64,000 nt of DNA, taken from positions 1,178,001-1,242,000 of the forward strand of contig CANMFX010000001.1 of NCBI GenBank assembly GCA_947497315.1, read 5' to 3'. The notes beneath the pieces are model-generated. The model was not told the DNA's origin, did no database searches, and saw nothing but the letters and a program-made list of their open reading frames with translations. Source of the DNA: an uncultured Sphingomonadaceae bacterium (GTDB taxonomy: Bacteria; Pseudomonadota; Alphaproteobacteria; Sphingomonadales; Sphingomonadaceae). The translations under genes were made by a program, and so were the position numbers. Below, piece after piece: positions 1 to 64,000 of this stretch. Position 1 is the stretch's first letter; each line of letters begins with the position of its first letter.

Positions 1-285
1 GATCGCGGCATCAGAGCCAACAGCATTTCGCCGGGTCTCACCCGCACACCGATGACGGCTGGCGTCGATCAGGTTCCGGGATTGGTGGAATCGTTTGAAG
101 CGCGCTATCCGCTGGGCCGTATTGGTACCAGCGAGGATATTGCCGCTGCCGCTGTTTTTCTGGCCAGCGACGAATGTTTCATGACCGGCGAGAATCTGCA
201 GGTCAATGGCGGACTATGCTTGCGCGGAAATCCGACCCGCAAGGATCAGGAGCTGATGATGGGGGCTGTTGCGGCGGCTTCATAG
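1..285 (+). CDS. SDR-family oxidoreductase, C-terminal fragment
   Basis: The reading frame is open from the first base of the window to a TAG at 283-285, so only the last 94 residues are present. They carry the hallmarks of the end of a classical short-chain dehydrogenase: N-S-I-S-P-G-L-T-R-T after the (unseen) active site, then A-A-A-V-F-L-A-S-D followed by T-G-E-N-L-Q-V-N-G-G, the usual C-terminal cofactor/oligomer region. The enzyme is expected to be a cytosolic NAD(P)-dependent alcohol/ketone oxidoreductase; the substrate cannot be told. The true start, the Rossmann glycine motif and the YxxxK residues lie upstream of the window. Confidence 0.85.
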   Translation, partial: DRGIRANSISPGLTRTPMTAGVDQVPGLVESFEARYPLGRIGTSEDIAAAAVFLASDECFMTGENLQVNGGLCLRGNPTRKDQELMMGAVAAAS

Positions 286-299
286 CCAGCATTATCAAC

Positions 300-380
300 T
301 CGTCATCCCAGCGAAAGCTGGGATCTACCAAAGATTTTCGCAAAGCCGTGAGGAGATCCCAGCTTTCGCTGGGATGACGA
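300..380. repeat. REP-like palindromic element, 27-bp perfect arms
   Basis: Bases 300-326 and 354-380 are exact reverse complements (27 of 27), separated by a 27-base spacer. The core is TCATCCCAGCGAAAGCTGGG, itself partly palindromic (CCCAGC..GCTGGG). This is the form of dispersed intergenic palindromes seen in many sphingomonad genomes. It lies 15 bases after the preceding stop codon, so the transcript would fold into a strong hairpin that may protect the 3' end or help termination, though there is no T-run directly behind it. Confidence 0.8.
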
Positions 381-487
381 TATTGGCTAGAAGCATGTCC
401 CGGCCTGTAGCGTCAAAATCCTGTTGGCGCTGTGGTAAATTTCCGCCATGGTGGCGCACTATTGCTTCGCCACGGGAAATTTAGTCA

Positions 488-1756
488 TTGCTTGATTTAA
501 TGAGCCAGTTTCAGGGCTTGATCGGGATTGCCTTCATCCTGACTCTTGCCTGGGCATTGTCGGAAAATCGTGATGACAGGCCAAGCTGGCGCTGGATTGC
601 CGGAGCCATTGCGGTTCAATTCATTCTCGCCGTTTCGATCGTCCGTATCCCGTTCATCTGGAATATTATCAGCCTTGCCAATCAAGGGGTGCAGGCGATT
701 GAACAGGCGACGCTGGCGGGTTCAAGCTATATGTTTGGCTATGTTGGCGGTGCGGAATTGCCTTTTGTGCTCAAAGAAGGCGTGGCCCCGCCTTTGATCA
801 TTGCTTTCCAGATATTACCGCTCGTGATCGTTTTTTCCGCGCTCGCGGCCTTGCTATGGCATTGGCGGGTTTTGCAGATAATTGTCAGAGGTCTGTCCTG
901 GGCCTTGCAAAAAACACTGGGTGTCAGCGGTGTCGTTGGTCTGAGCGGTGGCGCCAATATCTTCCTCGGCGTCGTGGAATCCCCGCTGGTGGTGCGTGCC
1001 TATTTTGAAAAGATGAGTCGGGCCGAGTTGTTCGCGATCATGGTGCTGGCCATGTCGACCATTTCGGGGGCGATATTGGTGCTCTATGCGACCACGCTGG
1101 AAAAGACGGTGCCCAATGCGGTGGGGCATATGATCTCGGCTTCACTGATATCCTTGCCCGCGGCCATCCTGCTTGCGCGGCTGATGGTGCCGGGACTGTC
1201 CGACACCAAAGTGAACCGCCAGGAACCGGGGCTGAAATATGAGGGCAGCTTTGACGCGATTATCAAGGGGACGATAGACGGTGTGCAGCTTTTCCTGGCG
1301 GTAATTGCGGTGATTATCGTGATCTTCGCCTTTGTCGCGCTGATTGACCAGATATTGTCGGTTCTGCCTTTGATTGGCGGCGAGGCTTTAACGCTCAAAC
1401 GCATATTCGGGTGGATATTCGCGCCGTTAATGTGGATGATCGGGGTGCCGTGGGAGGAGGCTGCTGCTGCGGGATCGTTGATGGGGACCAAAGCTATCCT
1501 CAATGAATATGTCGCCTATCTGGAGCTAGCGGCGCTGCCCATCGATACATTCAGCGCGAAGGGGCAATTGATCGTCACCTATGCGCTGTGCGGTGTGGCA
1601 AATCTTGCCAGCGTCGGCCTGATCATCTCGACCATAGGTACGCTATGCCCGCAGCGCCGCGGCGAAGTCGCGGGACTGGGTATGAAAAGCTGGTTCGCTG
1701 GCAATTGTGCGACCGCGATGACCGGCGCGGTAATCGGTATTATTACATGGAGTTGA
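488..1756 (+). CDS. NupC/CNT-family concentrative nucleoside transporter
   Basis: A 422-residue polytopic inner-membrane protein. The order of segments fits concentrative nucleoside transporters: an N-terminal pair of helices, a gate-like region, then G-L-S-G-G-A-N-I-F-L-G and E-S-P-L-V-V-R-A-Y (around residues 155-175) and a second conserved repeat with P-W-E-E-A-A-A-A-G-S-L-M-G-T-K (around 320-335) and N-E-Y-V-A-Y. Members import nucleosides with Na+ or H+. The listed start is TTG at 488, with GGGA about 10 bases upstream; ATG at 500 is a possible alternative. The gene runs into the next CDS with a 12-base gap, so the two are probably co-transcribed. Confidence 0.9.
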   Translation: MLDLMSQFQGLIGIAFILTLAWALSENRDDRPSWRWIAGAIAVQFILAVSIVRIPFIWNIISLANQGVQAIEQATLAGSSYMFGYVGGAELPFVLKEGVAPPLIIAFQILPLVIVFSALAALLWHWRVLQIIVRGLSWALQKTLGVSGVVGLSGGANIFLGVVESPLVVRAYFEKMSRAELFAIMVLAMSTISGAILVLYATTLEKTVPNAVGHMISASLISLPAAILLARLMVPGLSDTKVNRQEPGLKYEGSFDAIIKGTIDGVQLFLAVIAVIIVIFAFVALIDQILSVLPLIGGEALTLKRIFGWIFAPLMWMIGVPWEEAAAAGSLMGTKAILNEYVAYLELAALPIDTFSAKGQLIVTYALCGVANLASVGLIISTIGTLCPQRRGEVAGLGMKSWFAGNCATAMTGAVIGIITWS

Positions 1757-1768
1757 GGGCTTTTCGCA

Positions 1769-2374
1769 ATGTTTGACGCCAAGATTCGGCCACTGATCGA
1801 TCCGCCGCTCAACGCGGCTGGTCGCGGTTTGGTGCGGATCGGTTTCACTGCAAACGGTGTTACGTTGCTCGGCTTGGGATTTGGATTGGGAGCCGCCTAT
1901 GCCATCACGATTCAGCATTTTGGATGGGCGTTGGCACTGGTCTTAGTCGGCCGGATATTGGACGGTCTTGATGGCGCTGTCGCAAGAGCAACGGAGAAGA
2001 CAGCCTTTGGCGGCTATCTCGATATCGTCTGCGATTTCATCTTTTATGTGTCGATCCCGCTGGCTTTCGGGATCGCTGATCCGGCCAATTTACTACCTGC
2101 CCTCACGCTGGTGGCCGCGTTTACAATCACTGGAATCAGCTTTCTTGCCTTTGCTGTTACCGCTGGTGAGCAAGGGGCTGAAACCAGCGCCCATGGTGAG
2201 AAGAGTTTCTTTTACAGCACCGGTATTGCCGAAGGGGGTGAGACGATCGGCTTCTTCCTGATCATGTGCCTGTTGCCGATGCATTTTGTCATGCTGGCTT
2301 ATATTTTCGCCGGATTATGCGTGGTGACGGTGCTCCAGCGCACAGTACTGGCATGGCTCAGCTTTCGCGGCTGA
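1769..2374 (+). CDS. CDP-alcohol phosphatidyltransferase family protein
   Basis: A 201-residue membrane protein with the family signature D-G-L-D-G-A-V-A-R followed by G-G-Y-L-D-I-V-C-D (about residues 65-90), whose aspartates bind Mg2+ and the CDP-diacylglycerol pyrophosphate. The gap between AR and the next conserved Gly looks one residue shorter than in PgsA, which fits a less-studied subgroup rather than PgsA/PssA proper. About five or six hydrophobic helices follow. Known members transfer phosphatidyl groups to small alcohols in phospholipid synthesis; the acceptor is unknown here. The gene lies 12 bases after the transporter and ends 2 bases before the convergent gene on the other strand. 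Confidence 0.82.
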   Translation: MFDAKIRPLIDPPLNAAGRGLVRIGFTANGVTLLGLGFGLGAAYAITIQHFGWALALVLVGRILDGLDGAVARATEKTAFGGYLDIVCDFIFYVSIPLAFGIADPANLLPALTLVAAFTITGISFLAFAVTAGEQGAETSAHGEKSFFYSTGIAEGGETIGFFLIMCLLPMHFVMLAYIFAGLCVVTVLQRTVLAWLSFRG

Positions 2375-2376
2375 GC

Positions 2377-4530
2377 CTAACTGCGCGCCCAGTTGAAATA
2401 GCGTTCCAGCCATTTTAGCGCCCATTCCGGCTTATGCTTCTTGCGCCATTCGCCAGCAGCAAATTTATTGGCTTCTGCCATGGTCGGATAGGTGTGGATC
2501 GTACCGAGAATCTTGCCGAGACCGAGGCCATGTTTCATCGCCAGCACATATTCGGTGAGCAGTTCACCGGCATTCTGGCCAACTATGGTCACGCCCAAAA
2601 TCCGGTCCTTACCCGGCGGTGTCAGCACTTTGACAAAGCCTTCGGTCGCGCTTTCGGCAATGGCGCGGTCGAGATCATCAAGACCATATTTGGTGACTTC
2701 ATATTCGATGCCCTCTTTTTCAGCCTCTTGCTCATTGAGGCCAACATGCGCGATTTCGGGATCGAGGAACGTCGTCCACGGCAGAAATTCATAGCTTGGC
2801 TTGAACTTCTTATACCGCCCGAACAGTGCATTGACCGTGGCAAACCACGCCTGGTGGGAGGCATTATGGGTTAGCTGATAGGGGCCGGCAACGTCGCCCG
2901 CGGCATAGATATGCGGGAAAGTCGCCTGAAGATGGTCATTGGTGACCAGCGTCCGGTCGGTTTCAACGCCAAGCTCTTCAAGACCGAATCCTTCAAGCCG
3001 CGCCGCGCGACCAACAGCGATCAGCAAATCGTCAAAGGGCAGGGCCTGTTCGCCGCTGTCATTCTCGACAATGATCATTTTGGTACCGTTCTGTATCTCT
3101 GTGCGTAGAGCCTTGTGATTGCAGAGCAACGTAACACCGGAGTCTTTCAGTGCCTTGGCTGCGATCTCGGAAACATCCTCGTCTTCGATGCCCATTATCC
3201 GATCGGCCATTTCAATAAGCGTGACATTGCTGCCAAGCCGCGCAAAGGATTGCGACAGTTCACAACCAATCGGGCCGCCGCCCAGCACCACCATTTTTTC
3301 CGGTACGGTATCGCGTTTGGCCATTTCCTCCCACAACGTATCGCTGGTCAGATAGCCGGTCTCATCGAGGCCGGGCAGGGGCGGAACGAACGGTCGTGCT
3401 CCAGTCGCGAGCACAATCGCCTTGCCGGTCAGCGTCTGGGTACCGCCGTCATTGCGTTCAATCTCGACGGTCCAGGGATCAGTCAACCGGGCATAGCCCT
3501 GCACCACATCCACGCCAAGGCCTTCAAACCGTTCGACGCTGTCATGCGGTTCAATGGTTTTGATGATGTCTTCGACCCGGGTGATCACATTTTTGAAATT
3601 GATGGTCGGCTTGATGGCGGTCAGGCCATAGCGATCGGCATGCTGCATCTGATCGGCAATTTTGGCGCTCTTGATGAGGGCTTTCGATGGGACACAGCCA
3701 TAGTTAAGGCAGTCACCGCCCATTTTGCCTGACTCGATAAGTGTGACTTTGGCATTGATCGTCGCAGCGATCAGTGAGGATACGAGTCCGCCGGAACCCG
3801 CACCAATAACGATCAGGTTACGGTCGAATTTCTTTGGCCTGTTCCAGCCTTTGTAGATTTTCCGGTTGTTGATAAAGCCGATAATGCCTTTGGCGATCCA
3901 GGGGAATATCGCCAGCAGGACAAAGGAGCCGATGACCGAGAGGGAGAAGACCCCGCCAACCGAGTCGACTTGCGACAGCTGCGTACCCGCGTTCACATAA
4001 ACGATCGTGCCGGCGAGCATGCCAATCTGGCTGGCGATAAAATATTTCCACACCCGCATTTTGGTTAGACCCATGAGCAGGTTGACGACAAAAAACGGAA
4101 AGGCCGGCACCAGCCTGATCGAGATCAGGTAAAAAACGCCGTCGCGCTTGATGCCTTCGTTGATATTTTTGAGCCGTTGGCCAAATTTACTCTCGACCCA
4201 GTCGCCGAGCAGATAGCGTGAGGTGAGGAAAGCAATGGTCGCACCGATGGTAGATGCAAAGGACACCACGATTGTGCCAACGACAACGCCAAACAATGCG
4301 CCGGCCGCTAGTGTCATCACCGCGGCACCAGGAATCGAGAGGGCAGTAACCGCAACATAGATCAGGAAAAATACGCCGATGATGATCAGCGGATTGGCTC
4401 TATATTGCGCATCAATCGCGTCCTGCTGTGCCTTCAGGTTTTCAAGCGTGAGCTGCGAACCGAGATCATAGTGAAAAAATGCAAAAATCGCCGCGACGAT
4501 AACGGCCAGGACCAGTAATTTCTTCCACAT
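2377..4530 (-). CDS. Fusion: TVP38/TMEM64-type membrane domain + mercuric-reductase-like flavoprotein
   Basis: The protein is 717 residues from the ATG at 4530, chosen because AGGGGA lies 7 bases before it; a longer frame opens at 4590 without a comparable site. Residues about 1-220 form a VTT (DedA/TVP38) domain with several helices and the S-I-R-L-V-P-A-F-P-F-F motif near 137-147. From residue 238 begins a pyridine nucleotide-disulfide oxidoreductase: FAD motif GAGSGG (243-248), redox pair C274-x4-C279 in G-G-D-C-L-N-Y-G-C-V-P-S-K, a second nucleotide motif G-G-G-P-I-G-C-E, and the C-terminal dimerisation domain. The C-terminal double Cys of true MerA is absent, so mercury reduction is not implied. 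It is probably a membrane-anchored NAD(P)H-dependent disulfide or quinone reductase. Confidence 0.88.
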   Translation of the reverse strand: MWKKLLVLAVIVAAIFAFFHYDLGSQLTLENLKAQQDAIDAQYRANPLIIIGVFFLIYVAVTALSIPGAAVMTLAAGALFGVVVGTIVVSFASTIGATIAFLTSRYLLGDWVESKFGQRLKNINEGIKRDGVFYLISIRLVPAFPFFVVNLLMGLTKMRVWKYFIASQIGMLAGTIVYVNAGTQLSQVDSVGGVFSLSVIGSFVLLAIFPWIAKGIIGFINNRKIYKGWNRPKKFDRNLIVIGAGSGGLVSSLIAATINAKVTLIESGKMGGDCLNYGCVPSKALIKSAKIADQMQHADRYGLTAIKPTINFKNVITRVEDIIKTIEPHDSVERFEGLGVDVVQGYARLTDPWTVEIERNDGGTQTLTGKAIVLATGARPFVPPLPGLDETGYLTSDTLWEEMAKRDTVPEKMVVLGGGPIGCELSQSFARLGSNVTLIEMADRIMGIEDEDVSEIAAKALKDSGVTLLCNHKALRTEIQNGTKMIIVENDSGEQALPFDDLLIAVGRAARLEGFGLEELGVETDRTLVTNDHLQATFPHIYAAGDVAGPYQLTHNASHQAWFATVNALFGRYKKFKPSYEFLPWTTFLDPEIAHVGLNEQEAEKEGIEYEVTKYGLDDLDRAIAESATEGFVKVLTPPGKDRILGVTIVGQNAGELLTEYVLAMKHGLGLGKILGTIHTYPTMAEANKFAAGEWRKKHKPEWALKWLERYFNWARS

Positions 4531-4821
4531 GCGATTTTCCCCTAACCTTTGAACAGGACGCTTTTCATAGTTCCCCTTGGTTCGTGCCAAGGCCTTAACG
4601 GGTTACAGGAACGCCGTCGATCTCGTATTTTGCTACAAAAGCGTTGGAATTTCAGCAAAAAACAGAAAATTCTCCGTCGATTGCCAAATCGCAACAAGCG
4701 AAAAAGCGAATCGGCATAACAAGGGGATGTCGCATGAAGCGGCATATAACAGGGCCTCTTTACCCCCTTCCTTGTTCGTTCAGGGAAAGATGAGAAGCCT
4801 TAGACCCTAAGGAGAATACCG
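4531..4821. other. Intergenic region upstream of the Fap-like operon
   Basis: This 291-base gap separates two divergently read units, so it should hold both promoters. I see no convincing sigma-54 (TGGCAC-N5-TTGC) site and no long palindrome. A purine-rich ribosome-binding site (AAGGAG, about 4809-4814) precedes the ATG at 4822. No gene is supported inside it. Confidence 0.5.
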
Positions 4822-5328
4822 ATGAAAATGACTAAAGTATTGGCGGCATCCGCTGCAGCAGCAGCTTTGGCCGTTGGCGGACCTGCCATGGCTCAGCTGA
4901 ATCAAAATAACGATGTCACCGACACAGACAATGGTGCAGTCGTTGTTAACGATCTGCTTGATGTTTATCTGGCAGCAGATGCCAGCACGACAAATACGCT
5001 GGACGACATCAACAGCAATAACAACAACAACAACGACCTTGTTATCGCTACGCAAACGCTGACGGCATACAACACCAACTCTCAGATGGATGAACTCATC
5101 GATCTTGATGGTGAAGATGGTACACCGGCTCCAGTCGGCTATAACAGCGGCGACAACTATGTTCGCGGCAGTGCCTTCGCAGCTTTTGCGGGTATCCTGA
5201 ACCAATCATGGAATACCGGCGTAAACAACAACAACCAGGCTGCAACCAACATTGCGGCACAGGGCTCCATCAACTTCGGTGATGGCGCTGGTGAAGCAGC
5301 TGGCGGCGGCGCTGGCGGCGGCGATTAA
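4822..5328 (+). CDS. Secreted Asn-rich protein, candidate Fap-like amyloid subunit
   Basis: A 168-residue protein with a clear Sec signal peptide (K-M-T-K, Ala-rich core, A-M-A-Q near residue 25). The mature part is rich in Asn, Asp, Ala and Gly with almost no positive charge. It includes a run S-N-N-N-N-N-N-D (about 65-72), a segment N-T-G-V-N-N-N-N-Q-A-A-T-N-I-A-A-Q-G (about 134-151), and a Gly-rich tail. Asn/Gln/Gly/Ala-rich, Cys-free composition with a GVN..N.Q..N..A pattern is typical of FapB/FapC-type bacterial amyloids, and the next genes encode a C39 peptidase and, across a terminator, a FapF-like pore. No true sequence repeats of FapC length are visible. The amyloid assignment is inference from composition and context. 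Confidence 0.55.
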   Translation: MKMTKVLAASAAAAALAVGGPAMAQLNQNNDVTDTDNGAVVVNDLLDVYLAADASTTNTLDDINSNNNNNNDLVIATQTLTAYNTNSQMDELIDLDGEDGTPAPVGYNSGDNYVRGSAFAAFAGILNQSWNTGVNNNNQAATNIAAQGSINFGDGAGEAAGGGAGGGD

Positions 5329-5419
5329 TCGCCCAAGCGATGAAGGACGGGCCGGTTTCAGCCGATGGAGCCGGCCTCTCCATCCTCCAAACATCCGCCC
5401 CCAATCGGGAGTAAAGACG

Positions 5420-5791
5420 ATGAAAAAGCATTTTTGGCTTCTTATGACAGCCCCTCTGGCCATGACCGCCTCCCACGTGAGCGCTCAGGTAGCAGATCAG
5501 AATGCTGCGCCTCAGGCACCCGCGACTACCGAGCAGCAATCTGCGTCCCCGCTAATGTCGTTGGAAGAGCTCGACGAGCTCCGTGGCGGCACACAAATAG
5601 CGATTAACGAACAGACCTTCAATTCGGACAATACCGGCAACACGATCAATGGCGATTTTACCGCCGGCGATGTCAATCTGTCGGACAATTCACTGTCCAG
5701 CTTTAACGGTCTTGGTAATATTGTGATCAACACCGGCGCACAGTCGGCACTCCAGGCAGGCCTGGCGGTGACGATCAACATTACCGATTGA
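5420..5791 (+). CDS. Secreted LRGG-motif protein (candidate C39 substrate)
   Basis: A 123-residue protein from ATG 5420, with GGGAG upstream; the frame also extends back to 5252 without a site. A signal peptide covers residues 1-22 (V-S-A-Q). After a Gln/Ala/Pro-rich linker comes M-S-L-E-E-L-D-E-L-R-G-G (residues 46-57), very like the double-glycine leader motif cut by C39 peptidases. The segment after GG is polar, Asn/Asp/Thr-rich (residues 58-95), and ends with N-G-L-G-N-I-V-I-N-T-G-A-Q-S-A-L-Q-A-G (96-114). Length after the GG is 66 residues. The next gene, 14 bases on, is the C39 peptidase. I do not recognise a named family; a nucleator or accessory fibre component is my inference. Confidence 0.6.
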   Translation: MKKHFWLLMTAPLAMTASHVSAQVADQNAAPQAPATTEQQSASPLMSLEELDELRGGTQIAINEQTFNSDNTGNTINGDFTAGDVNLSDNSLSSFNGLGNIVINTGAQSALQAGLAVTINITD

Positions 5792-5805
5792 GTAAGGTAT
5801 AGGCC

Positions 5806-6612
5806 ATGACCCCCTCTTCCCCCATCCCAAATGGCCTATCCCCCGCCTATCCGCCCTTTAAGAGCAGCTTGAAAAGCATCTTGAAGGGCGGACTGCTTGC
5901 TCTTGCCGGTACCTCCCTGTTTTGCAGTTCCATAGCCCAGGCCGAAGTCCGCTTGGGACGGGAATCTATCGGCGGAGACTATTATGTCGGCGTGATGACC
6001 TGGTGGGATATCCCGTTCCGTTCGGTCATTCGCCAGAAATATGATTTCAGCTGCGGTTCCGCAGCGGTCGCGACGTTGCTCACTTATCACTATGATCGCC
6101 CTACCAGTGAACGCACCCCGTTTAAGGCAATGTGGGACCTGGGCGATAAGGAAGCGATTAAAGAGGTCGGTTTTTCGATGCTCGACATGCGCCGGTATCT
6201 GCAATCCATCGGTTATCGCGCCGAAGGCTTCAAGCTGACAATGGATCAGCTCAGCCAGGTAAAACGCCCGGTTATAGTGTTGCTCGACCTTGATGGTTTC
6301 AAGCATTTCGTTGTGGTCAAAGGGCAGACAAAAGACCAAGTGCTGGTCGGCGACTCTGTTCTGGGTATCAGCAAATATTCGACCGAAGATTTTACGAAAT
6401 ACTGGAACGGCGTCGCGCTGGCGATTGTTGACGGACCGATAAAAAGCCTGCCCAAATATAATCTTGCCGGTGACTGGAACCGCTGGTCCACTGCACCAAC
6501 CGACCAGGTTTCGGCAACAGCCACGATCGGCAATCTAACCAACCACCTCCCCCCCCTGTACCAGATATCCCCAGAGCTATTGCTCGATGTGCGGGTCGGT
6601 ACGATCAGATGA
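5806..6612 (+). CDS. Secreted C39-family cysteine peptidase, FapD-like
   Basis: A 268-residue stand-alone C39 (double-glycine) peptidase. A signal peptide with a long N-region ends near residue 46 (A-Q-A), so the enzyme should act in the periplasm. Catalytic residues are visible: oxyanion Gln77 and Cys83 in R-Q-K-Y-D-F-S-C-G-S-A-A, His167 in G-F-K-H-F-V-V-V, and Asp183 in V-G-D-S-V-L-G. No ABC-transporter domains are attached, unlike bacteriocin exporters. The combination R-Q-x-Y-D-F-S-C-G-S-A and K-H-F-V-V-V-K-G is what I know from FapD of the Pseudomonas amyloid operon. It lies between two genes whose products carry LRGG motifs, its likely substrates. The gap to the previous gene is 14 bases and to the next 10, so these form one operon. 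Confidence 0.88.
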   Translation: MTPSSPIPNGLSPAYPPFKSSLKSILKGGLLALAGTSLFCSSIAQAEVRLGRESIGGDYYVGVMTWWDIPFRSVIRQKYDFSCGSAAVATLLTYHYDRPTSERTPFKAMWDLGDKEAIKEVGFSMLDMRRYLQSIGYRAEGFKLTMDQLSQVKRPVIVLLDLDGFKHFVVVKGQTKDQVLVGDSVLGISKYSTEDFTKYWNGVALAIVDGPIKSLPKYNLAGDWNRWSTAPTDQVSATATIGNLTNHLPPLYQISPELLLDVRVGTIR

Positions 6613-6622
6613 GAGACGAGTC

Positions 6623-7216
6623 ATGACCTATAGACAAAAATTTTTCGCCACGGTCGCCTGCATCGCGTCTTCTACCGCGATGCTATTGCCCCAAACCGCC
6701 AACGCTGAACCCGCAGCGGCGGTTGGTCTGCCCGCACTTGTTCCTGACGAAGATCTGGACAAGTTGCGTGGCGGGTTTGTGGTCAACGGGTTGGGCGTCA
6801 ATTTCGGAGCTGATATACGCACATACGTTAATGGTGAGTTGCTGTTGCAAACCGTGCTGACCATGAATGACGATGGTGCGCACACCAGCCAGACAGCTGC
6901 GGCCGGACTAAGCCCGGTTGATGTCTCGACACTGGAAAATGGCATATTGTCCAACGGCAGTATTCGTATGAAAGTCGGCGACACACCTGTCTATCTGCTC
7001 AATAATGGCCAGACCGCGATTGCGCATGAGACCGCCAATGGCGTCCAGAATATGCTGATCAATACCGCCAGCGGCTTTGATGCCGTTCAGGAAGTGGACG
7101 CCACCCTGTCTTTATCCGGATATGAAAGTTTCAATAGCGATTTGATGATGGACCGGATCGGCAACGCACTGAATGATGTTGTGGGGCAAGCCGGAATCGG
7201 GGCGCTTGGAAACTAA
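6623..7216 (+). CDS. Secreted RGG-motif protein (second candidate C39 substrate)
   Basis: A 197-residue protein from ATG 6623 (GAGACGAG just upstream; earlier in-frame starts overlap the peptidase gene). The signal peptide ends near residue 28 (A-N-A-E). The motif P-D-E-D-L-D-K-L-R-G-G follows at residues 41-51, matching the LDELRGG of the gene two upstream. After GG comes F-V-V-N-G-L-G-V-N-F-G-A-D-I-R-T-Y-V-N-G, then a long Thr/Asn/Ser-rich beta-prone region without Cys. I recognise this layout from hypothetical proteobacterial proteins but know no named family. It is the last gene of the operon, followed by a hairpin terminator. It could be a chaperone, cap or minor fibre subunit. Confidence 0.6.
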   Translation: MTYRQKFFATVACIASSTAMLLPQTANAEPAAAVGLPALVPDEDLDKLRGGFVVNGLGVNFGADIRTYVNGELLLQTVLTMNDDGAHTSQTAAAGLSPVDVSTLENGILSNGSIRMKVGDTPVYLLNNGQTAIAHETANGVQNMLINTASGFDAVQEVDATLSLSGYESFNSDLMMDRIGNALNDVVGQAGIGALGN

Positions 7217-7266
7217 GGCCAAACCGAGGAGGATTGACCGGTTGCCAATCCAACTGGTCCAGACTG

Positions 7267-7308
7267 AAAGCACCATGAACCATTGAGGGGGTTTGTGGTG
7301 CTTTTTTT
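7267..7308 (+). terminator. Rho-independent terminator of the secreted-protein operon
   Basis: AAAGCACCA (7267-7275) pairs perfectly with TGGTGCTTT (7296-7304) across a 20-base loop, and the stem runs into seven T residues (7302-7308). It lies 50 bases after the stop codon at 7216. The A-rich left flank may also let it work weakly in the opposite direction for the convergent gene. Confidence 0.85.
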
Positions 7309-7696
7309 GATGACCACCCTTTTGATCGACCAATATCTTCCGCATCAATAGTTATTCGGATTGATCGGAAAAAGCCGGTACTTGGTATCGATATGCCGCT
7401 GGAGGCCCTCCGCCATTTGAGCGAAATTGACAGCTGCAATCCTAAGCCTCTCCACCGTGTTTATCCAACGAAAGAGCCGGGTGGAGTTCCAACGAGACTT
7501 TCCTACATCGCCAAGTCCGGGTAATTTCCACTCGGTTCTTTCTCAACTTTATATAAGCGGCCTATAAAAGCCTATAAAAGGGTGTGTGATCTGTGTGAAC
7601 TTTGGCACAGATCACTCGGTCAGACAGGCCAAAGGAGCTTGCAAACATTGTAAACTTCGCCGGCAGCTCCGCTGGTACCCTCAAACCCTGGATGGT
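7309..7696. other. Intergenic region with a 10-bp inverted repeat
   Basis: No gene is supported between the terminator and the convergent gene. Bases 7586-7595 (GTGATCTGTG) and 7606-7615 (CACAGATCAC) form a perfect inverted repeat with a 10-base loop. It lies about 80 bases beyond the stop of the minus-strand gene, so it may be that gene's transcript end, though the trailing T-run is weak. A tandem CCTATAAAAG (7561-7580) stands next to it. Confidence 0.55.
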
Positions 7697-9238
7697 CTAA
7701 AAGCGAAAGGGTATCCGGGCGACGATACTGACATCCGGGGCATCTTCAGTCACACCGAACTGGAAACCCAGATTCAGTGACTGTTTTTGGCTAAGCCGAT
7801 AGGACATTCCAAAATTCAGTGCCCCCACCTGAATGTCGTTGCTCTCCTGCAGCGTGTCGCCGAGCTGGCTCTTGGTAGAGAAAATATAGTTGTGGCGATA
7901 GCCTAGCGAAAAGGAAAAACGCGGGTTGAGCGCAAAACCAAAACCAACGCTGGCGTTAATCGCGTCACCGGGATCGACCTTGCCGACAAATACATCGCCA
8001 ACGACCCGGTCGATATTGCGTTCGATATTCCATAAATAACCGGTGCCGCCATAGATTACGACGGGGTCAGAAGGCAGCAAAAAGCTAATGCTTGGCTGCA
8101 CACCCCAAAAGCCCGACCCGGTGGCAAGTCCGGTTGCAACACCAAATTCGTCAAACGGAATCTCGTAGGGACTGGTGCCTGTGTCGGTTTTGACACGCAG
8201 GCCAGCAACCCAAATAGGATTTTGTGGCTTGGGCCGGTTGAGCTGATAACGCAGAGAAATTTCCGCGTCGCCTATTCCGGTTTCCTCCAAACCGACTTCT
8301 CGGGTAATCTGTTCTTCGCGTTGCTGGACGACCTGAATTCTGTCCTTGCGATAGAGCAGGGGAACGCGGCCCTCAATTTCGAGCCGGTTGGTCAAACCAT
8401 AGCGCATGGCAAAGGTTCCTATAACGGTATCGCGGTCCGCGTCGCTGGCTTCAATCGCGCCGATCTGGATGCCAGGAATAAGCTCAATGCCTCGGAAAAC
8501 CAGCCGATTGGTTGATGAACGCGTATATTCGATTGAGGGATCCAGAACGAACTGGCCGCGCGGTGTGAGCACGCCTTGGCCTTCCGGCACAGCCTCAACT
8601 TTTTGCTCGATATTATTGGCGGCCGGTGGTGCCTCGCCAACGGGGCCTTCTGGCATGGTCAGTTCGTCATCCGGGGTCGTCCCGATCTGTACCGCAGCCG
8701 TTTCCACCTGGCTTCGCTGAATGCCAGCGCCGCGCATTTGCGACAGGGCAAAAGGCGTTTCCACCGGCGCTGCTGCACGTACCAGTTGATTGTGCAACTC
8801 GAGCTGCTTGATCTTGTCATTTTGTGACTGGATGAGTGCATTCTGGCTCGCGATCAGTTGCTTCTGTTCCGCCAATTCTGATTGAATGGCCTGCAAGGCA
8901 GCGGTGATATTTGTGGTGTCCTGTGCCATTTGTGACTTCTGGGGAGCAGGCTGCGATTTTTGAGGAACTGGTTGGGGCTTTGCCTCGACGGCCGCTAGTT
9001 TGACGGTTGGTTTCTTCGGCTCGGCGGCTTGTTGAACCGCGGGCGATTGAACCTCGCGTAGCCGCGCAATGATGCGGGCGGTTTCCGCTTCCGCTTCTGC
9101 AGCGGTCAACCTCGGCTCCTGGCTTATGTGATCTGGTCCGGGGGTCTCGGAGGTCGTTGCCATTGCCGATCCTCCGGCAAAAGTGGCAACGGGAAAGGCG
9201 ATAATAGCTTTAAAGGGGGTGAAGCGATTGCTGGTCAT
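7697..9238 (-). CDS. FapF-like outer-membrane protein: coiled coil plus beta-barrel
   Basis: The protein is 513 residues from ATG 9238, chosen for GGAG 7 bases upstream and a signal peptide (residues 1-27, S-A-M-A); a longer frame opens at 9301. Residues about 40-105 are Ala/Pro/Lys/Gln-rich, and 110-153 form a heptad-like coiled coil (L-Q-A-I-Q-S-E-L-A-E-Q and onward). After a linker a barrel domain starts near 223 with G-V-L-T-P-R-G-Q-F-V-L-D-P-S and ends in I-P-F-R-F, with the terminal Phe expected of outer-membrane barrels. This coiled-coil/linker/barrel plan, and the LTPRG start of the barrel, match FapF, the trimeric pore that exports Fap amyloid. Its placement opposite a FapD-like peptidase operon supports that role. 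Homologues are sometimes labelled just transporter. Confidence 0.75.
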   Translation of the reverse strand: MTSNRFTPFKAIIAFPVATFAGGSAMATTSETPGPDHISQEPRLTAAEAEAETARIIARLREVQSPAVQQAAEPKKPTVKLAAVEAKPQPVPQKSQPAPQKSQMAQDTTNITAALQAIQSELAEQKQLIASQNALIQSQNDKIKQLELHNQLVRAAAPVETPFALSQMRGAGIQRSQVETAAVQIGTTPDDELTMPEGPVGEAPPAANNIEQKVEAVPEGQGVLTPRGQFVLDPSIEYTRSSTNRLVFRGIELIPGIQIGAIEASDADRDTVIGTFAMRYGLTNRLEIEGRVPLLYRKDRIQVVQQREEQITREVGLEETGIGDAEISLRYQLNRPKPQNPIWVAGLRVKTDTGTSPYEIPFDEFGVATGLATGSGFWGVQPSISFLLPSDPVVIYGGTGYLWNIERNIDRVVGDVFVGKVDPGDAINASVGFGFALNPRFSFSLGYRHNYIFSTKSQLGDTLQESNDIQVGALNFGMSYRLSQKQSLNLGFQFGVTEDAPDVSIVARIPFRF

Positions 9239-9273
9239 GATGTTTCTCCGGACATGTTTGCGCACGTCAAATT

Positions 9274-9990
9274 TTAAGCGGCGGACAACTCGCCGAGGCA
9301 AAGGTCAGCTGCGGGATGGATATCGGCAGCCGGTTCTGTGGTCAGGCTGTCCTGATACTCGCCTGCTAGGCGGCACAGCCCCGCATTATCTGTGATGATG
9401 ACAGAATCCCGGCCGTTGATCTTGATCAGACCACGGCGCGCCAGGTCGGTAAAAGTCCGGCTGACGGTATGAACCGTGAGGCCTAGGAAGTCGGCTATGT
9501 CGCTTCTCGACATCGGAACAAATATGTTGGGATCATCGTTTGCCTGCTGTTTCAGGCACAGCAGGAAGGCCGCCAGCTTTTCGGTTGCAGTGCGGTGCCC
9601 CATTATGAACAGGTAACGCTGAGCTGTCGACATTGCGCGAAACAATATCGAAACAGCCTCGTCCAGTTGTGGCTTTGGCGTCGAATCCTGGGTGATGTCT
9701 CCGACCCGGTAACACCGGACGATAACATCGGTTACTGCCTCTGCCGCCGTGCCATAAGTGCCGTAATCGGCTCCGAACACGTCACCACTAAAGAAAAAGC
9801 CGGTTAAATGCCGGTGGCCATCCATATGGAATCGGCATGTACGAACGGTGCCCTGCACCACCTCATACCAGCGGGTAGCTTTCTGTCCTTCGTCAAAGAT
9901 TAGTTGCCCTGCGCGAAACCGCAAAGTGGTCGAGCGCAAGTTTGAATGAAGCCCCTTCATCATAGCGGGGGCGGATAGTAGCGATTGCAT
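9274..9990 (-). CDS. Crp/Fnr-family transcriptional regulator
   Basis: A 238-residue regulator: an N-terminal cyclic-nucleotide-binding-like beta roll (about 20-135, with R-F-R-A-G-Q-L-I-F-D-E-G), a dimerisation helix containing T-A-T-E-K-L-A-A-F-L, and a winged helix with S-R-S-D-I-A-D-F-L-G-L-T-V-H-T-V-S-R (about 170-188). The Cys cluster that holds the Fe-S centre in FNR is missing, so it resembles FixK-type members whose signal is not evident. It ends 35 bases before the FapF-like gene on the same strand, and the two are probably co-transcribed. It is the best candidate for local control of the cluster (inference). Confidence 0.88.
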   Translation of the reverse strand: MQSLLSAPAMMKGLHSNLRSTTLRFRAGQLIFDEGQKATRWYEVVQGTVRTCRFHMDGHRHLTGFFFSGDVFGADYGTYGTAAEAVTDVIVRCYRVGDITQDSTPKPQLDEAVSILFRAMSTAQRYLFIMGHRTATEKLAAFLLCLKQQANDDPNIFVPMSRSDIADFLGLTVHTVSRTFTDLARRGLIKINGRDSVIITDNAGLCRLAGEYQDSLTTEPAADIHPAADLCLGELSAA

Positions 9991-10044
9991 CCGTGCTGTC
10001 TCCTCTGGACCCTCAGCACGACCCTTTTCGTTTGTTCCGCACCC

Positions 10045-10060
10045 ATATTCTTTAGAATAT
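10045..10060. promoter_or_regulatory. Palindromic operator-like site upstream of the Crp/Fnr gene
   Basis: ATATTCT (10045-10051) and AGAATAT (10054-10060) are perfect inverted copies around TT. The site lies 55 bases upstream of the start of the regulator gene on the minus strand, where an autoregulatory operator would be expected. It does not match the FNR/FixK consensus TTGAT-N4-ATCAA, so the binding protein is unknown. Confidence 0.4.
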
Positions 10061-10186
10061 TGAGCACGGCCTCAGATGCGACCTTCTGTTGTTTTGTGGC
10101 GATTATGTACGGCAAAAGTACCGAAATGGTCTATCCAGCGATTCGCGTGTTTTGAATCCCAAGCGAATCTGCGTGCTGGTTTTTAC

Positions 10187-10216
10187 TAGGTAATTTTACC
10201 TATGGAATTTCCATAG
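10187..10216. promoter_or_regulatory. Two abutting palindromes in the Crp/Fnr-LuxR intergenic region
   Basis: TAGGTAA (10187-10193) pairs with TTACCTA (10196-10202). Overlapping it, CTATGGAA (10200-10207) pairs with TTCCATAG (10209-10216) around a single T. They sit in an unusually A+T-rich stretch of the 534-base region 9991-10524, which separates two divergent regulator genes and holds no gene I can support. Dimeric repressor or activator binding is plausible; the owner is unknown. Confidence 0.45.
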
Positions 10217-10524
10217 CATGTAAATTACTGTAAATTCAAATAGTTGGCATGGACGTTTTTGTCCTATCGCGATTCTATGGTATGAGAGTAAAAGATTAAC
10301 CATCGCAGGGCAGCAATGATCCAGCGATTTAAAATTTGCGACGATTTGTTGGGGAGGGAACCACCAACAGTCTAATTGGTCGGTCCGTTGAGACCGTACT
10401 ATGTTGCGAGCACCGCTCAGCTGCAGCGACCGATGTCGCTCGCGGTATGGCGGCCGAGACAAATGGGGGCATTTGTTGATCGGCGAGCTTCACGGCTCGT
10501 TCGACATTGTAGAAGGTAGTCCTC

Positions 10525-10824
10525 GTGATGTTACAGCAAAAGAGTTTGACCAACGGTCCGGTACTCACGCTGAGAGAGCATGAGATATTGGAGTTTATTG
10601 CGCAGGGGCTTTCGACCAAGGAAGTGGCGCAACATATCGATATTGCGCCGCGTACGGTGGATCGACATGTGGAGAATGTGCGGCTGAAGTTAAGAGCAAA
10701 AAATCGCACGCACATGGTGGCTTGTGCCGTGATGGAAGGTCTTTTGCAGGTCAAGGTGGACAGGGAAGAGCATTCCTCTCCCAGCGCGTTCCCGCAGATG
10801 GATATGTCAGAACATGATGATTAA
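10525..10824 (+). CDS. Small LuxR-type HTH transcriptional regulator
   Basis: A 99-residue protein that is essentially a stand-alone LuxR/GerE DNA-binding domain: L-T-L-R-E-H-E-I-L-E-F-I-A-Q-G-L-S-T-K-E-V-A, then the recognition helix A-P-R-T-V-D-R-H-V-E-N-V-R-L-K-L (about residues 15-60). There is no receiver or ligand-binding domain, so its input must come from expression level or a partner. GTG at 525 and ATG at 528 are adjacent starts, with AGAAGG 8 and 11 bases upstream. It lies divergent from the Crp/Fnr gene. The acidic C-terminal tail is not conserved in type. Confidence 0.85.
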   Translation: MMLQQKSLTNGPVLTLREHEILEFIAQGLSTKEVAQHIDIAPRTVDRHVENVRLKLRAKNRTHMVACAVMEGLLQVKVDREEHSSPSAFPQMDMSEHDD

Positions 10825-10925
10825 GGTCTTTTGGAACGATATCATCGTCTGATTACATGACGCCCTTCAAATTTTTCCCAAATTCAGAATTGTTGTTTTA
10901 CCCTGCCGTGCTGTAGGCAGGTGTC

Positions 10926-13900
10926 ATGCGTTTGGATTTTAAAGATATATTGCAACCCGAGCTGACGGACATTAATCGTCTGCCGCCGCGGGCGTCCTTT
11001 ACGCCCTTCACTACGGGTGAAGAGGCACTTCAGCAGAATTCGCCGTCTTCTTTATGCCGTTCACTGGACGGGGAATGGGAATTCCTGTTGGCGGATCGGC
11101 CCGGTGATGCGCCGGCAGGATGGGAAGATCCGTCCTATGATGCCGACGGCTGGCGCTCCATCGTGGTGCCGGGTAGCTGGACGTGCCAGGGTACCAGCGA
11201 TCTGCCGCAATATACCAATGTGCAGATGCCCTTTCCCTGTAAAGCCGCACCCGAGGTGCCGGACGAGAACCCAACGGGCCTCTATCGTACGTCCTTTGAT
11301 TCGCCTGTGGACTGGAAAAACCGGCAAACAATCCTGCATGTCGGGGGTTTTGAAAGTGTTGCCTTGCTCTGGTGCAATGGTAAATTTGTCGGAATGGGTA
11401 AGGATTCCCGGTTGCCGAGCGAGTTTGATCTGTCACCTCATCTGGTCGAAGGGTCCAATCTTGTCGCGATTATGGTGATCAAATGGTCCGATGCTACATG
11501 GATCGAAGATCAGGACCACTGGTATCATGGTGGGCTTCATCGCTCCGTATATCTCGAATCGCGCGGCGCTACCCATATTGCCGATTTGAGCGTGACCGCT
11601 GATTTTGATCCTGAAACGGGTTCCGGCAAACTGCACCATATAGTCAAAATCGATGGTGCGTCCGCAGGATGGAAAGTGCGCGGCCAGCTATTGGGACCAG
11701 ATGACAGTCTGATTGCCAAACTGGATGATAGTCCGGTGATCCAGTTTCCCGATGGCAGTGTGTTCGAGCAATATACCGCCGCCTATAGTTTTGTTGATAA
11801 CCGGGCGGAATTGAACGCGGAAATAGAGGATGTTCAGCCTTGGTCATCCGAAACGCCCGTGCTCTATAAGCTGATCACTGAGCTGGTGGATGACAAAGGT
11901 GACGTAACCGAAGCGAATGTTACATCCATTGGCTTCCGCAGGATCGAGGTCAAGGATCGCCAGCTCCTGATCAATGGCAAACCGATAGTCATCATTGGCG
12001 TTAACCGGCATGATCATCATCCGGAAACAGGCAAGACATCGACCGTTGCGGAGATGCGGGAAGAACTGCTGTTGATGCGTCGGCATAACATCAATGCCAT
12101 CCGCACGGCTCATTATCCCAATGATCATCGCTTGCTTGATCTGTGCGATGAGCTGGGATTCTATGTCATTGATGAAGCCAACGTGGAATGCCACGCCCGC
12201 TGGCAGGCGGTATCCAACGACCTGCGATACCAAAAAGCGATTGTCGAACGAGTGATGCGAATGGTCTACCGGGACCGCAACCACGCAAGCGTCATTGGTT
12301 GGTCTTTGGGCAATGAATCCGGTCTTGGTCCAGCACATGATGCGGCCGCTGCCATGGTCCGGCGGATCGATGACACTCGCTTTCTGCACTATGAAGGTGC
12401 GATATTTAATCGGTTCCAGACCCTTATGGGGGATCCAACGGAAAGCTCTCGCAATGCGCCTGATATGCGCGAACGGATGACGACCGATTTGATTTGTCCA
12501 ATGTATCCTTCCATCGACTTCATTGTTGGTTGGGCACGCTGGGCAGAGGAAACCAAACTGGATGACCGGCCGATGATCCTGTGCGAGTTTTCCCATGCTA
12601 TGGGTAACTCCAACGGCTCCATTGCGGATTATGTTGATGCTTTTTTTGCTGAACCAGCTCTTGGCGGAGGTTTTGTGTGGGAATGGCGTGATCATGGATT
12701 TGCGATGACCGATGATGAGGGCCGGTTCTTCTGGGCCTATGGTGGGCATTTTGGCGATGACCCTAATGATGTGAACTTCTGTTGCGATGGCTTGGTCGGC
12801 CCGGATTTGACGCCGCATCCCGGGCTGCGCGAATATCAATGGGCTGCACGACCGGTTTGCGGGGAATGGACCGGGCCGGGGGAAGTGCGTTTCACCAATC
12901 GCCGGGCCTTCACCGGAACAGATGACCTTGAATTGACATGGACACTCCAGAAAAACGGGGTGGCCGTGGAAAGTGGTACGCTTCAACCTGATATTGCCGC
13001 AGGGCAAAGCGCTATTGTCGCGATTGATCACAACGTACCAACTGATAACGACGAATGGCATTTATTGACGCAATGGGCTTTGCGGAGAGCGACGCCCTGG
13101 GCGAAAGCAGGTCATATGGTCGCATGGGACCAGTTTGACCTGACCGCGAAACAGCATTCGGCTGCGCCTACGGAACAGGACTTTCGCTTGGCAGGATCAC
13201 AACCAGTGACAGGCAATATTTCGACCGGGCCGTTCAAACTGGATTTTGATGAAGAAGGTCGGATCGCATCTGTGGATGTGAATGGCCAGCGGATGGTTGA
13301 TGGCGATATCACCGCCACACTCTGGCGTGCACCGATGGACAATGACGGCGGCAAGATCGGCTGGCGTGAGGAACGCCCCAGCAAACGGATGGAATGGGTG
13401 AACCATGGTCTGGACAAGCTCAAGATCAAAGCTGCGCCGGCGCAATTTGTCGAACAGGACGGCAGGACGTTACTCGATTTCGAACGATCTTTGATAGGCA
13501 CCAACGGTGAGCAGGCGACGCACAGGTCACGCTGGACACTGGACGCCAATGGTGCGCGGATTGATGAAGAAATTATCGTGCCGGAGGCGTGGACTGATCT
13601 GCCCAGAATTGGCATCCGGTTTACGGTTCCGGCGGGGCTGGAAGAACTGACATGGCTGGGTCTGGGTCCGGACGAGTCCTATCCTGATCGCATAGGTGCC
13701 CAAACTGTTGGTCTCTGGACTTCGACCGTGACAGACCAATATCATCCTTACGTCCTGCCACAGGAACATGGCGCGCATGAACAGACCCGGTCGTTCACCC
13801 TGAAAGATGAAGCAGGACGGGGTTTTGAAATTGGGCTGCCTAATCTCAGTTTTTCGGCCCGGCACCACCATGATGCGGATATCAGCAAGGCGACGACGAT

Positions 13901-14051
13901 TGCCGATGTGGTCCGGCGAGCCAGTGTCGAAGTGCATATCAGTGCGGCCATGCGCGGGGTTGGCACAGGCGCCTGCGGGCCCGATGCCCTGCCAGCTTAT
14001 CGTGTTGGCCCGGGCAAATATACCTTTCACTGGTTTATCAGACCGCTTTGA
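10926..14051 (+). CDS. lacZ: Beta-galactosidase, GH2 LacZ type
   Basis: A 1041-residue protein of the usual length for E. coli-type LacZ. It has the N-terminal sugar-binding/jelly-roll domain (R-S-L-D-G-E-W-E-F near 46), immunoglobulin-like domains, the TIM barrel, and the C-terminal small-chain domain. The acid/base Glu464 is in S-L-G-N-E-S-G-L-G, and the nucleophile Glu554 is in I-L-C-E-F-S-H-A-M-G-N-S. R-H-D-H-H-P precedes the barrel. There is no signal peptide, so it acts in the cytoplasm on imported beta-galactosides. No sugar permease or LacI regulator is next to it; the neighbour downstream is a beta-lactamase-fold hydrolase 30 bases away, possibly co-transcribed. Confidence 0.95.
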   Translation: MRLDFKDILQPELTDINRLPPRASFTPFTTGEEALQQNSPSSLCRSLDGEWEFLLADRPGDAPAGWEDPSYDADGWRSIVVPGSWTCQGTSDLPQYTNVQMPFPCKAAPEVPDENPTGLYRTSFDSPVDWKNRQTILHVGGFESVALLWCNGKFVGMGKDSRLPSEFDLSPHLVEGSNLVAIMVIKWSDATWIEDQDHWYHGGLHRSVYLESRGATHIADLSVTADFDPETGSGKLHHIVKIDGASAGWKVRGQLLGPDDSLIAKLDDSPVIQFPDGSVFEQYTAAYSFVDNRAELNAEIEDVQPWSSETPVLYKLITELVDDKGDVTEANVTSIGFRRIEVKDRQLLINGKPIVIIGVNRHDHHPETGKTSTVAEMREELLLMRRHNINAIRTAHYPNDHRLLDLCDELGFYVIDEANVECHARWQAVSNDLRYQKAIVERVMRMVYRDRNHASVIGWSLGNESGLGPAHDAAAAMVRRIDDTRFLHYEGAIFNRFQTLMGDPTESSRNAPDMRERMTTDLICPMYPSIDFIVGWARWAEETKLDDRPMILCEFSHAMGNSNGSIADYVDAFFAEPALGGGFVWEWRDHGFAMTDDEGRFFWAYGGHFGDDPNDVNFCCDGLVGPDLTPHPGLREYQWAARPVCGEWTGPGEVRFTNRRAFTGTDDLELTWTLQKNGVAVESGTLQPDIAAGQSAIVAIDHNVPTDNDEWHLLTQWALRRATPWAKAGHMVAWDQFDLTAKQHSAAPTEQDFRLAGSQPVTGNISTGPFKLDFDEEGRIASVDVNGQRMVDGDITATLWRAPMDNDGGKIGWREERPSKRMEWVNHGLDKLKIKAAPAQFVEQDGRTLLDFERSLIGTNGEQATHRSRWTLDANGARIDEEIIVPEAWTDLPRIGIRFTVPAGLEELTWLGLGPDESYPDRIGAQTVGLWTSTVTDQYHPYVLPQEHGAHEQTRSFTLKDEAGRGFEIGLPNLSFSARHHHDADISKATTIADVVRRASVEVHISAAMRGVGTGACGPDALPAYRVGPGKYTFHWFIRPL

Positions 14052-14081
14052 CATTTTTTCGATTTCAGGAGCCTTTTTCAC

Positions 14082-15266
14082 ATGACAGCAAATATTGACG
14101 GTACGACCTCAGCGAAATTCGCGAGTATCAAAGATGAATTTGCCCGTAATTTTGCTGAACGTGGAGAGGTTGGTGCATCCGTCTGTATCAGTGTGAACGG
14201 CGAAACGGTCGTTGATCTTTGGGGCGGTATTGCTGATCCGGCAACCGATACACCCTGGGAAAGGGATACGATTTCGATTGTTTTTTCCTGTACCAAGGCT
14301 GCGACAGCGTTATGCGCGCACATATTGGCGGATCGCGGTTTGCTGAAATTGCACGCGCCGGTATCGGAATATTGGCCGGAATTTGCCAAAAACGGTAAAG
14401 AGACAACGACCGTGCAAATGATGCTCAATCACGAAAGTGCGGTCCCGGCCTTTCGCGACCCGGTGAAGCCGGGCGGCTTTCTGGACTGGGACTATATGAT
14501 CAAACGCCTTGAAGATGAGGAGGCGTTCTGGGAGCCGGGCACCCGCAATGGCTATCATATGGTCAATTTCGGCTGGACGGTTGGCGAGCTTGTCCGCCGC
14601 GTATCGGGTAAATCTCTGGGCCAGTTTTTTCAGGATGAAGTTGCGGGGCCGTTGGGAGCAGATTTTTGGATCGGACTACCTGAAGACGTGTCTCGTCCGA
14701 TCGCACCGATTATTGTCGCTACGCCGGACCCGAAAGCGGAGCTCAGCCCTTTTACGAAAAAGCTCCTGACTGATCCCAATTCCATACAGGCGTTGTCGTT
14801 TCTCAATAATGGCGGTTGGAACCAGAATGACCCGGAGGCGCATAAAGCCGAAATTGGAGGGGCGGGCGGTCTCGCAAACGCACGCGGTCAGGTGGCTATG
14901 TATGAACCACTGGCGCTGGGTGGTTCGCATAAAGGGGTGACTTTGGTATCGCCAGAGCGGCTGGCATCGATGGCGCAGGTCTCAACGGCAACACAGATTG
15001 ATGCCACCTTGCTCGCGCCGACCCGCTTTGCCTCGGGTTTCATGAAATCGATGGACAATCGGGCCTATCCGGGCGGTGACCAGATGTCCGCTGTGCTCGG
15101 CAATGCTGCCTTTGGCCATGTCGGTGCCGGCGGTTCGATCGGCTTTGCCGATCCGGACTATGGTCTGGCCTTCAGCTATACAATGAACCAGATGGGTATG
15201 GGGCTTCTGCTCAATGATCGCGGTCAAAGCTTGATAGATGAAACCTACAGGCTTTTGCGTGCTTAA
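14082..15266 (+). CDS. Serine hydrolase, beta-lactamase/esterase fold
   Basis: A 394-residue member of the class C beta-lactamase-related family (EstB/PBP-like esterases). The S-x-x-K motif is S-C-T-K (about residues 68-71) in V-F-S-C-T-K-A, a Tyr-containing motif is in G-Y-H-M-V-N-F-G-W (about 151), and G-H-V-G-A-G-G-S (about 344-351) replaces KTG. There is no signal peptide. Such cytosolic members usually hydrolyse esters rather than beta-lactams. AGGAG 10 bases before the ATG supports the start, and the gap to lacZ is 30 bases. Confidence 0.88.
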   Translation: MTANIDGTTSAKFASIKDEFARNFAERGEVGASVCISVNGETVVDLWGGIADPATDTPWERDTISIVFSCTKAATALCAHILADRGLLKLHAPVSEYWPEFAKNGKETTTVQMMLNHESAVPAFRDPVKPGGFLDWDYMIKRLEDEEAFWEPGTRNGYHMVNFGWTVGELVRRVSGKSLGQFFQDEVAGPLGADFWIGLPEDVSRPIAPIIVATPDPKAELSPFTKKLLTDPNSIQALSFLNNGGWNQNDPEAHKAEIGGAGGLANARGQVAMYEPLALGGSHKGVTLVSPERLASMAQVSTATQIDATLLAPTRFASGFMKSMDNRAYPGGDQMSAVLGNAAFGHVGAGGSIGFADPDYGLAFSYTMNQMGMGLLLNDRGQSLIDETYRLLRA

Positions 15267-15268
15267 GC

Positions 15269-15730
15269 CTAGGCGCGTTTGTCAGTCGGGGAACCCAGAC
15301 AGATATGCGAGGTAATACTGCTGACCTGCGGCAGCGTTCCCAGCACGTCGGCGTGAAAGGCCTTATATGCAGCGAGGTCGGATACTTCGACGCGCAACAG
15401 ATATTCAACGGATCCCGTGATATTGTGGCACTCTCGAACCTCTGAAGCCTTGGCGACCGCTCGCTCGAAAGCCTGCGCATCTTTCTTCAAATGTTCGGAC
15501 AGCCCGACCATCACAAAAATCGTTATGGCGGCACCACGAACGACAGGATCAATAACCGCGCGATAGCCCCTGATCAGACCGGTGCGTTCCAATTCCTGCA
15601 CCCGCCGCAAACAGGCGGATGCGGACAGCCCCACTTTTTGAGCCAGGTCAGTGTTACTGATTCGTCCATCTCGTTCCAGTTGGTGCAATATATTGCGGCT
15701 AATGGCATCTAAATCCGTCATATGTTGCAT
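15269..15730 (-). CDS. Lrp/AsnC-family transcriptional regulator
   Basis: A 153-residue protein: an N-terminal winged helix (L-D-A-I-S-R-N-I-L-H-Q-L-E-R-D-G-R-I-S then L-A-Q-K-V-G-L-S-A-S-A-C-L-R-R) and a C-terminal RAM effector-binding domain (about 70-150). Start sites at 15730 and 15721 are both in frame and neither has a good ribosome-binding site. It is divergent from the indoleamine dioxygenase gene with a 90-base gap, the classic arrangement for an Lrp-type regulator of an amino-acid catabolic gene. Tryptophan or kynurenine as ligand is inference. Its stop is 2 bases from the convergent hydrolase gene. Confidence 0.9.
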   Translation of the reverse strand: MQHMTDLDAISRNILHQLERDGRISNTDLAQKVGLSASACLRRVQELERTGLIRGYRAVIDPVVRGAAITIFVMVGLSEHLKKDAQAFERAVAKASEVRECHNITGSVEYLLRVEVSDLAAYKAFHADVLGTLPQVSSITSHICLGSPTDKRA

Positions 15731-15820
15731 GTGATGGAGTTTTGGTGGTCACAAGGCAAGCACATTGCGGCTCTAATAAGATAATATTGTGCATTCTAAT
15801 GTTGTTACACGGAGTACAGT

Positions 15821-16990
15821 ATGGCCGCCTTCGATCTTGCCAATTATGATGTGACCGCAGAGCGCAGTTTTCTCTCTTCGTTCAACCCGGACAAGGTCAC
15901 GCTGCCATCAGAACTGCACCCGGTGCGGGATGCCGCCATGAGCTTGCCGCGCACGCTTGTCTCCGGTGAGCCGCGCCGGCATATCGAAAGGCTGCCTTCC
16001 CTTGATCTGACCGACTTTTGTGCCATCGCGACCCTGGCCGAGCGGCGCGTAGCGATGGTCCATTATTCGTTTTTGGTGCAAGCCTATGTCTGGGGCGAAC
16101 CGGATGCACCGAAAAAGCTTCCCCAATGCCTGGCTCTGCCGATTTGGCAATTGGGTGCGTCCATAGAGCAACCACCGCTGCTTACCTATTCCAGCTATGT
16201 GCTCGACAATTGGGGCCTCATTGATGAGGCAGGCCCGATTGATTTGGCCAACACCTACATGATCCAGCCGTTTCTGGGAGGGCAGGATGAAGCATGGTTT
16301 GTCCTGATCCATGTGGCGATTGAAGCAAGGGCGGGGGAGATGCTGGCGTCCATTCCGGCTCTGGTCGAAGCTTGCCGGAGCGGAGATACCGACGCGCTGG
16401 AGAGCGGACTATCGGCGATGTCCGCGGTGTGGGATGATATGAATGACATTTTCGGCCGTATGCCGGAACGCTGCGACCCCTATGTCTATTTCCACCGCGT
16501 GCGGCCTTGGATTCATGGCTGGAAGGATAATCCGGCTCTCGCAGGCGGATTGATTTACGAAGGCGTTGAGGAAACAGGCGGCAAACCTCAGGTGTTTCGC
16601 GGTCAAACCGGCTCGCAATCGTCCATTGTCCCGTCCATGGATGCGTTTCTAGGCATAGATCATGCGGGTGATCCGTTGCGTGAATATCTCGATCAACTCC
16701 ATATTTATCGGCCGCCCGAGCATCGTCAGTTTATCGACGATATTCGCGCGAACAGCGTTTTGCGATCTTTTGTCCAGTCAGCCGGTTCGCCGATATTGAA
16801 CCAACTTTATAACGACTGCGTACAAAACCTGACCCGTTTCCGGACGAGGCATCTGGAATATGCGGCAAGCTATATCAACAAACAGTCCAAAGGTGGCGCT
16901 GGCAATACATCAGATGTCGGAACAGGCGGGACGCCTTTCATGAAATATCTGAAAAAGCACCGGGACGAAGCAGCCGCCCATATGCTTTAG
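15821..16990 (+). CDS. Indoleamine 2,3-dioxygenase-like haem protein
   Basis: A 389-residue protein of the IDO family, which opens the indole ring of tryptophan to N-formylkynurenine with a haem iron. Matching features are L-V-S-G-E-P-R-R near the N-terminus, F-R-G-Q-T-G-S-Q-S-S-I-V-P-S-M-D (about 264-279, the conserved substrate/haem loop), and the proximal haem histidine in R-T-R-H-L-E-Y-A-A-S-Y-I (about 345-356). GGAG 7 bases upstream supports the ATG. Most bacteria that degrade Trp use the unrelated-length TDO (KynA); IDO-type genes are rarer. No kynureninase or formamidase is next to it, so the rest of the route is elsewhere or the role differs. Confidence 0.88.
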   Translation: MAAFDLANYDVTAERSFLSSFNPDKVTLPSELHPVRDAAMSLPRTLVSGEPRRHIERLPSLDLTDFCAIATLAERRVAMVHYSFLVQAYVWGEPDAPKKLPQCLALPIWQLGASIEQPPLLTYSSYVLDNWGLIDEAGPIDLANTYMIQPFLGGQDEAWFVLIHVAIEARAGEMLASIPALVEACRSGDTDALESGLSAMSAVWDDMNDIFGRMPERCDPYVYFHRVRPWIHGWKDNPALAGGLIYEGVEETGGKPQVFRGQTGSQSSIVPSMDAFLGIDHAGDPLREYLDQLHIYRPPEHRQFIDDIRANSVLRSFVQSAGSPILNQLYNDCVQNLTRFRTRHLEYAASYINKQSKGGAGNTSDVGTGGTPFMKYLKKHRDEAAAHML

Positions 16991-17748
16991 ACGGGCCAGG
17001 AAAAGGACAGTTGGGTTTTACCCGTCGACTGCCCTGAAGGGGCATAACGTCGCTCGATAATCATTCCTGCGCCTCGATCATCAATGACCACCACGGTGCT
17101 GCAACGGGTACCATAGACGGGATTGCAAATAAAAACGCCGGAATGTTCGGGTTCCAGTGCCGATTGACCAACGGTATCCACTGGTCTTGCGGGAGGAAAG
17201 GTCGTCTGGTTGGTGAGCGCATTCAGCAATATTGCCGGATCATCGGATCCCTTTTCCATCCAGTTTGCCAATACTTGGTTGAGGTGCCCGGACTTTGGCC
17301 AAGGCCTGTCCAGCGGACCATTAGACAATCCATGGATTCCCGGTGTGAGAGTACCGCTTATAGGGCCTGGGCGGTTGGAATGCGCCAGCGCTTCTTCGCC
17401 ATCAACCGTGATCAGGTTGAACGGATTAAAATCGGAAAAGTCTGTGCTGGAGAGGTCTGAATAGAGGCCATCACCAGACAAATAGTCCTTTAAAAGATCA
17501 CCGCGCGATGCCCGATCGGCATCCGGTGTTCCATGTCCGCTAAGGTTGGTGACGACGGCGAAGCGGCCTTGCTCGGACACGCCAAGCCAAGTGCCGCCCG
17601 CTTTTGCGTCCCGGCCAGCCAGTAAATGTCTGGCGCTGTCCCATCGGATCAATGGTTCCGCCGGACGGGAATGTATTTCATCGCGATTGCCTATGGCGAT
17701 AAGTTTCCAGCGCGGATGGGCTTGCCAGGCAAAAGCGACGATACACAT
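16987..17748 (-). CDS. NRDE (TANGO2-like) family protein
   Basis: A 253-residue protein starting M-C-I-V-A-F with the family-defining N-R-D-E at residues 21-24 (A-I-G-N-R-D-E). Also typical are A-G-G-T-W-L-G (about 53-59) and a block N-L-S-G (about 70). The family is linked to TANGO2, proposed to act in lipid or haem handling, but the bacterial function is not settled. The position of Cys2 resembles Ntn-hydrolases. The stop overlaps the convergent dioxygenase gene by 4 bases. Confidence 0.88.
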   Translation of the reverse strand: MCIVAFAWQAHPRWKLIAIGNRDEIHSRPAEPLIRWDSARHLLAGRDAKAGGTWLGVSEQGRFAVVTNLSGHGTPDADRASRGDLLKDYLSGDGLYSDLSSTDFSDFNPFNLITVDGEEALAHSNRPGPISGTLTPGIHGLSNGPLDRPWPKSGHLNQVLANWMEKGSDDPAILLNALTNQTTFPPARPVDTVGQSALEPEHSGVFICNPVYGTRCSTVVVIDDRGAGMIIERRYAPSGQSTGKTQLSFSWPV

Positions 17749-17912
17749 TCATTCTCTATTGCCGAATGAAACAGGTTTGGCGATCAGATTCTGGTTGTCA
17801 GGAGGCCGGAAGAAATCGGCAAGTTGAAGACCATGTCTGGCAAACATATGGGCATACGGCTGAAAAGAGGTATCGGCATTAGGGTTTGAAACGCTAACAG
17901 ATAGAATAATAG

Positions 17913-19970
<2,058 letters not shown>

Positions 19971-19996
19971 ATCACTCCTGTCACCGACAATTCTCT

Positions 19997-22651
19997 TTAA
20001 TCGGCCACTTTTGCTGCATCGGCTCGCATGACTTTGCCATAAATCCAGCCAATACCGATCAACGCGATGCCGAGGCCGAGGAAAGACAGGATACGCAAAA
20101 TACCCTCAAGCTGAGCGGCGTCGATCAGGAATACCTTGAACGTCACCAAAGTCAGCAAGAGAAGCCCCGCAATTCGCAACAACGCATTGGTGGTCTGTAT
20201 ACCTCGCGCCAGCCATGCAATCGCGAGCACCAGCAATCCGGCGCTATAGAGATAGGTCTCGGTTGAGGTGAAGGGCGGGGTAGCGATATCGGTGCCATGG
20301 ACGGCTTGCCGGACAGTGACCATCACTGCGGCAATGGCCGCCAACAGACTGGCAATTTCAAGAGGGCGGACCAACCTGGGCAAGGCCGCCGCGATTGTTT
20401 CTGTCCGCGCATAGAGCCACAGCCAAAGCATCGCTGCGGTAAAGTGCAGCGTGCCCAGATTGGCAATCGGCGCCGGGCCCATGGCCTGTTTGACGTTGGT
20501 CGGGCTGAGCAGCAAAATATCGAAATAGACGAAGCGGCCGAGGGCCAGACCGGCCAGAGCAAGGCCCAATGATTTGAGCGGTGTTGCAAGCTTCTCGGAC
20601 CATGTCTTTCTCAGCAACAACCAGCCGCCTAGTGCCAGCAAATGTGTAAATACCCCGCGCTCGGCAAAACCATAGGCAACGAAATCCTCAATCGGCCCGA
20701 TGGCCATCGGCTGTTTCAGCAGCAAATAGATAAAGCCGCCGGTGGCGATCAGGCCGATGCCAGCGATGATTTTAGAAAGCACCTTGCCGAAATTGTCGCG
20801 GAAGACATAAGCGATGGCGACAATTGCGATAGCCGGAACCCACAGTTCGATGGCTGTCGAACCAACGCTCGGCAGATAGCGATAGAGATCTGTCTCGCCG
20901 CCGAGTGACCAGAACAGAGCTTCCAGCAAACCCTCTGCATTGAACAGCATGATGAAACCACCAAGACCGATGGCCAGAGCCGATTGCACGATAATCGACT
21001 TGCGCTGAGTAAATCCACCCCAGGCAGCAAGACCGCCGGCCACCGCGATCGCGACCAGAGCGGCGAGGCTGTCTGGCGTCCATATCCAGAGGGCGATGGC
21101 AATCAGGATCGCTGTAACCGCACTGGCCGCTGGCTGCACAAACGGCTGGCTGGCAGCACATATGCGCCAGGCCATGAGACCGGTGGTAATCGCGGTAACG
21201 ATACAGATGCCGCCCCAGATATTTTCGCTCCAATCAAAGCCGCCAAGCGCGGCAGTGATCAACAGCATTGCGGTAGGCGCTGAAAGGCCGATGAGGACCC
21301 ACATCCAGCCGCTTCTCTCCCGCAGGGCAAATATATGGCCAGCGCCGCCGAACAGAACCGTCAGTCCAATCGCCGCGAACAATGTCATCTGGTCTGCATA
21401 TATATTGTAAAAGGCGGTTGCGACCATGGCCAGAGACAGGCCAAGCGCGCCTGCAACAGCCGACGTCATCGCCTCATCACGCCAGGCGAGAGCGATCGCA
21501 AAAATGGCCAGGACGCCAAAGAACAGCCAGCTCATCAGAGAAAATTCGATCAATGGGGCCAGCAGCATCAGCTGCAACAGGCCGACGCCGAGCGGTATCG
21601 CCTGCATAACGACTTTGGGAATGCCAAAGCTGGTACCGGTGCGCGAGATGGTGAGCACGCCGCCAATGGCGAGCAATACAATAAACGCGCCGATAAACGG
21701 CACATCACCGCTGAGGTCCATGAACAATAAGGCGGTCGTCCAGATAACACTGCCGCCCGTCGCGAGAAGCGCCAGCCAGGCCCAGCCGCGATGGATTGCA
21801 AGGCCGAAAAGGCCTGCGGTGAATACCCCGAGGTAGATGAGCAAAGGCACGACTGATTCTGGACCAAGGCCAGCAACATAAGGTGCGGCGAAGCCGCCCA
21901 GCAGGCCCATGATCGCGGTTGGCGGGCCATGGCGCTGCGACAGTACGAAAGCCAATATGGTGACCGCTACAACGCCGCCAAGAGCGGTATAGAGGCCCAG
22001 CAACTGGTATAGTTCACTGGCCATGTAGAGCGTCGCGTAGAGTACGGCGATTCCAGCGCCGGCAATGCTGTGCCCGATGCGAACATCATCAGTGAATATC
22101 TTGCCGAATTTGGGAATCTTGTAGCCAAATTCGCTCAGGCCGATCAGCAGTAATCCGAACAAAGCGGCGGTGATACAGCGCGCTGTTGGTCCGAACAGCC
22201 CTGCATCGATTGAAAAGCGGACCAGGAAGAAACCTGCAAAAATAAGCGCTATGCCGCCAATCCAGATGGGCAGCTTGCCGCCAATCAGATCCTCAAATCG
22301 CTTCGCTGCGCTGGGGCGAGGTTGTTTCGGTTCCTCGTTGGCTGGCGGTGGTGGAGGGGAAGTCGGCTGATAGACGCGCCGGGATACCGGTTCTGGAGCT
22401 GGCGTGGCGACGCGCTCGGGCTTGGCGGCTGCCTTGGCTGCACGTTTCACCGGCTCGACTGGCTCTGGCTTTGTTTCCGGCTCGGCTGGTGCAGTGGGTT
22501 CTGTGGCAGCGGCTTGGATGGTTTCAACCGCAGTTTGATCCGCCCGGTCTTCGAGTATCGCGATCCGGTTGCGCAGCGAGGCAATCGTGCTGCGGGAATC
22601 AAATACCAACACCGTGAGGATAATAATTCCGACGAAAACCAGGAATTCCAT
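19997..22651 (-). CDS. DUF2339 multi-spanning membrane protein
   Basis: An 884-residue protein with an N-terminal membrane helix, a short coiled coil (R-N-R-I-A-I-L-E-D-R-A), and a Pro/Ala/Glu/Lys-rich linker to about residue 110. More than 20 hydrophobic segments then fill the rest, starting with R-F-E-D-L-I-G-G-K-L-P-I-W-I-G-G, the conserved entry of DUF2339. Function is unknown; a cell-envelope role is assumed for the family. Its ATG follows directly on the TGA of the upstream peptidase gene (TGAATG), so the two are translationally coupled. Confidence 0.88.
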   Translation of the reverse strand: MEFLVFVGIIILTVLVFDSRSTIASLRNRIAILEDRADQTAVETIQAAATEPTAPAEPETKPEPVEPVKRAAKAAAKPERVATPAPEPVSRRVYQPTSPPPPPANEEPKQPRPSAAKRFEDLIGGKLPIWIGGIALIFAGFFLVRFSIDAGLFGPTARCITAALFGLLLIGLSEFGYKIPKFGKIFTDDVRIGHSIAGAGIAVLYATLYMASELYQLLGLYTALGGVVAVTILAFVLSQRHGPPTAIMGLLGGFAAPYVAGLGPESVVPLLIYLGVFTAGLFGLAIHRGWAWLALLATGGSVIWTTALLFMDLSGDVPFIGAFIVLLAIGGVLTISRTGTSFGIPKVVMQAIPLGVGLLQLMLLAPLIEFSLMSWLFFGVLAIFAIALAWRDEAMTSAVAGALGLSLAMVATAFYNIYADQMTLFAAIGLTVLFGGAGHIFALRERSGWMWVLIGLSAPTAMLLITAALGGFDWSENIWGGICIVTAITTGLMAWRICAASQPFVQPAASAVTAILIAIALWIWTPDSLAALVAIAVAGGLAAWGGFTQRKSIIVQSALAIGLGGFIMLFNAEGLLEALFWSLGGETDLYRYLPSVGSTAIELWVPAIAIVAIAYVFRDNFGKVLSKIIAGIGLIATGGFIYLLLKQPMAIGPIEDFVAYGFAERGVFTHLLALGGWLLLRKTWSEKLATPLKSLGLALAGLALGRFVYFDILLLSPTNVKQAMGPAPIANLGTLHFTAAMLWLWLYARTETIAAALPRLVRPLEIASLLAAIAAVMVTVRQAVHGTDIATPPFTSTETYLYSAGLLVLAIAWLARGIQTTNALLRIAGLLLLTLVTFKVFLIDAAQLEGILRILSFLGLGIALIGIGWIYGKVMRADAAKVAD

Positions 22652-24607
22652 TCACTTATCCCCGTTCAGCAGATATTTTTGCCAGAATAGCAACGACGCC
22701 CAGAACTGGTAGTCTGCATTGGCTTTCTTGCGAAAACCATGACCTTCGTTTTTGGCAAGCAGATGCCAAGCGGGCCGGTCATTGGTGCGAACCGCTTCTA
22801 CAATCTGGTCCGCTTCGCTGGCCGGAACGCGCGGGTCGTTGGCGCCGGTGACCACCATCAATGGAATGTCAATTTCACTTGCGCGCCGCAGGGGGCTAAT
22901 TTCTTCCAGTTTGGCACGCTGTTCGGGTATGCGTTCGTCGCCATATTCAACCCGGCGCAGGTCGCGGCGATAGGGCTGCGTATTTTCCAGGAAAGTGACG
23001 AAGTTGGATATGCCGACAATTTCCAGTCCGGCCTTTAGTCGGTCGCCGTAGCGAAGCATGGAGGCCAGCGTCATATAGCCGCCATAGCTGCCCCCGGTGA
23101 CAGCAATGCGGCGCTTGTTGATGCGCTTGTCCTTACGCAAATAGGACAGGAAAGCTCCAATGTCCTTCACGCTATCTTCCCGCCGGAACGGACCGTTGTC
23201 GAGGGCGACAAACCGTTTTCCGAAACCGGTGGAGCCGCGCACGTTGGGATAGAAGATTGCAATACCCAGCTCGTTGATCAGATAATTGTTCCGGCCCAGA
23301 AACCGCGGCGTGGCCTGTCCTTCCGGCCCGCCATGAATATTGATAATCAGCGGACGTCTGCCCTTATGCTTTTCGGGATTGGGGCGGTACAGAAAGCCAG
23401 ACATTTTTTCGCCATCGAAACTGGTAATTTCCACCAGTTCCGGCGCAACGTTATTGGCGGCATCCAGCCCGCCGGTTTCGCTCTTTGTCCAGCGTGTGAT
23501 GGCCAGTGTTTCGGGATTAAGGCTGTAGCTGTCGCTGCCGGTCTGGTTAGCGTTAAGCGTGAAACCAAGCTCTCCCCATGGCGCGAATTTAATCCCGCCA
23601 ATCACGCCGGCAGGTATATCGATTACGGTACGAACCGCACCGCTTTGCGTATCATAGATTTTCAGGACGGAACTGCCTGCCTGGTTGACTTCATAGGCAA
23701 TCCAGCGGCCATCTTTGCTAATATCAAAGTCGGAAATATCCCAGATTTTCTCGTCAATAACCGGCTCAAACATGGCAGTTTCCAGATTGACGGTGCCGAG
23801 CCGCTGGACATCGCTGCCATCATCCGAGGCCGCCCAAAGGCGACCGTCCGGAGCAAATTGCAGACCGTTATAGGCAACCGGATTGCTGCTGTTGGTCAGC
23901 TTGCGCGATGTGCCATTGGCAATATCGATAAGATGAAGCTGGTTATCGGTGACCGAAACATAGTTGAAGACCAGCAGATGCTTGTCATCGGGTGAAAAGT
24001 CGATCGGAAACCAGCCGCCACCAGAAGACGCGACCAGCATGATGGCGCTATCAGGCTTTGCCGGATTCATCAGGTAGATGTCGTTATAAAGCCCGGTGCG
24101 CTTGTTGGACCCGAATGCCAGCAAATTGCCCTTGCTGGACCAGGGGCCAAGACTGTTGCGGCTTTTCCCGTCGGTCAGCATTTTCGGAACGCCATCTTTC
24201 AGCGCAAAAATCTGGTTCACTTCATTGCCGCCAATGTCCTTTTGGAACAACAAGGCGGACCCGTCAGGCGCGTAACTGGCCGAACGCGCGGGCTCGTCGC
24301 CAAAGGTCAGTTGCTCGCGCGCGCTGAGCGGCCGGGCTATTTTGTGGAGCTGGCTGGTATCGGCAAAGCGGGTGCGCACCAGCATCGCTCTGGTCACGGG
24401 ATCCCAATCGACAAAACGCGCGGTCCGGAACTCCATGTAGGGGCGGGTTTTTGCCACCACGGACATTGGAATGTCAGGGACCTGGTCGGCCACCAGTGCA
24501 GCCGGTTTGGGGGCGATGGCATCTGCAGGTTCTTCCGCTGCAACTGCGGCTGGGGCAAAGATTTGTAATGATACAGCAACCAGCGCGCCGATAGATATAA
24601 TGCGCAT
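22652..24607 (-). CDS. Exported S9 prolyl-oligopeptidase-family peptidase
   Basis: A 651-residue protein with a signal peptide (residues 1-23, A-V-A-A). Residues about 60-380 form a beta-propeller of WD-like blades, followed by an alpha/beta hydrolase domain. The catalytic triad is visible: Ser507 in G-G-S-Y-G-G-Y, Asp591 in G-A-N-D-P-R-V-P, and His623 in E-G-H-G-F. I-N-I-H-G-G-P-E-G marks the oxyanion region. It probably trims peptides in the periplasm, like dipeptidyl/acylaminoacyl peptidases. It is coupled to the DUF2339 gene downstream. Confidence 0.9.
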   Translation of the reverse strand: MRIISIGALVAVSLQIFAPAAVAAEEPADAIAPKPAALVADQVPDIPMSVVAKTRPYMEFRTARFVDWDPVTRAMLVRTRFADTSQLHKIARPLSAREQLTFGDEPARSASYAPDGSALLFQKDIGGNEVNQIFALKDGVPKMLTDGKSRNSLGPWSSKGNLLAFGSNKRTGLYNDIYLMNPAKPDSAIMLVASSGGGWFPIDFSPDDKHLLVFNYVSVTDNQLHLIDIANGTSRKLTNSSNPVAYNGLQFAPDGRLWAASDDGSDVQRLGTVNLETAMFEPVIDEKIWDISDFDISKDGRWIAYEVNQAGSSVLKIYDTQSGAVRTVIDIPAGVIGGIKFAPWGELGFTLNANQTGSDSYSLNPETLAITRWTKSETGGLDAANNVAPELVEITSFDGEKMSGFLYRPNPEKHKGRRPLIINIHGGPEGQATPRFLGRNNYLINELGIAIFYPNVRGSTGFGKRFVALDNGPFRREDSVKDIGAFLSYLRKDKRINKRRIAVTGGSYGGYMTLASMLRYGDRLKAGLEIVGISNFVTFLENTQPYRRDLRRVEYGDERIPEQRAKLEEISPLRRASEIDIPLMVVTGANDPRVPASEADQIVEAVRTNDRPAWHLLAKNEGHGFRKKANADYQFWASLLFWQKYLLNGDK

Positions 24608-24679
24608 TCAGCGCTTCTCCCTGCTGAGTTTAGTTTATGCTTATGGACTAACAGCATAAAAAGCAATTAGGGGAGGAGG

Positions 24680-26470
24680 ATGATCTGCGACACCAGCCCT
24701 TTCATATTGCTCGATGACGCGCGGGACGGCGGTGAAGCTGTGCCAGCCCGGCTGTACAGCGATCCGCTGGAGATACTGCAGGCACACACGCCGGAAGAGC
24801 TGAGCACAGTGCTGGATCAGCTGGGAGAAGCGAAACAACGCGGGCTCCATGCAGCGGGTTACATATCCTATGAAGCGGGCCTCGCAATGGAAGGACGGTT
24901 GGTTAAATATCTACCCGACGAGCGGGCTTGCCCACTGGCATGGTTTGGGTTGTTCAAGAATTACAGCCTGTTGGAGCCAGAGGCTGTATCGGAACAGCTT
25001 CCCGACGCGAAAGGTGCATGGTTGGGTAGCCTGAAGCCCGGCCTTACCCGGCAGGACTATGATCAAGCTTTCCAAAAGGTGCAGGATTATATTCTCGCTG
25101 GTGACATCTATCAGGCCAATCTCACTTTTCGGGCTTATGCAGCCTATGCTGGCCACCCCCTTGCTCTTTATGCGGCGATCCGGGACCGGGCGAAGGCAGG
25201 TTATGGCGGCGCCATATTTGATGGTAAAAATTGGATGCTGTCCTTTTCGCCGGAACTGTTTTTCGCGATGAAAGACGGCCGGATTACGGCAAAACCAATG
25301 AAAGGAACAGCGGCGCGTGTGTCTGACACCACCGCCGACGCAGCGGTTCGGGCGGAGCTACAGAGCGATCCCAAACAGCGCGCTGAAAATCTGATGATTG
25401 TTGATCTGTTGCGCAATGATCTGTCCCGGGTCGCGGAACCCGGCAGCGTGGAGGTGCCTGAGCTTTTCCATGTGGAAAGCTATCCGACGATCCACCAGAT
25501 GACCTCTACCGTAACCGCCAAGCTGGCCGATAAGCATGGTGCCGTTGACCTGTTACGCCAAATATATCCCTGCGGTTCGATTACCGGCGCGCCCAAAATC
25601 AGGGCCATGGAGATTATCGATGAGCTGGAAAAGGACCAGCGGGGTATCTATTGCGGTTCCATCGGGCGGATTGATGCCAGCGGCGATGCAGCGTTTAATG
25701 TTGCCATCCGGACATTCTTTCTGACGGAGGGACAAGAAAGTCTTTCCATCGGGCTTGGCTCTGGCATAGTGGCGGACTCAGTCGGGGGCGACGAATGGCG
25801 GGAATGCCTTGCAAAAGGGAGATTTGCTACAGTGAGTCATGGGGTGAATCAGGGCGTGGACAGTACGATTGCTGTGGACCTGATCGAGACGATGGCATTT
25901 GATCCCGAACGCGGTATCCTTCGTCTCGAAGCACATCTGGAACGGATGAAGGCGAGCGCCGCCGCGCTGGAATTTGAATTTGACCGCCATGCTGCGCGCA
26001 ACACCATACAGGCGATTACTTTTCATCAGGACAAACCGGCCAAGGTACGGTTGATGCTGTCGCGGTTGGGCGCGATTGCGATTGAATTGCAACCGATGCC
26101 TGAGCCGCTGGCCGAACCGATACAGGTTGCGCTGACACCCATGATCGCCGATCCGCAAGATTATCGCCTGCACCACAAGACCAGCGACCGCAGCGTCTAT
26201 GCAGCGCCGGAAATCGAAGGCAAAGCCTATCCGTTATTCCACGACGCGGACGGCTATCTGACCGAAGGCGCGATCTGGAACATATTTGTCGAACGTGACG
26301 GCAAGCTGTTGACGCCGCCGATCAAGCGCGGGGTCCTGCCTGGGATATTGCGCGGGCAGCTAATCGCCAGCGGCGATGCAATCGAAGCCGATTTGCAGGC
26401 TGAAGATTTAGACAGCGGATTCTATGTCGGAAATAGTCTAAGAGGAATGGTGAAAGCCAAGCTCATCTAA
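24680..26470 (+). CDS. pabB: Aminodeoxychorismate synthase component I fused to aminodeoxychorismate lyase (PabB-PabC)
   Basis: A 596-residue bifunctional enzyme for the p-aminobenzoate branch of folate synthesis. Residues 1-380 are a chorismate-binding PabB domain with P-M-K-G-T-A-A-R (about 203-210), P-C-G-S-I-T-G-A-P-K (about 297-306) and G-I-Y-C-G-S-I-G. Residues about 395-596 are a fold-type IV PLP domain, the lyase half, with H-K-T-S-D-R and L-T-E-G-A-I-W-N-I-F. The glutaminase PabA must be separate. GGGGAGGAGG stands just before the ATG. Such fusions are common in alphaproteobacteria. Confidence 0.92.
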   Translation: MICDTSPFILLDDARDGGEAVPARLYSDPLEILQAHTPEELSTVLDQLGEAKQRGLHAAGYISYEAGLAMEGRLVKYLPDERACPLAWFGLFKNYSLLEPEAVSEQLPDAKGAWLGSLKPGLTRQDYDQAFQKVQDYILAGDIYQANLTFRAYAAYAGHPLALYAAIRDRAKAGYGGAIFDGKNWMLSFSPELFFAMKDGRITAKPMKGTAARVSDTTADAAVRAELQSDPKQRAENLMIVDLLRNDLSRVAEPGSVEVPELFHVESYPTIHQMTSTVTAKLADKHGAVDLLRQIYPCGSITGAPKIRAMEIIDELEKDQRGIYCGSIGRIDASGDAAFNVAIRTFFLTEGQESLSIGLGSGIVADSVGGDEWRECLAKGRFATVSHGVNQGVDSTIAVDLIETMAFDPERGILRLEAHLERMKASAAALEFEFDRHAARNTIQAITFHQDKPAKVRLMLSRLGAIAIELQPMPEPLAEPIQVALTPMIADPQDYRLHHKTSDRSVYAAPEIEGKAYPLFHDADGYLTEGAIWNIFVERDGKLLTPPIKRGVLPGILRGQLIASGDAIEADLQAEDLDSGFYVGNSLRGMVKAKLI

Positions 26471-26502
26471 AACATCACCTATCATATTACGCGGAGACTC
26501 TG

Positions 26503-26580
26503 ATGACAGATCATCCGGAAAACATGGCCGAGTATGCTGAGAGTGTGTTGAGCTGGTTGGATCAGTTGGAGATTGTATAG
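26503..26580 (+). CDS. Possible 25-residue small protein
   Basis: A short frame reading M-T-D-H-P-E-N-M-A-E-Y-A and ending L-D-Q-L-E-I-V, with GGAG 7 bases before its ATG. It is acidic and would form one amphipathic helix. It ends 3 bases before the GTG of the next gene, so it could act by translational coupling. It might also be the remnant of a longer gene. Only start signal and spacing support it. Confidence 0.35.
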   Translation: MTDHPENMAEYAESVLSWLDQLEIV

Positions 26581-26583
26581 TTT

Positions 26584-27015
26584 GTGCTACTGAAACCCGC
26601 CCAAGACTTCTGTGATTTTGTTAGTGGCGGATACGCACTAGCGATTATCGGATTTGCGATAATTTTTGCATCTTGGATCACCTATAGCGTAAGTGAGACC
26701 AAGGTTAGTAAACCGGTTGTCTTTGTTGTTGAGGTATTGGTATCCAGCACCCTATTGTTCAGTTTTGCCTTTCTAATATTTTTCGTCATTCGACATATCT
26801 TTTTTGAAGCTTACCAATATTTGCAACTATCAGTCTCGTTTTTCTTGTTGTGCTTAACACTATTCGGGGGACTTTCGTTTCAAGAGAGAATCTTGAAACA
26901 AAAGTCGATTGACGTTGCTTTCGTTTTGATGGGCTTGATTATGTCCCTCTTGGGTGGGGCGCTCTTTCCACTGATACCCATTTGTTTGCGATTTGTATGG
27001 ACCGCGATATTGTGA
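26584..27015 (+). CDS. Unknown four- to five-helix membrane protein, low G+C
   Basis: A 143-residue protein with GTG start and at least four hydrophobic segments (about 16-36, 45-68, 78-93, 105-130); no family is recognised. Base use differs from its neighbours: 60-base samples from 26701 and 26821 are about 40-42% G+C, while a sample from the adjacent gene at 27241 is about 70%. That and the unusual Leu/Ile/Phe codons suggest recent acquisition. It is squeezed between pabB and metY without its own obvious promoter, so it may be read from upstream. Confidence 0.6.
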   Translation: MLLKPAQDFCDFVSGGYALAIIGFAIIFASWITYSVSETKVSKPVVFVVEVLVSSTLLFSFAFLIFFVIRHIFFEAYQYLQLSVSFFLLCLTLFGGLSFQERILKQKSIDVAFVLMGLIMSLLGGALFPLIPICLRFVWTAIL

Positions 27016-27058
27016 CTGAAAAACTGTCTCCCAAAAATAAAACTGAGGATTCTACCGT

Positions 27059-28333
27059 ATGACCAACCACCTAGAAACCATGGCTGTGCACGCCGGGACA
27101 GAGCCGGACCCTACCACCAACGCACGGATCACACCGATTTATCAGACCGCATCCTATGTTTTCGATGATGTTGATCATGCCGCCGATCTGTTCAATCTCG
27201 ACGCCGTGGGCAATATTTACACCCGCATCATGAACCCGACCAATGGCGCGCTGGAAGGCAAGATTGCAGCGATGGAAGGCGGCGCGGCGGCGCTGGCGGT
27301 GGCTTCGGGTCATGCGGCACAATTGCTGATTTTCCATGTGCTGATGGATCCCGGCGCACATATTGTTGCGGCGAAAAAGCTTTACGGCGGTTCGCTCAAC
27401 CAGCTTGGGCATAGTGTCAAGAAATTCGGCTGGAACGTTACCTTTGTCGATGCTGATATTCTTGATGAGGTTAAAGGCGCGATTACCGATGAGACGCGCT
27501 GTGTCTTTATCGAAAGCCTCGCCAATCCAGGCGGTGTCGTACAGGATATTGCGGGCATTGCCGATATTGCCCATGCGGCAGGTATCCCTTTGATTGTTGA
27601 CAACACCATGGCTTCGCCGGCGCTTTGCCGTCCTATCGAACATGGCGCAGATATCGTGGTGGAAAGCGGCACCAAATTTCTCGGTGGTCATGGCAACAGC
27701 ATTGCCGGCCTGATCGTGGACAGCGGCAAGTTTGACTGGGCCAAAAGCGAGAAGTTCGCCTTTTTGAACCAGCCCAATCCTTCCTATCACGGGAAGGTTT
27801 TCACCGAAGCATTCGGACCGGTTGCCTTCATATTGGCTGCACGTGCGCTTTCCCTGCGCGACCTCGGCCCTGCCTTGGCGCCGTTTAATGCGTTTCAGAT
27901 ATTGACCGGCATGGAAACATTGACGCTGAGGATGGAGCGGCATTGCGACAATGCCCTGGCCCTGGCGCAATGGCTGCAGAGCCGAGACGAGGTGAGCTGG
28001 GTATCCTATGCTGGTTTGCCCGACAGCGAATATCACACGCTGGCTCGGAAATATCTTGATGGTAAAGGCGGCGCGGTATTCACCTTTGGTTTGAAAGGCG
28101 GATATGACGCCGGCACGAAGCTGGTCTCCGCCGTGAAGATGTTCAGTCATCTTGCCAATATCGGTGACACCCGTTCGCTGATCATTCACCCGGCCTCGAC
28201 CACCCATAGCCAGTTATCGGGAGACGAGCTGGTCGCCGCCGGTGCTGGTCCCGATGTGGTTCGCGTCTCCGTTGGTATCGAGCATATTGATGATATTATA
28301 GCGGACATAGCCCAAGCGCTTGAATCCCTGTGA
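27059..28333 (+). CDS. metY: O-acetylhomoserine sulfhydrylase
   Basis: A 424-residue Cys/Met-metabolism PLP enzyme. It matches O-acetylhomoserine (thiol)-lyases by length and by E-T-M-A-V-H-A-G at the start, Y-T-R-I-M-N-P-T (about 57-64), and V-D-N-T-M-A-S-P (about 179-186). The PLP lysine is in E-S-G-T-K-F-L-G-G-H-G (about 203-213). It makes homocysteine (or methionine) from O-acetylhomoserine and sulfide. Its TGA overlaps the ATG of the following PhnA-like gene by one base. No SAM riboswitch fits in the 43-base gap before it. Confidence 0.92.
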   Translation: MTNHLETMAVHAGTEPDPTTNARITPIYQTASYVFDDVDHAADLFNLDAVGNIYTRIMNPTNGALEGKIAAMEGGAAALAVASGHAAQLLIFHVLMDPGAHIVAAKKLYGGSLNQLGHSVKKFGWNVTFVDADILDEVKGAITDETRCVFIESLANPGGVVQDIAGIADIAHAAGIPLIVDNTMASPALCRPIEHGADIVVESGTKFLGGHGNSIAGLIVDSGKFDWAKSEKFAFLNQPNPSYHGKVFTEAFGPVAFILAARALSLRDLGPALAPFNAFQILTGMETLTLRMERHCDNALALAQWLQSRDEVSWVSYAGLPDSEYHTLARKYLDGKGGAVFTFGLKGGYDAGTKLVSAVKMFSHLANIGDTRSLIIHPASTTHSQLSGDELVAAGAGPDVVRVSVGIEHIDDIIADIAQALESL

Positions 28334-28635
28334 TGAGTGAAGGCGACGGCGATTATGTTTATGATGAAGAGACCGGCGAGTGGCTGAGTCCGGAAGAGGT
28401 TGCCGAAAAGGCCAAGGGACCGGAAGTACTGGATGCCGTTGGTAATATTCTCGCTGATGGTGATGCGGTCACGCTGATCAAAGACCTGAAGGTCAAGGGG
28501 GCGGGGCAGACGCTAAAGCGCGGTACACTGATCAAATCCATTCGCCTGACTGGCGATGCGCAGGAAATTGATTGCAAGCACGAGGGGATAAAAGGCCTCG
28601 TCCTGCGGGCTGAATTTGTAAAAAAGCGCAGCTGA
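28333..28635 (+). CDS. PhnA/YjdM-domain protein lacking the zinc ribbon
   Basis: A 100-residue protein. The C-terminal two thirds match the PhnA (YjdM) SH3-like domain: D-A-V-G-N-I-L-A-D-G-D-A-V-T-L-I-K-D-L-K, K-R-G-T, I-R-L, and A-E-F-V-K-K-R. The normal N-terminal zinc ribbon with two CxxC pairs is replaced by an acidic stretch without Cys (D-Y-V-Y-D-E-E-T-G-E-W). Despite the name, the family is not proven to act in phosphonate use. ATG 28333 overlaps the metY stop. Confidence 0.82.
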   Translation: MSEGDGDYVYDEETGEWLSPEEVAEKAKGPEVLDAVGNILADGDAVTLIKDLKVKGAGQTLKRGTLIKSIRLTGDAQEIDCKHEGIKGLVLRAEFVKKRS

Positions 28636-28819
28636 TTCCTAACCGATCATGAAACGCCTGTTAAAAGACCATGAAAACAGTCGACAGCGATCGCCTGCAC
28701 TTTTAGGTCAGCGATATTCCCGTTCGAACAACTGATTGTTACAAAATTCCTGCTCGTTTTGTCATGATCCTATTGCGCGATAGCACAGACAGGATTATGC
28801 GCTGTTTTTAACGCCTTGA

Positions 28820-30049
<1,230 letters not shown>

Positions 30050-30065
30050 TTAGCCGCGTTTTTAT

Positions 30066-30309
30066 TTAACCTCAAGCGCCGGGCGCGGGCATCCGCCCGC
30101 TTGGCTACGCGCCATAAGGCGCGACGGCCAGTCGGCCTTGCCTCGCTGCGCTCGGGCGATGCTCTAGAGGTTGGCATCAATGGCGCAGCCTATGATGGTC
30201 GCGCTGATCCGACGCATCGCGTCGGCAAGCGCGACCGGGCGCCCGAGCGCCCGAGCTTATGCGAGGAAAGCCAAGGGCACGGATGTGCCCGCCCGGCGCC
30301 TGAGGTTAA
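30066..30309. repeat. GC-rich intergenic element with inverted ends (MITE-like)
   Basis: The ends TTAACCTCA (30066-30074) and TGAGGTTAA (30301-30309) are perfect inverted copies. The homology goes inward imperfectly (GCGCCGGGCG against CGCCCGGCGCC). The inside is much more G+C-rich than its surroundings, with nested palindromes such as GACGCATCGCGTC (about 30212-30224). It fills the gap after aspC. No transposase or gene is supported; open frames inside lack ribosome sites. No target duplication is evident. Confidence 0.65.
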
Positions 30310-30447
30310 TCAATAAAGAATCCCTTCACCCGCTGAAACTGAATGTCGTCCTGTGATGGCGTTCACAACGTAGCAAGCAATCCTATATTATCAGTGTAAC
30401 CAATTCAGGGGTCGCTCCGAACAGAGGGTAACCACAAGGAAAATAAG

Positions 30448-30606
30448 ATGCCGAGTTTTTTGAAATCAGATTTAACCTACAGCCTGAGCGGCGGCTTCCT
30501 ATTGGGCGCGCTTGCGTTATTTTTCATGCAGCCCGGCGAGGATCAGCAGGAGTTTAGCGAGAACCTCTCTTCAACGATGAGTGTTGCTACCCAGATGATG
30601 AGCTAA
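30448..30606 (+). CDS. Small 52-residue membrane protein before msrA
   Basis: A short frame with AAGGA 8 bases before its ATG. It has one hydrophobic helix (about residues 12-27, S-L-S-G-G-F-L-L-G-A-L-A-L-F-F) and a polar C-terminal tail rich in Ser, Glu and Met, ending M-S-V-A-T-Q-M-M-S. It lies 27 bases upstream of the exported MsrA gene on the same strand, so they are likely co-transcribed. Family not recognised. The Met-rich tail next to a methionine sulfoxide reductase is suggestive but unproven. Confidence 0.55.
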   Translation: MPSFLKSDLTYSLSGGFLLGALALFFMQPGEDQQEFSENLSSTMSVATQMMS

Positions 30607-30633
30607 GTCCAGCAAGAGAACGGGGCGTTTGAT

Positions 30634-31371
30634 ATGAATAGAATTTTTCCAAAACTAGCGATTGCCGGTATAAGTGTTGCGGCCTTTGGCGGGCTTTGGT
30701 CCACCGTCAGTACAACTGATCCAAGCAGTCAGAGCGCTCCCAGCCTGTTTACCAGCGAAGCCCATGCGGCCGAGAAAGCCACCATCATTCCTGCTCCTCG
30801 AATCAATGCCTCGGAAAAAGGCAAACGTGCCGTTGCGATATTTGCTGGCGGCTGTTTCTGGGGCGTCGAAGGCGTGTTTGAGCATACCAAGGGTGTGATC
30901 AGCGCGTCATCCGGCTACCACGGAGGCAGCAAGCGCAGTGCTACTTACAAGCTGGTGAGTGCGGGACTAACCAATCATGCAGAGGCGGTGCGCGTGGTCT
31001 ATGATCCCACTGTCGTCAGCTATGGTCAGCTAATGCAGGTTTTCTTTTCGGTGGTTGCCGATCCCACGACATTGAACGCGCAGGGCCCCGATCGCGGCAA
31101 ACATTATCGCAGTGCTTTGATCCCGACAAACAATGCGCAGGCCAAGGCGGCCCGTGCCTATCTGGCGCAGCTTAGTAAAGGCAAATATTGGAAACGGCCC
31201 ATCGTGACCAAGATTGAAGCCTATAAAGCGTTCTATCCAGCGGAAACCTATCATCAGGATTTCATGCAGAAAAACCCGCATCAGGGTTACATTGTACGCT
31301 GGGACAAACCCAAGATCGCTAATCTGAAGCGTCATTTCCCCAAACAATATCGTGCAAAACCCGTAACCTAG
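30634..31371 (+). CDS. msrA: Exported peptide-methionine (S)-S-oxide reductase
   Basis: A 245-residue protein with an N-terminal membrane/signal segment (about 8-24) and a cleavage-like A-H-A-A near 45, so it is expected in the periplasm. The MsrA core carries the catalytic Cys74 in A-G-G-C-F-W-G-V-E, S-G-Y-H-G-G (in place of GYAGG), H-A-E-A-V-R, and Y-H-Q-D-F. It reduces oxidised methionine in envelope proteins. The C-terminal resolving cysteines common in cytosolic MsrA are not seen, so the reductant may be different. Confidence 0.92.
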   Translation: MNRIFPKLAIAGISVAAFGGLWSTVSTTDPSSQSAPSLFTSEAHAAEKATIIPAPRINASEKGKRAVAIFAGGCFWGVEGVFEHTKGVISASSGYHGGSKRSATYKLVSAGLTNHAEAVRVVYDPTVVSYGQLMQVFFSVVADPTTLNAQGPDRGKHYRSALIPTNNAQAKAARAYLAQLSKGKYWKRPIVTKIEAYKAFYPAETYHQDFMQKNPHQGYIVRWDKPKIANLKRHFPKQYRAKPVT

Positions 31372-31440
31372 ACACGGTTTTCAAAAGTCGCGCAAAAAGT
31401 TACGCCCATTTAACCGGGTGTTAGTTTTACCGTACTATAC

Positions 31441-31566
31441 ATGGCAAGATCGTATCACAGAACGGACAAGTCCATGGTATCGCAAAATTTCGAATTTGCT
31501 ATCGCGCTGACTTCAATAGTTGTGGGTATGGCTTTTATTTGGGTTGCACATAAACACCCCAATTAA
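31441..31566 (+). CDS. Possible 41-residue single-helix membrane protein
   Basis: The frame from ATG 31441 (or internal ATG 31474) encodes a short polar head and one hydrophobic helix, A-I-A-L-T-S-I-V-V-G-M-A-F-I-W-V, ending H-K-H-P-N. The ribosome-binding site is poor for both starts. It ends 14 bases before the convergent infC stop. It is kept as a candidate because the hydrophobic pattern is clean. Confidence 0.3.
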   Translation: MARSYHRTDKSMVSQNFEFAIALTSIVVGMAFIWVAHKHPN

Positions 31567-31580
31567 TCGCCACTACCGCC

Positions 31581-32120
31581 TCATTTGGGACAGAGCACCA
31601 TCAGCATCTGACGGCCTTCCAGCTTTGGATAGGCTTCAACCTTGGCGGTTTCCTTCATGTCTTCCTGCACTCGCTGCAATAATTGCATACCGAGTTGCTG
31701 ATGTGACATTTCACGACCGCGAAAGCGCAGCGTGACTTTCACCTTGTCACCATTGTCGATGAACTTGTTCACATTGCGCATCTTCACCTGGTAATCATGA
31801 TCGTCGATATTGGGACGCATCTTGATTTCCTTGACGTCCTGTACCTTTTGGGTCTTGCGCGCCGCATTGGCCTTTTTCTGGGCCTCATACTTAAATTTTC
31901 CAACGTCCAGAAATTTTGCGACCGGCGGAGAAGCGTTAGGCGAAACCTCTACGAGGTCCAGACCAACATCCTTGGCTCGCTCGATTGCTTCGTCAGTGTT
32001 CATGACACCGAGGTTTTCACCCCTGTCGTCGATGACCCGCACAGTGTCGGAAATGATCAGATTGTTGAAACGTGGGCCGCCTTTGACGGGCGGCGTGGGA
32101 CGGCGTGGTGGTGCAGCTAT
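31581..32120 (-). CDS. infC: Translation initiation factor IF-3, ATA start
   Basis: IF-3 binds the 30S subunit and checks the start codon. The frame without interruption begins upstream of the first ATG/GTG: codons from 32120 read (ATA)[19 protein letters not shown], the known IF-3 N-terminus. A strong AGGAG stands 8 bases before the ATA. A GTG at 32042 would cut off the conserved G-P-R-F-N region. Residues 1-85 are the N domain and the linker is K/A-rich; the C domain has [13 protein letters not shown]. The length is 179 residues. A non-AUG start is known to drive IF-3 autocontrol in E. coli (AUU). Here infC follows thrS and a DUF305 gene. Confidence 0.93.
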
Positions 32121-32217
32121 GTTAAATACTCCTAAAAAATCAAATGAAAGCGGCCAATAGCGGGAAATCGCTAGGGTCGCAAATTGTATATATACTTAAT
32201 GGCTGGGAGCCTCAGGA

Positions 32218-32640
32218 TCAATGGTTGGTGTGATCCTGTGAATCTGAACCCACAAGTGATTTTTTGACCGGCACGACATCATGCTTTTCCAGCCATTCAC
32301 GCATCTGCGCGATTTCTTTGGTCTGGCTTGCGATAATCGTTTCGGCCAGCGCCCTGGTTTCAGGGTCTTTTCCATATTCCAAAACGATGTCCGCCATATC
32401 CACAGCGCCCTGATGGTGCGGGATCATCCCCTGCATGAAGGCGATGTCGGGATTTGGATCGATGACGCCCATGCCCTCGTGCATCCTTGCGTTGGCTTCT
32501 TCATAAGCTATTTCTGCCGCACTTTTGTCTGTGGCACTGCCGCGCACAATTTCCATATCCGGTTCGTTTGCGGTGTTTTCAGGGCTACAGCTGGCGAGAT
32601 ACAGACCCGAAACCATAAGCGCAGTTGCGCCAATTCTCAT
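32218..32640 (-). CDS. DUF305 lipoprotein
   Basis: The protein is 140 residues from ATG 32640, with AGGAGA 7 bases upstream lying inside the end of thrS. The lipobox is L-A-S-C at about residues 15-18, so it is a lipid-anchored envelope protein. The DUF305 domain shows F-M-Q-G-M-I-P-H-H-Q-G-A-V-D-M-A (about 89-104) and R-A-L-A-E-T-I-I-A-S-Q. DUF305 proteins are often found with metal, especially copper, handling; the paired His and Met residues fit that, but no copper genes are nearby. It starts one base after the thrS stop codon. Confidence 0.88.
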   Translation of the reverse strand: MRIGATALMVSGLYLASCSPENTANEPDMEIVRGSATDKSAAEIAYEEANARMHEGMGVIDPNPDIAFMQGMIPHHQGAVDMADIVLEYGKDPETRALAETIIASQTKEIAQMREWLEKHDVVPVKKSLVGSDSQDHTNH

Positions 32641-32641
32641 A

Positions 32642-34642
32642 TCAATCTCCTGCCAGATCCGGTGCCAACGCTTCTTCCTTGAGCATCGCAACAGCCTCAT
32701 CAAGCGTCAGGAACATCTGTTCCTTTTGCCCCAGTTTTCGCAGGGCCACTTTGCCTTCTTCGGCCTCACGCATGCCAACGACGAGGATATTTGGCACTTT
32801 CGCCAGTGAATGCTCGCGCACCTTATAGTTGATCTTCTCGTTGCGCAGGTCGGCCTCGACGCGGATACCGGCGGCTTTCAACTTCTCCGTTACCTTTTTC
32901 GCATAGTCATTGGCATCCGTAACAATCGTTGCAACAACCGCCTGTGTGGGCGCGAGCCATAACGGCATTTTTCCGGAATAATGCTCAATCAATATGCCGA
33001 TAAATCGCTCATAGGAACCGAAGATCGCACGGTGAAGCATGATCGGTCGGTGACGTGCCCCATCCTCGGCAATATAGCTTGCGTCCAGACGTTCGGGTAA
33101 AACCCTATCGGACTGGATCGTGCCGACCTGCCACGTGCGGCCAATCGCGTCGGTAAGGTGCCATTCGAGCTTGGGAGCATAAAAGGCGCCTTCCCCGGGC
33201 AATTCTTCCCAGCCATATTCTTCCGTGGCCATACCGGCATCAATAACGGCCTGACGTAGCTCTTCTTCGGCCTGGTCCCAGTCTTCATCAGACCCGAAGC
33301 GCTGTTCGGGGCGTAGGGCTAGCTTGATCGAATAGCCTTCAAAACCGAGCTCCTTGTAGATTCGGTCGGCCAGCTCGCAGAAATTTTTGACTTCATCGAC
33401 AATCTGGTCCTCACGGCAGAAAATATGCGCATCATCCTGTGTGAATTGCCGGACCCGCATCAGGCCGTGAAGCGCACCATGGGGTTCGTTACGGTGGCAG
33501 CAGCCATTCTCGTACATTCGCAGCGGCAGGTCACGATAGCTTTTGATACCCTGTTTGAAGATAAGCACGTGTGCTGGGCAGTTCATGGGCTTGATCGCCA
33601 TCATGTCGGCGTCAGAGGATACCAGCGGCGCATCATCGTCGACGCTGGGAATCTCGTCAGGCACAACGAACATATTCTCGCGATATTTGCCCCAGTGACC
33701 GGATTGCTCCCACTGGCGTGCGTCCATGATCTGAGGGGTTTTGACTTCCTTATAGCCAGCTTCGTCAATCGCACGCCGCATATAGGCTTCCAGCTCGCGC
33801 CACATGACGAAGCCCTTGGGATGCCAGAAGATGCTGCCCATCGCCTCGGCCTGAATATGGAACAGGTCCATTTCCTGACCCAGTTTGCGGTGATCGCGCT
33901 TGGCGGCTTCTTCGAGCCGCACGAGATGTGCGTTAAGCTGTTTCTTGTTGAGCCAGCCGGTGCCGTAAATACGCGATAGTTGCGGATTACGCTGGTCGCC
34001 GCGCCAATAGGCACCGGAAACGCGCATCAGTTTAAACGCCTTGGGATCAAGCTTGCCGGTGGAGGGCAGATGTGGACCGCGGCACATGTCCATCCAGTCA
34101 TCACCAGACCAATAGACACTGATCTCATCGCCTTCGGGCAGCTCGGCGGCCCATTCCGCCTTGAACTTTTCGCCGTCTTTTTCCCACAATGCGATCAGGT
34201 CGTTACGCTCCCAAACTTCGCGGCGCAGCGGCTTGTCTGCGTTGATGATCCGCCGCATTTCTTCTTCGATCTTGGGGAGATCGTCATCGGTGAACGGGTC
34301 GCCCGCAGGCGCAAAATCATAATAGAAGCCATCATCCGTCGATGGACCAAAGGTAATCTGCGTGCCTGGATAAAGCTTCTGCACTGCCTCAGCGAGCACA
34401 TGGGCAAAGTCGTGGCGCGCCAGTTCCAGTGCGTCTTCCTCGTCCCGCGACGTGATCAGGGCCAGTTCGGTATCTGCTTCGAGCGGCCGCATGATATCGC
34501 GCACTTCGCCATCAATACGGGCGGCCAAAGCCGCCTTCGCGAGGCCCGGACCAATATCCGCCGCAATTTGCGCCGGTGTTGTGCCCGATGCCACTTCACG
34601 CGCGCTGCCGTCGGGAAGGGTGATTTTGATCATCTTGGTCAT
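32642..34642 (-). CDS. thrS: Threonyl-tRNA synthetase
   Basis: A 666-residue class II synthetase of full length: a TGS domain (about 1-65), an editing domain with [10 protein letters not shown] and the C-R-G-P-H-L-P motif (about 185-192), and a catalytic core with motif 2 ([15 protein letters not shown]). Motif 3 and the anticodon-binding domain follow, with G-M-R-E-A-E-E. It charges tRNA-Thr. The start at 34642 lacks a clear ribosome-binding site; Met4 at 34633 is an alternative. No tRNA-like leader is visible upstream. Confidence 0.96.
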
Positions 34643-34768
34643 CGGGTTTTCAATCTTTAAAGTTCACACAGTTCTCACCTAAGAACGCCAGAAAACGGCG
34701 ATCCATAGATTTTCATTGCCTTAGTCCATGGTCCGGCCAAGTCAACCACTGCGAGCATAGCGGGATAG

Positions 34769-34863
34769 TGACATGTAGGAAAGCTTTGTTGTCATTATGT
34801 CATGGAAACTTGACATTTCTTCGAATCATGTCCATAAAGTCAAGGTAACATGACATGATGTCA
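34769..34863. promoter_or_regulatory. Cluster of TGACAT/ATGTCA operator-like hexamers
   Basis: TGACAT or its complement occurs at 34769-34774, 34797-34802 (inverted), 34811-34816, 34851-34856 and 34858-34863 (inverted). The last two form the perfect 13-bp palindrome TGACATGATGTCA, and the second and third an inverted pair with 8 bases between. They end 11 bases before the ribosome-binding site of a small operon that encodes an XRE repressor, so they are probably its autoregulatory operators. Confidence 0.6.
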
Positions 34864-34886
34864 ATTAAACTTGAAGGAGTATCGTG

Positions 34887-34985
34887 ATGAGACTGAAGCG
34901 AATTACATGCCGCCGGACAGCCCTAAATGCAGATATTGCCATGTGGGCAAGCTTCTCTATCCTGTTTCTGGCGATGTTCCGGTGA
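34887..34985 (+). CDS. 32-residue leader-like small membrane peptide
   Basis: The ATG at 34887 has the ideal ribosome site of this locus (AAGGAG, 7 bases upstream). It encodes M-R-L-K-R-I-T-C-R-R and then a hydrophobic helix, W-A-S-F-S-I-L-F-L-A-M-F-R. Its TGA (34983-34985) overlaps the GTG start of the next gene (34982), so it could couple translation of that gene. It could be a functional micropeptide, or the product of an old frameshift that separated a former N-terminus. Start signal and overlap are seen; the function is not known. Confidence 0.5.
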   Translation: MRLKRITCRRTALNADIAMWASFSILFLAMFR

Positions 34986-35398
34986 GTGAACCATCAACCC
35001 GCAATATCTGGCAGAGAATCCATGGCGCAATCAAACCGGATTGGGCCTTCGCACTTGTTCTGCCTGTCAGCATCATGATGTTGGTTACCGAAAACCTTGA
35101 TCCCGAACCGGTTGTCGCGGTTGATCCGTTGATGAAAATTCTGGTGCTAGCCGGCCTAACTGTGATCATCGCCTTTGTTGCGACCTATGCAGCGGCAATG
35201 GACCGGCGGAAAGTTGAGGATTATTATTTCCAGCTTATGACCAATGGCGCTATCGTGGGCATTGTAACCACGCTGTTCGTCAATCTTGTCTGGGATTTAC
35301 TTTACGGGCCGCTAACGGGTGATGATGTCATTGCCGTAATGCTGGCAAGCTGGAGCATGGGCTATTTCTTTTATCGGATAAGGGGGCTGAACACATGA
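34982..35398 (+). CDS. Unknown four-helix membrane protein of the XRE operon
   Basis: The protein is 138 residues from GTG 34982. Longer in-frame starts exist at 34871 (TTG, which falls inside the ribosome site) and ATG 34907; the latter would add a C-x2-C segment (C-R-Y-C). Helices lie at about residues 20-35, 50-70, 85-105 and 112-130. No named family is recognised. Its stop overlaps the ATG of the next membrane gene (ATGA). With the XRE regulator it resembles small repressor-plus-membrane-protein operons. Confidence 0.6.
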   Translation: MSEPSTRNIWQRIHGAIKPDWAFALVLPVSIMMLVTENLDPEPVVAVDPLMKILVLAGLTVIIAFVATYAAAMDRRKVEDYYFQLMTNGAIVGIVTTLFVNLVWDLLYGPLTGDDVIAVMLASWSMGYFFYRIRGLNT

Positions 35399-35826
35399 GC
35401 GATCGCAGCGATCAGGTCGGAGAAATGCCCAAATCAAAAATTCCGCCGTCGATGAGGCGCTATTTCTGGCGCATGGGCATTTTCATGACGGCCTATATGG
35501 TCATCCTGATTTGGGGCTTGTCCCTCAAAAATTCGAGCAACCCACCAGAAGGTTTGTTTATCTATGGTTTGGCAATTCTTACTGCGCTGCCAATGTGCGG
35601 TGTTTTCTGGACTGTGTTTCGTTTGCTGGTCGAAATGGAAGACGAATATCAGCGCTTTCTGGTCGCCAAACAGATCATGCTGGCGACAGCGATCACTTTA
35701 TGTGCGGCCACCATATGGCAATTCCTGAATGTCTACGATTTGATGACTGAGGGCCCGCAATGGTTTGGTGTCATTTGGCTGGTAACGTTCGGAATAGCCG
35801 ACGGCATTGTCCGGTGGCGCGCATGA
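35395..35826 (+). CDS. Unknown four-helix membrane protein
   Basis: A 143-residue protein with hydrophobic segments at about 28-46, 53-75, 92-110 and 120-138, and an acidic loop L-V-E-M-E-D-E-Y-Q-R in the middle. No family is recognised with confidence. It overlaps the gene before it and the XRE gene after it by 4 bases each (ATGA), so all are translated as a unit. Confidence 0.7.
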   Translation: MSDRSDQVGEMPKSKIPPSMRRYFWRMGIFMTAYMVILIWGLSLKNSSNPPEGLFIYGLAILTALPMCGVFWTVFRLLVEMEDEYQRFLVAKQIMLATAITLCAATIWQFLNVYDLMTEGPQWFGVIWLVTFGIADGIVRWRA

Positions 35827-36014
35827 AGAACCGTCTAAAGGTTCTCCGCGCCGAACGTGACTGGTCACAGGCGGATTTGGCTGAACGGTTGGCTGTTTCA
35901 CGCCAGAGTATTAATGCTATCGAGACAGGAAAATATGATCCGTCCCTACCGCTCGCCTTCAAGATTGCCGATCTTTTTGATATGGCGATTGAAGAGGTTT
36001 TTCTGAACGACTGA
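35823..36014 (+). CDS. XRE-family HTH regulator, minimal
   Basis: A 63-residue protein that is a single Cro/C1-type helix-turn-helix: N-R-L-K-V-L-R-A-E-R-D-W-S-Q-A-D-L-A, then V-S-R-Q-S-I-N-A-I-E-T-G-K-Y-D-P-S-L-P. This YgzD/YozG-like type is usually encoded beside small membrane proteins, as here. It probably represses its own operon through the TGACAT sites upstream of it (inference). Confidence 0.9.
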   Translation: MKNRLKVLRAERDWSQADLAERLAVSRQSINAIETGKYDPSLPLAFKIADLFDMAIEEVFLND

Positions 36015-36036
36015 AACGACAGAAAAGGATGGAGCG

Positions 36037-37002
36037 ATGAGAATGAAGGTTTTGTGCTTTCTGGGACTTGTGGCGACGTTGCTGTTATCGGCCTGTACGA
36101 CCACTAACGCCGTTGCACCGGCGGTTCCGAACACCGCCCGGGGGGAACGGATTGATTTGCCCGATGGAGCTCAGTTGCTTGGCGGTCGGCATTTCACTGT
36201 GCTGGTTGAAGGACAGGGCCGCGATGTTGTTCTGATTCCCGGACTTTCGACCCCGCGCACAGTCTGGAACGAGACACGTGCGAAGCTCAAAGGCCGTTAT
36301 CGTCTCCACATCATCCAGATACGGGGTTTTGGTGATGAGCCAATGTCTGATCGGGACGGGCCATTACTGGAGCCCTTTATCCGTGAGCTGACCGATTATA
36401 TCGACGACGAAATAGTCGATCGCAATAATCACCAAAAGGCAATTGTCATTGGCCATTCGCTGGGTGGTCTGGCGACAATGACTTTGGCTGCACGCTATCC
36501 TCAGGGTGTAGAAAAGGCGATGATCATCGACAGTTTGCCGTTTTTCGGATTGCTGTTTGGGCCGGACACGACGGTTGAAACGCTTCAACCGCAGGCTGCC
36601 GCAATGCGAGATGCGCTGATCACTAAAGACAGTGGTGAAGTGGATGACCGGACCTTGCAAACCATGTCACGAACGGCAGCGGGACAGGATCAGGTCGCTG
36701 CCTGGGCCCGTGCTGCTGACACAGGCACAATGGCGCAGTTGACCTATGACCTGATGACGACCGATGTCCGGCCTTTGTTGCCTGCGATTATCATGCCGGT
36801 CACGATGCTCTATCCAGTCGATGTCAGCATCATGGCCGAGCCACGGATTACCGAGATGTATAAAGCAGCCTTTACAGGGGCCAAGACTGTTACGTTTGAA
36901 AAAATCGATGACAGCCGCCATTTCATCATGCTGGATCAGCCCAAAGCTTTTGCAGCGTCCGTCGAAAGGTTTTTGCAAGGAAATGATGGTAAGAGTAAGT
37001 AA
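36037..37002 (+). CDS. Alpha/beta hydrolase, predicted lipoprotein
   Basis: A 321-residue protein with a lipobox L-L-S-A-C (Cys20), so it is anchored in the envelope. The hydrolase core shows V-L-I-P-G-L-S (oxyanion), the nucleophile Ser141 in G-H-S-L-G-G, and the catalytic His near the end in D-D-S-R-H-F-I-M. Substrate unknown; esterase or lipase-like action is likely. It begins 22 bases after the XRE gene but belongs to a different functional type. Confidence 0.87.
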   Translation: MRMKVLCFLGLVATLLLSACTTTNAVAPAVPNTARGERIDLPDGAQLLGGRHFTVLVEGQGRDVVLIPGLSTPRTVWNETRAKLKGRYRLHIIQIRGFGDEPMSDRDGPLLEPFIRELTDYIDDEIVDRNNHQKAIVIGHSLGGLATMTLAARYPQGVEKAMIIDSLPFFGLLFGPDTTVETLQPQAAAMRDALITKDSGEVDDRTLQTMSRTAAGQDQVAAWARAADTGTMAQLTYDLMTTDVRPLLPAIIMPVTMLYPVDVSIMAEPRITEMYKAAFTGAKTVTFEKIDDSRHFIMLDQPKAFAASVERFLQGNDGKSK

Positions 37003-37030
37003 GCTGCTATAATCTATGGATTAATCCGTT

Positions 37031-37384
37031 ATGAGCAACAATTACTCCGTCTGGCACCGCGACGGTAAAGGTGCACGCAAACGATCGATCCGGATCGAGA
37101 CGATTGGAAACACGTTCCTGTTTTTCGAAAACCAGTGGCGCAGTGAAGCCTATCATTTCGGTGATCTGGTTTATCGCGGTCTAACCGGTGGTTCGCATGT
37201 TTTCGGACTGGATGACGGGATCAAAGCTCGTCCGCATTGGCAACTTGGTTTTACCGGTGATCCTCCGGCCGAACTGACCGGACTGCTGCCCAAATATAAG
37301 CAACCCATGCTAAGCGGCGTGGGCATGCTGATTATCGCATTTTTGTGCCTTGGAATTGTTTATTTCGGTTCTTCCCACGTTTAA
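37031..37384 (+). CDS. Hypothetical protein with C-terminal membrane helix
   Basis: A 117-residue protein. A soluble N-terminal part has basic patches (K-G-A-R-K-R-S-I-R) and a W/F-rich stretch. It is followed by one C-terminal helix, G-V-G-M-L-I-I-A-F-L-C-L-G-I-V-Y-F, as in tail-anchored proteins. No family recognised. It lies between two hydrolase genes on the same strand. Confidence 0.65.
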   Translation: MSNNYSVWHRDGKGARKRSIRIETIGNTFLFFENQWRSEAYHFGDLVYRGLTGGSHVFGLDDGIKARPHWQLGFTGDPPAELTGLLPKYKQPMLSGVGMLIIAFLCLGIVYFGSSHV

Positions 37385-37442
37385 GTTGATTGGCCGCGTA
37401 CCTCTGCGTAGGCACAAGCACAAACGATCAGCGGAAGACTAA

Positions 37443-38189
37443 ATGGAAGAAGATATTCTCTACATGCAGCGCCCGGGTGGCGCCAATCTCGCCTATTGCT
37501 ATCGCGCGGCCAAGCCGGGTGTCAAAGGCAGCACCCTGGTGTTCCTGCCCGGCTATATGTCGGATATGGAAGGTGGCAAGGCTCTGGCGCTTGACGCATG
37601 GGCCAAGGGTCAGGGTCGCGCCATGCTGCGCCTTGACTATGCCGGATGCGGGGCCAGCGGCGGGGAGTTTGAAGACCAGAGTCTGATCAACTGGCGCGAT
37701 GACGTGCTGTTTTTAATCGAGAAAGTGACCGCCGGTTCCATCACCTTGGTGGGCTCATCCATGGGCGGTTGGTTGATGCTGCTTGTCGCGTTGGCCAGGC
37801 CGATGCGGGTGAAGGCTATGGTCGGTATTGCAGCGGCCCCTGATTTCACTGACTGGGGGTTCACGCAGGAACAGAAAATGACGATCCTGCGCGAAGGCAA
37901 GCTGGAAGAGCATAGCGAATATAGCGAAGACCCCTATGTCACGACCAATATCTTTTGGCAGTCGGGCGAGGCTAATCGCCTTTTGCACAAGGAAATCGCC
38001 TTTGATGGAGCGGTGCGGTTACTGCACGGACAGGAGGATGCCGACGTGCCCTGGGCCTATACTCTGGAGATCGCAAAGAAAATGCGTTCAGCGGACGTGC
38101 AGATGCATTTGGTAAAGGACGGTGATCACCGCATGTCACGCGATCAGGATATCGAGCTTTTGATTGACGTGGTTTCGCGGCTGGATTGA
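37443..38189 (+). CDS. Alpha/beta hydrolase, ABHD10-like
   Basis: A 248-residue cytosolic hydrolase. The core shows V-F-L-P-G-Y-M-S-D-M-E-G (oxyanion; about 33-44), R-L-D-Y-A-G-C-G-A-S (about 63-72), and the nucleophile Ser106 in G-S-S-M-G-G-W. The acid is in E-D-A-D-V-P-W and the His in D-G-D-H-R-M-S. The S-D-M-x-G-x-K-A segment is typical of the ABHD10/palmitoyl-thioesterase-like group common in alphaproteobacteria. The natural substrate is not known. Confidence 0.88.
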   Translation: MEEDILYMQRPGGANLAYCYRAAKPGVKGSTLVFLPGYMSDMEGGKALALDAWAKGQGRAMLRLDYAGCGASGGEFEDQSLINWRDDVLFLIEKVTAGSITLVGSSMGGWLMLLVALARPMRVKAMVGIAAAPDFTDWGFTQEQKMTILREGKLEEHSEYSEDPYVTTNIFWQSGEANRLLHKEIAFDGAVRLLHGQEDADVPWAYTLEIAKKMRSADVQMHLVKDGDHRMSRDQDIELLIDVVSRLD

Positions 38190-38217
38190 ATGTAACTGAA
38201 AGAAAGCCGTTAGTGGT

Positions 38218-38270
38218 GAGCTTGTCGAACCACATTTATCGACTATCGCAAAACGCCCTTCGACAGGCTC
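38218..38270. repeat. Imperfect REP-like palindrome
   Basis: GAGCTTGTCGAA (38218-38229) and TTCGACAGGCTC (38259-38270) are inverted with one mismatch, around a 29-base spacer. Motifs of the CTTCGACAAGCTCAGG kind are dispersed between genes in many bacteria. It sits between the hydrolase stop and the next gene. Confidence 0.55.
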
Positions 38271-38291
38271 GGGGCTGATGGAATCTTATTC

Positions 38292-39080
38292 ATGTTCGTT
38301 TTCGCATTCCTTATTCTTGCCCAATCGACTTCACCTTTTGGATCACCGGTTCCGCAGACAATCAACCCCTCTGCGCCGATGACGATGACCGAAGTGCGGT
38401 TCAACGAATGTGTCGATCTGGCGGTGGACGATCCGGCAAGCGGCGTTGTGGAGGCCAATAAGTGGCGCATAGAAGGCGGGGGATTTCTGGCGCGTCACTG
38501 CCTCGGCTTTGCCTATGCGGAACAGTTTAACTGGGTAGCGGCGACAAGAACCTTTGCCGAAGCCGCCAGAGAGGCGGAGGTTGCCAAATATCCCCGCGTC
38601 GCCAATTTTTGGGCACAGGCAGGTAACGCGGCACTGGCCGGAAACGAGGCGCAAAAGGCGCTGGAATATCTTAATGCCGCGCTGGTGCAGGGCAGTTTGA
38701 TCGGGTTGGAGAAGGGCGAAGTTCATCTTGATCGAGCCCGGGCGCATGTGGCTTTAAATGATTATGAGGCGGCCAAAAAAGAATTCGTGATGGTGCACAA
38801 GCTGGCTCCGCAAGACCCGCTCGGCTGGCTGCTATCTGCAACATTGGCAAGACGGATGGGAGATCTTGTGATCGCCAAGGCCGATATCGCAGTTGCTGCC
38901 AAACTGGCAGAACGCGACCCGGCCATTGCTCTGGAAGCGGGCAATATTGCTTATGCGGGTGGCGACGCTGAACAGGCCAAGATTAACTGGGAAAAGGCGG
39001 TTGAAATCGATGCTGAAAGCCGGCCCGCCAAAGCCGCACAGAAATATCTTGCACAGCTTGTAGCAACCGTCGCCGAATAG
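38292..39080 (+). CDS. Exported TPR-repeat protein
   Basis: A 262-residue protein with a short hydrophobic N-terminus (F-V-F-A-F-L-I-L-A-Q-S) acting as signal peptide. Helical repeats of TPR/Sel1 character fill about residues 75-255 (for example F-W-A-Q-A-G-N-A-A-L-A-G and D-R-A-R-A-H-V-A-L-N-D-Y-E-A-A-K). TPR proteins scaffold protein complexes; the partner is unknown. Confidence 0.82.
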   Translation: MFVFAFLILAQSTSPFGSPVPQTINPSAPMTMTEVRFNECVDLAVDDPASGVVEANKWRIEGGGFLARHCLGFAYAEQFNWVAATRTFAEAAREAEVAKYPRVANFWAQAGNAALAGNEAQKALEYLNAALVQGSLIGLEKGEVHLDRARAHVALNDYEAAKKEFVMVHKLAPQDPLGWLLSATLARRMGDLVIAKADIAVAAKLAERDPAIALEAGNIAYAGGDAEQAKINWEKAVEIDAESRPAKAAQKYLAQLVATVAE

Positions 39081-39159
39081 GATCTACGTCATCAGGCTTT
39101 TCAATCCTTTTGACGGGCGATAGAAGTCTTGCACAGCAACAAAAGAAAGCCCCATCTCC

Positions 39160-39666
39160 ATGACCAACAAATATCTTTTGCCACTTTTGTCGGCTCCTCT
39201 CATGTTGGCAGCTTGCGGCAGTGGGGGAGATGGCAGTCCAACTGCAGGCGAGTATAAACAGACGGTCAAGATTACCGAGCTGGACTTTCCGGGCATATCG
39301 GAGGACGTTAAAGAGCGAACTATCGCGCAAATGGAACAGGCGGCTGGCGGCGGCACCGGCGGTCTTTTTTGTATGAAAGGCGGCGACAATGGTCAGCAAT
39401 GGAAAGAGGCGGCCAAGCAAATGTCCGGAGCGTTGGGCGGCCAATGCGAAACCATCAAGGACGAGGGGTCGGCAACTTCACTTGATCTGGAAATGACCTG
39501 CAAAGGGACAGCAAAAGGCGATATCAATATTGTCATGACCGGACAGGCTAACCCAGACGGTTATGACAGCACTATGTCATTCGACATAAAAGATCCGGAC
39601 AGCGGCGAAACCGCCAAACTGGCCATGGATATCGGTGCAGAACGTCAGGGCGATTGTCCAGGCTAA
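39160..39666 (+). CDS. DUF3617 lipoprotein
   Basis: A 168-residue protein with lipobox L-A-A-C (Cys19) followed by a Gly/Ser linker. The body has G-E-Y-K-Q-T-V-K-I-T, pairs of Cys (F-C-M-K, Q-C-E-T, T-C-K-G, D-C-P-G), and a central helix, as in DUF3617 proteins, which are frequent in Sphingomonadales. Function unknown. The four Cys may form disulfides in the periplasm. Confidence 0.82.
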   Translation: MTNKYLLPLLSAPLMLAACGSGGDGSPTAGEYKQTVKITELDFPGISEDVKERTIAQMEQAAGGGTGGLFCMKGGDNGQQWKEAAKQMSGALGGQCETIKDEGSATSLDLEMTCKGTAKGDINIVMTGQANPDGYDSTMSFDIKDPDSGETAKLAMDIGAERQGDCPG

Positions 39667-39670
39667 GCCG

Positions 39671-41305
39671 TCAACTTTCCGCAGGCTTCAGCCAGCCGCG
39701 ATAATGGACCATCAGTCCAACGACCGGCAAAATTATCGGCACATCGAAACGGAACCGTCCATCATCTTCCCATTCGCTTGCCGGTGATTGGGGCGCGAGG
39801 AAGAGTGGCAGCGGAACAAACCAGAATTTCCAGCCAGTCATTTCCATCCGAAGGCCATTGTCCGTGCTCGGCAAAGCAAACAGAAACTGAAAAGGTCCGA
39901 AGCGCTCGGTTAGATGATCACCGGATTTTTGCAGGCGACTGGAAAAAGCCTTCCCCGAAAAGCGGCGTGTCCAGGTTTCACCTGTATCATCAACCGCAAT
40001 GTGAACGTTGAGACCATGTTCGCCGGCTGACGGAAATCCAAAAATTTTCGCAGCCAGTTTGGCCAAAGGGTTTGTGCCATTCGTAACCTGTGCTTTGCCA
40101 TGAAACCCGCCATCGCGAACAACGCTATGCAGTTTTTGCAAGCTGGACGGCAGCTTCGTGAATTCGGAGCCCATGACCCGCTGGTAAAGCGACGGTCCCG
40201 GGTCGACAGACCGGATCTGATGAGAAATGGCATAGCCGTCAAACAGCGGCTGAAATTCTGACAGCGTGAGAAGTTTGCTGGCATCATATGCGCCGGTTTT
40301 TAGCTGCCCCTGCAATATTTTTTCAGCCAGGATCACGGCAGCAAAGGTTGGGATTTGCGGGCCATCGCCTTCTCGGGCAATCAAGGTCCAGCTTTTTTGG
40401 CAGGGCTGATCATCTTTGTGACCAAACAGGTCTACTTTCATTGCGGATATGTCAGAACCCATAGCACGGGTCATGTTTTGCAATCCAAGCAAAGCCTTCG
40501 CCATTGGTTTTAGCGACTCTATCCAGCCCCAGCGCACAGGCCAGCTTGCAAGCCATAATGCCCGATTCTGAAATCCCAGCTCCGTACCTGCACGAAAGTG
40601 AACAGCAGGCTGGTTGGCAAATTGTCGGGGCACAAGATCAAGGTCGGGAACATCTGCCAGTCCGACCAAGCGATTATCAATCACCGGTGAGCCACGCAGA
40701 GCAAAACTGACATGACCCATGTCTTGCCAACCATAGCCGGTTTGCCATTGTCCTCCGCGCCTTATCTTTATTGGCTTTCCAACATAGCTGAGAATGGCTT
40801 TGCTGACTGATGGTCCGGCAGCAGCCTTGTTGGAGGCGCTAATCGCGATCTCGATTGCCTCGATCCGAAAGGGCTCTGATGCCAAATGGCGGATCGCTGC
40901 TCCCGACAAGGCAGGTACGCTGGATGCGCCGGAAATGACCGGAACACCGGCGTTGGTAGCTATGTTGTTCAACCTGTCTATGCCGCATACAAATTCCCGG
41001 CTATCGGCTAGATCGAGATACGGGACGGCGGCTGCAATACACTGTTCCACAAGCTGATAGCTGCTGTCTTGAAACGGACCCGCAGCGTCGATGACGATAT
41101 CTGGTTCGTGCTGTGCAAGGGTCGTCTCAATATTACCACTACGGTCTGCCTGCACCGGTTCGGCATTTTGGATTGTCTGACAGAATTGTCTGGCTTTTTC
41201 GAGATTGCGTCCCGCCGCCAGAACATGGTGGCCACGCGCAGCAAGTAACTGCAATAAACGTCCGCCAAAGCCGCCATAACCTCCAAAGATCAGAATGGTT
41301 TTCAC
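39671..41305 (-). CDS. Saccharopine dehydrogenase-like NAD(P)-binding protein with DUF4166
   Basis: The protein is 544 residues from GTG 41305, which overlaps the TGA of the DCC gene (GTGA). Longer in-frame starts lie inside that gene. The N-terminal Rossmann domain begins K-T-I-L-I-F-G-G-Y-G-G-F-G-G-R, and D-A-A-G-P-F-Q (about 90) is typical of saccharopine-dehydrogenase-like oxidoreductases. The C-terminal part from about residue 350 resembles DUF4166 (R-V-M-G-S-E-F-T-K-L-P, R-D-G-G-F-H-G-K-A). The lysine pathway is not implied. It is coupled to the thiol-redox DCC protein. Confidence 0.8.
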   Translation of the reverse strand: MKTILIFGGYGGFGGRLLQLLAARGHHVLAAGRNLEKARQFCQTIQNAEPVQADRSGNIETTLAQHEPDIVIDAAGPFQDSSYQLVEQCIAAAVPYLDLADSREFVCGIDRLNNIATNAGVPVISGASSVPALSGAAIRHLASEPFRIEAIEIAISASNKAAAGPSVSKAILSYVGKPIKIRRGGQWQTGYGWQDMGHVSFALRGSPVIDNRLVGLADVPDLDLVPRQFANQPAVHFRAGTELGFQNRALWLASWPVRWGWIESLKPMAKALLGLQNMTRAMGSDISAMKVDLFGHKDDQPCQKSWTLIAREGDGPQIPTFAAVILAEKILQGQLKTGAYDASKLLTLSEFQPLFDGYAISHQIRSVDPGPSLYQRVMGSEFTKLPSSLQKLHSVVRDGGFHGKAQVTNGTNPLAKLAAKIFGFPSAGEHGLNVHIAVDDTGETWTRRFSGKAFSSRLQKSGDHLTERFGPFQFLFALPSTDNGLRMEMTGWKFWFVPLPLFLAPQSPASEWEDDGRFRFDVPIILPVVGLMVHYRGWLKPAES

Positions 41306-41727
41306 AGCATGCGGTCTTGAAATTCCGGCTGCGGAAGCCAGCATGTGTCGCGTTTTCCAAATATACGATATCGGTTGCGTGCCACAAATAAATAGACCGG
41401 GTCTCGCAAAAATTTTGGCAGGAACCTCAGCGCAGAGACGGCTCTCCATGGCCAGCCAAGTCCCGCATAAATGGCCAACACTGCATCGCTGTTGCGCAGT
41501 AGCCTATCATCTTGGACAACAATCAGGGTTTCAGGATTGGCGGGATCAATATCATATTTCCTGTAGAGCGCGCTGCCATAGTCGCCCTGCATCGATGCTA
41601 GCATAAAATGTCGCTTTTGATCATGGCGCAATATGAATTGTGCATTGGCCGAACATAAAATGCACTCCGCATCAAAAACCACAATGGCTTTGCCGGTTGT
41701 TTGCGGATGTTCGACATTACCCTGCAT
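41302..41727 (-). CDS. DCC-family (DUF393) thiol-redox protein
   Basis: A 141-residue protein with the family signature D-A-E-C-I-L-C (about 23-29; D-x2-C-x2-C), then R-H-D-Q-K-R-H-F and a C-terminal R-D-P-V-Y-L-F-V-A-R-N-R-Y. The Cys pair suggests thiol-disulfide exchange. AAGGGGA before the ATG supports the start. It is translationally coupled with the downstream dehydrogenase-like gene. Confidence 0.9.
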   Translation of the reverse strand: MQGNVEHPQTTGKAIVVFDAECILCSANAQFILRHDQKRHFMLASMQGDYGSALYRKYDIDPANPETLIVVQDDRLLRNSDAVLAIYAGLGWPWRAVSALRFLPKFLRDPVYLFVARNRYRIFGKRDTCWLPQPEFQDRML

Positions 41728-41774
41728 CGTCCCCTTGTATCGCTGGAACGCGGGAAGATATCAACGGGTGGTTG

Positions 41775-42545
41775 TTATGATTTGCCGTTGACCGACATAT
41801 AATAAAATTCAACGTTCGTTACGCCAGATTGGAAATATGGCGCGCTGGCTTTATAATCTTCGGTCTGTTGCACTCTCGCGAAGCCATTGGGAGCATCCCA
41901 CTCCACAAACGTCAATTGACTAGGCGCGTTTAGCGACGTCGCATGAGCCTCCATCTTAGGATTTTTCATCTTGTAGATGAACCGCCCGCCTGCTTCGTGT
42001 ACGGCCTTTTCAATGCCGGTCAGATAGCGCTGATAGTCTTCCGGCTTGTCCGGATTGGTCCGAGCGACGACCAGGCTGTAATATTTGTCAGGGTCAAAGG
42101 TCAGATCAAGATCATTTTCAACAGCCGCGCTGTAGATCCTGAGTTCGTTCCAAGCCCCGGGCCGCAGGGCCTTAATCGCGGGCCATTGGGGCTGGCTCGC
42201 CAACTGCTTTTCAGAGGCCTGATCCGGATAGGAGAAAAATATCAGTCCAGCGGGTTTGTAGTCGCTGATCACTCGATTATCGATCTTCAGCTGGACCTCT
42301 CGTTTCAGGCCGAACTTCTGACCCAGCGGCAGCGCCTGGCGGTAATAGGATTGGCGGGCTGCTTCAGAATCCGACTTTGCTTCGGGCATGATGACGGAGA
42401 GATACTGGCCTTTGGCAACGGACAATCGGGGAGATGTTGCTGAGGGTGTGTTTGATGACGACTGCGCCAAGAGGCTGCTGGACGGCATGCTCAATGCTAT
42501 GGTGAAGGTCGAAGCCAGTATCAGGGCGGTGCGATTAATCGTCAT
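41775..42545 (-). CDS. Exported hypothetical protein, DUF1330-like
   Basis: The protein is 256 residues from ATG 42545, chosen because it leads straight into a signal peptide (T-I-N-R-T-A-L-I-L-A, ending S-L-L-A-Q near residue 28). The mature part resembles two copies of a ferredoxin-like DUF1330/dimeric alpha-beta fold: Y-L-S-V-I-M-P-E-A and, in the second half, F-V-E-W-D-A-P-N-G-F. It is divergent from a LysR regulator with 129 bases between, which may control it. Confidence 0.6.
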   Translation of the reverse strand: MTINRTALILASTFTIALSMPSSSLLAQSSSNTPSATSPRLSVAKGQYLSVIMPEAKSDSEAARQSYYRQALPLGQKFGLKREVQLKIDNRVISDYKPAGLIFFSYPDQASEKQLASQPQWPAIKALRPGAWNELRIYSAAVENDLDLTFDPDKYYSLVVARTNPDKPEDYQRYLTGIEKAVHEAGGRFIYKMKNPKMEAHATSLNAPSQLTFVEWDAPNGFARVQQTEDYKASAPYFQSGVTNVEFYYMSVNGKS

Positions 42546-42674
42546 GGAAAAATGCCTTTTGTAAATGCTGAAATATGGATGAGTCATATTTTGTTGCGAT
42601 ATCGCACCTCACTAGAACCGTTTTCGTTGAAATAGTGGATGTATTTCTCTTCTTCATGGTGCAATAATGCACCA

Positions 42675-43556
42675 ATGGAAAATTGGGATGATTATCGATT
42701 CATACTCGCGCTTGATCGGTCGGGCACGGTCCGGGCGGCAGCATTGCTGTTGGGCGTTACGCACAGCACGGTGTCGCGGCGGTTGGCGGTGATTAACGAG
42801 CGCTATGGCAAGCCTGTTTTTGAACGCAGCGCTGGTGGATACCGAAAAACCGAGCTGGGCTCGGAGTTGGTCGAGGCTGCGCAGCAGATGGAAGGGATTA
42901 GCTTTTCTGCCGATCGCCGGAGAAAAGCCAGTGAAACAGAACTGTCCGGGCCGATCACATTGTCCATTCCCGATGTATTGGGACAATATCTGCTGCTCGA
43001 TTATCTTGCCGATTTTTGCCAGCAATATCCCGATATAAGATTGTCACTGCTGAGCAGCTACAGTTTTGCGGATCTTGATCGGTCAGAGGCAGATGTCGTG
43101 ATCAGGGGCGTCGCGAAACCACCTGATCATCTCGTGGGTCGTCGGCTCTTTCCATACGCGTTGAGCTATTATTGCCGCCGTGATTATCTTGAGAAAACCG
43201 AACCAGCGGATCGGCGGTGGATTGCGGCCGTGACACCGTCCGGGATACCGCGCTGGATTGCCGATAGTCCGTTTCCTGACGCACCGGTCGGTATGATGAG
43301 CGATGATATCACTCTGCGGCACAAGGCTGCGCTTAATGGCCACGGGATGGTGAGGGGGGCATGTTACATGAATGATCCAGAGCATGATCTCATCCGCTTG
43401 CCGAAATCACCGGCGCCCTTCCCAGTGGCCGATTTCTGGGTACTCACCCATCCCGATCTCAAGAATACGCCGCGCATAAAGTTGCTGATGCGCTTTCTAG
43501 CAGCGGCGCTTCTTGAGAATCAGGATTTGATAGAGGGACGGAGTGCTCCAGCTTGA
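42675..43556 (+). CDS. LysR-family transcriptional regulator
   Basis: The protein is 293 residues from ATG 42675, giving the customary M-E-N-W-D-D-Y-R-F start; a frame opens at 42639 but adds a non-conserved stretch. The N-terminal winged helix has S-G-T-V-R-A-A-A-L-L-L-G-V-T-H-S-T-V-S-R-R. The rest is the LysR effector-binding domain. LysR proteins usually act on the divergent neighbour, here the exported DUF1330-like gene. Confidence 0.9.
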   Translation: MENWDDYRFILALDRSGTVRAAALLLGVTHSTVSRRLAVINERYGKPVFERSAGGYRKTELGSELVEAAQQMEGISFSADRRRKASETELSGPITLSIPDVLGQYLLLDYLADFCQQYPDIRLSLLSSYSFADLDRSEADVVIRGVAKPPDHLVGRRLFPYALSYYCRRDYLEKTEPADRRWIAAVTPSGIPRWIADSPFPDAPVGMMSDDITLRHKAALNGHGMVRGACYMNDPEHDLIRLPKSPAPFPVADFWVLTHPDLKNTPRIKLLMRFLAAALLENQDLIEGRSAPA

Positions 43557-43580
43557 ACAGCCGGACCATGTCGTCTCGCC

Positions 43581-44315
43581 CTAATCGAGATAGAAGTTAA
43601 CCGTCGTTACGACGCGTACTTTCTTATATGGTGTGTCCGTCACGCCATAGCCGCCGCTATCACCGTCCCGCGAGTTGATCGAGAAATACCCCTGGGTCGC
43701 GGACTTGATCCCGCCGACATCGGTGCCGCTATCCTCGGCAAATTGCTCTGCTGATTTACGGGCGTCCTTCGTTGCCTCGGCAACCATTTCCGGTTTGATT
43801 TCATCAAGCTTGGTGAAGGTATAGCTCATGCCCGAACCGTCCTCCAGGACAACACCGCGGCGGACCAGATCAAATTGCCGTGCGACGGCCGCCTGGGCTT
43901 TCTCGATATCATCGGTGCGTAGAGATAGTCGTTGACGGATGGTGTAGCGGGGGATGCCGTTACTGGTATATTGGTTCACATTGGCACCCGTCGGCTTCAA
44001 GGCATCTCCCTCAAAACCCAGTTCGGTGAAAAATTTACCGATTGCCGCAGTATCGCGATCCATATCGGCCTGTGCCTCAGCCAGATTGGTGCTTTGCGCG
44101 CTGTAAGCGATGGTCCAGGTTGCGAGATCGGCCGTAACTTCGCGTTCAGCCAGCCCGCGCACAGTTACGCTGCGGTCCGCCATTTTTGAACGAAGCAAGC
44201 CGTCACCAAGTAAGTAACCGCCGGCGATCAGTCCAATGGTAAGTAATCCGGCACTAACCAGCAATACGTTGTTCTTTTTATCCAGAAATTTGTTGCCTTC
44301 AACATTATCAGTCAT
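43581..44315 (-). CDS. SIMPL (DUF541) domain protein, membrane-anchored
   Basis: A 244-residue protein with an N-terminal membrane helix (about 17-38) and the SIMPL domain: R-S-V-T-V-R-G-L-A-E-R-E-V-T-A-D (about 53-68), Y-T-I-R-Q-R-L, and A-T-K-D-A-R-K-S-A-E-Q-F-A. The family forms periplasmic multimers of uncertain role, linked to oxidative stress. GGGAAAGAG precedes the ATG. Confidence 0.88.
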   Translation of the reverse strand: MTDNVEGNKFLDKKNNVLLVSAGLLTIGLIAGGYLLGDGLLRSKMADRSVTVRGLAEREVTADLATWTIAYSAQSTNLAEAQADMDRDTAAIGKFFTELGFEGDALKPTGANVNQYTSNGIPRYTIRQRLSLRTDDIEKAQAAVARQFDLVRRGVVLEDGSGMSYTFTKLDEIKPEMVAEATKDARKSAEQFAEDSGTDVGGIKSATQGYFSINSRDGDSGGYGVTDTPYKKVRVVTTVNFYLD

Positions 44316-44427
44316 TGCTCTTTCCCTTTCGTTCCAAGCGTCTTAAACTGTTTCTAGGATCGCGGTTCGGCTTTGCGATAGCTGCGATGAACTGTTTCTG
44401 AACAGCGACGAATGGAGTTTGCTAGCA

Positions 44428-44868
44428 ATGCCGATTCAATATTTACATACGATGCTAAGGGTCACTGACCCGGATGCGACGGTAAAGTTTTTCAACCTCC
44501 TCGGGCTCGAACAAGTGCGTCGTTATGATAGTGAGCAGGGGCGTTTTTCGCTAATCTTCCTCGCCGCACCGGGGCAAAAAGACGTTGCAGAGGTTGAGCT
44601 GACTTATAACTGGCCAGCGGAGGATGGTGGCAGTGAAGATTATGACGGCGGCCGTAATTTCGGTCATCTCGCCTACCGCGTCGACAATATCTACGAGCTT
44701 TGCCAGACATTGATGGATGCCGGTGTAACGATCAACAGGCCGCCGCGTGACGGGCACATGGCTTTTGTCCGAACGCCTGACAATATATCGGTTGAGCTGT
44801 TACAGGCGGGGGATAATCTGCCGGTTCAGGAACCATGGGCGAGCATGGAGAATATTGGCGAATGGTAG
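44428..44868 (+). CDS. gloA: Lactoylglutathione lyase (glyoxalase I)
   Basis: The protein is 146 residues from ATG 44428, with GGAG 10 bases upstream; the TTG at 44419 lies against the site. A VOC-fold enzyme: a metal His in Y-L-H-T-M-L-R-V, G-L-E-Q-V-R-R, V-E-L-T-Y-N-W (metal Glu), F-G-H-L-A-Y-R-V, and the final metal Glu in S-V-E-L-L-Q. It converts the methylglyoxal-glutathione adduct to lactoylglutathione. The next step, GloB, is encoded 1.9 kb downstream. Confidence 0.92.
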   Translation: MPIQYLHTMLRVTDPDATVKFFNLLGLEQVRRYDSEQGRFSLIFLAAPGQKDVAEVELTYNWPAEDGGSEDYDGGRNFGHLAYRVDNIYELCQTLMDAGVTINRPPRDGHMAFVRTPDNISVELLQAGDNLPVQEPWASMENIGEW

Positions 44869-44882
44869 GAGCATCCTGCTCG

Positions 44883-46607
44883 CTAGCCCAGGGCGACACC
44901 TGATCCCGGTTTTGAATTGAGGTTGGAAAGGTCAAAGCTGACCACTTGGTTGCGGCCGTTATTCTTGGCATCGTACAGGCGCTTGTCAGCTGTCGACATC
45001 ACCGCCCGCAAAGACGTCCGTTTCGGTATTGCGGTTACGCCGACGGAAAATGTAACGGGTTGTTTGATCTCACGAACATTCTCATAGACCGCCCGAATGA
45101 GCAGCTCGCAAATCCTGGTCATTTCCGCAGCCGGATTGCTTTTGCGATTACCGCGCTCGTCTGGTTTCATCAGCAGGGCAAATTCCTCACCGCCGATCCG
45201 TGCGGTGAAATGACGGGTCTGGCCAAGCTCCCTGCCGACGACACGGAGCACTTCATCTCCCGTCTCGTGACCATATTGATCGTTGACCTGCTTGAAGAAG
45301 TCGATGTCCAAAATCGCCAGATGGCTATATTTCCGATCGACCATGTTTCGCGTGAACGCTTTTTCCAGGGCGCGGCGGTTGCTGATCGCTGTCAGGCCGT
45401 CGGTGTCGGCGAGCAGGGTCAGTTCAACCTGCTCCTTTAGCGTATGCTCATGCCTGCGCCGCAGTTTCATGATCCGGTTGGCGACACCGAAAGCCAATAT
45501 GATGGTTTCCAATACCAAGACGAAATAGAGGCCATAATCAAGCTCGTGGATCCCGATATAGAGATCCATCCCTCGGGCAATGCGGTCGAAACTGAAGCCT
45601 ATAATGGGCGTCCATGCCGCTATCTGAAACCAGATAGCCTTGCTGCCGCGCCGCAGAGCATGAACCATCGTATAAAGGACTACGAACAAATATGGGACGA
45701 AAGAGGCGTGATAGAAATTGCGGGTCTGAGTCTCGTATCCGTTAGTAGTTTGAAAGATATAGGCGGTCACAAAAACCGGCAGAACGGCCGTTAACAAAAG
45801 GATCGGACGTAGCCATCCGGCAATTTTCCCGGGCTCCACAAACCGGTCAAGGAAAAATCCGCTGGCCGCGATTGCGATTGCCAAGGTCCAATAGTTTAGA
45901 AGAAATTTTATCGTCAGGCTTGTTTCGGGGAAAACCAGAAAGATTAAACCGGAAGAACTGAAGGTATAAACCACCGTTCCCAGGATCATGACACTGTGCC
46001 ACAGCATGAAGCTATGCCTCAGGGCGCCATAGAAAAAGACATTATAGAAAAAAGGCATGATCGCCATCCCGCACAGCAGGGCAAACATCGCCGATAGCGG
46101 TAGTTTGAGGTCATCCCATCTTTTCTTCGATGCCAACTGTATCAATGTAATTGAACTGGCTACGCGCGGCTTATCTAGTGAAAGGTAAACCGTTTCGATC
46201 TGGCTGCGCGTCGCGGCATCCTCAGATCCCGGTATCGGCAGGCCATAGTGACCCTTCGGACGCCAGCTATCGATCACTTGCTGCTCAGAGAAGTACGCGG
46301 ACTTGATCGTGCCGTCGGTCAAAACGGAATGCACGGCCATGGCGCTTAGACCGTTATTGTCACCTTGCACCTCGACAGCGCCCGCAGGGAGTGAGTTTGC
46401 CTGGAAGGGGACTTTGACCCATAATCTTGACCCGACGAAATCATATTTGTTGTCCGAACAGTCAAATTGGTCGCTTTTTGCGACGACCTCGGAAATCTTG
46501 CCATCAAGCCCGGTACCGAAAGTACAAAGCTCACTGGCAACGGAAATATTTGCACTTGCCGGCGCGCACAGGCTGATAAATGCCAGAAATATAACCCAAA
46601 TGCGCAA
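44883..46607 (-). CDS. 7TM-sensor diguanylate cyclase (GGDEF)
   Basis: A 574-residue protein with a signal peptide, a periplasmic sensory domain of 7TMR-DISM type (about 20-170), seven hydrophobic helices (about 175-385), a short coiled coil, and a GGDEF domain (about 405-560). The active loop is G-G-E-E-F at 472-476, compatible with c-di-GMP synthesis, and D-I-D-F-F-K-Q-V-N-D is intact. No R-x-x-D inhibitory site stands at the usual distance, so product feedback may be absent. It is convergent with gloA. Confidence 0.92.
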   Translation of the reverse strand: MRIWVIFLAFISLCAPASANISVASELCTFGTGLDGKISEVVAKSDQFDCSDNKYDFVGSRLWVKVPFQANSLPAGAVEVQGDNNGLSAMAVHSVLTDGTIKSAYFSEQQVIDSWRPKGHYGLPIPGSEDAATRSQIETVYLSLDKPRVASSITLIQLASKKRWDDLKLPLSAMFALLCGMAIMPFFYNVFFYGALRHSFMLWHSVMILGTVVYTFSSSGLIFLVFPETSLTIKFLLNYWTLAIAIAASGFFLDRFVEPGKIAGWLRPILLLTAVLPVFVTAYIFQTTNGYETQTRNFYHASFVPYLFVVLYTMVHALRRGSKAIWFQIAAWTPIIGFSFDRIARGMDLYIGIHELDYGLYFVLVLETIILAFGVANRIMKLRRRHEHTLKEQVELTLLADTDGLTAISNRRALEKAFTRNMVDRKYSHLAILDIDFFKQVNDQYGHETGDEVLRVVGRELGQTRHFTARIGGEEFALLMKPDERGNRKSNPAAEMTRICELLIRAVYENVREIKQPVTFSVGVTAIPKRTSLRAVMSTADKRLYDAKNNGRNQVVSFDLSNLNSKPGSGVALG

Positions 46608-46717
46608 TTGGTTTCCTCTTCGAAAACAGCTGTAAACAGGTTATGCGCCTTAGTGTAAAAGGGTTAGCGGCCAGTTAACTATCGACAAGATTAGGGAAAA
46701 AAGGTAAATTGCAGCCC

Positions 46718-47440
46718 ATGCTTGAAATCATCTGTATCCCCGTTTTGTCTGACAATTATGTCTGGCTGGTCCACGAACCTCAGTCCAATGAAACAATGGT
46801 TGTTGATCCGGCTGTTGCCGGGCCTGTTCTTGCTGAAGCGGATGCGCGCGGCTGGAAAATCACCCAGATATGGAACACCCACTGGCACCCGGACCACACG
46901 GGCGGCAATGCTGAGATCAAGGAGGTGACCGGTTGTCATATTACTGGCCCGGAAGCGGAAAAAGACCGTATTCCAACCCTGGATACGATGGTGAAAGAGG
47001 GCGACCAGGTTCGTTTGGGCAGTGTCGTGGCAGATGTCATCGACGTTCCGGCCCATACGGCAGGTCACATAGCTTTTCATGTTGCCGACGAGAAAGTTGT
47101 TTTTGTCGGAGATACGCTGTTTGCGATGGGATGCGGCCGATTGTTCGAAGGAACGGCCGCTCAAATGTTCGACAACATGCAGAAACTGTCGAAATTGCCG
47201 GGTGATACACAGGTCTATTGTGCGCATGAATATACGCAGGCCAATGGTGAATATGCCTTGGTGGCAGAACCGGACAATCAGGTACTGAAAGAGCGTATGG
47301 ATGCGGTATTGGCTGCCCGTGCAAAGGGTGAAGCCACTGTCCCGACGACTATCGCATTGGAAGCGGCCACCAATCCCTTCATGCGTGCGGTTTCAGTGGA
47401 GCAATTGGCGGAGCGGCGCACTGCCAAGGACAATTTCTGA
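46718..47440 (+). CDS. gloB: Hydroxyacylglutathione hydrolase (glyoxalase II)
   Basis: The protein is 240 residues from ATG 46718. A metallo-beta-lactamase-fold enzyme with T-H-W-H-P-D-H-T-G-G (about 54-63), H-T-A-G-H in the third motif (about 113), G-D-T-L-F-A-M-G-C-G-R, and Y-C-A-H-E-Y-T near the C-terminal substrate domain. It splits lactoylglutathione into lactate and glutathione. TTG 46709 is an alternative start. Confidence 0.94.
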   Translation: MLEIICIPVLSDNYVWLVHEPQSNETMVVDPAVAGPVLAEADARGWKITQIWNTHWHPDHTGGNAEIKEVTGCHITGPEAEKDRIPTLDTMVKEGDQVRLGSVVADVIDVPAHTAGHIAFHVADEKVVFVGDTLFAMGCGRLFEGTAAQMFDNMQKLSKLPGDTQVYCAHEYTQANGEYALVAEPDNQVLKERMDAVLAARAKGEATVPTTIALEAATNPFMRAVSVEQLAERRTAKDNF

Positions 47441-47522
47441 ATAGGAAATTTTACGGATTTCAGAATCCCGCCAATATATGATACACTATTTCATCGATGG
47501 GGGGCATCGAAGGAGAATAGTT

Positions 47523-47939
47523 ATGCGTAAATTGATCTTCACATTACCTCTGGCGATAATGCTCGCGGCGCCGGCGGCAAATAGTGGCACTTCTGAAATC
47601 AAGCTCAGCGAAAAAAACCAGACCAAATTTGACAAGATCGTCGCCGGCAGAACTGCTGGAAAACCGGTAAGCTGTATCAGCCGGATCGACCAAGACAATT
47701 TACGGGTCGTCGGTGATAAATATCTTGTCTACAGCCGGTCACGCAACGCGAAGACCGTGTATGTGAACGAACCTCATGGTGGATGCCGTGATGTTGATCG
47801 CAACACGCTGGTCACACGCAAATTTTCCGGCAATCTATGTCGCGGTGAAATCGCTCAGGTCAAAGATCTGGTAACCGGGACATTCGTAGACAGCTGTTCT
47901 TTCAGTTCATTCGTACCTTATACCAAGACTGAAAGCTGA
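47523..47939 (+). CDS. Small exported hypothetical protein
   Basis: The protein is 138 residues from ATG 47523, which has GGAGA 7 bases upstream and begins a signal peptide (R-K-L-I-F-T-L-P-L-A, ending near A-A-N-S). The mature part has four Cys in positions suggesting two disulfides (S-C-I-S, G-C-R-D, L-C-R-G, S-C-S-F) and the start of its domain reads I-S-R-I-D-Q. It resembles small DUF6491-like sphingomonad proteins, but I am not certain of the family. Confidence 0.7.
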   Translation: MRKLIFTLPLAIMLAAPAANSGTSEIKLSEKNQTKFDKIVAGRTAGKPVSCISRIDQDNLRVVGDKYLVYSRSRNAKTVYVNEPHGGCRDVDRNTLVTRKFSGNLCRGEIAQVKDLVTGTFVDSCSFSSFVPYTKTES

Positions 47940-47961
47940 TTTCTTAGAGCAACTGACGCAC

Positions 47962-49782
47962 TTATTTTTTGTAGAGCGCGTTTAGTCGCTCCTGATAGCG
48001 TTCCCGAATGATATGGCGCCGGATTTTCATACTCGGCGTCAGTTCTTCATTCTCGATTGCAAAAGGTTCATCAGCAAATTCAAAGCGTCGGACCTTTTCG
48101 GTCACCGTGAGGTTTTTGTTCACCCGGTCAACCGCTTTGCTCACCGCTGATTTGAACGCTGGATTGGCCTGTAGTTTGAGGAAGTCATATGCCATGCCTT
48201 CCTTGCGGGACCATTCCAGGGCCCATTCCGGATCAGGTACAATGAGCCCGACCATATAGGGCCGCTTGTCACCAATGATCATCGCCTGCAATATTTCCGG
48301 TTGCAGGGTAAGCATGCCCTCGAGCTTCTGCGGAGCGACATTTTCACCCTTGTCATTGACGATCAGGTCCTTCTTGCGATCGGTTATCGCGACCCGCCCT
48401 GCTTCGTCGATCAAACCGATATCGCCCGTGTGCAGCCATCCATCGATGATGACGCGGTCAGTTTCTGCCTGATTGCGCCAATAGCCCTTCATGACCAGTT
48501 CGCCGCGCACCAATATCTCACCATCGTCGGCAATCTTGACCTCTGTATCGATCATCGGTGGGCCAACCGTGTCCATTTTCAGGCCGGTGCGGGGTCGGTT
48601 GCAGGAAATGATCGGGCCGGATTCGGTCTGCCCATAGCCTTGCAGCAAGGTCAGCCCCAATGACTGGAAAAACACGCCGATATCTGGGTTAAGTGGTGCC
48701 CCGCCCGATACCATCGCCTTGATCCGCCCGCCAAACCGCTTTTGGACCTTTGGGCGGAGTGTCTTGTTCAGAAAAATATCCATCGGCTTGTCACGCTTGC
48801 GCTTTTTGCCGCTGGCCACCCGTTCGCCCATAGCCAATGCCTTGCCGAGCAGATAATTCGGCATCTTGCCCTGTTTTTCGACTGTCTTGATGAGCCGTTG
48901 TCGCAACACCTCGAACAAGCGGGGAACCACCACCATGATGGTTGGCCGGACTTCCTCAATGTTGGAGGCAAGCTTTTCCAAGCCTTCCGAATAATAGATC
49001 TCTGCGCCCAGTCCGATCGGGAAAAACTGTCCGGCGCTATGTTCATAGGCATGGCTTAGGGGAAGGAACGACAGGAATACCTCATCATCCCATCCAAAAT
49101 CATTTTCAATGACTTCTGCAGGCCCTTTGACATTGTGCAGGATTGCACCGTGCGGCTGCATCACGCCGCGAGGCTTTCCACCTGTGCCGCTCGTATAGAT
49201 GATACAGGCAACATCGTCCCGCTTTATATCTGCGGCTTCTGCGCTTATTTCAGCGACATCATCGTCCGTGCCTTCAATCAGCTTGTTCCACTGATGAATG
49301 GAAAAATCACCTGATTGGCCGATACGCAGGTCTGACATACCGATTACAATATCGGCATCTGCAGATTTTATGACGGGAGGTATCAGGTTTTGCGCCAGTT
49401 TCTGATTGGATACGATCACTGCTTTGGCACCGCTATTGTCCAATATATGCTGGTGGTCGTTTGGCGTGTTGGTCGTGTAGGTCGGGACGGTAATACATTT
49501 TGCCGCCATGATTGCCAGATCGGCAATGCACCATTGCGGGCAATTATCGGCCACCAACATGATGCGGTCACCCGGCTTCAGACCCAATTTCTGGAATGAT
49601 TTGGCCAGTGCCGCCACTTGCCGGGCAGCTTCCGCCCAACTTATTGCCTGCCATTCCCCGTCTATTTTCGCGCTTAAGAACGGCTTGTCACCGCCTTCGC
49701 TGGCGCGCTGAAAAAACATGGAAACAAGGTTGGAAAACCCGTCAAATTCAAGATAGCGGTTCTTCGCTTTTTTTGCCGACAC
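47962..49782 (-). CDS. Long-chain fatty acid--CoA ligase (AMP-forming)
   Basis: The protein is 606 residues from GTG 49782 (GAGG upstream; GTG 49791 is possible). An ANL-superfamily enzyme with the P-loop I-I-Y-T-S-G-T-G-G-K-P-R-G-V (about 190-203), G-Y-G-Q-T-E-S-G (about 378), the hinge G-E-I-L-V-R-G, H-T-G-D-I-G, and the R-K-K-D-L-I-V-N motif. Length and Y-T-T-N-T-P suit the eukaryote-like long-chain ligase group (FAA1-like) found in proteobacteria. It activates fatty acids for beta-oxidation or lipid synthesis. Confidence 0.92.
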   Translation of the reverse strand: MSAKKAKNRYLEFDGFSNLVSMFFQRASEGGDKPFLSAKIDGEWQAISWAEAARQVAALAKSFQKLGLKPGDRIMLVADNCPQWCIADLAIMAAKCITVPTYTTNTPNDHQHILDNSGAKAVIVSNQKLAQNLIPPVIKSADADIVIGMSDLRIGQSGDFSIHQWNKLIEGTDDDVAEISAEAADIKRDDVACIIYTSGTGGKPRGVMQPHGAILHNVKGPAEVIENDFGWDDEVFLSFLPLSHAYEHSAGQFFPIGLGAEIYYSEGLEKLASNIEEVRPTIMVVVPRLFEVLRQRLIKTVEKQGKMPNYLLGKALAMGERVASGKKRKRDKPMDIFLNKTLRPKVQKRFGGRIKAMVSGGAPLNPDIGVFFQSLGLTLLQGYGQTESGPIISCNRPRTGLKMDTVGPPMIDTEVKIADDGEILVRGELVMKGYWRNQAETDRVIIDGWLHTGDIGLIDEAGRVAITDRKKDLIVNDKGENVAPQKLEGMLTLQPEILQAMIIGDKRPYMVGLIVPDPEWALEWSRKEGMAYDFLKLQANPAFKSAVSKAVDRVNKNLTVTEKVRRFEFADEPFAIENEELTPSMKIRRHIIRERYQERLNALYKK

Positions 49783-49902
49783 TCTATTCACCCTCTCGCG
49801 CGGCCAATCCCACCGACGGGCAGCCCCCAATTGTGGCTATAGGCTAGCGTGGATAAAAGTTTCGGGCAATGGTTTCCAGCAGAGAGGAGGGAATTGTCTC
49901 AC

Positions 49903-51609
49903 TCAAGGCAGCTCGCTAACCGCTTCGCCGGTGCTACGCGGATCAACAGCGCCAACCCAGCCCTTGTCAGTTTTCTGCGCGCCAGCAAGCTTTGAAGGCA
50001 GGTTGTTGGTGACAACCGTGTGACCGAGGCGAGCCAGATCATTTCGCAAGGCAATCAGATCACTGTCATTTTCAATCAACAGCCCCGAGCCGCCGAAATA
50101 GATATTGGGCATCGCCATCGCATCTTTCAGCGGTAATCCGTAATCCAATACACCGATCAGGGTTTTGGTAACATGCATGATGATGCGCTTGCCGCCTGCC
50201 GAACCCAAAGCGAGAATTGGCTCTCCTTTGGCATCATAAACAATCGTCGGCGACATGGAAGAAAGGGGGCGTTTGCCCGCCTGCACCCTGTTTGCAACTG
50301 GTGCGCCATCTTTTTCCGGCGCGAACGTGAAGTCCGTGAGTTCGTTGTTGAGCACCATTCCGCGGGCCAGCAATTGGCTGCCAAACGGCCCTTCGACTGT
50401 GGATGTCATGTTGGCAATATTGCCTTCACCATCGACGGCAGTGAAATGGGTTGTTCCAGCAACTTCCGATGAGATAGCGGCCGTGCGAGGCAAAGCGCCA
50501 GGCGGATTTCCTGCAGGATAGGTTTCTATCCCCGGAAGTTGCGGCCGTGTGCGCTGCAATGCGATCATCTGTGAACGTTTTGCCAGATAGTTCTTGTCAA
50601 TCAGGCCAGCGACCGGAACCGACACAAAATCCTGATCCGCCAGATATTTCTCGCGATCCGCATAAGCAAGCCGCATCGCTTCACTAATGACATGCCATGC
50701 GCGCGCCGGTTCTTTTTCATAAAGCGCGCCCATATCAAATCGCTCGATGGAGCCCAAAATCTGAAGAACTGTTGTCGCTCCCGAGGATGGCGGGCCCATG
50801 CCGCAAATCCGATATTCGCGATAGGCGGAGCAGACCGGCTGCCGTAAGACTGCGCTGTAATTATCAAAATCCTGCTGTGTCAGCACCGACGAGTTTTGCG
50901 GTGCATTGCCAACTGCCGCGGAAATCGCGGCCACTGTCTTGCCTGTATAAAAAGCCTCGGCTCCGCCTGCCTGAAGTTCGCGGAGCAATTGACCGAGTTC
51001 AGGGTTTTTGATGATCGTCCCGCGCGGAGCAGGGGCGCCATCACGCCAATAGAGCTTTTGCATGTCGGGGAATTTCACCCAGAGTTTTTCGAGCCGCTTC
51101 ATCCAGTCATATTGCGGCGCGCTTACAGCATAGCCCTCTTCGGCAAGCCTGATTGCGGGCTCAAACAGTTTCTCCCAAGGCAGCTTACCCCATTTTTTAT
51201 GCGCCATTTCCATCAGCCGCATGTTACCGGGCACGCCTACGGATTTCCCGCCCGGCGTTGCGTCGCGCCATCCCAGCGGCTTACCATCTTCGCCGAGAAA
51301 GCGATCCGAGGCAGCAGCGGCAGGAGCCATTTCGCGCCCGTCAATTGTTTCTATCCAGCCGCTTTTGCCGTCGTGGTGAAGCAGGAAGCCGCCGCCACCA
51401 ATGCCGCTCGATTGCGGTTCGACAACCGTCAGCGCCAGCATCATCGCCATTGCGGCATCGGTCGCAGAGCCGCCCGCTTGGAGCATTTCAAACCCGGCTT
51501 TGGTGGCCTCCGGATGGGCTGATGCGGCGGTGCCAGCATTTTGCGCACTGGCCGGAACGGCGAGTGGAGTGATCAGGAAAAAAGCGAGCAAAGTCAGGAG
51601 TTTTTTCAT
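49903..51609 (-). CDS. ggt: Gamma-glutamyltransferase
   Basis: The protein is 568 residues from ATG 51609, which leads into a signal peptide (K-K-L-L-T-L-L-A-F-F, ending A-S-A-Q). It is a periplasmic Ntn-hydrolase made as a precursor. The autocleavage/nucleophile Thr is in A-G-T-T-H-F-T-A-V-D (about 380), followed by G-P-F-G-S-Q (about 408) and the C-terminal S-M-S-P-T-I-V. It degrades glutathione or transfers its glutamyl group. It starts 39 bases after the pyrD stop on the same strand. Confidence 0.93.
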   Translation of the reverse strand: MKKLLTLLAFFLITPLAVPASAQNAGTAASAHPEATKAGFEMLQAGGSATDAAMAMMLALTVVEPQSSGIGGGGFLLHHDGKSGWIETIDGREMAPAAAASDRFLGEDGKPLGWRDATPGGKSVGVPGNMRLMEMAHKKWGKLPWEKLFEPAIRLAEEGYAVSAPQYDWMKRLEKLWVKFPDMQKLYWRDGAPAPRGTIIKNPELGQLLRELQAGGAEAFYTGKTVAAISAAVGNAPQNSSVLTQQDFDNYSAVLRQPVCSAYREYRICGMGPPSSGATTVLQILGSIERFDMGALYEKEPARAWHVISEAMRLAYADREKYLADQDFVSVPVAGLIDKNYLAKRSQMIALQRTRPQLPGIETYPAGNPPGALPRTAAISSEVAGTTHFTAVDGEGNIANMTSTVEGPFGSQLLARGMVLNNELTDFTFAPEKDGAPVANRVQAGKRPLSSMSPTIVYDAKGEPILALGSAGGKRIIMHVTKTLIGVLDYGLPLKDAMAMPNIYFGGSGLLIENDSDLIALRNDLARLGHTVVTNNLPSKLAGAQKTDKGWVGAVDPRSTGEAVSELP

Positions 51610-51647
51610 GGTGCCAAGTTTTATGGATGGCTTGTCTGTTTGGCAAA

Positions 51648-52691
51648 TCATTTGTCGTCAACTCCCACGGCGTCTGAAACTGACGCAAATCCATCCCGTT
51701 TCAATCGTTTAGCCAGCCCACAGCTCATCGCACGCGCCATGGTTGGGCCCTCATATATCATTGCGGTGTAAAGCTGGATAAGCGAAGCGCCCGCACGGAT
51801 ACGTTCATAAGCATCCTCTGCATTGGCGATCCCACCAACACCTATGAGCGGAATCTCACCGCCACTTGCTTTGCGAAAATCCTTGAGCCGTTGCAGCGCT
51901 AGGTCTTTCAATGGCGCGCCAGAAAGACCGCCAGTTTCATCCTGATTGCCCGATTGCAGACTGGGTCGCGTGATCGTCGTATTTGAAACGATAAGCGCAT
52001 CAATCTTCTGCTTCATGGTTACGTCGACAATATCGTCAATATCGGCCGGTTCGAGATCGGGAGCAACTTTCAGGAACACTGGCACCTTGTGATCACCACG
52101 GGCCTGCATGACGGCCGCGAGCAATTCTTCCAATGCGCCTTTGTCTTGCAATGCGCGGAGACCGGGTGTGTTGGGTGATGAAATATTGACGGTCAGATAA
52201 TCTGCGAGCGGTGCCATATTCTCGACGCCAATAACATAATCGGCAATCCGATCGTCGCTGTCCTTGTTCGCGCCAATATTGATGCCGAGGACGCCTTTAC
52301 CCATCCGACCACGCATCCGCTTTAGACGGGGTGCGGCTTTTTCCTGACCCTCATTGTTAAATCCCAACCGGTTGATGACCGCCTTATCTTCCGGCAATCG
52401 GAATATCCGTGGCTTGGGATTGCCCGGCTGCGCGCGTGGTGTCAGCGTGCCAACCTCGGCATAGCCAAAGCCCATGCGGATCAGCGCGTCCGGCACTTCG
52501 CCATTTTTGTCGAAACCAGGTGCCATGCCAATGGGATTGGTAAAGTCGAGGCCGGCAACTGTGGTAGCCAGAACCGGGTCGGATTTGGGCGCAGGTCCTA
52601 GGGGTAGAGCTTTCAGCCCGGCAATGGTGAGGCCGTGGGCTTTCTCCGCTTCGAGTACGAAAATAAATGGGCGAGCAAGATTATAGAGCAT
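51648..52691 (-). CDS. pyrD: Dihydroorotate dehydrogenase (quinone), class 2
   Basis: The protein is 347 residues from ATG 52691 (M-L-Y-N-L-A-R-P-F, the amphipathic membrane-binding helix typical of class 2). Upstream in-frame starts add non-conserved sequence. FMN-barrel signatures are N-P-I-G-M-A-P-G-F-D-K-N-G (about 55-67), I-N-I-G-A-N-K-D, N-I-S-S-P-N-T-P-G (the catalytic Ser), and L-I-G-V-G-G-I-A near the end. It is the fourth step of pyrimidine synthesis, feeding the quinone pool. Confidence 0.96.
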   Translation of the reverse strand: MLYNLARPFIFVLEAEKAHGLTIAGLKALPLGPAPKSDPVLATTVAGLDFTNPIGMAPGFDKNGEVPDALIRMGFGYAEVGTLTPRAQPGNPKPRIFRLPEDKAVINRLGFNNEGQEKAAPRLKRMRGRMGKGVLGINIGANKDSDDRIADYVIGVENMAPLADYLTVNISSPNTPGLRALQDKGALEELLAAVMQARGDHKVPVFLKVAPDLEPADIDDIVDVTMKQKIDALIVSNTTITRPSLQSGNQDETGGLSGAPLKDLALQRLKDFRKASGGEIPLIGVGGIANAEDAYERIRAGASLIQLYTAMIYEGPTMARAMSCGLAKRLKRDGFASVSDAVGVDDK

Positions 52692-52825
52692 GGCCGCGCC
52701 TATGGCATTGCTGAACGAGATCGGCAATCCTCTGCAAACCGAGTTCCGCCGTAAAAATTTGCCGCAAATTTTGGTCGCAGTCGCAACCAAATATGATATG
52801 CGCGTCCCAGAAAGTTGAGGACGAT

Positions 52826-53989
52826 ATGATTGCTACCCCTGATTTTGATTTCCAGCTCGGTGAAATGGCGGATCAAATTCGCGATACGACACGGCGCTTT
52901 GCCGATGAGAAGATCAGCCCACTGGCTCAAAAAATGGACCGTGACGACTGGTTCCCCCGGGAGCTTTGGGAGCAGATGGGAGAGCTTGGCCTGCACGGTG
53001 TAACGGTTGAGGAAGAAGATGGCGGGCTAGGTCTGGGCTATCTGGAACATGCTATAGCGGTTGAAGAAGTGAGCCGCGGCAGTGCGGCGCTGGGATTGTC
53101 CTACGGCGCGCATAGCAATTTGTGCGTCAACCAGATCCGCCGTTGGGCAACGCCGGAGCAAAAGGCCAAATATCTGCCAAAGCTGATTTCCGGCGAACAT
53201 GTCGGGTCTCTCGCCATGTCGGAAGCTGGCGCAGGATCGGATGTCGTGAGTATGAAACTCAAGGCTGAGGCGGTGCAAGGCGGTTATATATTGAACGGCA
53301 CCAAATTTTGGATCACCAACTCGACCGATGCCGATACATTGGTGGTCTATGGCAAAACGCGGCCCGATGCGGGCTCTGGCGGTATCACGGCTTTCCTGAT
53401 CGAAAAGGGCATGAAGGGTTTCTCCATCGGTCAGAAAATCGAGAAGGTCGGCATGAAAGGCAGCCCTACTGCTGAATTGGTGTTTGACGATTGTGAAGTG
53501 CCGGAAGAAAATGTCATGGGGCCGATCAATGGCGGTGTTGGCGTACTGATGTCCGGTCTTGATTATGAGCGCGCAGTGCTGGCAGCGATCCCCTTGGGCC
53601 TGATGCAAGCCTGTCTCGATACCGTCATTCCTTATGTCCGCGAGCGCAAGCAATTTGGCAAACCGATTGGCACGTTCCAGCTCATGCAGGGCAAGATTGC
53701 CGACATGTATGTCCGGCTCAACAGCGCGCGGGCCTATGTGTATGCGGTGAACAAGGCCTGCGATGCAAATCAGACAACGCGGTTCGATGCTGCTGGAGCT
53801 GTAATGTACGCGTCCGAGAGCAGCGTGAGGGTGGCCGAGGAATCGGTGCAGGCACTAGGCGGGGCCGGTTACACAACCGATTGGCCGGTGGAACGTTACT
53901 GGCGCGATTCCAAATTGCTCGACATCGGTGCGGGGACGAATGAAATTCGCCGGATGCTGATCGGGCGCGAATTAATCGGAGGCGCCTGA
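52826..53989 (+). CDS. Acyl-CoA dehydrogenase, isovaleryl-CoA type
   Basis: The protein is 387 residues from ATG 52826 (GAGG 6 bases upstream). A flavin acyl-CoA dehydrogenase with A-M-S-E-A-G-A-G-S-D (about 131-140), W-I-T-N-S-T-D-A-D (about 165), R-K-Q-F-G-K-P-I-G (about 272-280), and A-L-G-G-A-G-Y. The catalytic Glu is placed as in isovaleryl-CoA dehydrogenase, in L-D-Y-E-R-A-V-L-A rather than near the C-terminus. That points to leucine breakdown, but no other liu genes are beside it. Confidence 0.9.
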   Translation: MIATPDFDFQLGEMADQIRDTTRRFADEKISPLAQKMDRDDWFPRELWEQMGELGLHGVTVEEEDGGLGLGYLEHAIAVEEVSRGSAALGLSYGAHSNLCVNQIRRWATPEQKAKYLPKLISGEHVGSLAMSEAGAGSDVVSMKLKAEAVQGGYILNGTKFWITNSTDADTLVVYGKTRPDAGSGGITAFLIEKGMKGFSIGQKIEKVGMKGSPTAELVFDDCEVPEENVMGPINGGVGVLMSGLDYERAVLAAIPLGLMQACLDTVIPYVRERKQFGKPIGTFQLMQGKIADMYVRLNSARAYVYAVNKACDANQTTRFDAAGAVMYASESSVRVAEESVQALGGAGYTTDWPVERYWRDSKLLDIGAGTNEIRRMLIGRELIGGA

Positions 53990-54951
53990 TGAAGCTGCTG
54001 CTCACCGGCTCATCGGGTTGGTTGGGCAGGTTTCTCGCACCCAGACTTGAGGCGATCGGTCATAAAGTGGTCGGTCTGGACATTGCTCCCGGGGATCATA
54101 CAGACATCGTCGGCTCGGTGGCGGACCGTCCCTTGATCGACAAGACTTTCAGCGACCATGGCGTTGAGGCGGTCATCCACGCAGGTGCGCTGCATAAACC
54201 CGATATTGTCCGTTATCCGAACAGCGCCTTTGTCGATGTTAATGTGACAGGAACGCTGAACCTCTTGGAAGCGGCGGTGCAAGCTGGTCATGATCGGTTT
54301 ATTTTCACATCAACGACATCTCTGATGATTTCAGAGACCGTGCGTGCTGGCCGTGCGGGCGGGGCCGAAAAGGCCTTTTGGCTGGGCGAAGAATTCGGAC
54401 CGCTCAAACCGCGCAATATCTATGGCGTGACCAAGATATCGGCGGAGCATTTATGCCGCCTCTACCACAAGCTGCACGGTATCAATGTCGCGGTCTTGCG
54501 CACCGGCCGATTTTTCCCGGAGGATGATGACACGCTTGAAGTGCCAAGCGGCCCCAATCTGAAAGCCAATGAATTTTTAAACCGGCGATTGACCGTTGAG
54601 GACGCCGCCGAGGCACATATAGCGGCATTGGATGCCATCGCTGATCTGGGGTTCGAGACGTTCATATTATCAGCGCCGACGCCATTTGCCCGGGAAGATT
54701 GCAAGCAACTGATCGAAGATGCGCCGTCCGTTATCGCGCGCTATTTTCCCGAAGCACAAGCCTTGTACAAGAAAAAGGGCTGGGTGCTTCCGGATCATAT
54801 TGACCGTATTTATGATCCGGGTAAAGCAGAGAGGCTTCTTGGATTTAGAGGGAAGACTGATTTCGCCAGCATATTGAAGGCTCTGGCAGAAGGCGGCGGG
54901 ATGCCGTTTCATCATGACCCTGGCTATGTCAGCCCGAAGGAAATTTTATGA
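53989..54951 (+). CDS. NAD(P)-dependent epimerase/dehydratase family protein
   Basis: A 320-residue extended SDR. The cofactor motif is L-L-T-G-S-S-G-W-L-G-R-F (about 4-15), with D-I-A-P-G-D in the second strand. S-T-T-S (about 104) precedes the active-site Tyr and Lys in Y-G-V-T-K (about 145-149). It uses a nucleotide-sugar or similar substrate that cannot be inferred. Its ATG overlaps the dehydrogenase stop (TGATG), and its stop overlaps the following GST start. Confidence 0.87.
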   Translation: MKLLLTGSSGWLGRFLAPRLEAIGHKVVGLDIAPGDHTDIVGSVADRPLIDKTFSDHGVEAVIHAGALHKPDIVRYPNSAFVDVNVTGTLNLLEAAVQAGHDRFIFTSTTSLMISETVRAGRAGGAEKAFWLGEEFGPLKPRNIYGVTKISAEHLCRLYHKLHGINVAVLRTGRFFPEDDDTLEVPSGPNLKANEFLNRRLTVEDAAEAHIAALDAIADLGFETFILSAPTPFAREDCKQLIEDAPSVIARYFPEAQALYKKKGWVLPDHIDRIYDPGKAERLLGFRGKTDFASILKALAEGGGMPFHHDPGYVSPKEIL

Positions 54952-55649
54952 GTTACACGCTGATCACCGCAAACCGCAATTATTCAAGCTGGTCTCTGCG
55001 CCCGTGGATATTGATGAAGGCGCTGGATATCCAGTTCAAAGACGACATTATCTATTTTGAACCGGATAATTACGAGCGTTTTCGGGCCTTTGCGCCCAAT
55101 GCGCAAGTTCCCTGCTTAAAACACAAGGGCCTGAAGGAGGATGATCGTACGATTTGGGACTCGCTGGCGATCATGGAATATCTTGCCGAACGGCATGAAG
55201 GTGTCTGGCCCGCGGACGAGCAAGCCCGGACATGGGCACGTTGTGCGACGGCAGAAATGCATGGCGGTTTCGCACCGCTGCGCAATATTTGTCCGATGAA
55301 TGTCGGTGTACGGGCCAGGTTACATGATGTTGATGCGCCGCTGCAGCGTAATTTGGATCGAATTGGCGAGCTGTTTGCAGAAGGTCTGGATAGCTTTGGT
55401 GGACCATGGCTGGCCGGGGATAGTTTTTCTGCTGTTGATGCTTTTTATGCGCCAGTTGCCTATCGTGTGCGGACTTATGACCTTGATATTGGGGCAAAAG
55501 GCCGGGCATGGGTGGATCACATTATAGCTTATCCTGCGATGGAGGTCTGGGAGACCGAGGCCCTTGCTGAATCACAACGCGAAATTCAGCATGAAGAGGA
55601 AATCGCGGCAGTGGCTACGGTGACCGAAGATTTCCGGGTGCCTGTTTGA
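54948..55649 (+). CDS. Glutathione S-transferase
   Basis: A 233-residue GST: an N-terminal thioredoxin-like domain (L-I-T-A-N-R-N-Y-S-S-W-S-L-R-P, with Ser near the active site; A-Q-V-P-C-L-K; I-W-D-S-L-A-I-M-E-Y-L-A) and a helical C-domain with W-L-A-G-D-S-F-S-A-V-D-A. It is read in one operon with the dehydrogenase and epimerase genes (4-base overlap). Confidence 0.9.
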   Translation: MSYTLITANRNYSSWSLRPWILMKALDIQFKDDIIYFEPDNYERFRAFAPNAQVPCLKHKGLKEDDRTIWDSLAIMEYLAERHEGVWPADEQARTWARCATAEMHGGFAPLRNICPMNVGVRARLHDVDAPLQRNLDRIGELFAEGLDSFGGPWLAGDSFSAVDAFYAPVAYRVRTYDLDIGAKGRAWVDHIIAYPAMEVWETEALAESQREIQHEEEIAAVATVTEDFRVPV

Positions 55650-55772
55650 TCTGAAACGGATGTAAAGAGCGGCGCTTCGCTTGACGGTGGCAGGTCAATA
55701 GGCCATGGCCGCGCCTGACGATGTTGCGTTGCAGCATTTTAATCTGACATTTCAATCGGTGGGGACCGAATC

Positions 55773-57260
55773 ATGGCAATACACAGCGATTTTAAGCGTG
55801 ACTGGCTATCCAATCCGAAAACCGAGTTTTTGGCCGGTCTGGTGGTGGCTCTTGCCTTGATCCCGGAAGCTATTGGTTTTGCCATTATCGCGGGTGTTGA
55901 TCCGCGTGTTGGTCTCTATGCCAGTTTCTCTATCGCCGTAATTATCTCGATGATCGGCGGTCGGCCGGGGATGATTAGCGCTGCGACAGCGGCAGTGGCG
56001 GTGTTGGTCGTACCGTTGGTGCGCGATCATGGGGTTGAATATCTGTTCGCTGCAACCATCTTGATGGGTATTTTCCAGGCCATCGCGGCGTTGCTGCGGC
56101 TGGATCTGTTGATGCGTTTTGTCTCGCGATCGGTGATTACCGGCTTTGTCAACGCGCTCGCAATTCTGATCTTCATGGCACAATTGCCGCAACTGACTGG
56201 TGAAGCGTTTACATGGCAGACCTATGCGATGGTCGCTGCAGGTCTTGCCATCATCTACGGTTTGCCCAAACTGACCAGTTGGGTGCCTTCTCCATTGGCG
56301 GCAATCATCGTACTGGCAGCGGTCAGCATATATTTCAAAGTGGATGTCTCAACCGTAGGCGACATGGGTGAGCTGCCCGATAGCCTGCCGTGGATCCACA
56401 TTCCGCAAATCCCGATAACCTGGGAAACACTGCAAATTATTGCGCCTTATTCGCTGGCGATGGCGGCGGTTGGCCTGCTGGAATCATTACTCACTGCATC
56501 AATTGTCGATGACATGACCGAGACACGCAGTGACAAAAAACGTGAAACCTATGGTCAGGGTATTGCCAATTTCGTGACCGGCTGGATTGGCGGCATGGGC
56601 GGCTGTGCGATGATTGGTCAGTCTGTCATCAACATTAAATCAGGCGGTCGGCGGCGGCTTTCGACCTTTGTTGCCGGTGTGATGCTGTTGGTTCTTATTG
56701 TTGGCCTTGGACCCCTGGTCGCGCAAATCCCGATGCCAGCGCTCGTTGCGGTAATGATCTTTGTTTCGATTAGTACCTTTCGCTGGAAAAGCTTTACCGA
56801 AATCACCCATCATCCATGGCCATCAAATTTTGTTATGATTGCGACCGTCGTGATGGTTGTTGCGACCCATGACCTGTCTATCGGCGTGCTGACCGGTGTC
56901 TTGCTCTCCGGTATTTTCTTCGCCTGGAAAGTCCGTCAGCTTGTTACCATTCAGGATTTCGTTGAAGTCACAACGCACCGCTATGTTTTTGGCGGCCAGA
57001 TATTCTTCGGCTCCGTTGATATGCTTTATGAAGCGATGGAGTTTAACGAAGAAGGCATTGATACTGTGATTATCGATGTTCATGATGCGCATTTCTGGGA
57101 TATCTCAGCGACCGGCATGCTCGACAAAATTGTCGAGCGACTGCAGAACGAAGGCAAGACGGTCGAACTGATCGGTCTGAATGAAGCCAGCGCGACATTG
57201 GTCGAGAAATATAGCGACAATGACCGGCCGTTTGAAAGCCTGGGTGTCGTCGGGCATTAA
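55773..57260 (+). CDS. SulP-family anion transporter with STAS domain
   Basis: A 495-residue protein. Ten or more hydrophobic helices (to about residue 385) carry the SulP features [15 protein letters not shown] (about 22-36) and [13 protein letters not shown]. The C-terminal cytosolic STAS domain (about 395-490) has [12 protein letters not shown]. Related proteins carry sulfate, bicarbonate or other anions; this short form may suit bicarbonate or sulfate. It has GGGGA before the ATG and its own 123-base upstream gap. Confidence 0.88.
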
Positions 57261-57319
57261 AAATTCCGCGACCAAGGCCCGTTGATAGTCCTGCAGCAGA
57301 TTATTCTATCAATTTACAG

Positions 57320-57360
57320 CCACCTATATTAAGTAGCATATTGAAACTTAATATAGGTGG
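57320..57360 (+). promoter_or_regulatory. Perfect 14-bp hairpin that contains the ribosome-binding site
   Basis: CCACCTATATTAAG (57320-57333) and CTTAATATAGGTGG (57347-57360) are exact inverted repeats with a 13-base loop. The right arm holds AGGTGG, 6 bases before the ATG at 57367, so the folded mRNA would hide the ribosome site. The same palindrome could instead be an operator. It is the only evident control element in the 106-base gap. Confidence 0.7.
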
Positions 57361-57366
57361 TATTTT

Positions 57367-58317
57367 ATGAATTGGTTTGTGCGTTTCGCCATTCTCGCTC
57401 TTGTCATCGCAGCGGGATCTTGGTGGTTATTGTTGGACGGAAATGCTCCCAAGACGGCTGAAAATAGCTTTGAGATTGCTGAATATCGGCAATTGACCAA
57501 GGCAGGTTCCGGTGACTTGCCCAAGGAGATCAGGATCGAAAGGGTTGGGAGCGATGTCGCACCTGGCTTTGCCGCGGAAGCTGGTAACTTCGCTGCCGAT
57601 TATGCGACAACATATACGTCATTTCAGATTGTCTGGCCGGACCGCACCGTTGTGATAGGCGGTGCGATTGATGAGGAAACGTCAGTTGAAATGGAACAGT
57701 CTGCAGATGATCGTCAATTTGACGATGCGGCTTATGGGCGAGTGAAAACCGCCATGATGAGCGCCGAAAAAATTCTGATTACGCATGAACATCTCGACCA
57801 TGTCATGGCAGTGGCTCGGCATCCTGAGCCAGCCCAGCTGGCACCGCGCCTGCATTTGAATGCGGCGCAGCTTGCTGGTTTGCCACAATTTGCAAAAGGC
57901 GGAAAACTGCCTTCGGAAATTGCGGGCATAACGACACAGGATTTTGAAAAGGCAACATTGATCGCGCCCGGTCTTGTTCTTATTCCCACACCGGGTCACA
58001 CCGCAGGCAGCCGCTCTTTTTTCATCACGCTGGAAAATGGCACGGAATATCTTTTAATTGGCGATATCGTCTGGAAAATGTCCAATATCGAAAATCTCAA
58101 AACCCGTCCGCGGCTTTTGCAATATATATTATTCGACCCCAAGGAAGACCGAAGCCGCGTGCTGGAGCAGGTTCGAGCGCTCCATGATTTGCAGAAATCG
58201 AACCCTGAGCTAATCATTTTGCCAAGCCATGATAAAATCTATCTGGACTCGCTGGTGAAAGCTGGCACATTGCGGGCGAAGTTCGATTTAGAACCCCCTC
58301 AAGCCAGCTCACAATAG
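57367..58317 (+). CDS. MBL-fold metallo-hydrolase, membrane-anchored
   Basis: A 316-residue protein with an N-terminal helix (about 3-22) that anchors or exports it. The metal motif is T-H-E-H-L-D-H (about 138-144), the next ligand is in P-G-H-T-A-G-S (about 209-215), and the last His is in L-P-S-H-D-K. The substrate is unknown; relatives include lactonases and glyoxalase II. Expression may depend on the hairpin directly upstream. A GST gene follows 9 bases on. Confidence 0.85.
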   Translation: MNWFVRFAILALVIAAGSWWLLLDGNAPKTAENSFEIAEYRQLTKAGSGDLPKEIRIERVGSDVAPGFAAEAGNFAADYATTYTSFQIVWPDRTVVIGGAIDEETSVEMEQSADDRQFDDAAYGRVKTAMMSAEKILITHEHLDHVMAVARHPEPAQLAPRLHLNAAQLAGLPQFAKGGKLPSEIAGITTQDFEKATLIAPGLVLIPTPGHTAGSRSFFITLENGTEYLLIGDIVWKMSNIENLKTRPRLLQYILFDPKEDRSRVLEQVRALHDLQKSNPELIILPSHDKIYLDSLVKAGTLRAKFDLEPPQASSQ

Positions 58318-58326
58318 GAGCCTATC

Positions 58327-58959
58327 ATGATCACACTGCACCATCTGGAATATAGCCGCTCTACCCGGATTATCTGGTTACTGGAAGAACTGGGTGTTGA
58401 GTATGAAATGGTGCGGCATCAACGCCATCCCGAAACCATGCGTGCGCAAGCTGATCTGGCCGCTATCCATCCGTTGGCCAAGGCGCCGACGGCAATTATT
58501 GACGGTCACCTGATGATGGAGTCGGGAGCTATAATTGAATATATCCTGGAGCAATATGGCGATGGCAAGCTGGCTCCGGGACCGGGTTCCAAAGACCGGG
58601 CCGAATATCTCGAATGGCTCCATTTCGCCGAAGGCACATTGGCCAACCCTGTCATCGTGCAAATGCTCGCACCGCGTTTCGGCGGACTGGGTGAAGGCTA
58701 TGCACCTTTCGTCGAGGGCGAGGTGGTCAAGCTGCTCGACTATGTGGAGCACCATATCGACAATCGTGAATTTCTGGTCGGCGAGAGTTTTACCGGCGCT
58801 GATATCAATATCATGTATGTTGTTGAGCTCGCCATGGCGGCGGGTATGCTCGCCAATCGTCCGGCAACGATGGACTATGGCAAGCGGATGATGGCACGGG
58901 CAGGCTATAAAAAGGCGATTGAACTGGGCGGGCCGGTTGTACCCACGCTTGCCGGTTAG
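58327..58959 (+). CDS. Glutathione S-transferase
   Basis: A 210-residue GST. The thioredoxin domain has L-H-H-L-E-Y-S-R-S-T-R (active-site Ser near residue 10), K-A-P-T-A-I-I-D and M-E-S-G-A-I-I-E-Y-I-L (about 65-75). The helical domain has F-T-G-A-D-I-N-I-M-Y. It probably shares a transcript with the MBL hydrolase gene before it. Its TAG overlaps the GTG of the next gene. Confidence 0.9.
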   Translation: MITLHHLEYSRSTRIIWLLEELGVEYEMVRHQRHPETMRAQADLAAIHPLAKAPTAIIDGHLMMESGAIIEYILEQYGDGKLAPGPGSKDRAEYLEWLHFAEGTLANPVIVQMLAPRFGGLGEGYAPFVEGEVVKLLDYVEHHIDNREFLVGESFTGADINIMYVVELAMAAGMLANRPATMDYGKRMMARAGYKKAIELGGPVVPTLAG

Positions 58960-59861
58960 TGGCTGCTGTTGGCCAGTCGTCGGACCATGTCGGCGGGCGC
59001 GTTCTAACCGCTCTTTTGTTGATACTCACGCTTTGTGCCTTTGCCGGTAACAGTCTGCTAAATCGCGCGGCACTTGCCGACAATACCATAGACTGGGCGA
59101 GCTTTACTGCTATCCGCCTTGTATCCGGTGCGATCCTGTTGGGGCTGCTATTTGGCTTTCGTCACCGCAGTGCGGTGTTGCCGCGCCGCGATACGCTTGT
59201 GCCGGCGGTGGCACTCTTTGTTTATGCGGTCAGTTTCTCCTTTGCCTATGTGTCACTGGATGCGGCGATTGGCGCATTGATCCTGTTTCCAGCTGGGCAA
59301 TTGAGCCTGCAGATAATTGGCATGTTTCGCGGTATCTATCCGACAACCATTCAATGGGCAGGGCTTTTGCTGGCTATCGCCGGGTTGGCCGTCTTTCTGG
59401 CCCCGGGCGATACAGCGCCGCCACTGGTCGGCGGATTGATCATGGCGCTCGCCGGAGTTTCCTGGGGTTTCTATAGTTGGGCCGGGAAAGGCGCGGCGCG
59501 GCCAGCACTCGCAACAGCTCGGAATTTTGTCGGCGCGGCGGTGCTGTGCTTGCTGCTCGTTCCCTTGCTCGGCAGCGGTGAACAGGTCCAGCCTACCGGC
59601 ATCATATTGGCGATAATCTCGGGCACTATAACATCGGGGCTGGGCTATATCACCTGGTATGCCGTCCTGCCAAGATTGTCTGTCAGCACGGCCGCCGCCT
59701 CTCAGCTTTCGGTGCCGGCCATTGCCGCGCTGGGCGGAGTGCTTTTGCTTGGTGAAACGCTGACCACGCGGTTTTTTATCGGCAGCGCGATGATCTTTGC
59801 CGGGATTGGTTTGACGATGTTCAAATGGAACGGGTTCAGGCAGCGCCAGCGGAGTCTCTGA
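58959..59861 (+). CDS. DMT-superfamily (EamA) transporter
   Basis: A 300-residue protein with about ten hydrophobic helices in two EamA halves (about 10-140 and 150-290): N-S-L-L-N-R-A-A-L, A-I-R-L-V-S-G-A and the mirrored second half with G-F-Y-S-W-A-G-K-G. It exports metabolites or amino acids in known relatives. GTG 58959 overlaps the GST stop and has no good ribosome site. The 3' end overlaps the convergent crtZ gene by 26 bases. Confidence 0.87.
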   Translation: MAAVGQSSDHVGGRVLTALLLILTLCAFAGNSLLNRAALADNTIDWASFTAIRLVSGAILLGLLFGFRHRSAVLPRRDTLVPAVALFVYAVSFSFAYVSLDAAIGALILFPAGQLSLQIIGMFRGIYPTTIQWAGLLLAIAGLAVFLAPGDTAPPLVGGLIMALAGVSWGFYSWAGKGAARPALATARNFVGAAVLCLLLVPLLGSGEQVQPTGIILAIISGTITSGLGYITWYAVLPRLSVSTAAASQLSVPAIAALGGVLLLGETLTTRFFIGSAMIFAGIGLTMFKWNGFRQRQRSL

Positions 59862-60357
59862 CCACCGCTTTTCCAGTCTCGCGTTGTACCTTTAACTCCG
59901 CCTTCAACTTGGCGGGATCACGCGCAAACACAAAACCAAAGCTCACGCCGCCTTCCTTGCCAATGGTTGCGTGATGCAGCTTATGGGCTTGCACGAGCCG
60001 CTTGGCATAACCGCTTTTGGGTACATATTTAAAATAGCGCTGATGCACCAGACCATCGTGGATCAGGGTGTAGATGATACCATAAAGCAATATTCCCAGC
60101 CCTATCCAGGTGCCGGGTTCCCACGCGGAGCTTCCCATGATCATCGGACTGCCGACGACAAACATCGAAATGCTCATCACCGCGCCGACAATGCCATAAA
60201 GGTCGTTTTTCTCCAGCGCGCTATCATGGGGTTCGTGATGGTCACGGTGCCAGTTCCAGCCGAAACCATGCATGATATATTTATGCGCGCCCCATGCGAC
60301 AAATTCCATCGCCACGACGGAGGCGAGGACAATAGCCATGATTGCAAAAATGCTCAT
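59836..60357 (-). CDS. crtZ: Beta-carotene hydroxylase
   Basis: A 173-residue membrane di-iron enzyme with the full His-box set: H-K-Y-I-M-H (about 25-30), H-R-D-H-H (about 37-41), H-D-G-L-V-H (about 99-104), and H-K-L-H-H (about 125-129). It adds 3-hydroxyl groups to the carotene ring, giving zeaxanthin. That implies a carotenoid-making (yellow or orange) organism, though no other crt gene is in this window. Confidence 0.93.
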   Translation of the reverse strand: MSIFAIMAIVLASVVAMEFVAWGAHKYIMHGFGWNWHRDHHEPHDSALEKNDLYGIVGAVMSISMFVVGSPMIMGSSAWEPGTWIGLGILLYGIIYTLIHDGLVHQRYFKYVPKSGYAKRLVQAHKLHHATIGKEGGVSFGFVFARDPAKLKAELKVQRETGKAVVRDSAGAA

Positions 60358-60470
60358 CTGTCGAAGATACGCCTTTCTGATCGGCTTTTGAAGTCACTTC
60401 TGACTTGCGCAGACAATTGATCTGGGTAAACGAAGCACCATATTGGAACAGAGGATGGTATAACCCCCAG

Positions 60471-61901
60471 ATGACCGAAGCAAAAACCCTGTACGAAAAA
60501 ATTTGGGATGCACATGTCGTGGACCAGCGCGATGATGGAACGGCGCTGATATATATTGATCGCCATCTGGTCCATGAAGTGACGAGCCCGCAGGCTTTTG
60601 AGGGGTTGCGGAAGGCGGGACGCAAGGTCCGCCGGCCAGACTTGACGCTGGCTGTTCCCGATCATAATCTGCCAACCACAGCGCGTATTGATGCCGATGG
60701 CAACAAGATACCCATTGCCGATCCGCAAAGCGCCGCGCAGCTTGAGGCATTGGAAGCCAATGCGCCAGCCTTTGGCATCAAATATATCGGCGCCAGCGAC
60801 AGGGAGCAGGGCATCGTCCATGTGATCGGCCCTGAGCAGGGTTTTACACTGCCTGGCACGACGTTGGTTTGCGGTGACAGCCACACGGCGGCTCACGGTG
60901 CGCTTGGTGCGCTCGCATTTGGCATCGGAACCAGCGAAGTCGAGCATGTCCTCGCAACCCAGACTTTGCAGTTATCCCGTTCCAAATCGATGGAAATCCG
61001 GGTCGAGGGACTGCTTGGGCCCGGTATCAGTCCAAAAGATCTGATTTTGCACATCATTGGCGTGATTGGCGCGGCGGGCGGAACCGGTCATGTCATCGAA
61101 TATCGCGGCGAAGTTTTCGAGCAAATGTCGATTGAAGGCCGACTGACCGTGTCCAATATGTCGATCGAGGCAGGCGCACGCGCTGGACTAATCGCCCCGG
61201 ATGACAAGACTTTTGCTTATTTGAAAGGTCGCCCGATGGCTCCCAAAGGTGCTGACTGGGATGCCGCCGTCGCCTATTGGAAGACGCTGCGGTCCGATGA
61301 CGACGCACGGTTTGACAAAAGCGTTACGATTAACGCTGCCGATGTCGCGCCGACCGTTACCTGGGGGACCAGTCCCGAAGATGTAATCCCGGTGACCGGT
61401 CATGTCCCAGCCCCGGAGAGCTTCACCGATCCGTCGAAACAGGATGCAGCACGCAAGTCGCTGGACTATATGGGTCTGGCTTCCGGGCAGGCCCTTAGTG
61501 ATGTGGCGGTTGAAAATATCTTCATCGGTAGCTGCACCAACAGCCGGATTGAGGATTTGCGTGCCGCCGCCAAAATACTGGACGGGCGCAAGAAAGCAGA
61601 AGGCGTGAAATGGGCGATTGTTGTTCCCGGATCGGGTCTCGTCAAAGCGCAGGCGGAAGCCGAAGGGCTGGACAAGATTTTCACCGCTTCCGGTTTTGAA
61701 TGGCGCGAGCCGGGCTGCTCGGCCTGTCTGGGCATGAACCCTGACAAAGTGCCTGCTGGTGAACGCTGCGCCTCGACGTCCAATCGCAATTTCGTTGGCC
61801 GTCAGGGGCCGGGTGCCAGAACCCATCTCATGTCCCCTGCGATGGCCGCTGCTGCAGCGGTTACCGGGAAGCTTACTGATGTTCGTGAACTGATAGGATA
61901 A
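60471..61901 (+). CDS. leuC: 3-isopropylmalate dehydratase large subunit
   Basis: The protein is 476 residues from ATG 60471, giving the standard K-T-L-Y-E-K-I-W-D start. The Fe-S ligands are in G-S-C-T-N-S-R (about 347) and C-S-A-C-L-G (about 407-412). [11 protein letters not shown] and F-G-I-G-T-S-E-V-E are also present. With LeuD it isomerises 2- to 3-isopropylmalate in leucine synthesis. A small membrane protein gene lies between leuC and leuD. Confidence 0.97.
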
Positions 61902-61911
61902 GGTCTTAGAT

Positions 61912-62148
61912 ATGGCAGACGACAAGAAAAAGCCTGAAGATGACGGCAATGAAGAAAAGAAGAGCAAATGGACCACGGGCGCAAAAGTGGGGGCTGCAGT
62001 CGGTTCGGCGGCTGTAGCTGCGGCTCTGATATATGCGGGCCGGCATAAGATGCGCAAACTGGACGAGTTTAAGGCCGACAAGCCGAAACCGGGCACACGT
62101 TATGAGAACGAACCCGTCGATGATGCAGATGAAACGGGTGAAGAATGA
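61912..62148 (+). CDS. Small single-helix protein between leuC and leuD
   Basis: A 78-residue protein: a highly charged head (D-D-K-K-K-P-E-D-D), one Ala-rich helix ([16 protein letters not shown], about 27-42), and an acidic tail. It lies 10 bases after leuC, and its stop overlaps the leuD ATG. No family is recognised. Its place inside a leucine operon is probably lineage-typical rather than functional (inference). Confidence 0.75.
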
Positions 62149-62738
62149 AGCCCGTTCGCAAAGTTGAAGGTCGCGCCATTCCCTTTGGCCGGAAAAATGT
62201 CGACACCGATGTCATCATTTCCGCGAAATGGTTGAAAACCATATCGCGTGACGGATTGGGTGAAGGCGCGTTTGAATCGGTTCGCGCGCAAGAAGGGAAT
62301 GTTTTTGACGATCCGGAATATGCCGGGGCGCCGATCCTGATCGCTGGCGATAATTTTGGCTGTGGATCGAGCCGCGAACATGCCGCTTGGGCACTTGATG
62401 ACATGGGCGTAAGGGCGATTATTGCGCCGAGTTTTTCCGATATTTTCTCCAGCAACGCCTTCAAGAACGGCCTGCTGGCAATCCCGTTACCGCAAGCAGC
62501 AATTGACCGTTTGATGGAAGTCGCCAAAACCGATCCCATTGCTGTCGACATGGAAAGCATGAGTGTAACCACACCCTTTCAGGATCGCTTCACATTCGAG
62601 ATGGATCCTTTCCGGCAGCAATGCCTGATGGACGGGCTTGATGAAATAGACCTGACAATGGCAAAATCCGATGCCATAGAAGCGCATGAAACGCGTGTCG
62701 ATTCTGCACAATCCTGGCACAAGCCGGTGATGGCATAG
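62145..62738 (+). CDS. leuD: 3-isopropylmalate dehydratase small subunit
   Basis: A 197-residue Leu[14 protein letters not shown] at the start (about 9-21), [13 protein letters not shown] (about 67-79), and [13 protein letters not shown]. It forms the substrate-side lid of the LeuCD complex. ATG overlaps the previous stop (ATGA). Confidence 0.97.
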
Positions 62739-62774
62739 GGCACCTAAAATAGATTCGGGAAAGAGGAAAATAGT

Positions 62775-63776
62775 ATGAAAGCATTAATGTCCACAAAAGT
62801 TGGTGGTCCGGAAAGCCTGGAAATGTTGGATGTCGATGATCCAAGCGCTGGCAAGGGTCAGGTGGTTATTGATGTAAAGGCTTGCTCTATCAACTATCCC
62901 GATGTCCTGATCATTCAGGATATGTATCAGTTTAAACCGCCCCGCCCCTTCGCGCCTGGCGGAGAAGTATCCGGCATCATTTCCGAAGTCGGTGAGGGCG
63001 TGACTGGTCTGAAAGTGGGCGACAGGGTCGCGTCAACCACCGGTCATGGCGGTCTGGTAGAGAAAGTCGCTGTCGATCATAACAGCGTGTTCAAAATTCC
63101 GGATACCGTCAGTTTCGAAGACGCGTCGGCGCTTATCCTTACCTACGGCACATCTATTCACGCACTTGTCGATCGCGGTCACATCAAGGAAGGCGATACG
63201 CTTTTGGTATTGGGTGCCTCCGGCGGGGTAGGCATTGCGGCCGTTGAACTGGGCAAAGCTTTTGGCGCGCGCGTGGTTGCGGCGGTTTCTTCTGAAGAAA
63301 AGGCAGCCTTTGCCAAAGAGGCAGGCGCTGATGAAACGGTAATTTACGAGCGGGCACCTTTTGACAAGGACCAGTCGAAAGCACTGGCAGCGCAGTTCAA
63401 GGCAGCGGTTGGCCCCAATGGTGCGGATGTCATTTATGATGCGGTTGGCGGCGATTATAGCGAACCGGCTGTCCGGTCCATCGCCTGGGAAGGCCGGTTC
63501 CTGGTGGTCGGCTTCCCTGCTGGCATCGCCAAATTGCCGCTTAATCTGACTTTGCTCAAATCCTGCGATGTGTGCGGTGTGTTCTGGGGTGCTTATGCGA
63601 TGCGTGACCCGGCCGGTAACCGGTCTCATATCAATCGCCTGTTCAAGCTTTGGGGACAGGGGATGATTCAACCGCGTGTTTCGGAAGTTTTTGACTTTGC
63701 CGATGCCGGCAAAGCGATCAAAAAAATGGCCGATCGCGGCGCAATTGGTAAGCTGGTTGTGAAAGTTTCGGACTGA
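62775..63776 (+). CDS. NADPH:quinone oxidoreductase family protein (MDR)
   Basis: A 333-residue medium-chain reductase without the structural zinc Cys set. G-G-E-V-S-G-I-I-S-E-V-G (about 57-68) lies in the GroES-like part, and the cofactor motif G-A-S-G-G-V-G-I-A-A-V (about 148-158) in the Rossmann part. It fits the QOR/YhdH-like group that reduces quinones or enoyl substrates. GAGGAAA precedes the ATG. Confidence 0.9.
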   Translation: MKALMSTKVGGPESLEMLDVDDPSAGKGQVVIDVKACSINYPDVLIIQDMYQFKPPRPFAPGGEVSGIISEVGEGVTGLKVGDRVASTTGHGGLVEKVAVDHNSVFKIPDTVSFEDASALILTYGTSIHALVDRGHIKEGDTLLVLGASGGVGIAAVELGKAFGARVVAAVSSEEKAAFAKEAGADETVIYERAPFDKDQSKALAAQFKAAVGPNGADVIYDAVGGDYSEPAVRSIAWEGRFLVVGFPAGIAKLPLNLTLLKSCDVCGVFWGAYAMRDPAGNRSHINRLFKLWGQGMIQPRVSEVFDFADAGKAIKKMADRGAIGKLVVKVSD

Positions 63777-63863
63777 ACGACCCGGGCCTCTTGTCGCTGA
63801 TGCGGCCAGTGCCTATTTTATCTAGAATGATCCAGAGATGGATAATGCCAGTAAGGGAAGATT

Positions 63864-64000
63864 ATGACCGGTTTTGATGATCGTGAAAAAGCATTTGAGA
63901 CGAAGTTCGCGCGCGATGAGGAAGCACAATTCAAGATCACAGCCCGGCGCAACCGGTTGCTTGGCGAATGGGCTGCGGAGAAAATGAATCTGACGGCAGA
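63864..64000 (+). CDS. DUF1476 protein (ATP synthase zeta/inhibitor subunit type), 5' part
   Basis: The frame begins M-T-G-F-D-D-R-E-K-A-F-E and continues F-A-R-D-E-E-A-Q-F-K-I, the conserved start of alphaproteobacterial DUF1476, known in Paracoccus as the zeta inhibitor of F1-ATPase. AAGGGA lies 7 bases before the ATG. The gene runs off the end of the window after 45 full codons. Confidence 0.9.
   Translation, partial: MTGFDDREKAFETKFARDEEAQFKITARRNRLLGEWAAEKMNLTA

Follow-up and report, generated by a model that had tools for sequence, protein, structure and literature searches.

By sequence comparison, the locus analysed here is a Fap-like variant distinct from canonical Fap, and we consider it probable that it specifies a secretion system for an extracellular, presumably amyloid-type, fibre, with processing of leaders in the periplasm. 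Comparison with its relatives suggests the position at which FapD-type peptidases cut their partner proteins, a point open in the literature found: no FapD cut site was found stated in the Fap papers searched, parts of a 2017 and a 2018 paper call the FapD target unclear or undetermined, and a 2025 review goes no further than naming the N-terminus of FapE and the periplasmic region of FapF as presumed FapD targets. In part of a 2017 paper, Fap proteins are said to lack canonical C39 sequences. Coordinates refer to the window, i.e., the whole 64-kb stretch of DNA that was analysed.

Gene content and homology to Fap

On the + strand, gene A (4822–5328; 168 aa), for a secreted, Asn-rich, Cys-free putative major subunit, is followed by gene B (5420–5791; 123 aa), for a small secreted putative minor subunit with a double-glycine leader, by the gene for a periplasmic C39 cysteine peptidase (5806–6612), and by gene D (6623–7216; 197 aa), which occupies the FapE position and encodes a secreted protein, also with a double-glycine leader. 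The barrel protein, a coiled coil joined to an outer-membrane beta-barrel, is encoded on the − strand (7697–9238), and a gene for a CRP/FNR-type regulator (9274–9990, − strand) lies directly upstream of it. The original prediction had named A, the peptidase and the barrel protein, and all three are present, with the pore gene convergent to the subunit genes as proposed; its gene list was incomplete, as the secreted proteins B and D also fall inside the interval and the CRP-like gene lies just outside. An alphaproteobacterial host, also proposed, is likely, the nearest named relatives (among the best 80 of at least 588) being Sphingomonadales.

The peptidase matches Pfam PF03412 (9.4e-21) and NCBIfam C39_FapD (NF058616; E 1.6e-46, 158 bits, under the equivalog cut-off of 330), has the catalytic residues Cys83, His167 and Asp183, and yields an AlphaFold model that matches the peptidase domains of PCAT1 and ComA. 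The barrel protein matches the FapF crystal chain 5o67 (E 1e-29, residues 226–514; P0005) and NCBIfam FapF (NF058560; 2.3e-41, 142 bits, under the equivalog cut-off of 700), and its barrel domain opens with GVLTPRG. Given these matches, the Fap link of the original prediction was right, the peptidase being homologous to FapD and the barrel to FapF. We nevertheless regard the locus as a Fap-like variant and not as canonical Fap: no protein of the genome is matched by the FapA, FapB, FapC or FapE model, the scores for FapD and FapF lie below cut-off, and the peptidase belongs to a sister clade. In the peptidase tree (a quick search without bootstrap, with rows for all 71 first-set loci and 19 of the 80 named loci), the window sequence falls in a 53-row clade (SH-aLRT 96) that is sister to a 26-row Fap clade (99).

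A FapF-like barrel match was found at 71/71 loci that have a FapD-like C39 peptidase (window included; at L120 the match is a 162-residue piece) and at 70 of the 80 named loci, some of which lie on short contigs. Because the gene arrangement recurs in related genomes, it is not due to chance. In the window and in 7 loci of its clade, the CRP-like gene is a same-strand neighbour of the barrel gene; a CRP-like match also occurs in L130–L135, where it denotes presence only. Rfam gave no match, and promoter and terminator scans gave signals no higher than shuffle level.

The secreted proteins A, B, and D

Protein A contains 25 Asn in its 168 aa and no Cys, and its N-terminus is Sec-like by hydropathy; a double-glycine leader was looked for in A and none was found. 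Relatives of gene A were identified in 7 further Sphingomonadales loci (phmmer). In profile comparison (94% probability), gene B is similar to the C-terminal part of the 20 genes that precede B. A and B share a C-terminal repeat that by eye is like the Fap repeats; A appears by eye to have one repeat, and three Fap repeats are almost universal (PMC12822426). Homology of the Asn-rich protein to FapC is not supported (about 1% profile probability), and the FapB and FapC models match neither A nor B nor any other protein in the whole genome. Against FapB and FapC of 17 other Fap loci, window-type A or B gives 1–7% profile probability; the sole high pairing is B with Sphingomonadales FapB (73%). 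The predicted lack of a clear FapA agrees with the absence of a FapA model match in the genome, a model that gave no match in control genomes either; fapA is frequently deleted from Fap operons (PMC3792158).

The comparisons point to gene D as a probable distant FapE homologue, contrary to the earlier view that no clear FapE is present. Gene D occupies the FapE place after the peptidase gene, where canonical loci have FapE by model in 10/10 cases scanned (7 above cut-off), and profile comparison of gene D with FapE gives 94.7% probability. The gene-D profile picks out the FapE gene in 5/8 canonical Fap genomes of the order; it reaches E 1e-19 or better in 25 of 30 genomes with the peptidase and in 0/166 others, in a survey that scored only 17 first-look candidates in many genomes, and its matches always lie beside the peptidase gene. 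The NCBIfam FapE model (NF058559) missed gene D and matched nothing else in the genome, and a fold search with D gave no match, the top PDB entry reaching only E 0.025 at a probability of 0.23. For FapE itself, N-terminal peptides are described as absent in mass spectrometry (PMC5557850, in part).

Double-glycine leaders and the predicted cut site

Behind a Sec-like signal, B and D carry a bacteriocin-type double-glycine leader, and the predicted peptidase recognition leaders (−12 to −1, by motif score) are MSLEELDELRGG in B (5555–5590, + strand) and VPDEDLDKLRGG in D (6740–6775, + strand). Both match in register the double-glycine leader consensus LSxxELxxIxGG, which is cut after GG (PMC3897388; PMC6959990, in part). 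The PCAT1 leader is given as L(−12)xxxE(−8)L(−7)xxxxG(−2)G(−1) (PMC6959990, in part), and the D leader fits it both in register and in the helix of the predicted D model, which spans residues 42–50, i.e., from −10 of the leader on.

The motif model is a matrix of 13 columns derived from 17 gene-D leaders. These had been picked with an RGG pattern, which fixes Gly at the final position in the training set and favours it in other sequences. Among the 531 open stretches of the window, the D leader, itself in the training set, scores best (34.6) and the B leader second (24.9). The motif is concentrated in these genes at related loci as well: scores of at least 15 are reached by 70 of the 4628 ORFs of the named loci, 60 of them at D, 10 at B and none elsewhere. 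The gene after the C39 gene is the top-ranked ORF at 68/80 named loci, gene D falling short in the other 12; by group, in samples that include several loci from one genome, it ranks top at 8/8 Sphingomonadales Fap loci, 15/17 other Fap loci, 10/14 other loci, 1/2 odd loci, and 0/10 Fil-like loci. The B leader attains p ≤ 0.05 in only 47/74 named loci. Leader conservation in the gene-D alignment (A3) is partly selected, because entries were admitted by leader score (at least 7; 71/80), with 50 of the 71 used and long ones mostly omitted.

The motif site suggests a predicted cut position for FapD-type peptidases. Canonical FapE has the same site with Lys or Arg instead of Gly as the last residue (LRGK, LRGR), and since PCAT1 has a narrow double-glycine cleft (PMC6959990, in part), which such a site misfits, the bond or the pocket must differ there. 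Window-type loci retain the full double-glycine form and may thus provide the key to reading the disguised FapE site.

A leader-like stretch, LSQMRGA, lies in the linker that joins the coiled coil to the barrel (8726–8746, − strand) and is a possible further peptidase site; its motif score in the window is not significant (p = 0.145). Barrel sites with p ≤ 0.05 occur in 8/20 window-type, 4/8 Sphingomonadales Fap, 5/14 other, and 2/10 Fil-like loci (16/70 named), and in 0/17 Fap barrels outside Sphingomonadales. These counts, together with the value in the window, weaken the notion of the linker as a universal peptidase site. Arg-Gly-x-Gly is found at the aligned linker position in 13/13 sequences (window plus 12 relatives). 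Some barrel motif matches sit in the coiled coil, without RG.

Proposed mechanism and comparison with known systems

We infer cleavage, its exact bond, export, and a fibre along the following lines. The secreted proteins A, B, and D, together with the peptidase and the barrel protein, would enter the periplasm via Sec, where the C39 peptidase would bind the 12-residue leader remaining on B and D once the signal peptide is gone, and would cut behind Gly-Gly (between LRGG and TQ in B, between LRGG and FV in D). Maturation of B and D would thus be a periplasmic step instead of one carried out at an ABC transporter. The matured D may then act in the FapE role (activator, cap, or anchor), and A, perhaps with B, would be exported by way of the FapF-like barrel to assemble outside; a related LxxxRGx site in the linker of the barrel protein itself may also be cut. 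More broadly, we lean slightly towards placing FapD-type peptidases of both the canonical and the sister lineage within bacteriocin-type C39 processing, as a branch that depends on Sec. The leader they would recognise, (L/V/I/M)xxxxLxx(L/M/Q)RG(G/K/R), would be carried by FapE-type proteins, by small FapB-like subunits in the GG lineage, and, in several clades, by the pore linker. One protease would license secretion in that it matures the activator and either opens or closes the pore, and the last site residue would have diverged in step with the peptidase into a Gly and a Lys/Arg code, as read from site residues mapped onto the tree group-wise, not row by row. Some residues split the two peptidase clades (e.g., Tyr79 vs. 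Thr, Ser85 vs. Ala); for those listed between the clades, no tie to the leader site was found.

Like Pseudomonas Fap (fapABCDEF), the window combines a homologous periplasmic C39 peptidase with a homologous coiled-coil/barrel pore and an Asn-rich secreted putative subunit, and the gene immediately behind that of the peptidase has a secreted product whose leader matches. Unlike it, the window has no detected FapA, its A and B are undetectable as FapB or FapC, its leader ends in GG where that of Fap ends in GK or GR, and its pore gene is convergent and preceded by the CRP-like gene. It is unlikely that the locus is canonical Fap merely diverged in sequence, to be filed as fapBCDEF: homology of the peptidase, the barrel, and the FapE-position gene to Fap parts and the conserved peptidase–FapE order would fit, but the peptidases form separate clades, the FapB, FapC, and FapE models that miss this genome do pick up their targets at L061, a Fap locus from Sphingomonadales, and both peptidase types occur together in one genome (G091). 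Canonical membership was rejected on the tree and the missing FapB and FapC.

An exporter of small bioactive peptides that makes no fibre is likewise improbable. The Neisseria Nap island (NapP, NapF, NapA–C) is built on the same principle, pairing a C39 peptidase and a channel related to FapF with double-glycine peptides (PMC11798529, in part), and B is of small size and has, in its leader region, a weak below-cut-off match (E 0.017) to an NCBIfam family of bacteriocin-like peptides; the Nap peptides, however, are described as cationic, with a role in autolysis (PMC11798529, in part), whereas mature B (after LRGG) is acidic, with no Lys or Arg, for which reason this reading is placed lower, and A and B share their Fap-like repeat. 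We also doubt strongly that LxxxRGG is an uncut binding or export signal and the peptidase mainly a chaperone. Some C39-like domains are catalytically inactive and have a chaperone role towards their substrates (PMC5557850, in part), and the last site residue varies (G, K, R), but Gln77, Cys83, His167, and Asp183 are invariant in 51/51 and 64/64 aligned sequences (alignment A1 covering 50/70 first-set loci, A2 63/80 named loci), and the catalytic Cys of FapD is required for FapC secretion, which a Cys-to-Ala mutant abolishes (PMC5557850, in part). Processing of the leaders of B and D within a Fap-like fibre system remains our preferred reading, and it supplies exact residues for mutation in a model amyloid system.

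The PCAT/ComA bacteriocin exporters share the peptidase fold and the leader consensus in the same register; their peptidase, however, works in the cytosol as part of an ABC transporter fusion, whereas the N-terminus of the window peptidase is Sec-like and its chain lacks a transporter domain. A curli system was rejected, as the curlin repeat PF07012 had no match in the genome while an E. coli control was positive. The GG-type family is widespread, with at least 588 relatives, the best 80 of which have titles with alpha-, beta-, gamma-, and deltaproteobacterial names as well as Nitrospira, and surveys demanding Fap repeats could overlook members. The Fil system, known from Acinetobacter, also combines a C39 peptidase (FilB, NF050078) with a FapF-related barrel (FilC, NF050079), and the window matches both (5.2e-31 and 1.5e-18) with lower scores than FapD and FapF; in contrast to the window, gene D is never the top ORF in the loci labelled Fil-like. 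In these loci, FilB is the best model in 4/5 scanned and FapD in the other (L054), and four upstream proteins carry a leader-like stretch ending in GQ.

Gene content of the locus and its homology to Fap systems

This is a secretion locus of Fap-like type that belongs to a lineage sister to Fap. On the forward strand it comprises gene A (4822-5328; 168 aa, including 25 Asn and no Cys), gene B (5420-5791; 123 aa), the C39 peptidase P0003 (5806-6612; 268 aa) and gene D (6623-7216; 197 aa). The coiled-coil/barrel protein P0005 (7697-9238, reverse strand) is convergent, with the gene for a CRP-like regulator (9274-9990, reverse strand) directly upstream. Sec-like hydrophobic N-termini were assigned to A, B, D, the peptidase and the barrel protein by a simple hydropathy rule and by eye. 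The Asn-rich Cys-free protein, the C39 peptidase and the coiled-coil/barrel protein named in the original prediction are all borne out, as are the residues it cited, and the comparison it proposed with FapD and FapF finds both proteins homologous.

Among NCBIfam models, P0003 matches C39_FapD (1.6e-46, 158 bits; cut-off 330) and FilB (5.2e-31), and P0005 matches FapF (2.3e-41, 142 bits; cut-off 700) and FilC (1.5e-18). FapF crystal chains match the barrel part, the best being 5o67 (1e-29, residues 226-514). As judged from these sequence comparisons, peptidase and barrel are Fap homologues. When modelled with AlphaFold (mean pLDDT 82, core blocks >90), the peptidase has its best structural matches in the peptidase domains of PCAT1 and ComA (7n87, 1.6e-9; 3k8u, 1.8e-8), and Gln77, Cys83, His167 and Asp183 are invariant in 51/51 and 64/64 aligned peptidases.

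At E 1, neither Pfam nor NCBIfam gives a match for gene A; gene B has just two weak NCBIfam matches (0.017, 0.027). Window-type A and B have a C-terminal repeat in common (profile comparison 94%); by the same method B compares with Sphingomonadales FapB at 73% and A with FapC at ~1%. The case for an amyloid is therefore built on composition, on the presence of pore and peptidase, and on a repeat pattern recognised by eye; a fibre with a role in biofilm would be the product. The whole-genome model search gave no match to FapA, FapB, FapC, FapE or curlin; the four Fap models gave no match in any control genome either, though in the canonical Fap locus L061 FapB, FapC and FapE were clear and FapA weak.

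The CRP-like gene adjoining the barrel gene and a nearby short LuxR-type protein (10525-10824) are recurrent in the clade of the window; the latter has a match (4.7e-21) ~3 kb from the peptidase of L061. Upstream, 2377-4590 is a single 737-residue frame that appears to combine a DedA/TVP38-type membrane part with a flavin disulfide oxidoreductase.

Distribution of related loci

FapD-like matches at E 1e-19 or better occur in 30 of 196 genomes of the order (31 matches), weaker ones lying mostly within 500-790-residue frames, and at E 1e-20 or better in 38 of 398 genomes of the phylum. Seventy loci with a FapD-like peptidase were retrieved, making 71 with the window, and all 71 have a FapF-like barrel match (in L120, a short piece) to a profile seeded with window-type barrels and then iterated. 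A scan of genome contigs yielded at least 588 relatives, the best 80 of which (hereafter the named loci) include Sphingopyxis, Novosphingobium, Caulobacteraceae, Marinobacter, Ectothiorhodospira, Massilia, Cupriavidus, Geotalea and Nitrospira; among these 80, the nearest is from an uncultured Sphingomonadaceae bacterium (84% identity), and the barrel was seen in 70.

A 2013 survey confined Fap to Beta-, Gamma- and Deltaproteobacteria and placed FapD and FapF within larger families (PMC3792158). Co-located fapD and fapF homologues are reported from five further phyla (PMC6173800), and Fap from many Pseudomonadota families; Fap repeats were a requirement in surveys (PMC12822426). In the family to which the window belongs, eight genomes (L056-L063) encode a canonical-clade FapD; in the three loci read gene by gene (L056, L061, L063), a fapABCDEF-looking operon has an extra secreted gene (196-210 aa) between fapE and fapF. 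Peptidase and gene D are doubled in tandem in L109 (genome G329), with equal peptidase scores and identical D leaders.

A predicted double-glycine-type recognition site

Behind the signal peptide, B carries the leader MSLEELDELRGG, with the predicted cut before TQ, and D carries VPDEDLDKLRGG, with the cut before FV. The two leaders conform to the double-glycine consensus LSxxELxxIxGG, as cited in PMC3897388, and to the PCAT1 form L(-12)xxxE(-8)L(-7)xxxxG(-2)G(-1), in which -10 to -4 is helical on the peptidase (PMC6959990). D as modelled (mean pLDDT 83, ~70 in the leader region) has a helix at residues 42-50, corresponding to -10 to -2, and a beta domain that begins at the predicted cut.

Seventeen gene-D leaders from window-type loci in Sphingomonadales, selected by their RGG pattern, served to train a 13-column weight matrix, which was applied to all ORFs of at least 55 residues. 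The gene right after the peptidase was the top-scoring ORF in 68/80 named loci, five of which (L130-L134) are closely akin to the training set; another ORF ranked first in L137, L147, L162, L167, L171, L174, L178, L186, L189, L193, L201 and L202. By group, the gene after the peptidase ranked first in 8/8 Sphingomonadales Fap loci, 15/17 other Fap loci, 10/14 other loci, 1/2 odd loci and 0/10 Fil-like loci, as well as in 20/20 of the window's own group, a largely circular result. Among the 4628 ORFs of the named loci, 70 reached a score of at least 15, of which 60 are at D and the other 10 at B; across the 531 open stretches of the 64-kb window, scores above 8 were confined to D (34.6) and B (24.9). 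Motif scores are less uniform for B than for D, and endings at the B position are GG, GR, GM and others; shuffle p was <= 0.05 for B-position genes in 47/74 named, 13/20 window-type, 12/14 other, 5/8 Fil-like and 0/5 Fap loci.

Further leader-like stretches were noted in individual loci. The Fap locus L098 (G280 C78) has FapD in duplicate and encodes small proteins (8001-8444, 12269-12703) with RGR/RGG leader-like stretches followed by FVILWDE, possibly extra peptidase substrates. In Fap-clade locus L107, a 164-residue protein with LDDQVLSRQRGG (9757-10251), another candidate substrate, lies ~2.7 kb upstream of the peptidase. In Fil-like L124-L128, a leader-like LxxVTGQ/LxxITGQ follows soon after the signal peptide of the protein encoded upstream of the C39 peptidase.

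Gene D, FapE and the pore linker

Gene D and the peptidase go together. When 196 genomes were searched with a profile built from 51 gene-D proteins, 25 matched; all of these belong to the 30 that have the peptidase, and their coordinates place the matches beside it. G019, G100, G128, G021 and G165 have the peptidase without a gene-D match. In many of the 196 genomes the search covered just 17 first-look candidates, so gene D may also occur outside these 25. In the gene-D alignment, Met1, Leu45, Arg49, Gly50, Gly51, Gly129 and Asn147 are at least 90% conserved, conservation of the leader being partly selected because members were picked by leader score.

The FapE model identifies the gene that follows FapD in 10/10 canonical loci scanned (L090-L097, L099, L104), 7 of them above cut-off; matches in L061 and L063 are below it. 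FapE carries a leader-like stretch in the same register as that of D; examples are LKDQELATLRGR, with the predicted cut before Y, in L090, and SDSELADMRGK, with the predicted cut before F, in L056. Profile comparison of D with the 16 FapE sequences taken from the 17 other Fap loci gave 94.7% probability and a pairwise E of 6e-8, uncalibrated for a database. In 5/8 canonical Fap genomes of the order, the gene-D profile matches the FapE gene (2.3e-6 to 3.6e-4). The last site residue is Lys/Arg in 25/25 Fap loci counted and Gly in 20/20 window-type (17 by training selection) and 72/77 named loci. Assigned group by group, it changes once on the peptidase tree, in which the Fap clade (26 rows) and GG clade (53 rows) have SH-aLRT values of 99 and 96 (quick search, SH-aLRT support only).

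Periplasmic FapD is required, through its Cys, for FapC secretion; Fap proteins were described as lacking canonical C39 sequences, and the FapD target was called unclear (PMC5557850). Its substrate is called undetermined in PMC6173800, and FapD is thought to process FapE and FapF in PMC12822426; the Nap island is described in PMC11798529. No FapD cut site is given in the available parts of PMC6173795, PMC10638192, PMC12392863 and PMC3684753, and no published leader for FapD was found in an open-access library. The predicted peptidase recognition site, extending to canonical FapE, is well supported. Homology, linkage and the motif itself are established here, and cleavage would occur at the end of the site. 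FapE peptides are absent from the first ~70 residues (PMC5557850); the predicted site fits these data only in part, because it ends near residue 40 (L091-L093).

For the linker of the barrel protein, motif scores are in excess in some of the groups; outside Sphingomonadales, 17 Fap barrels show no excess, and the score of the window barrel is not significant. The FapF linker region was suggested as a possible FapD cut site (PMC5557850). Between coiled coil and barrel, Arg-Gly-x-Gly occurs at one position in 13/13 aligned proteins, comprising that of the window and 12 relatives; the residue at -7 is mostly Leu or Ile.
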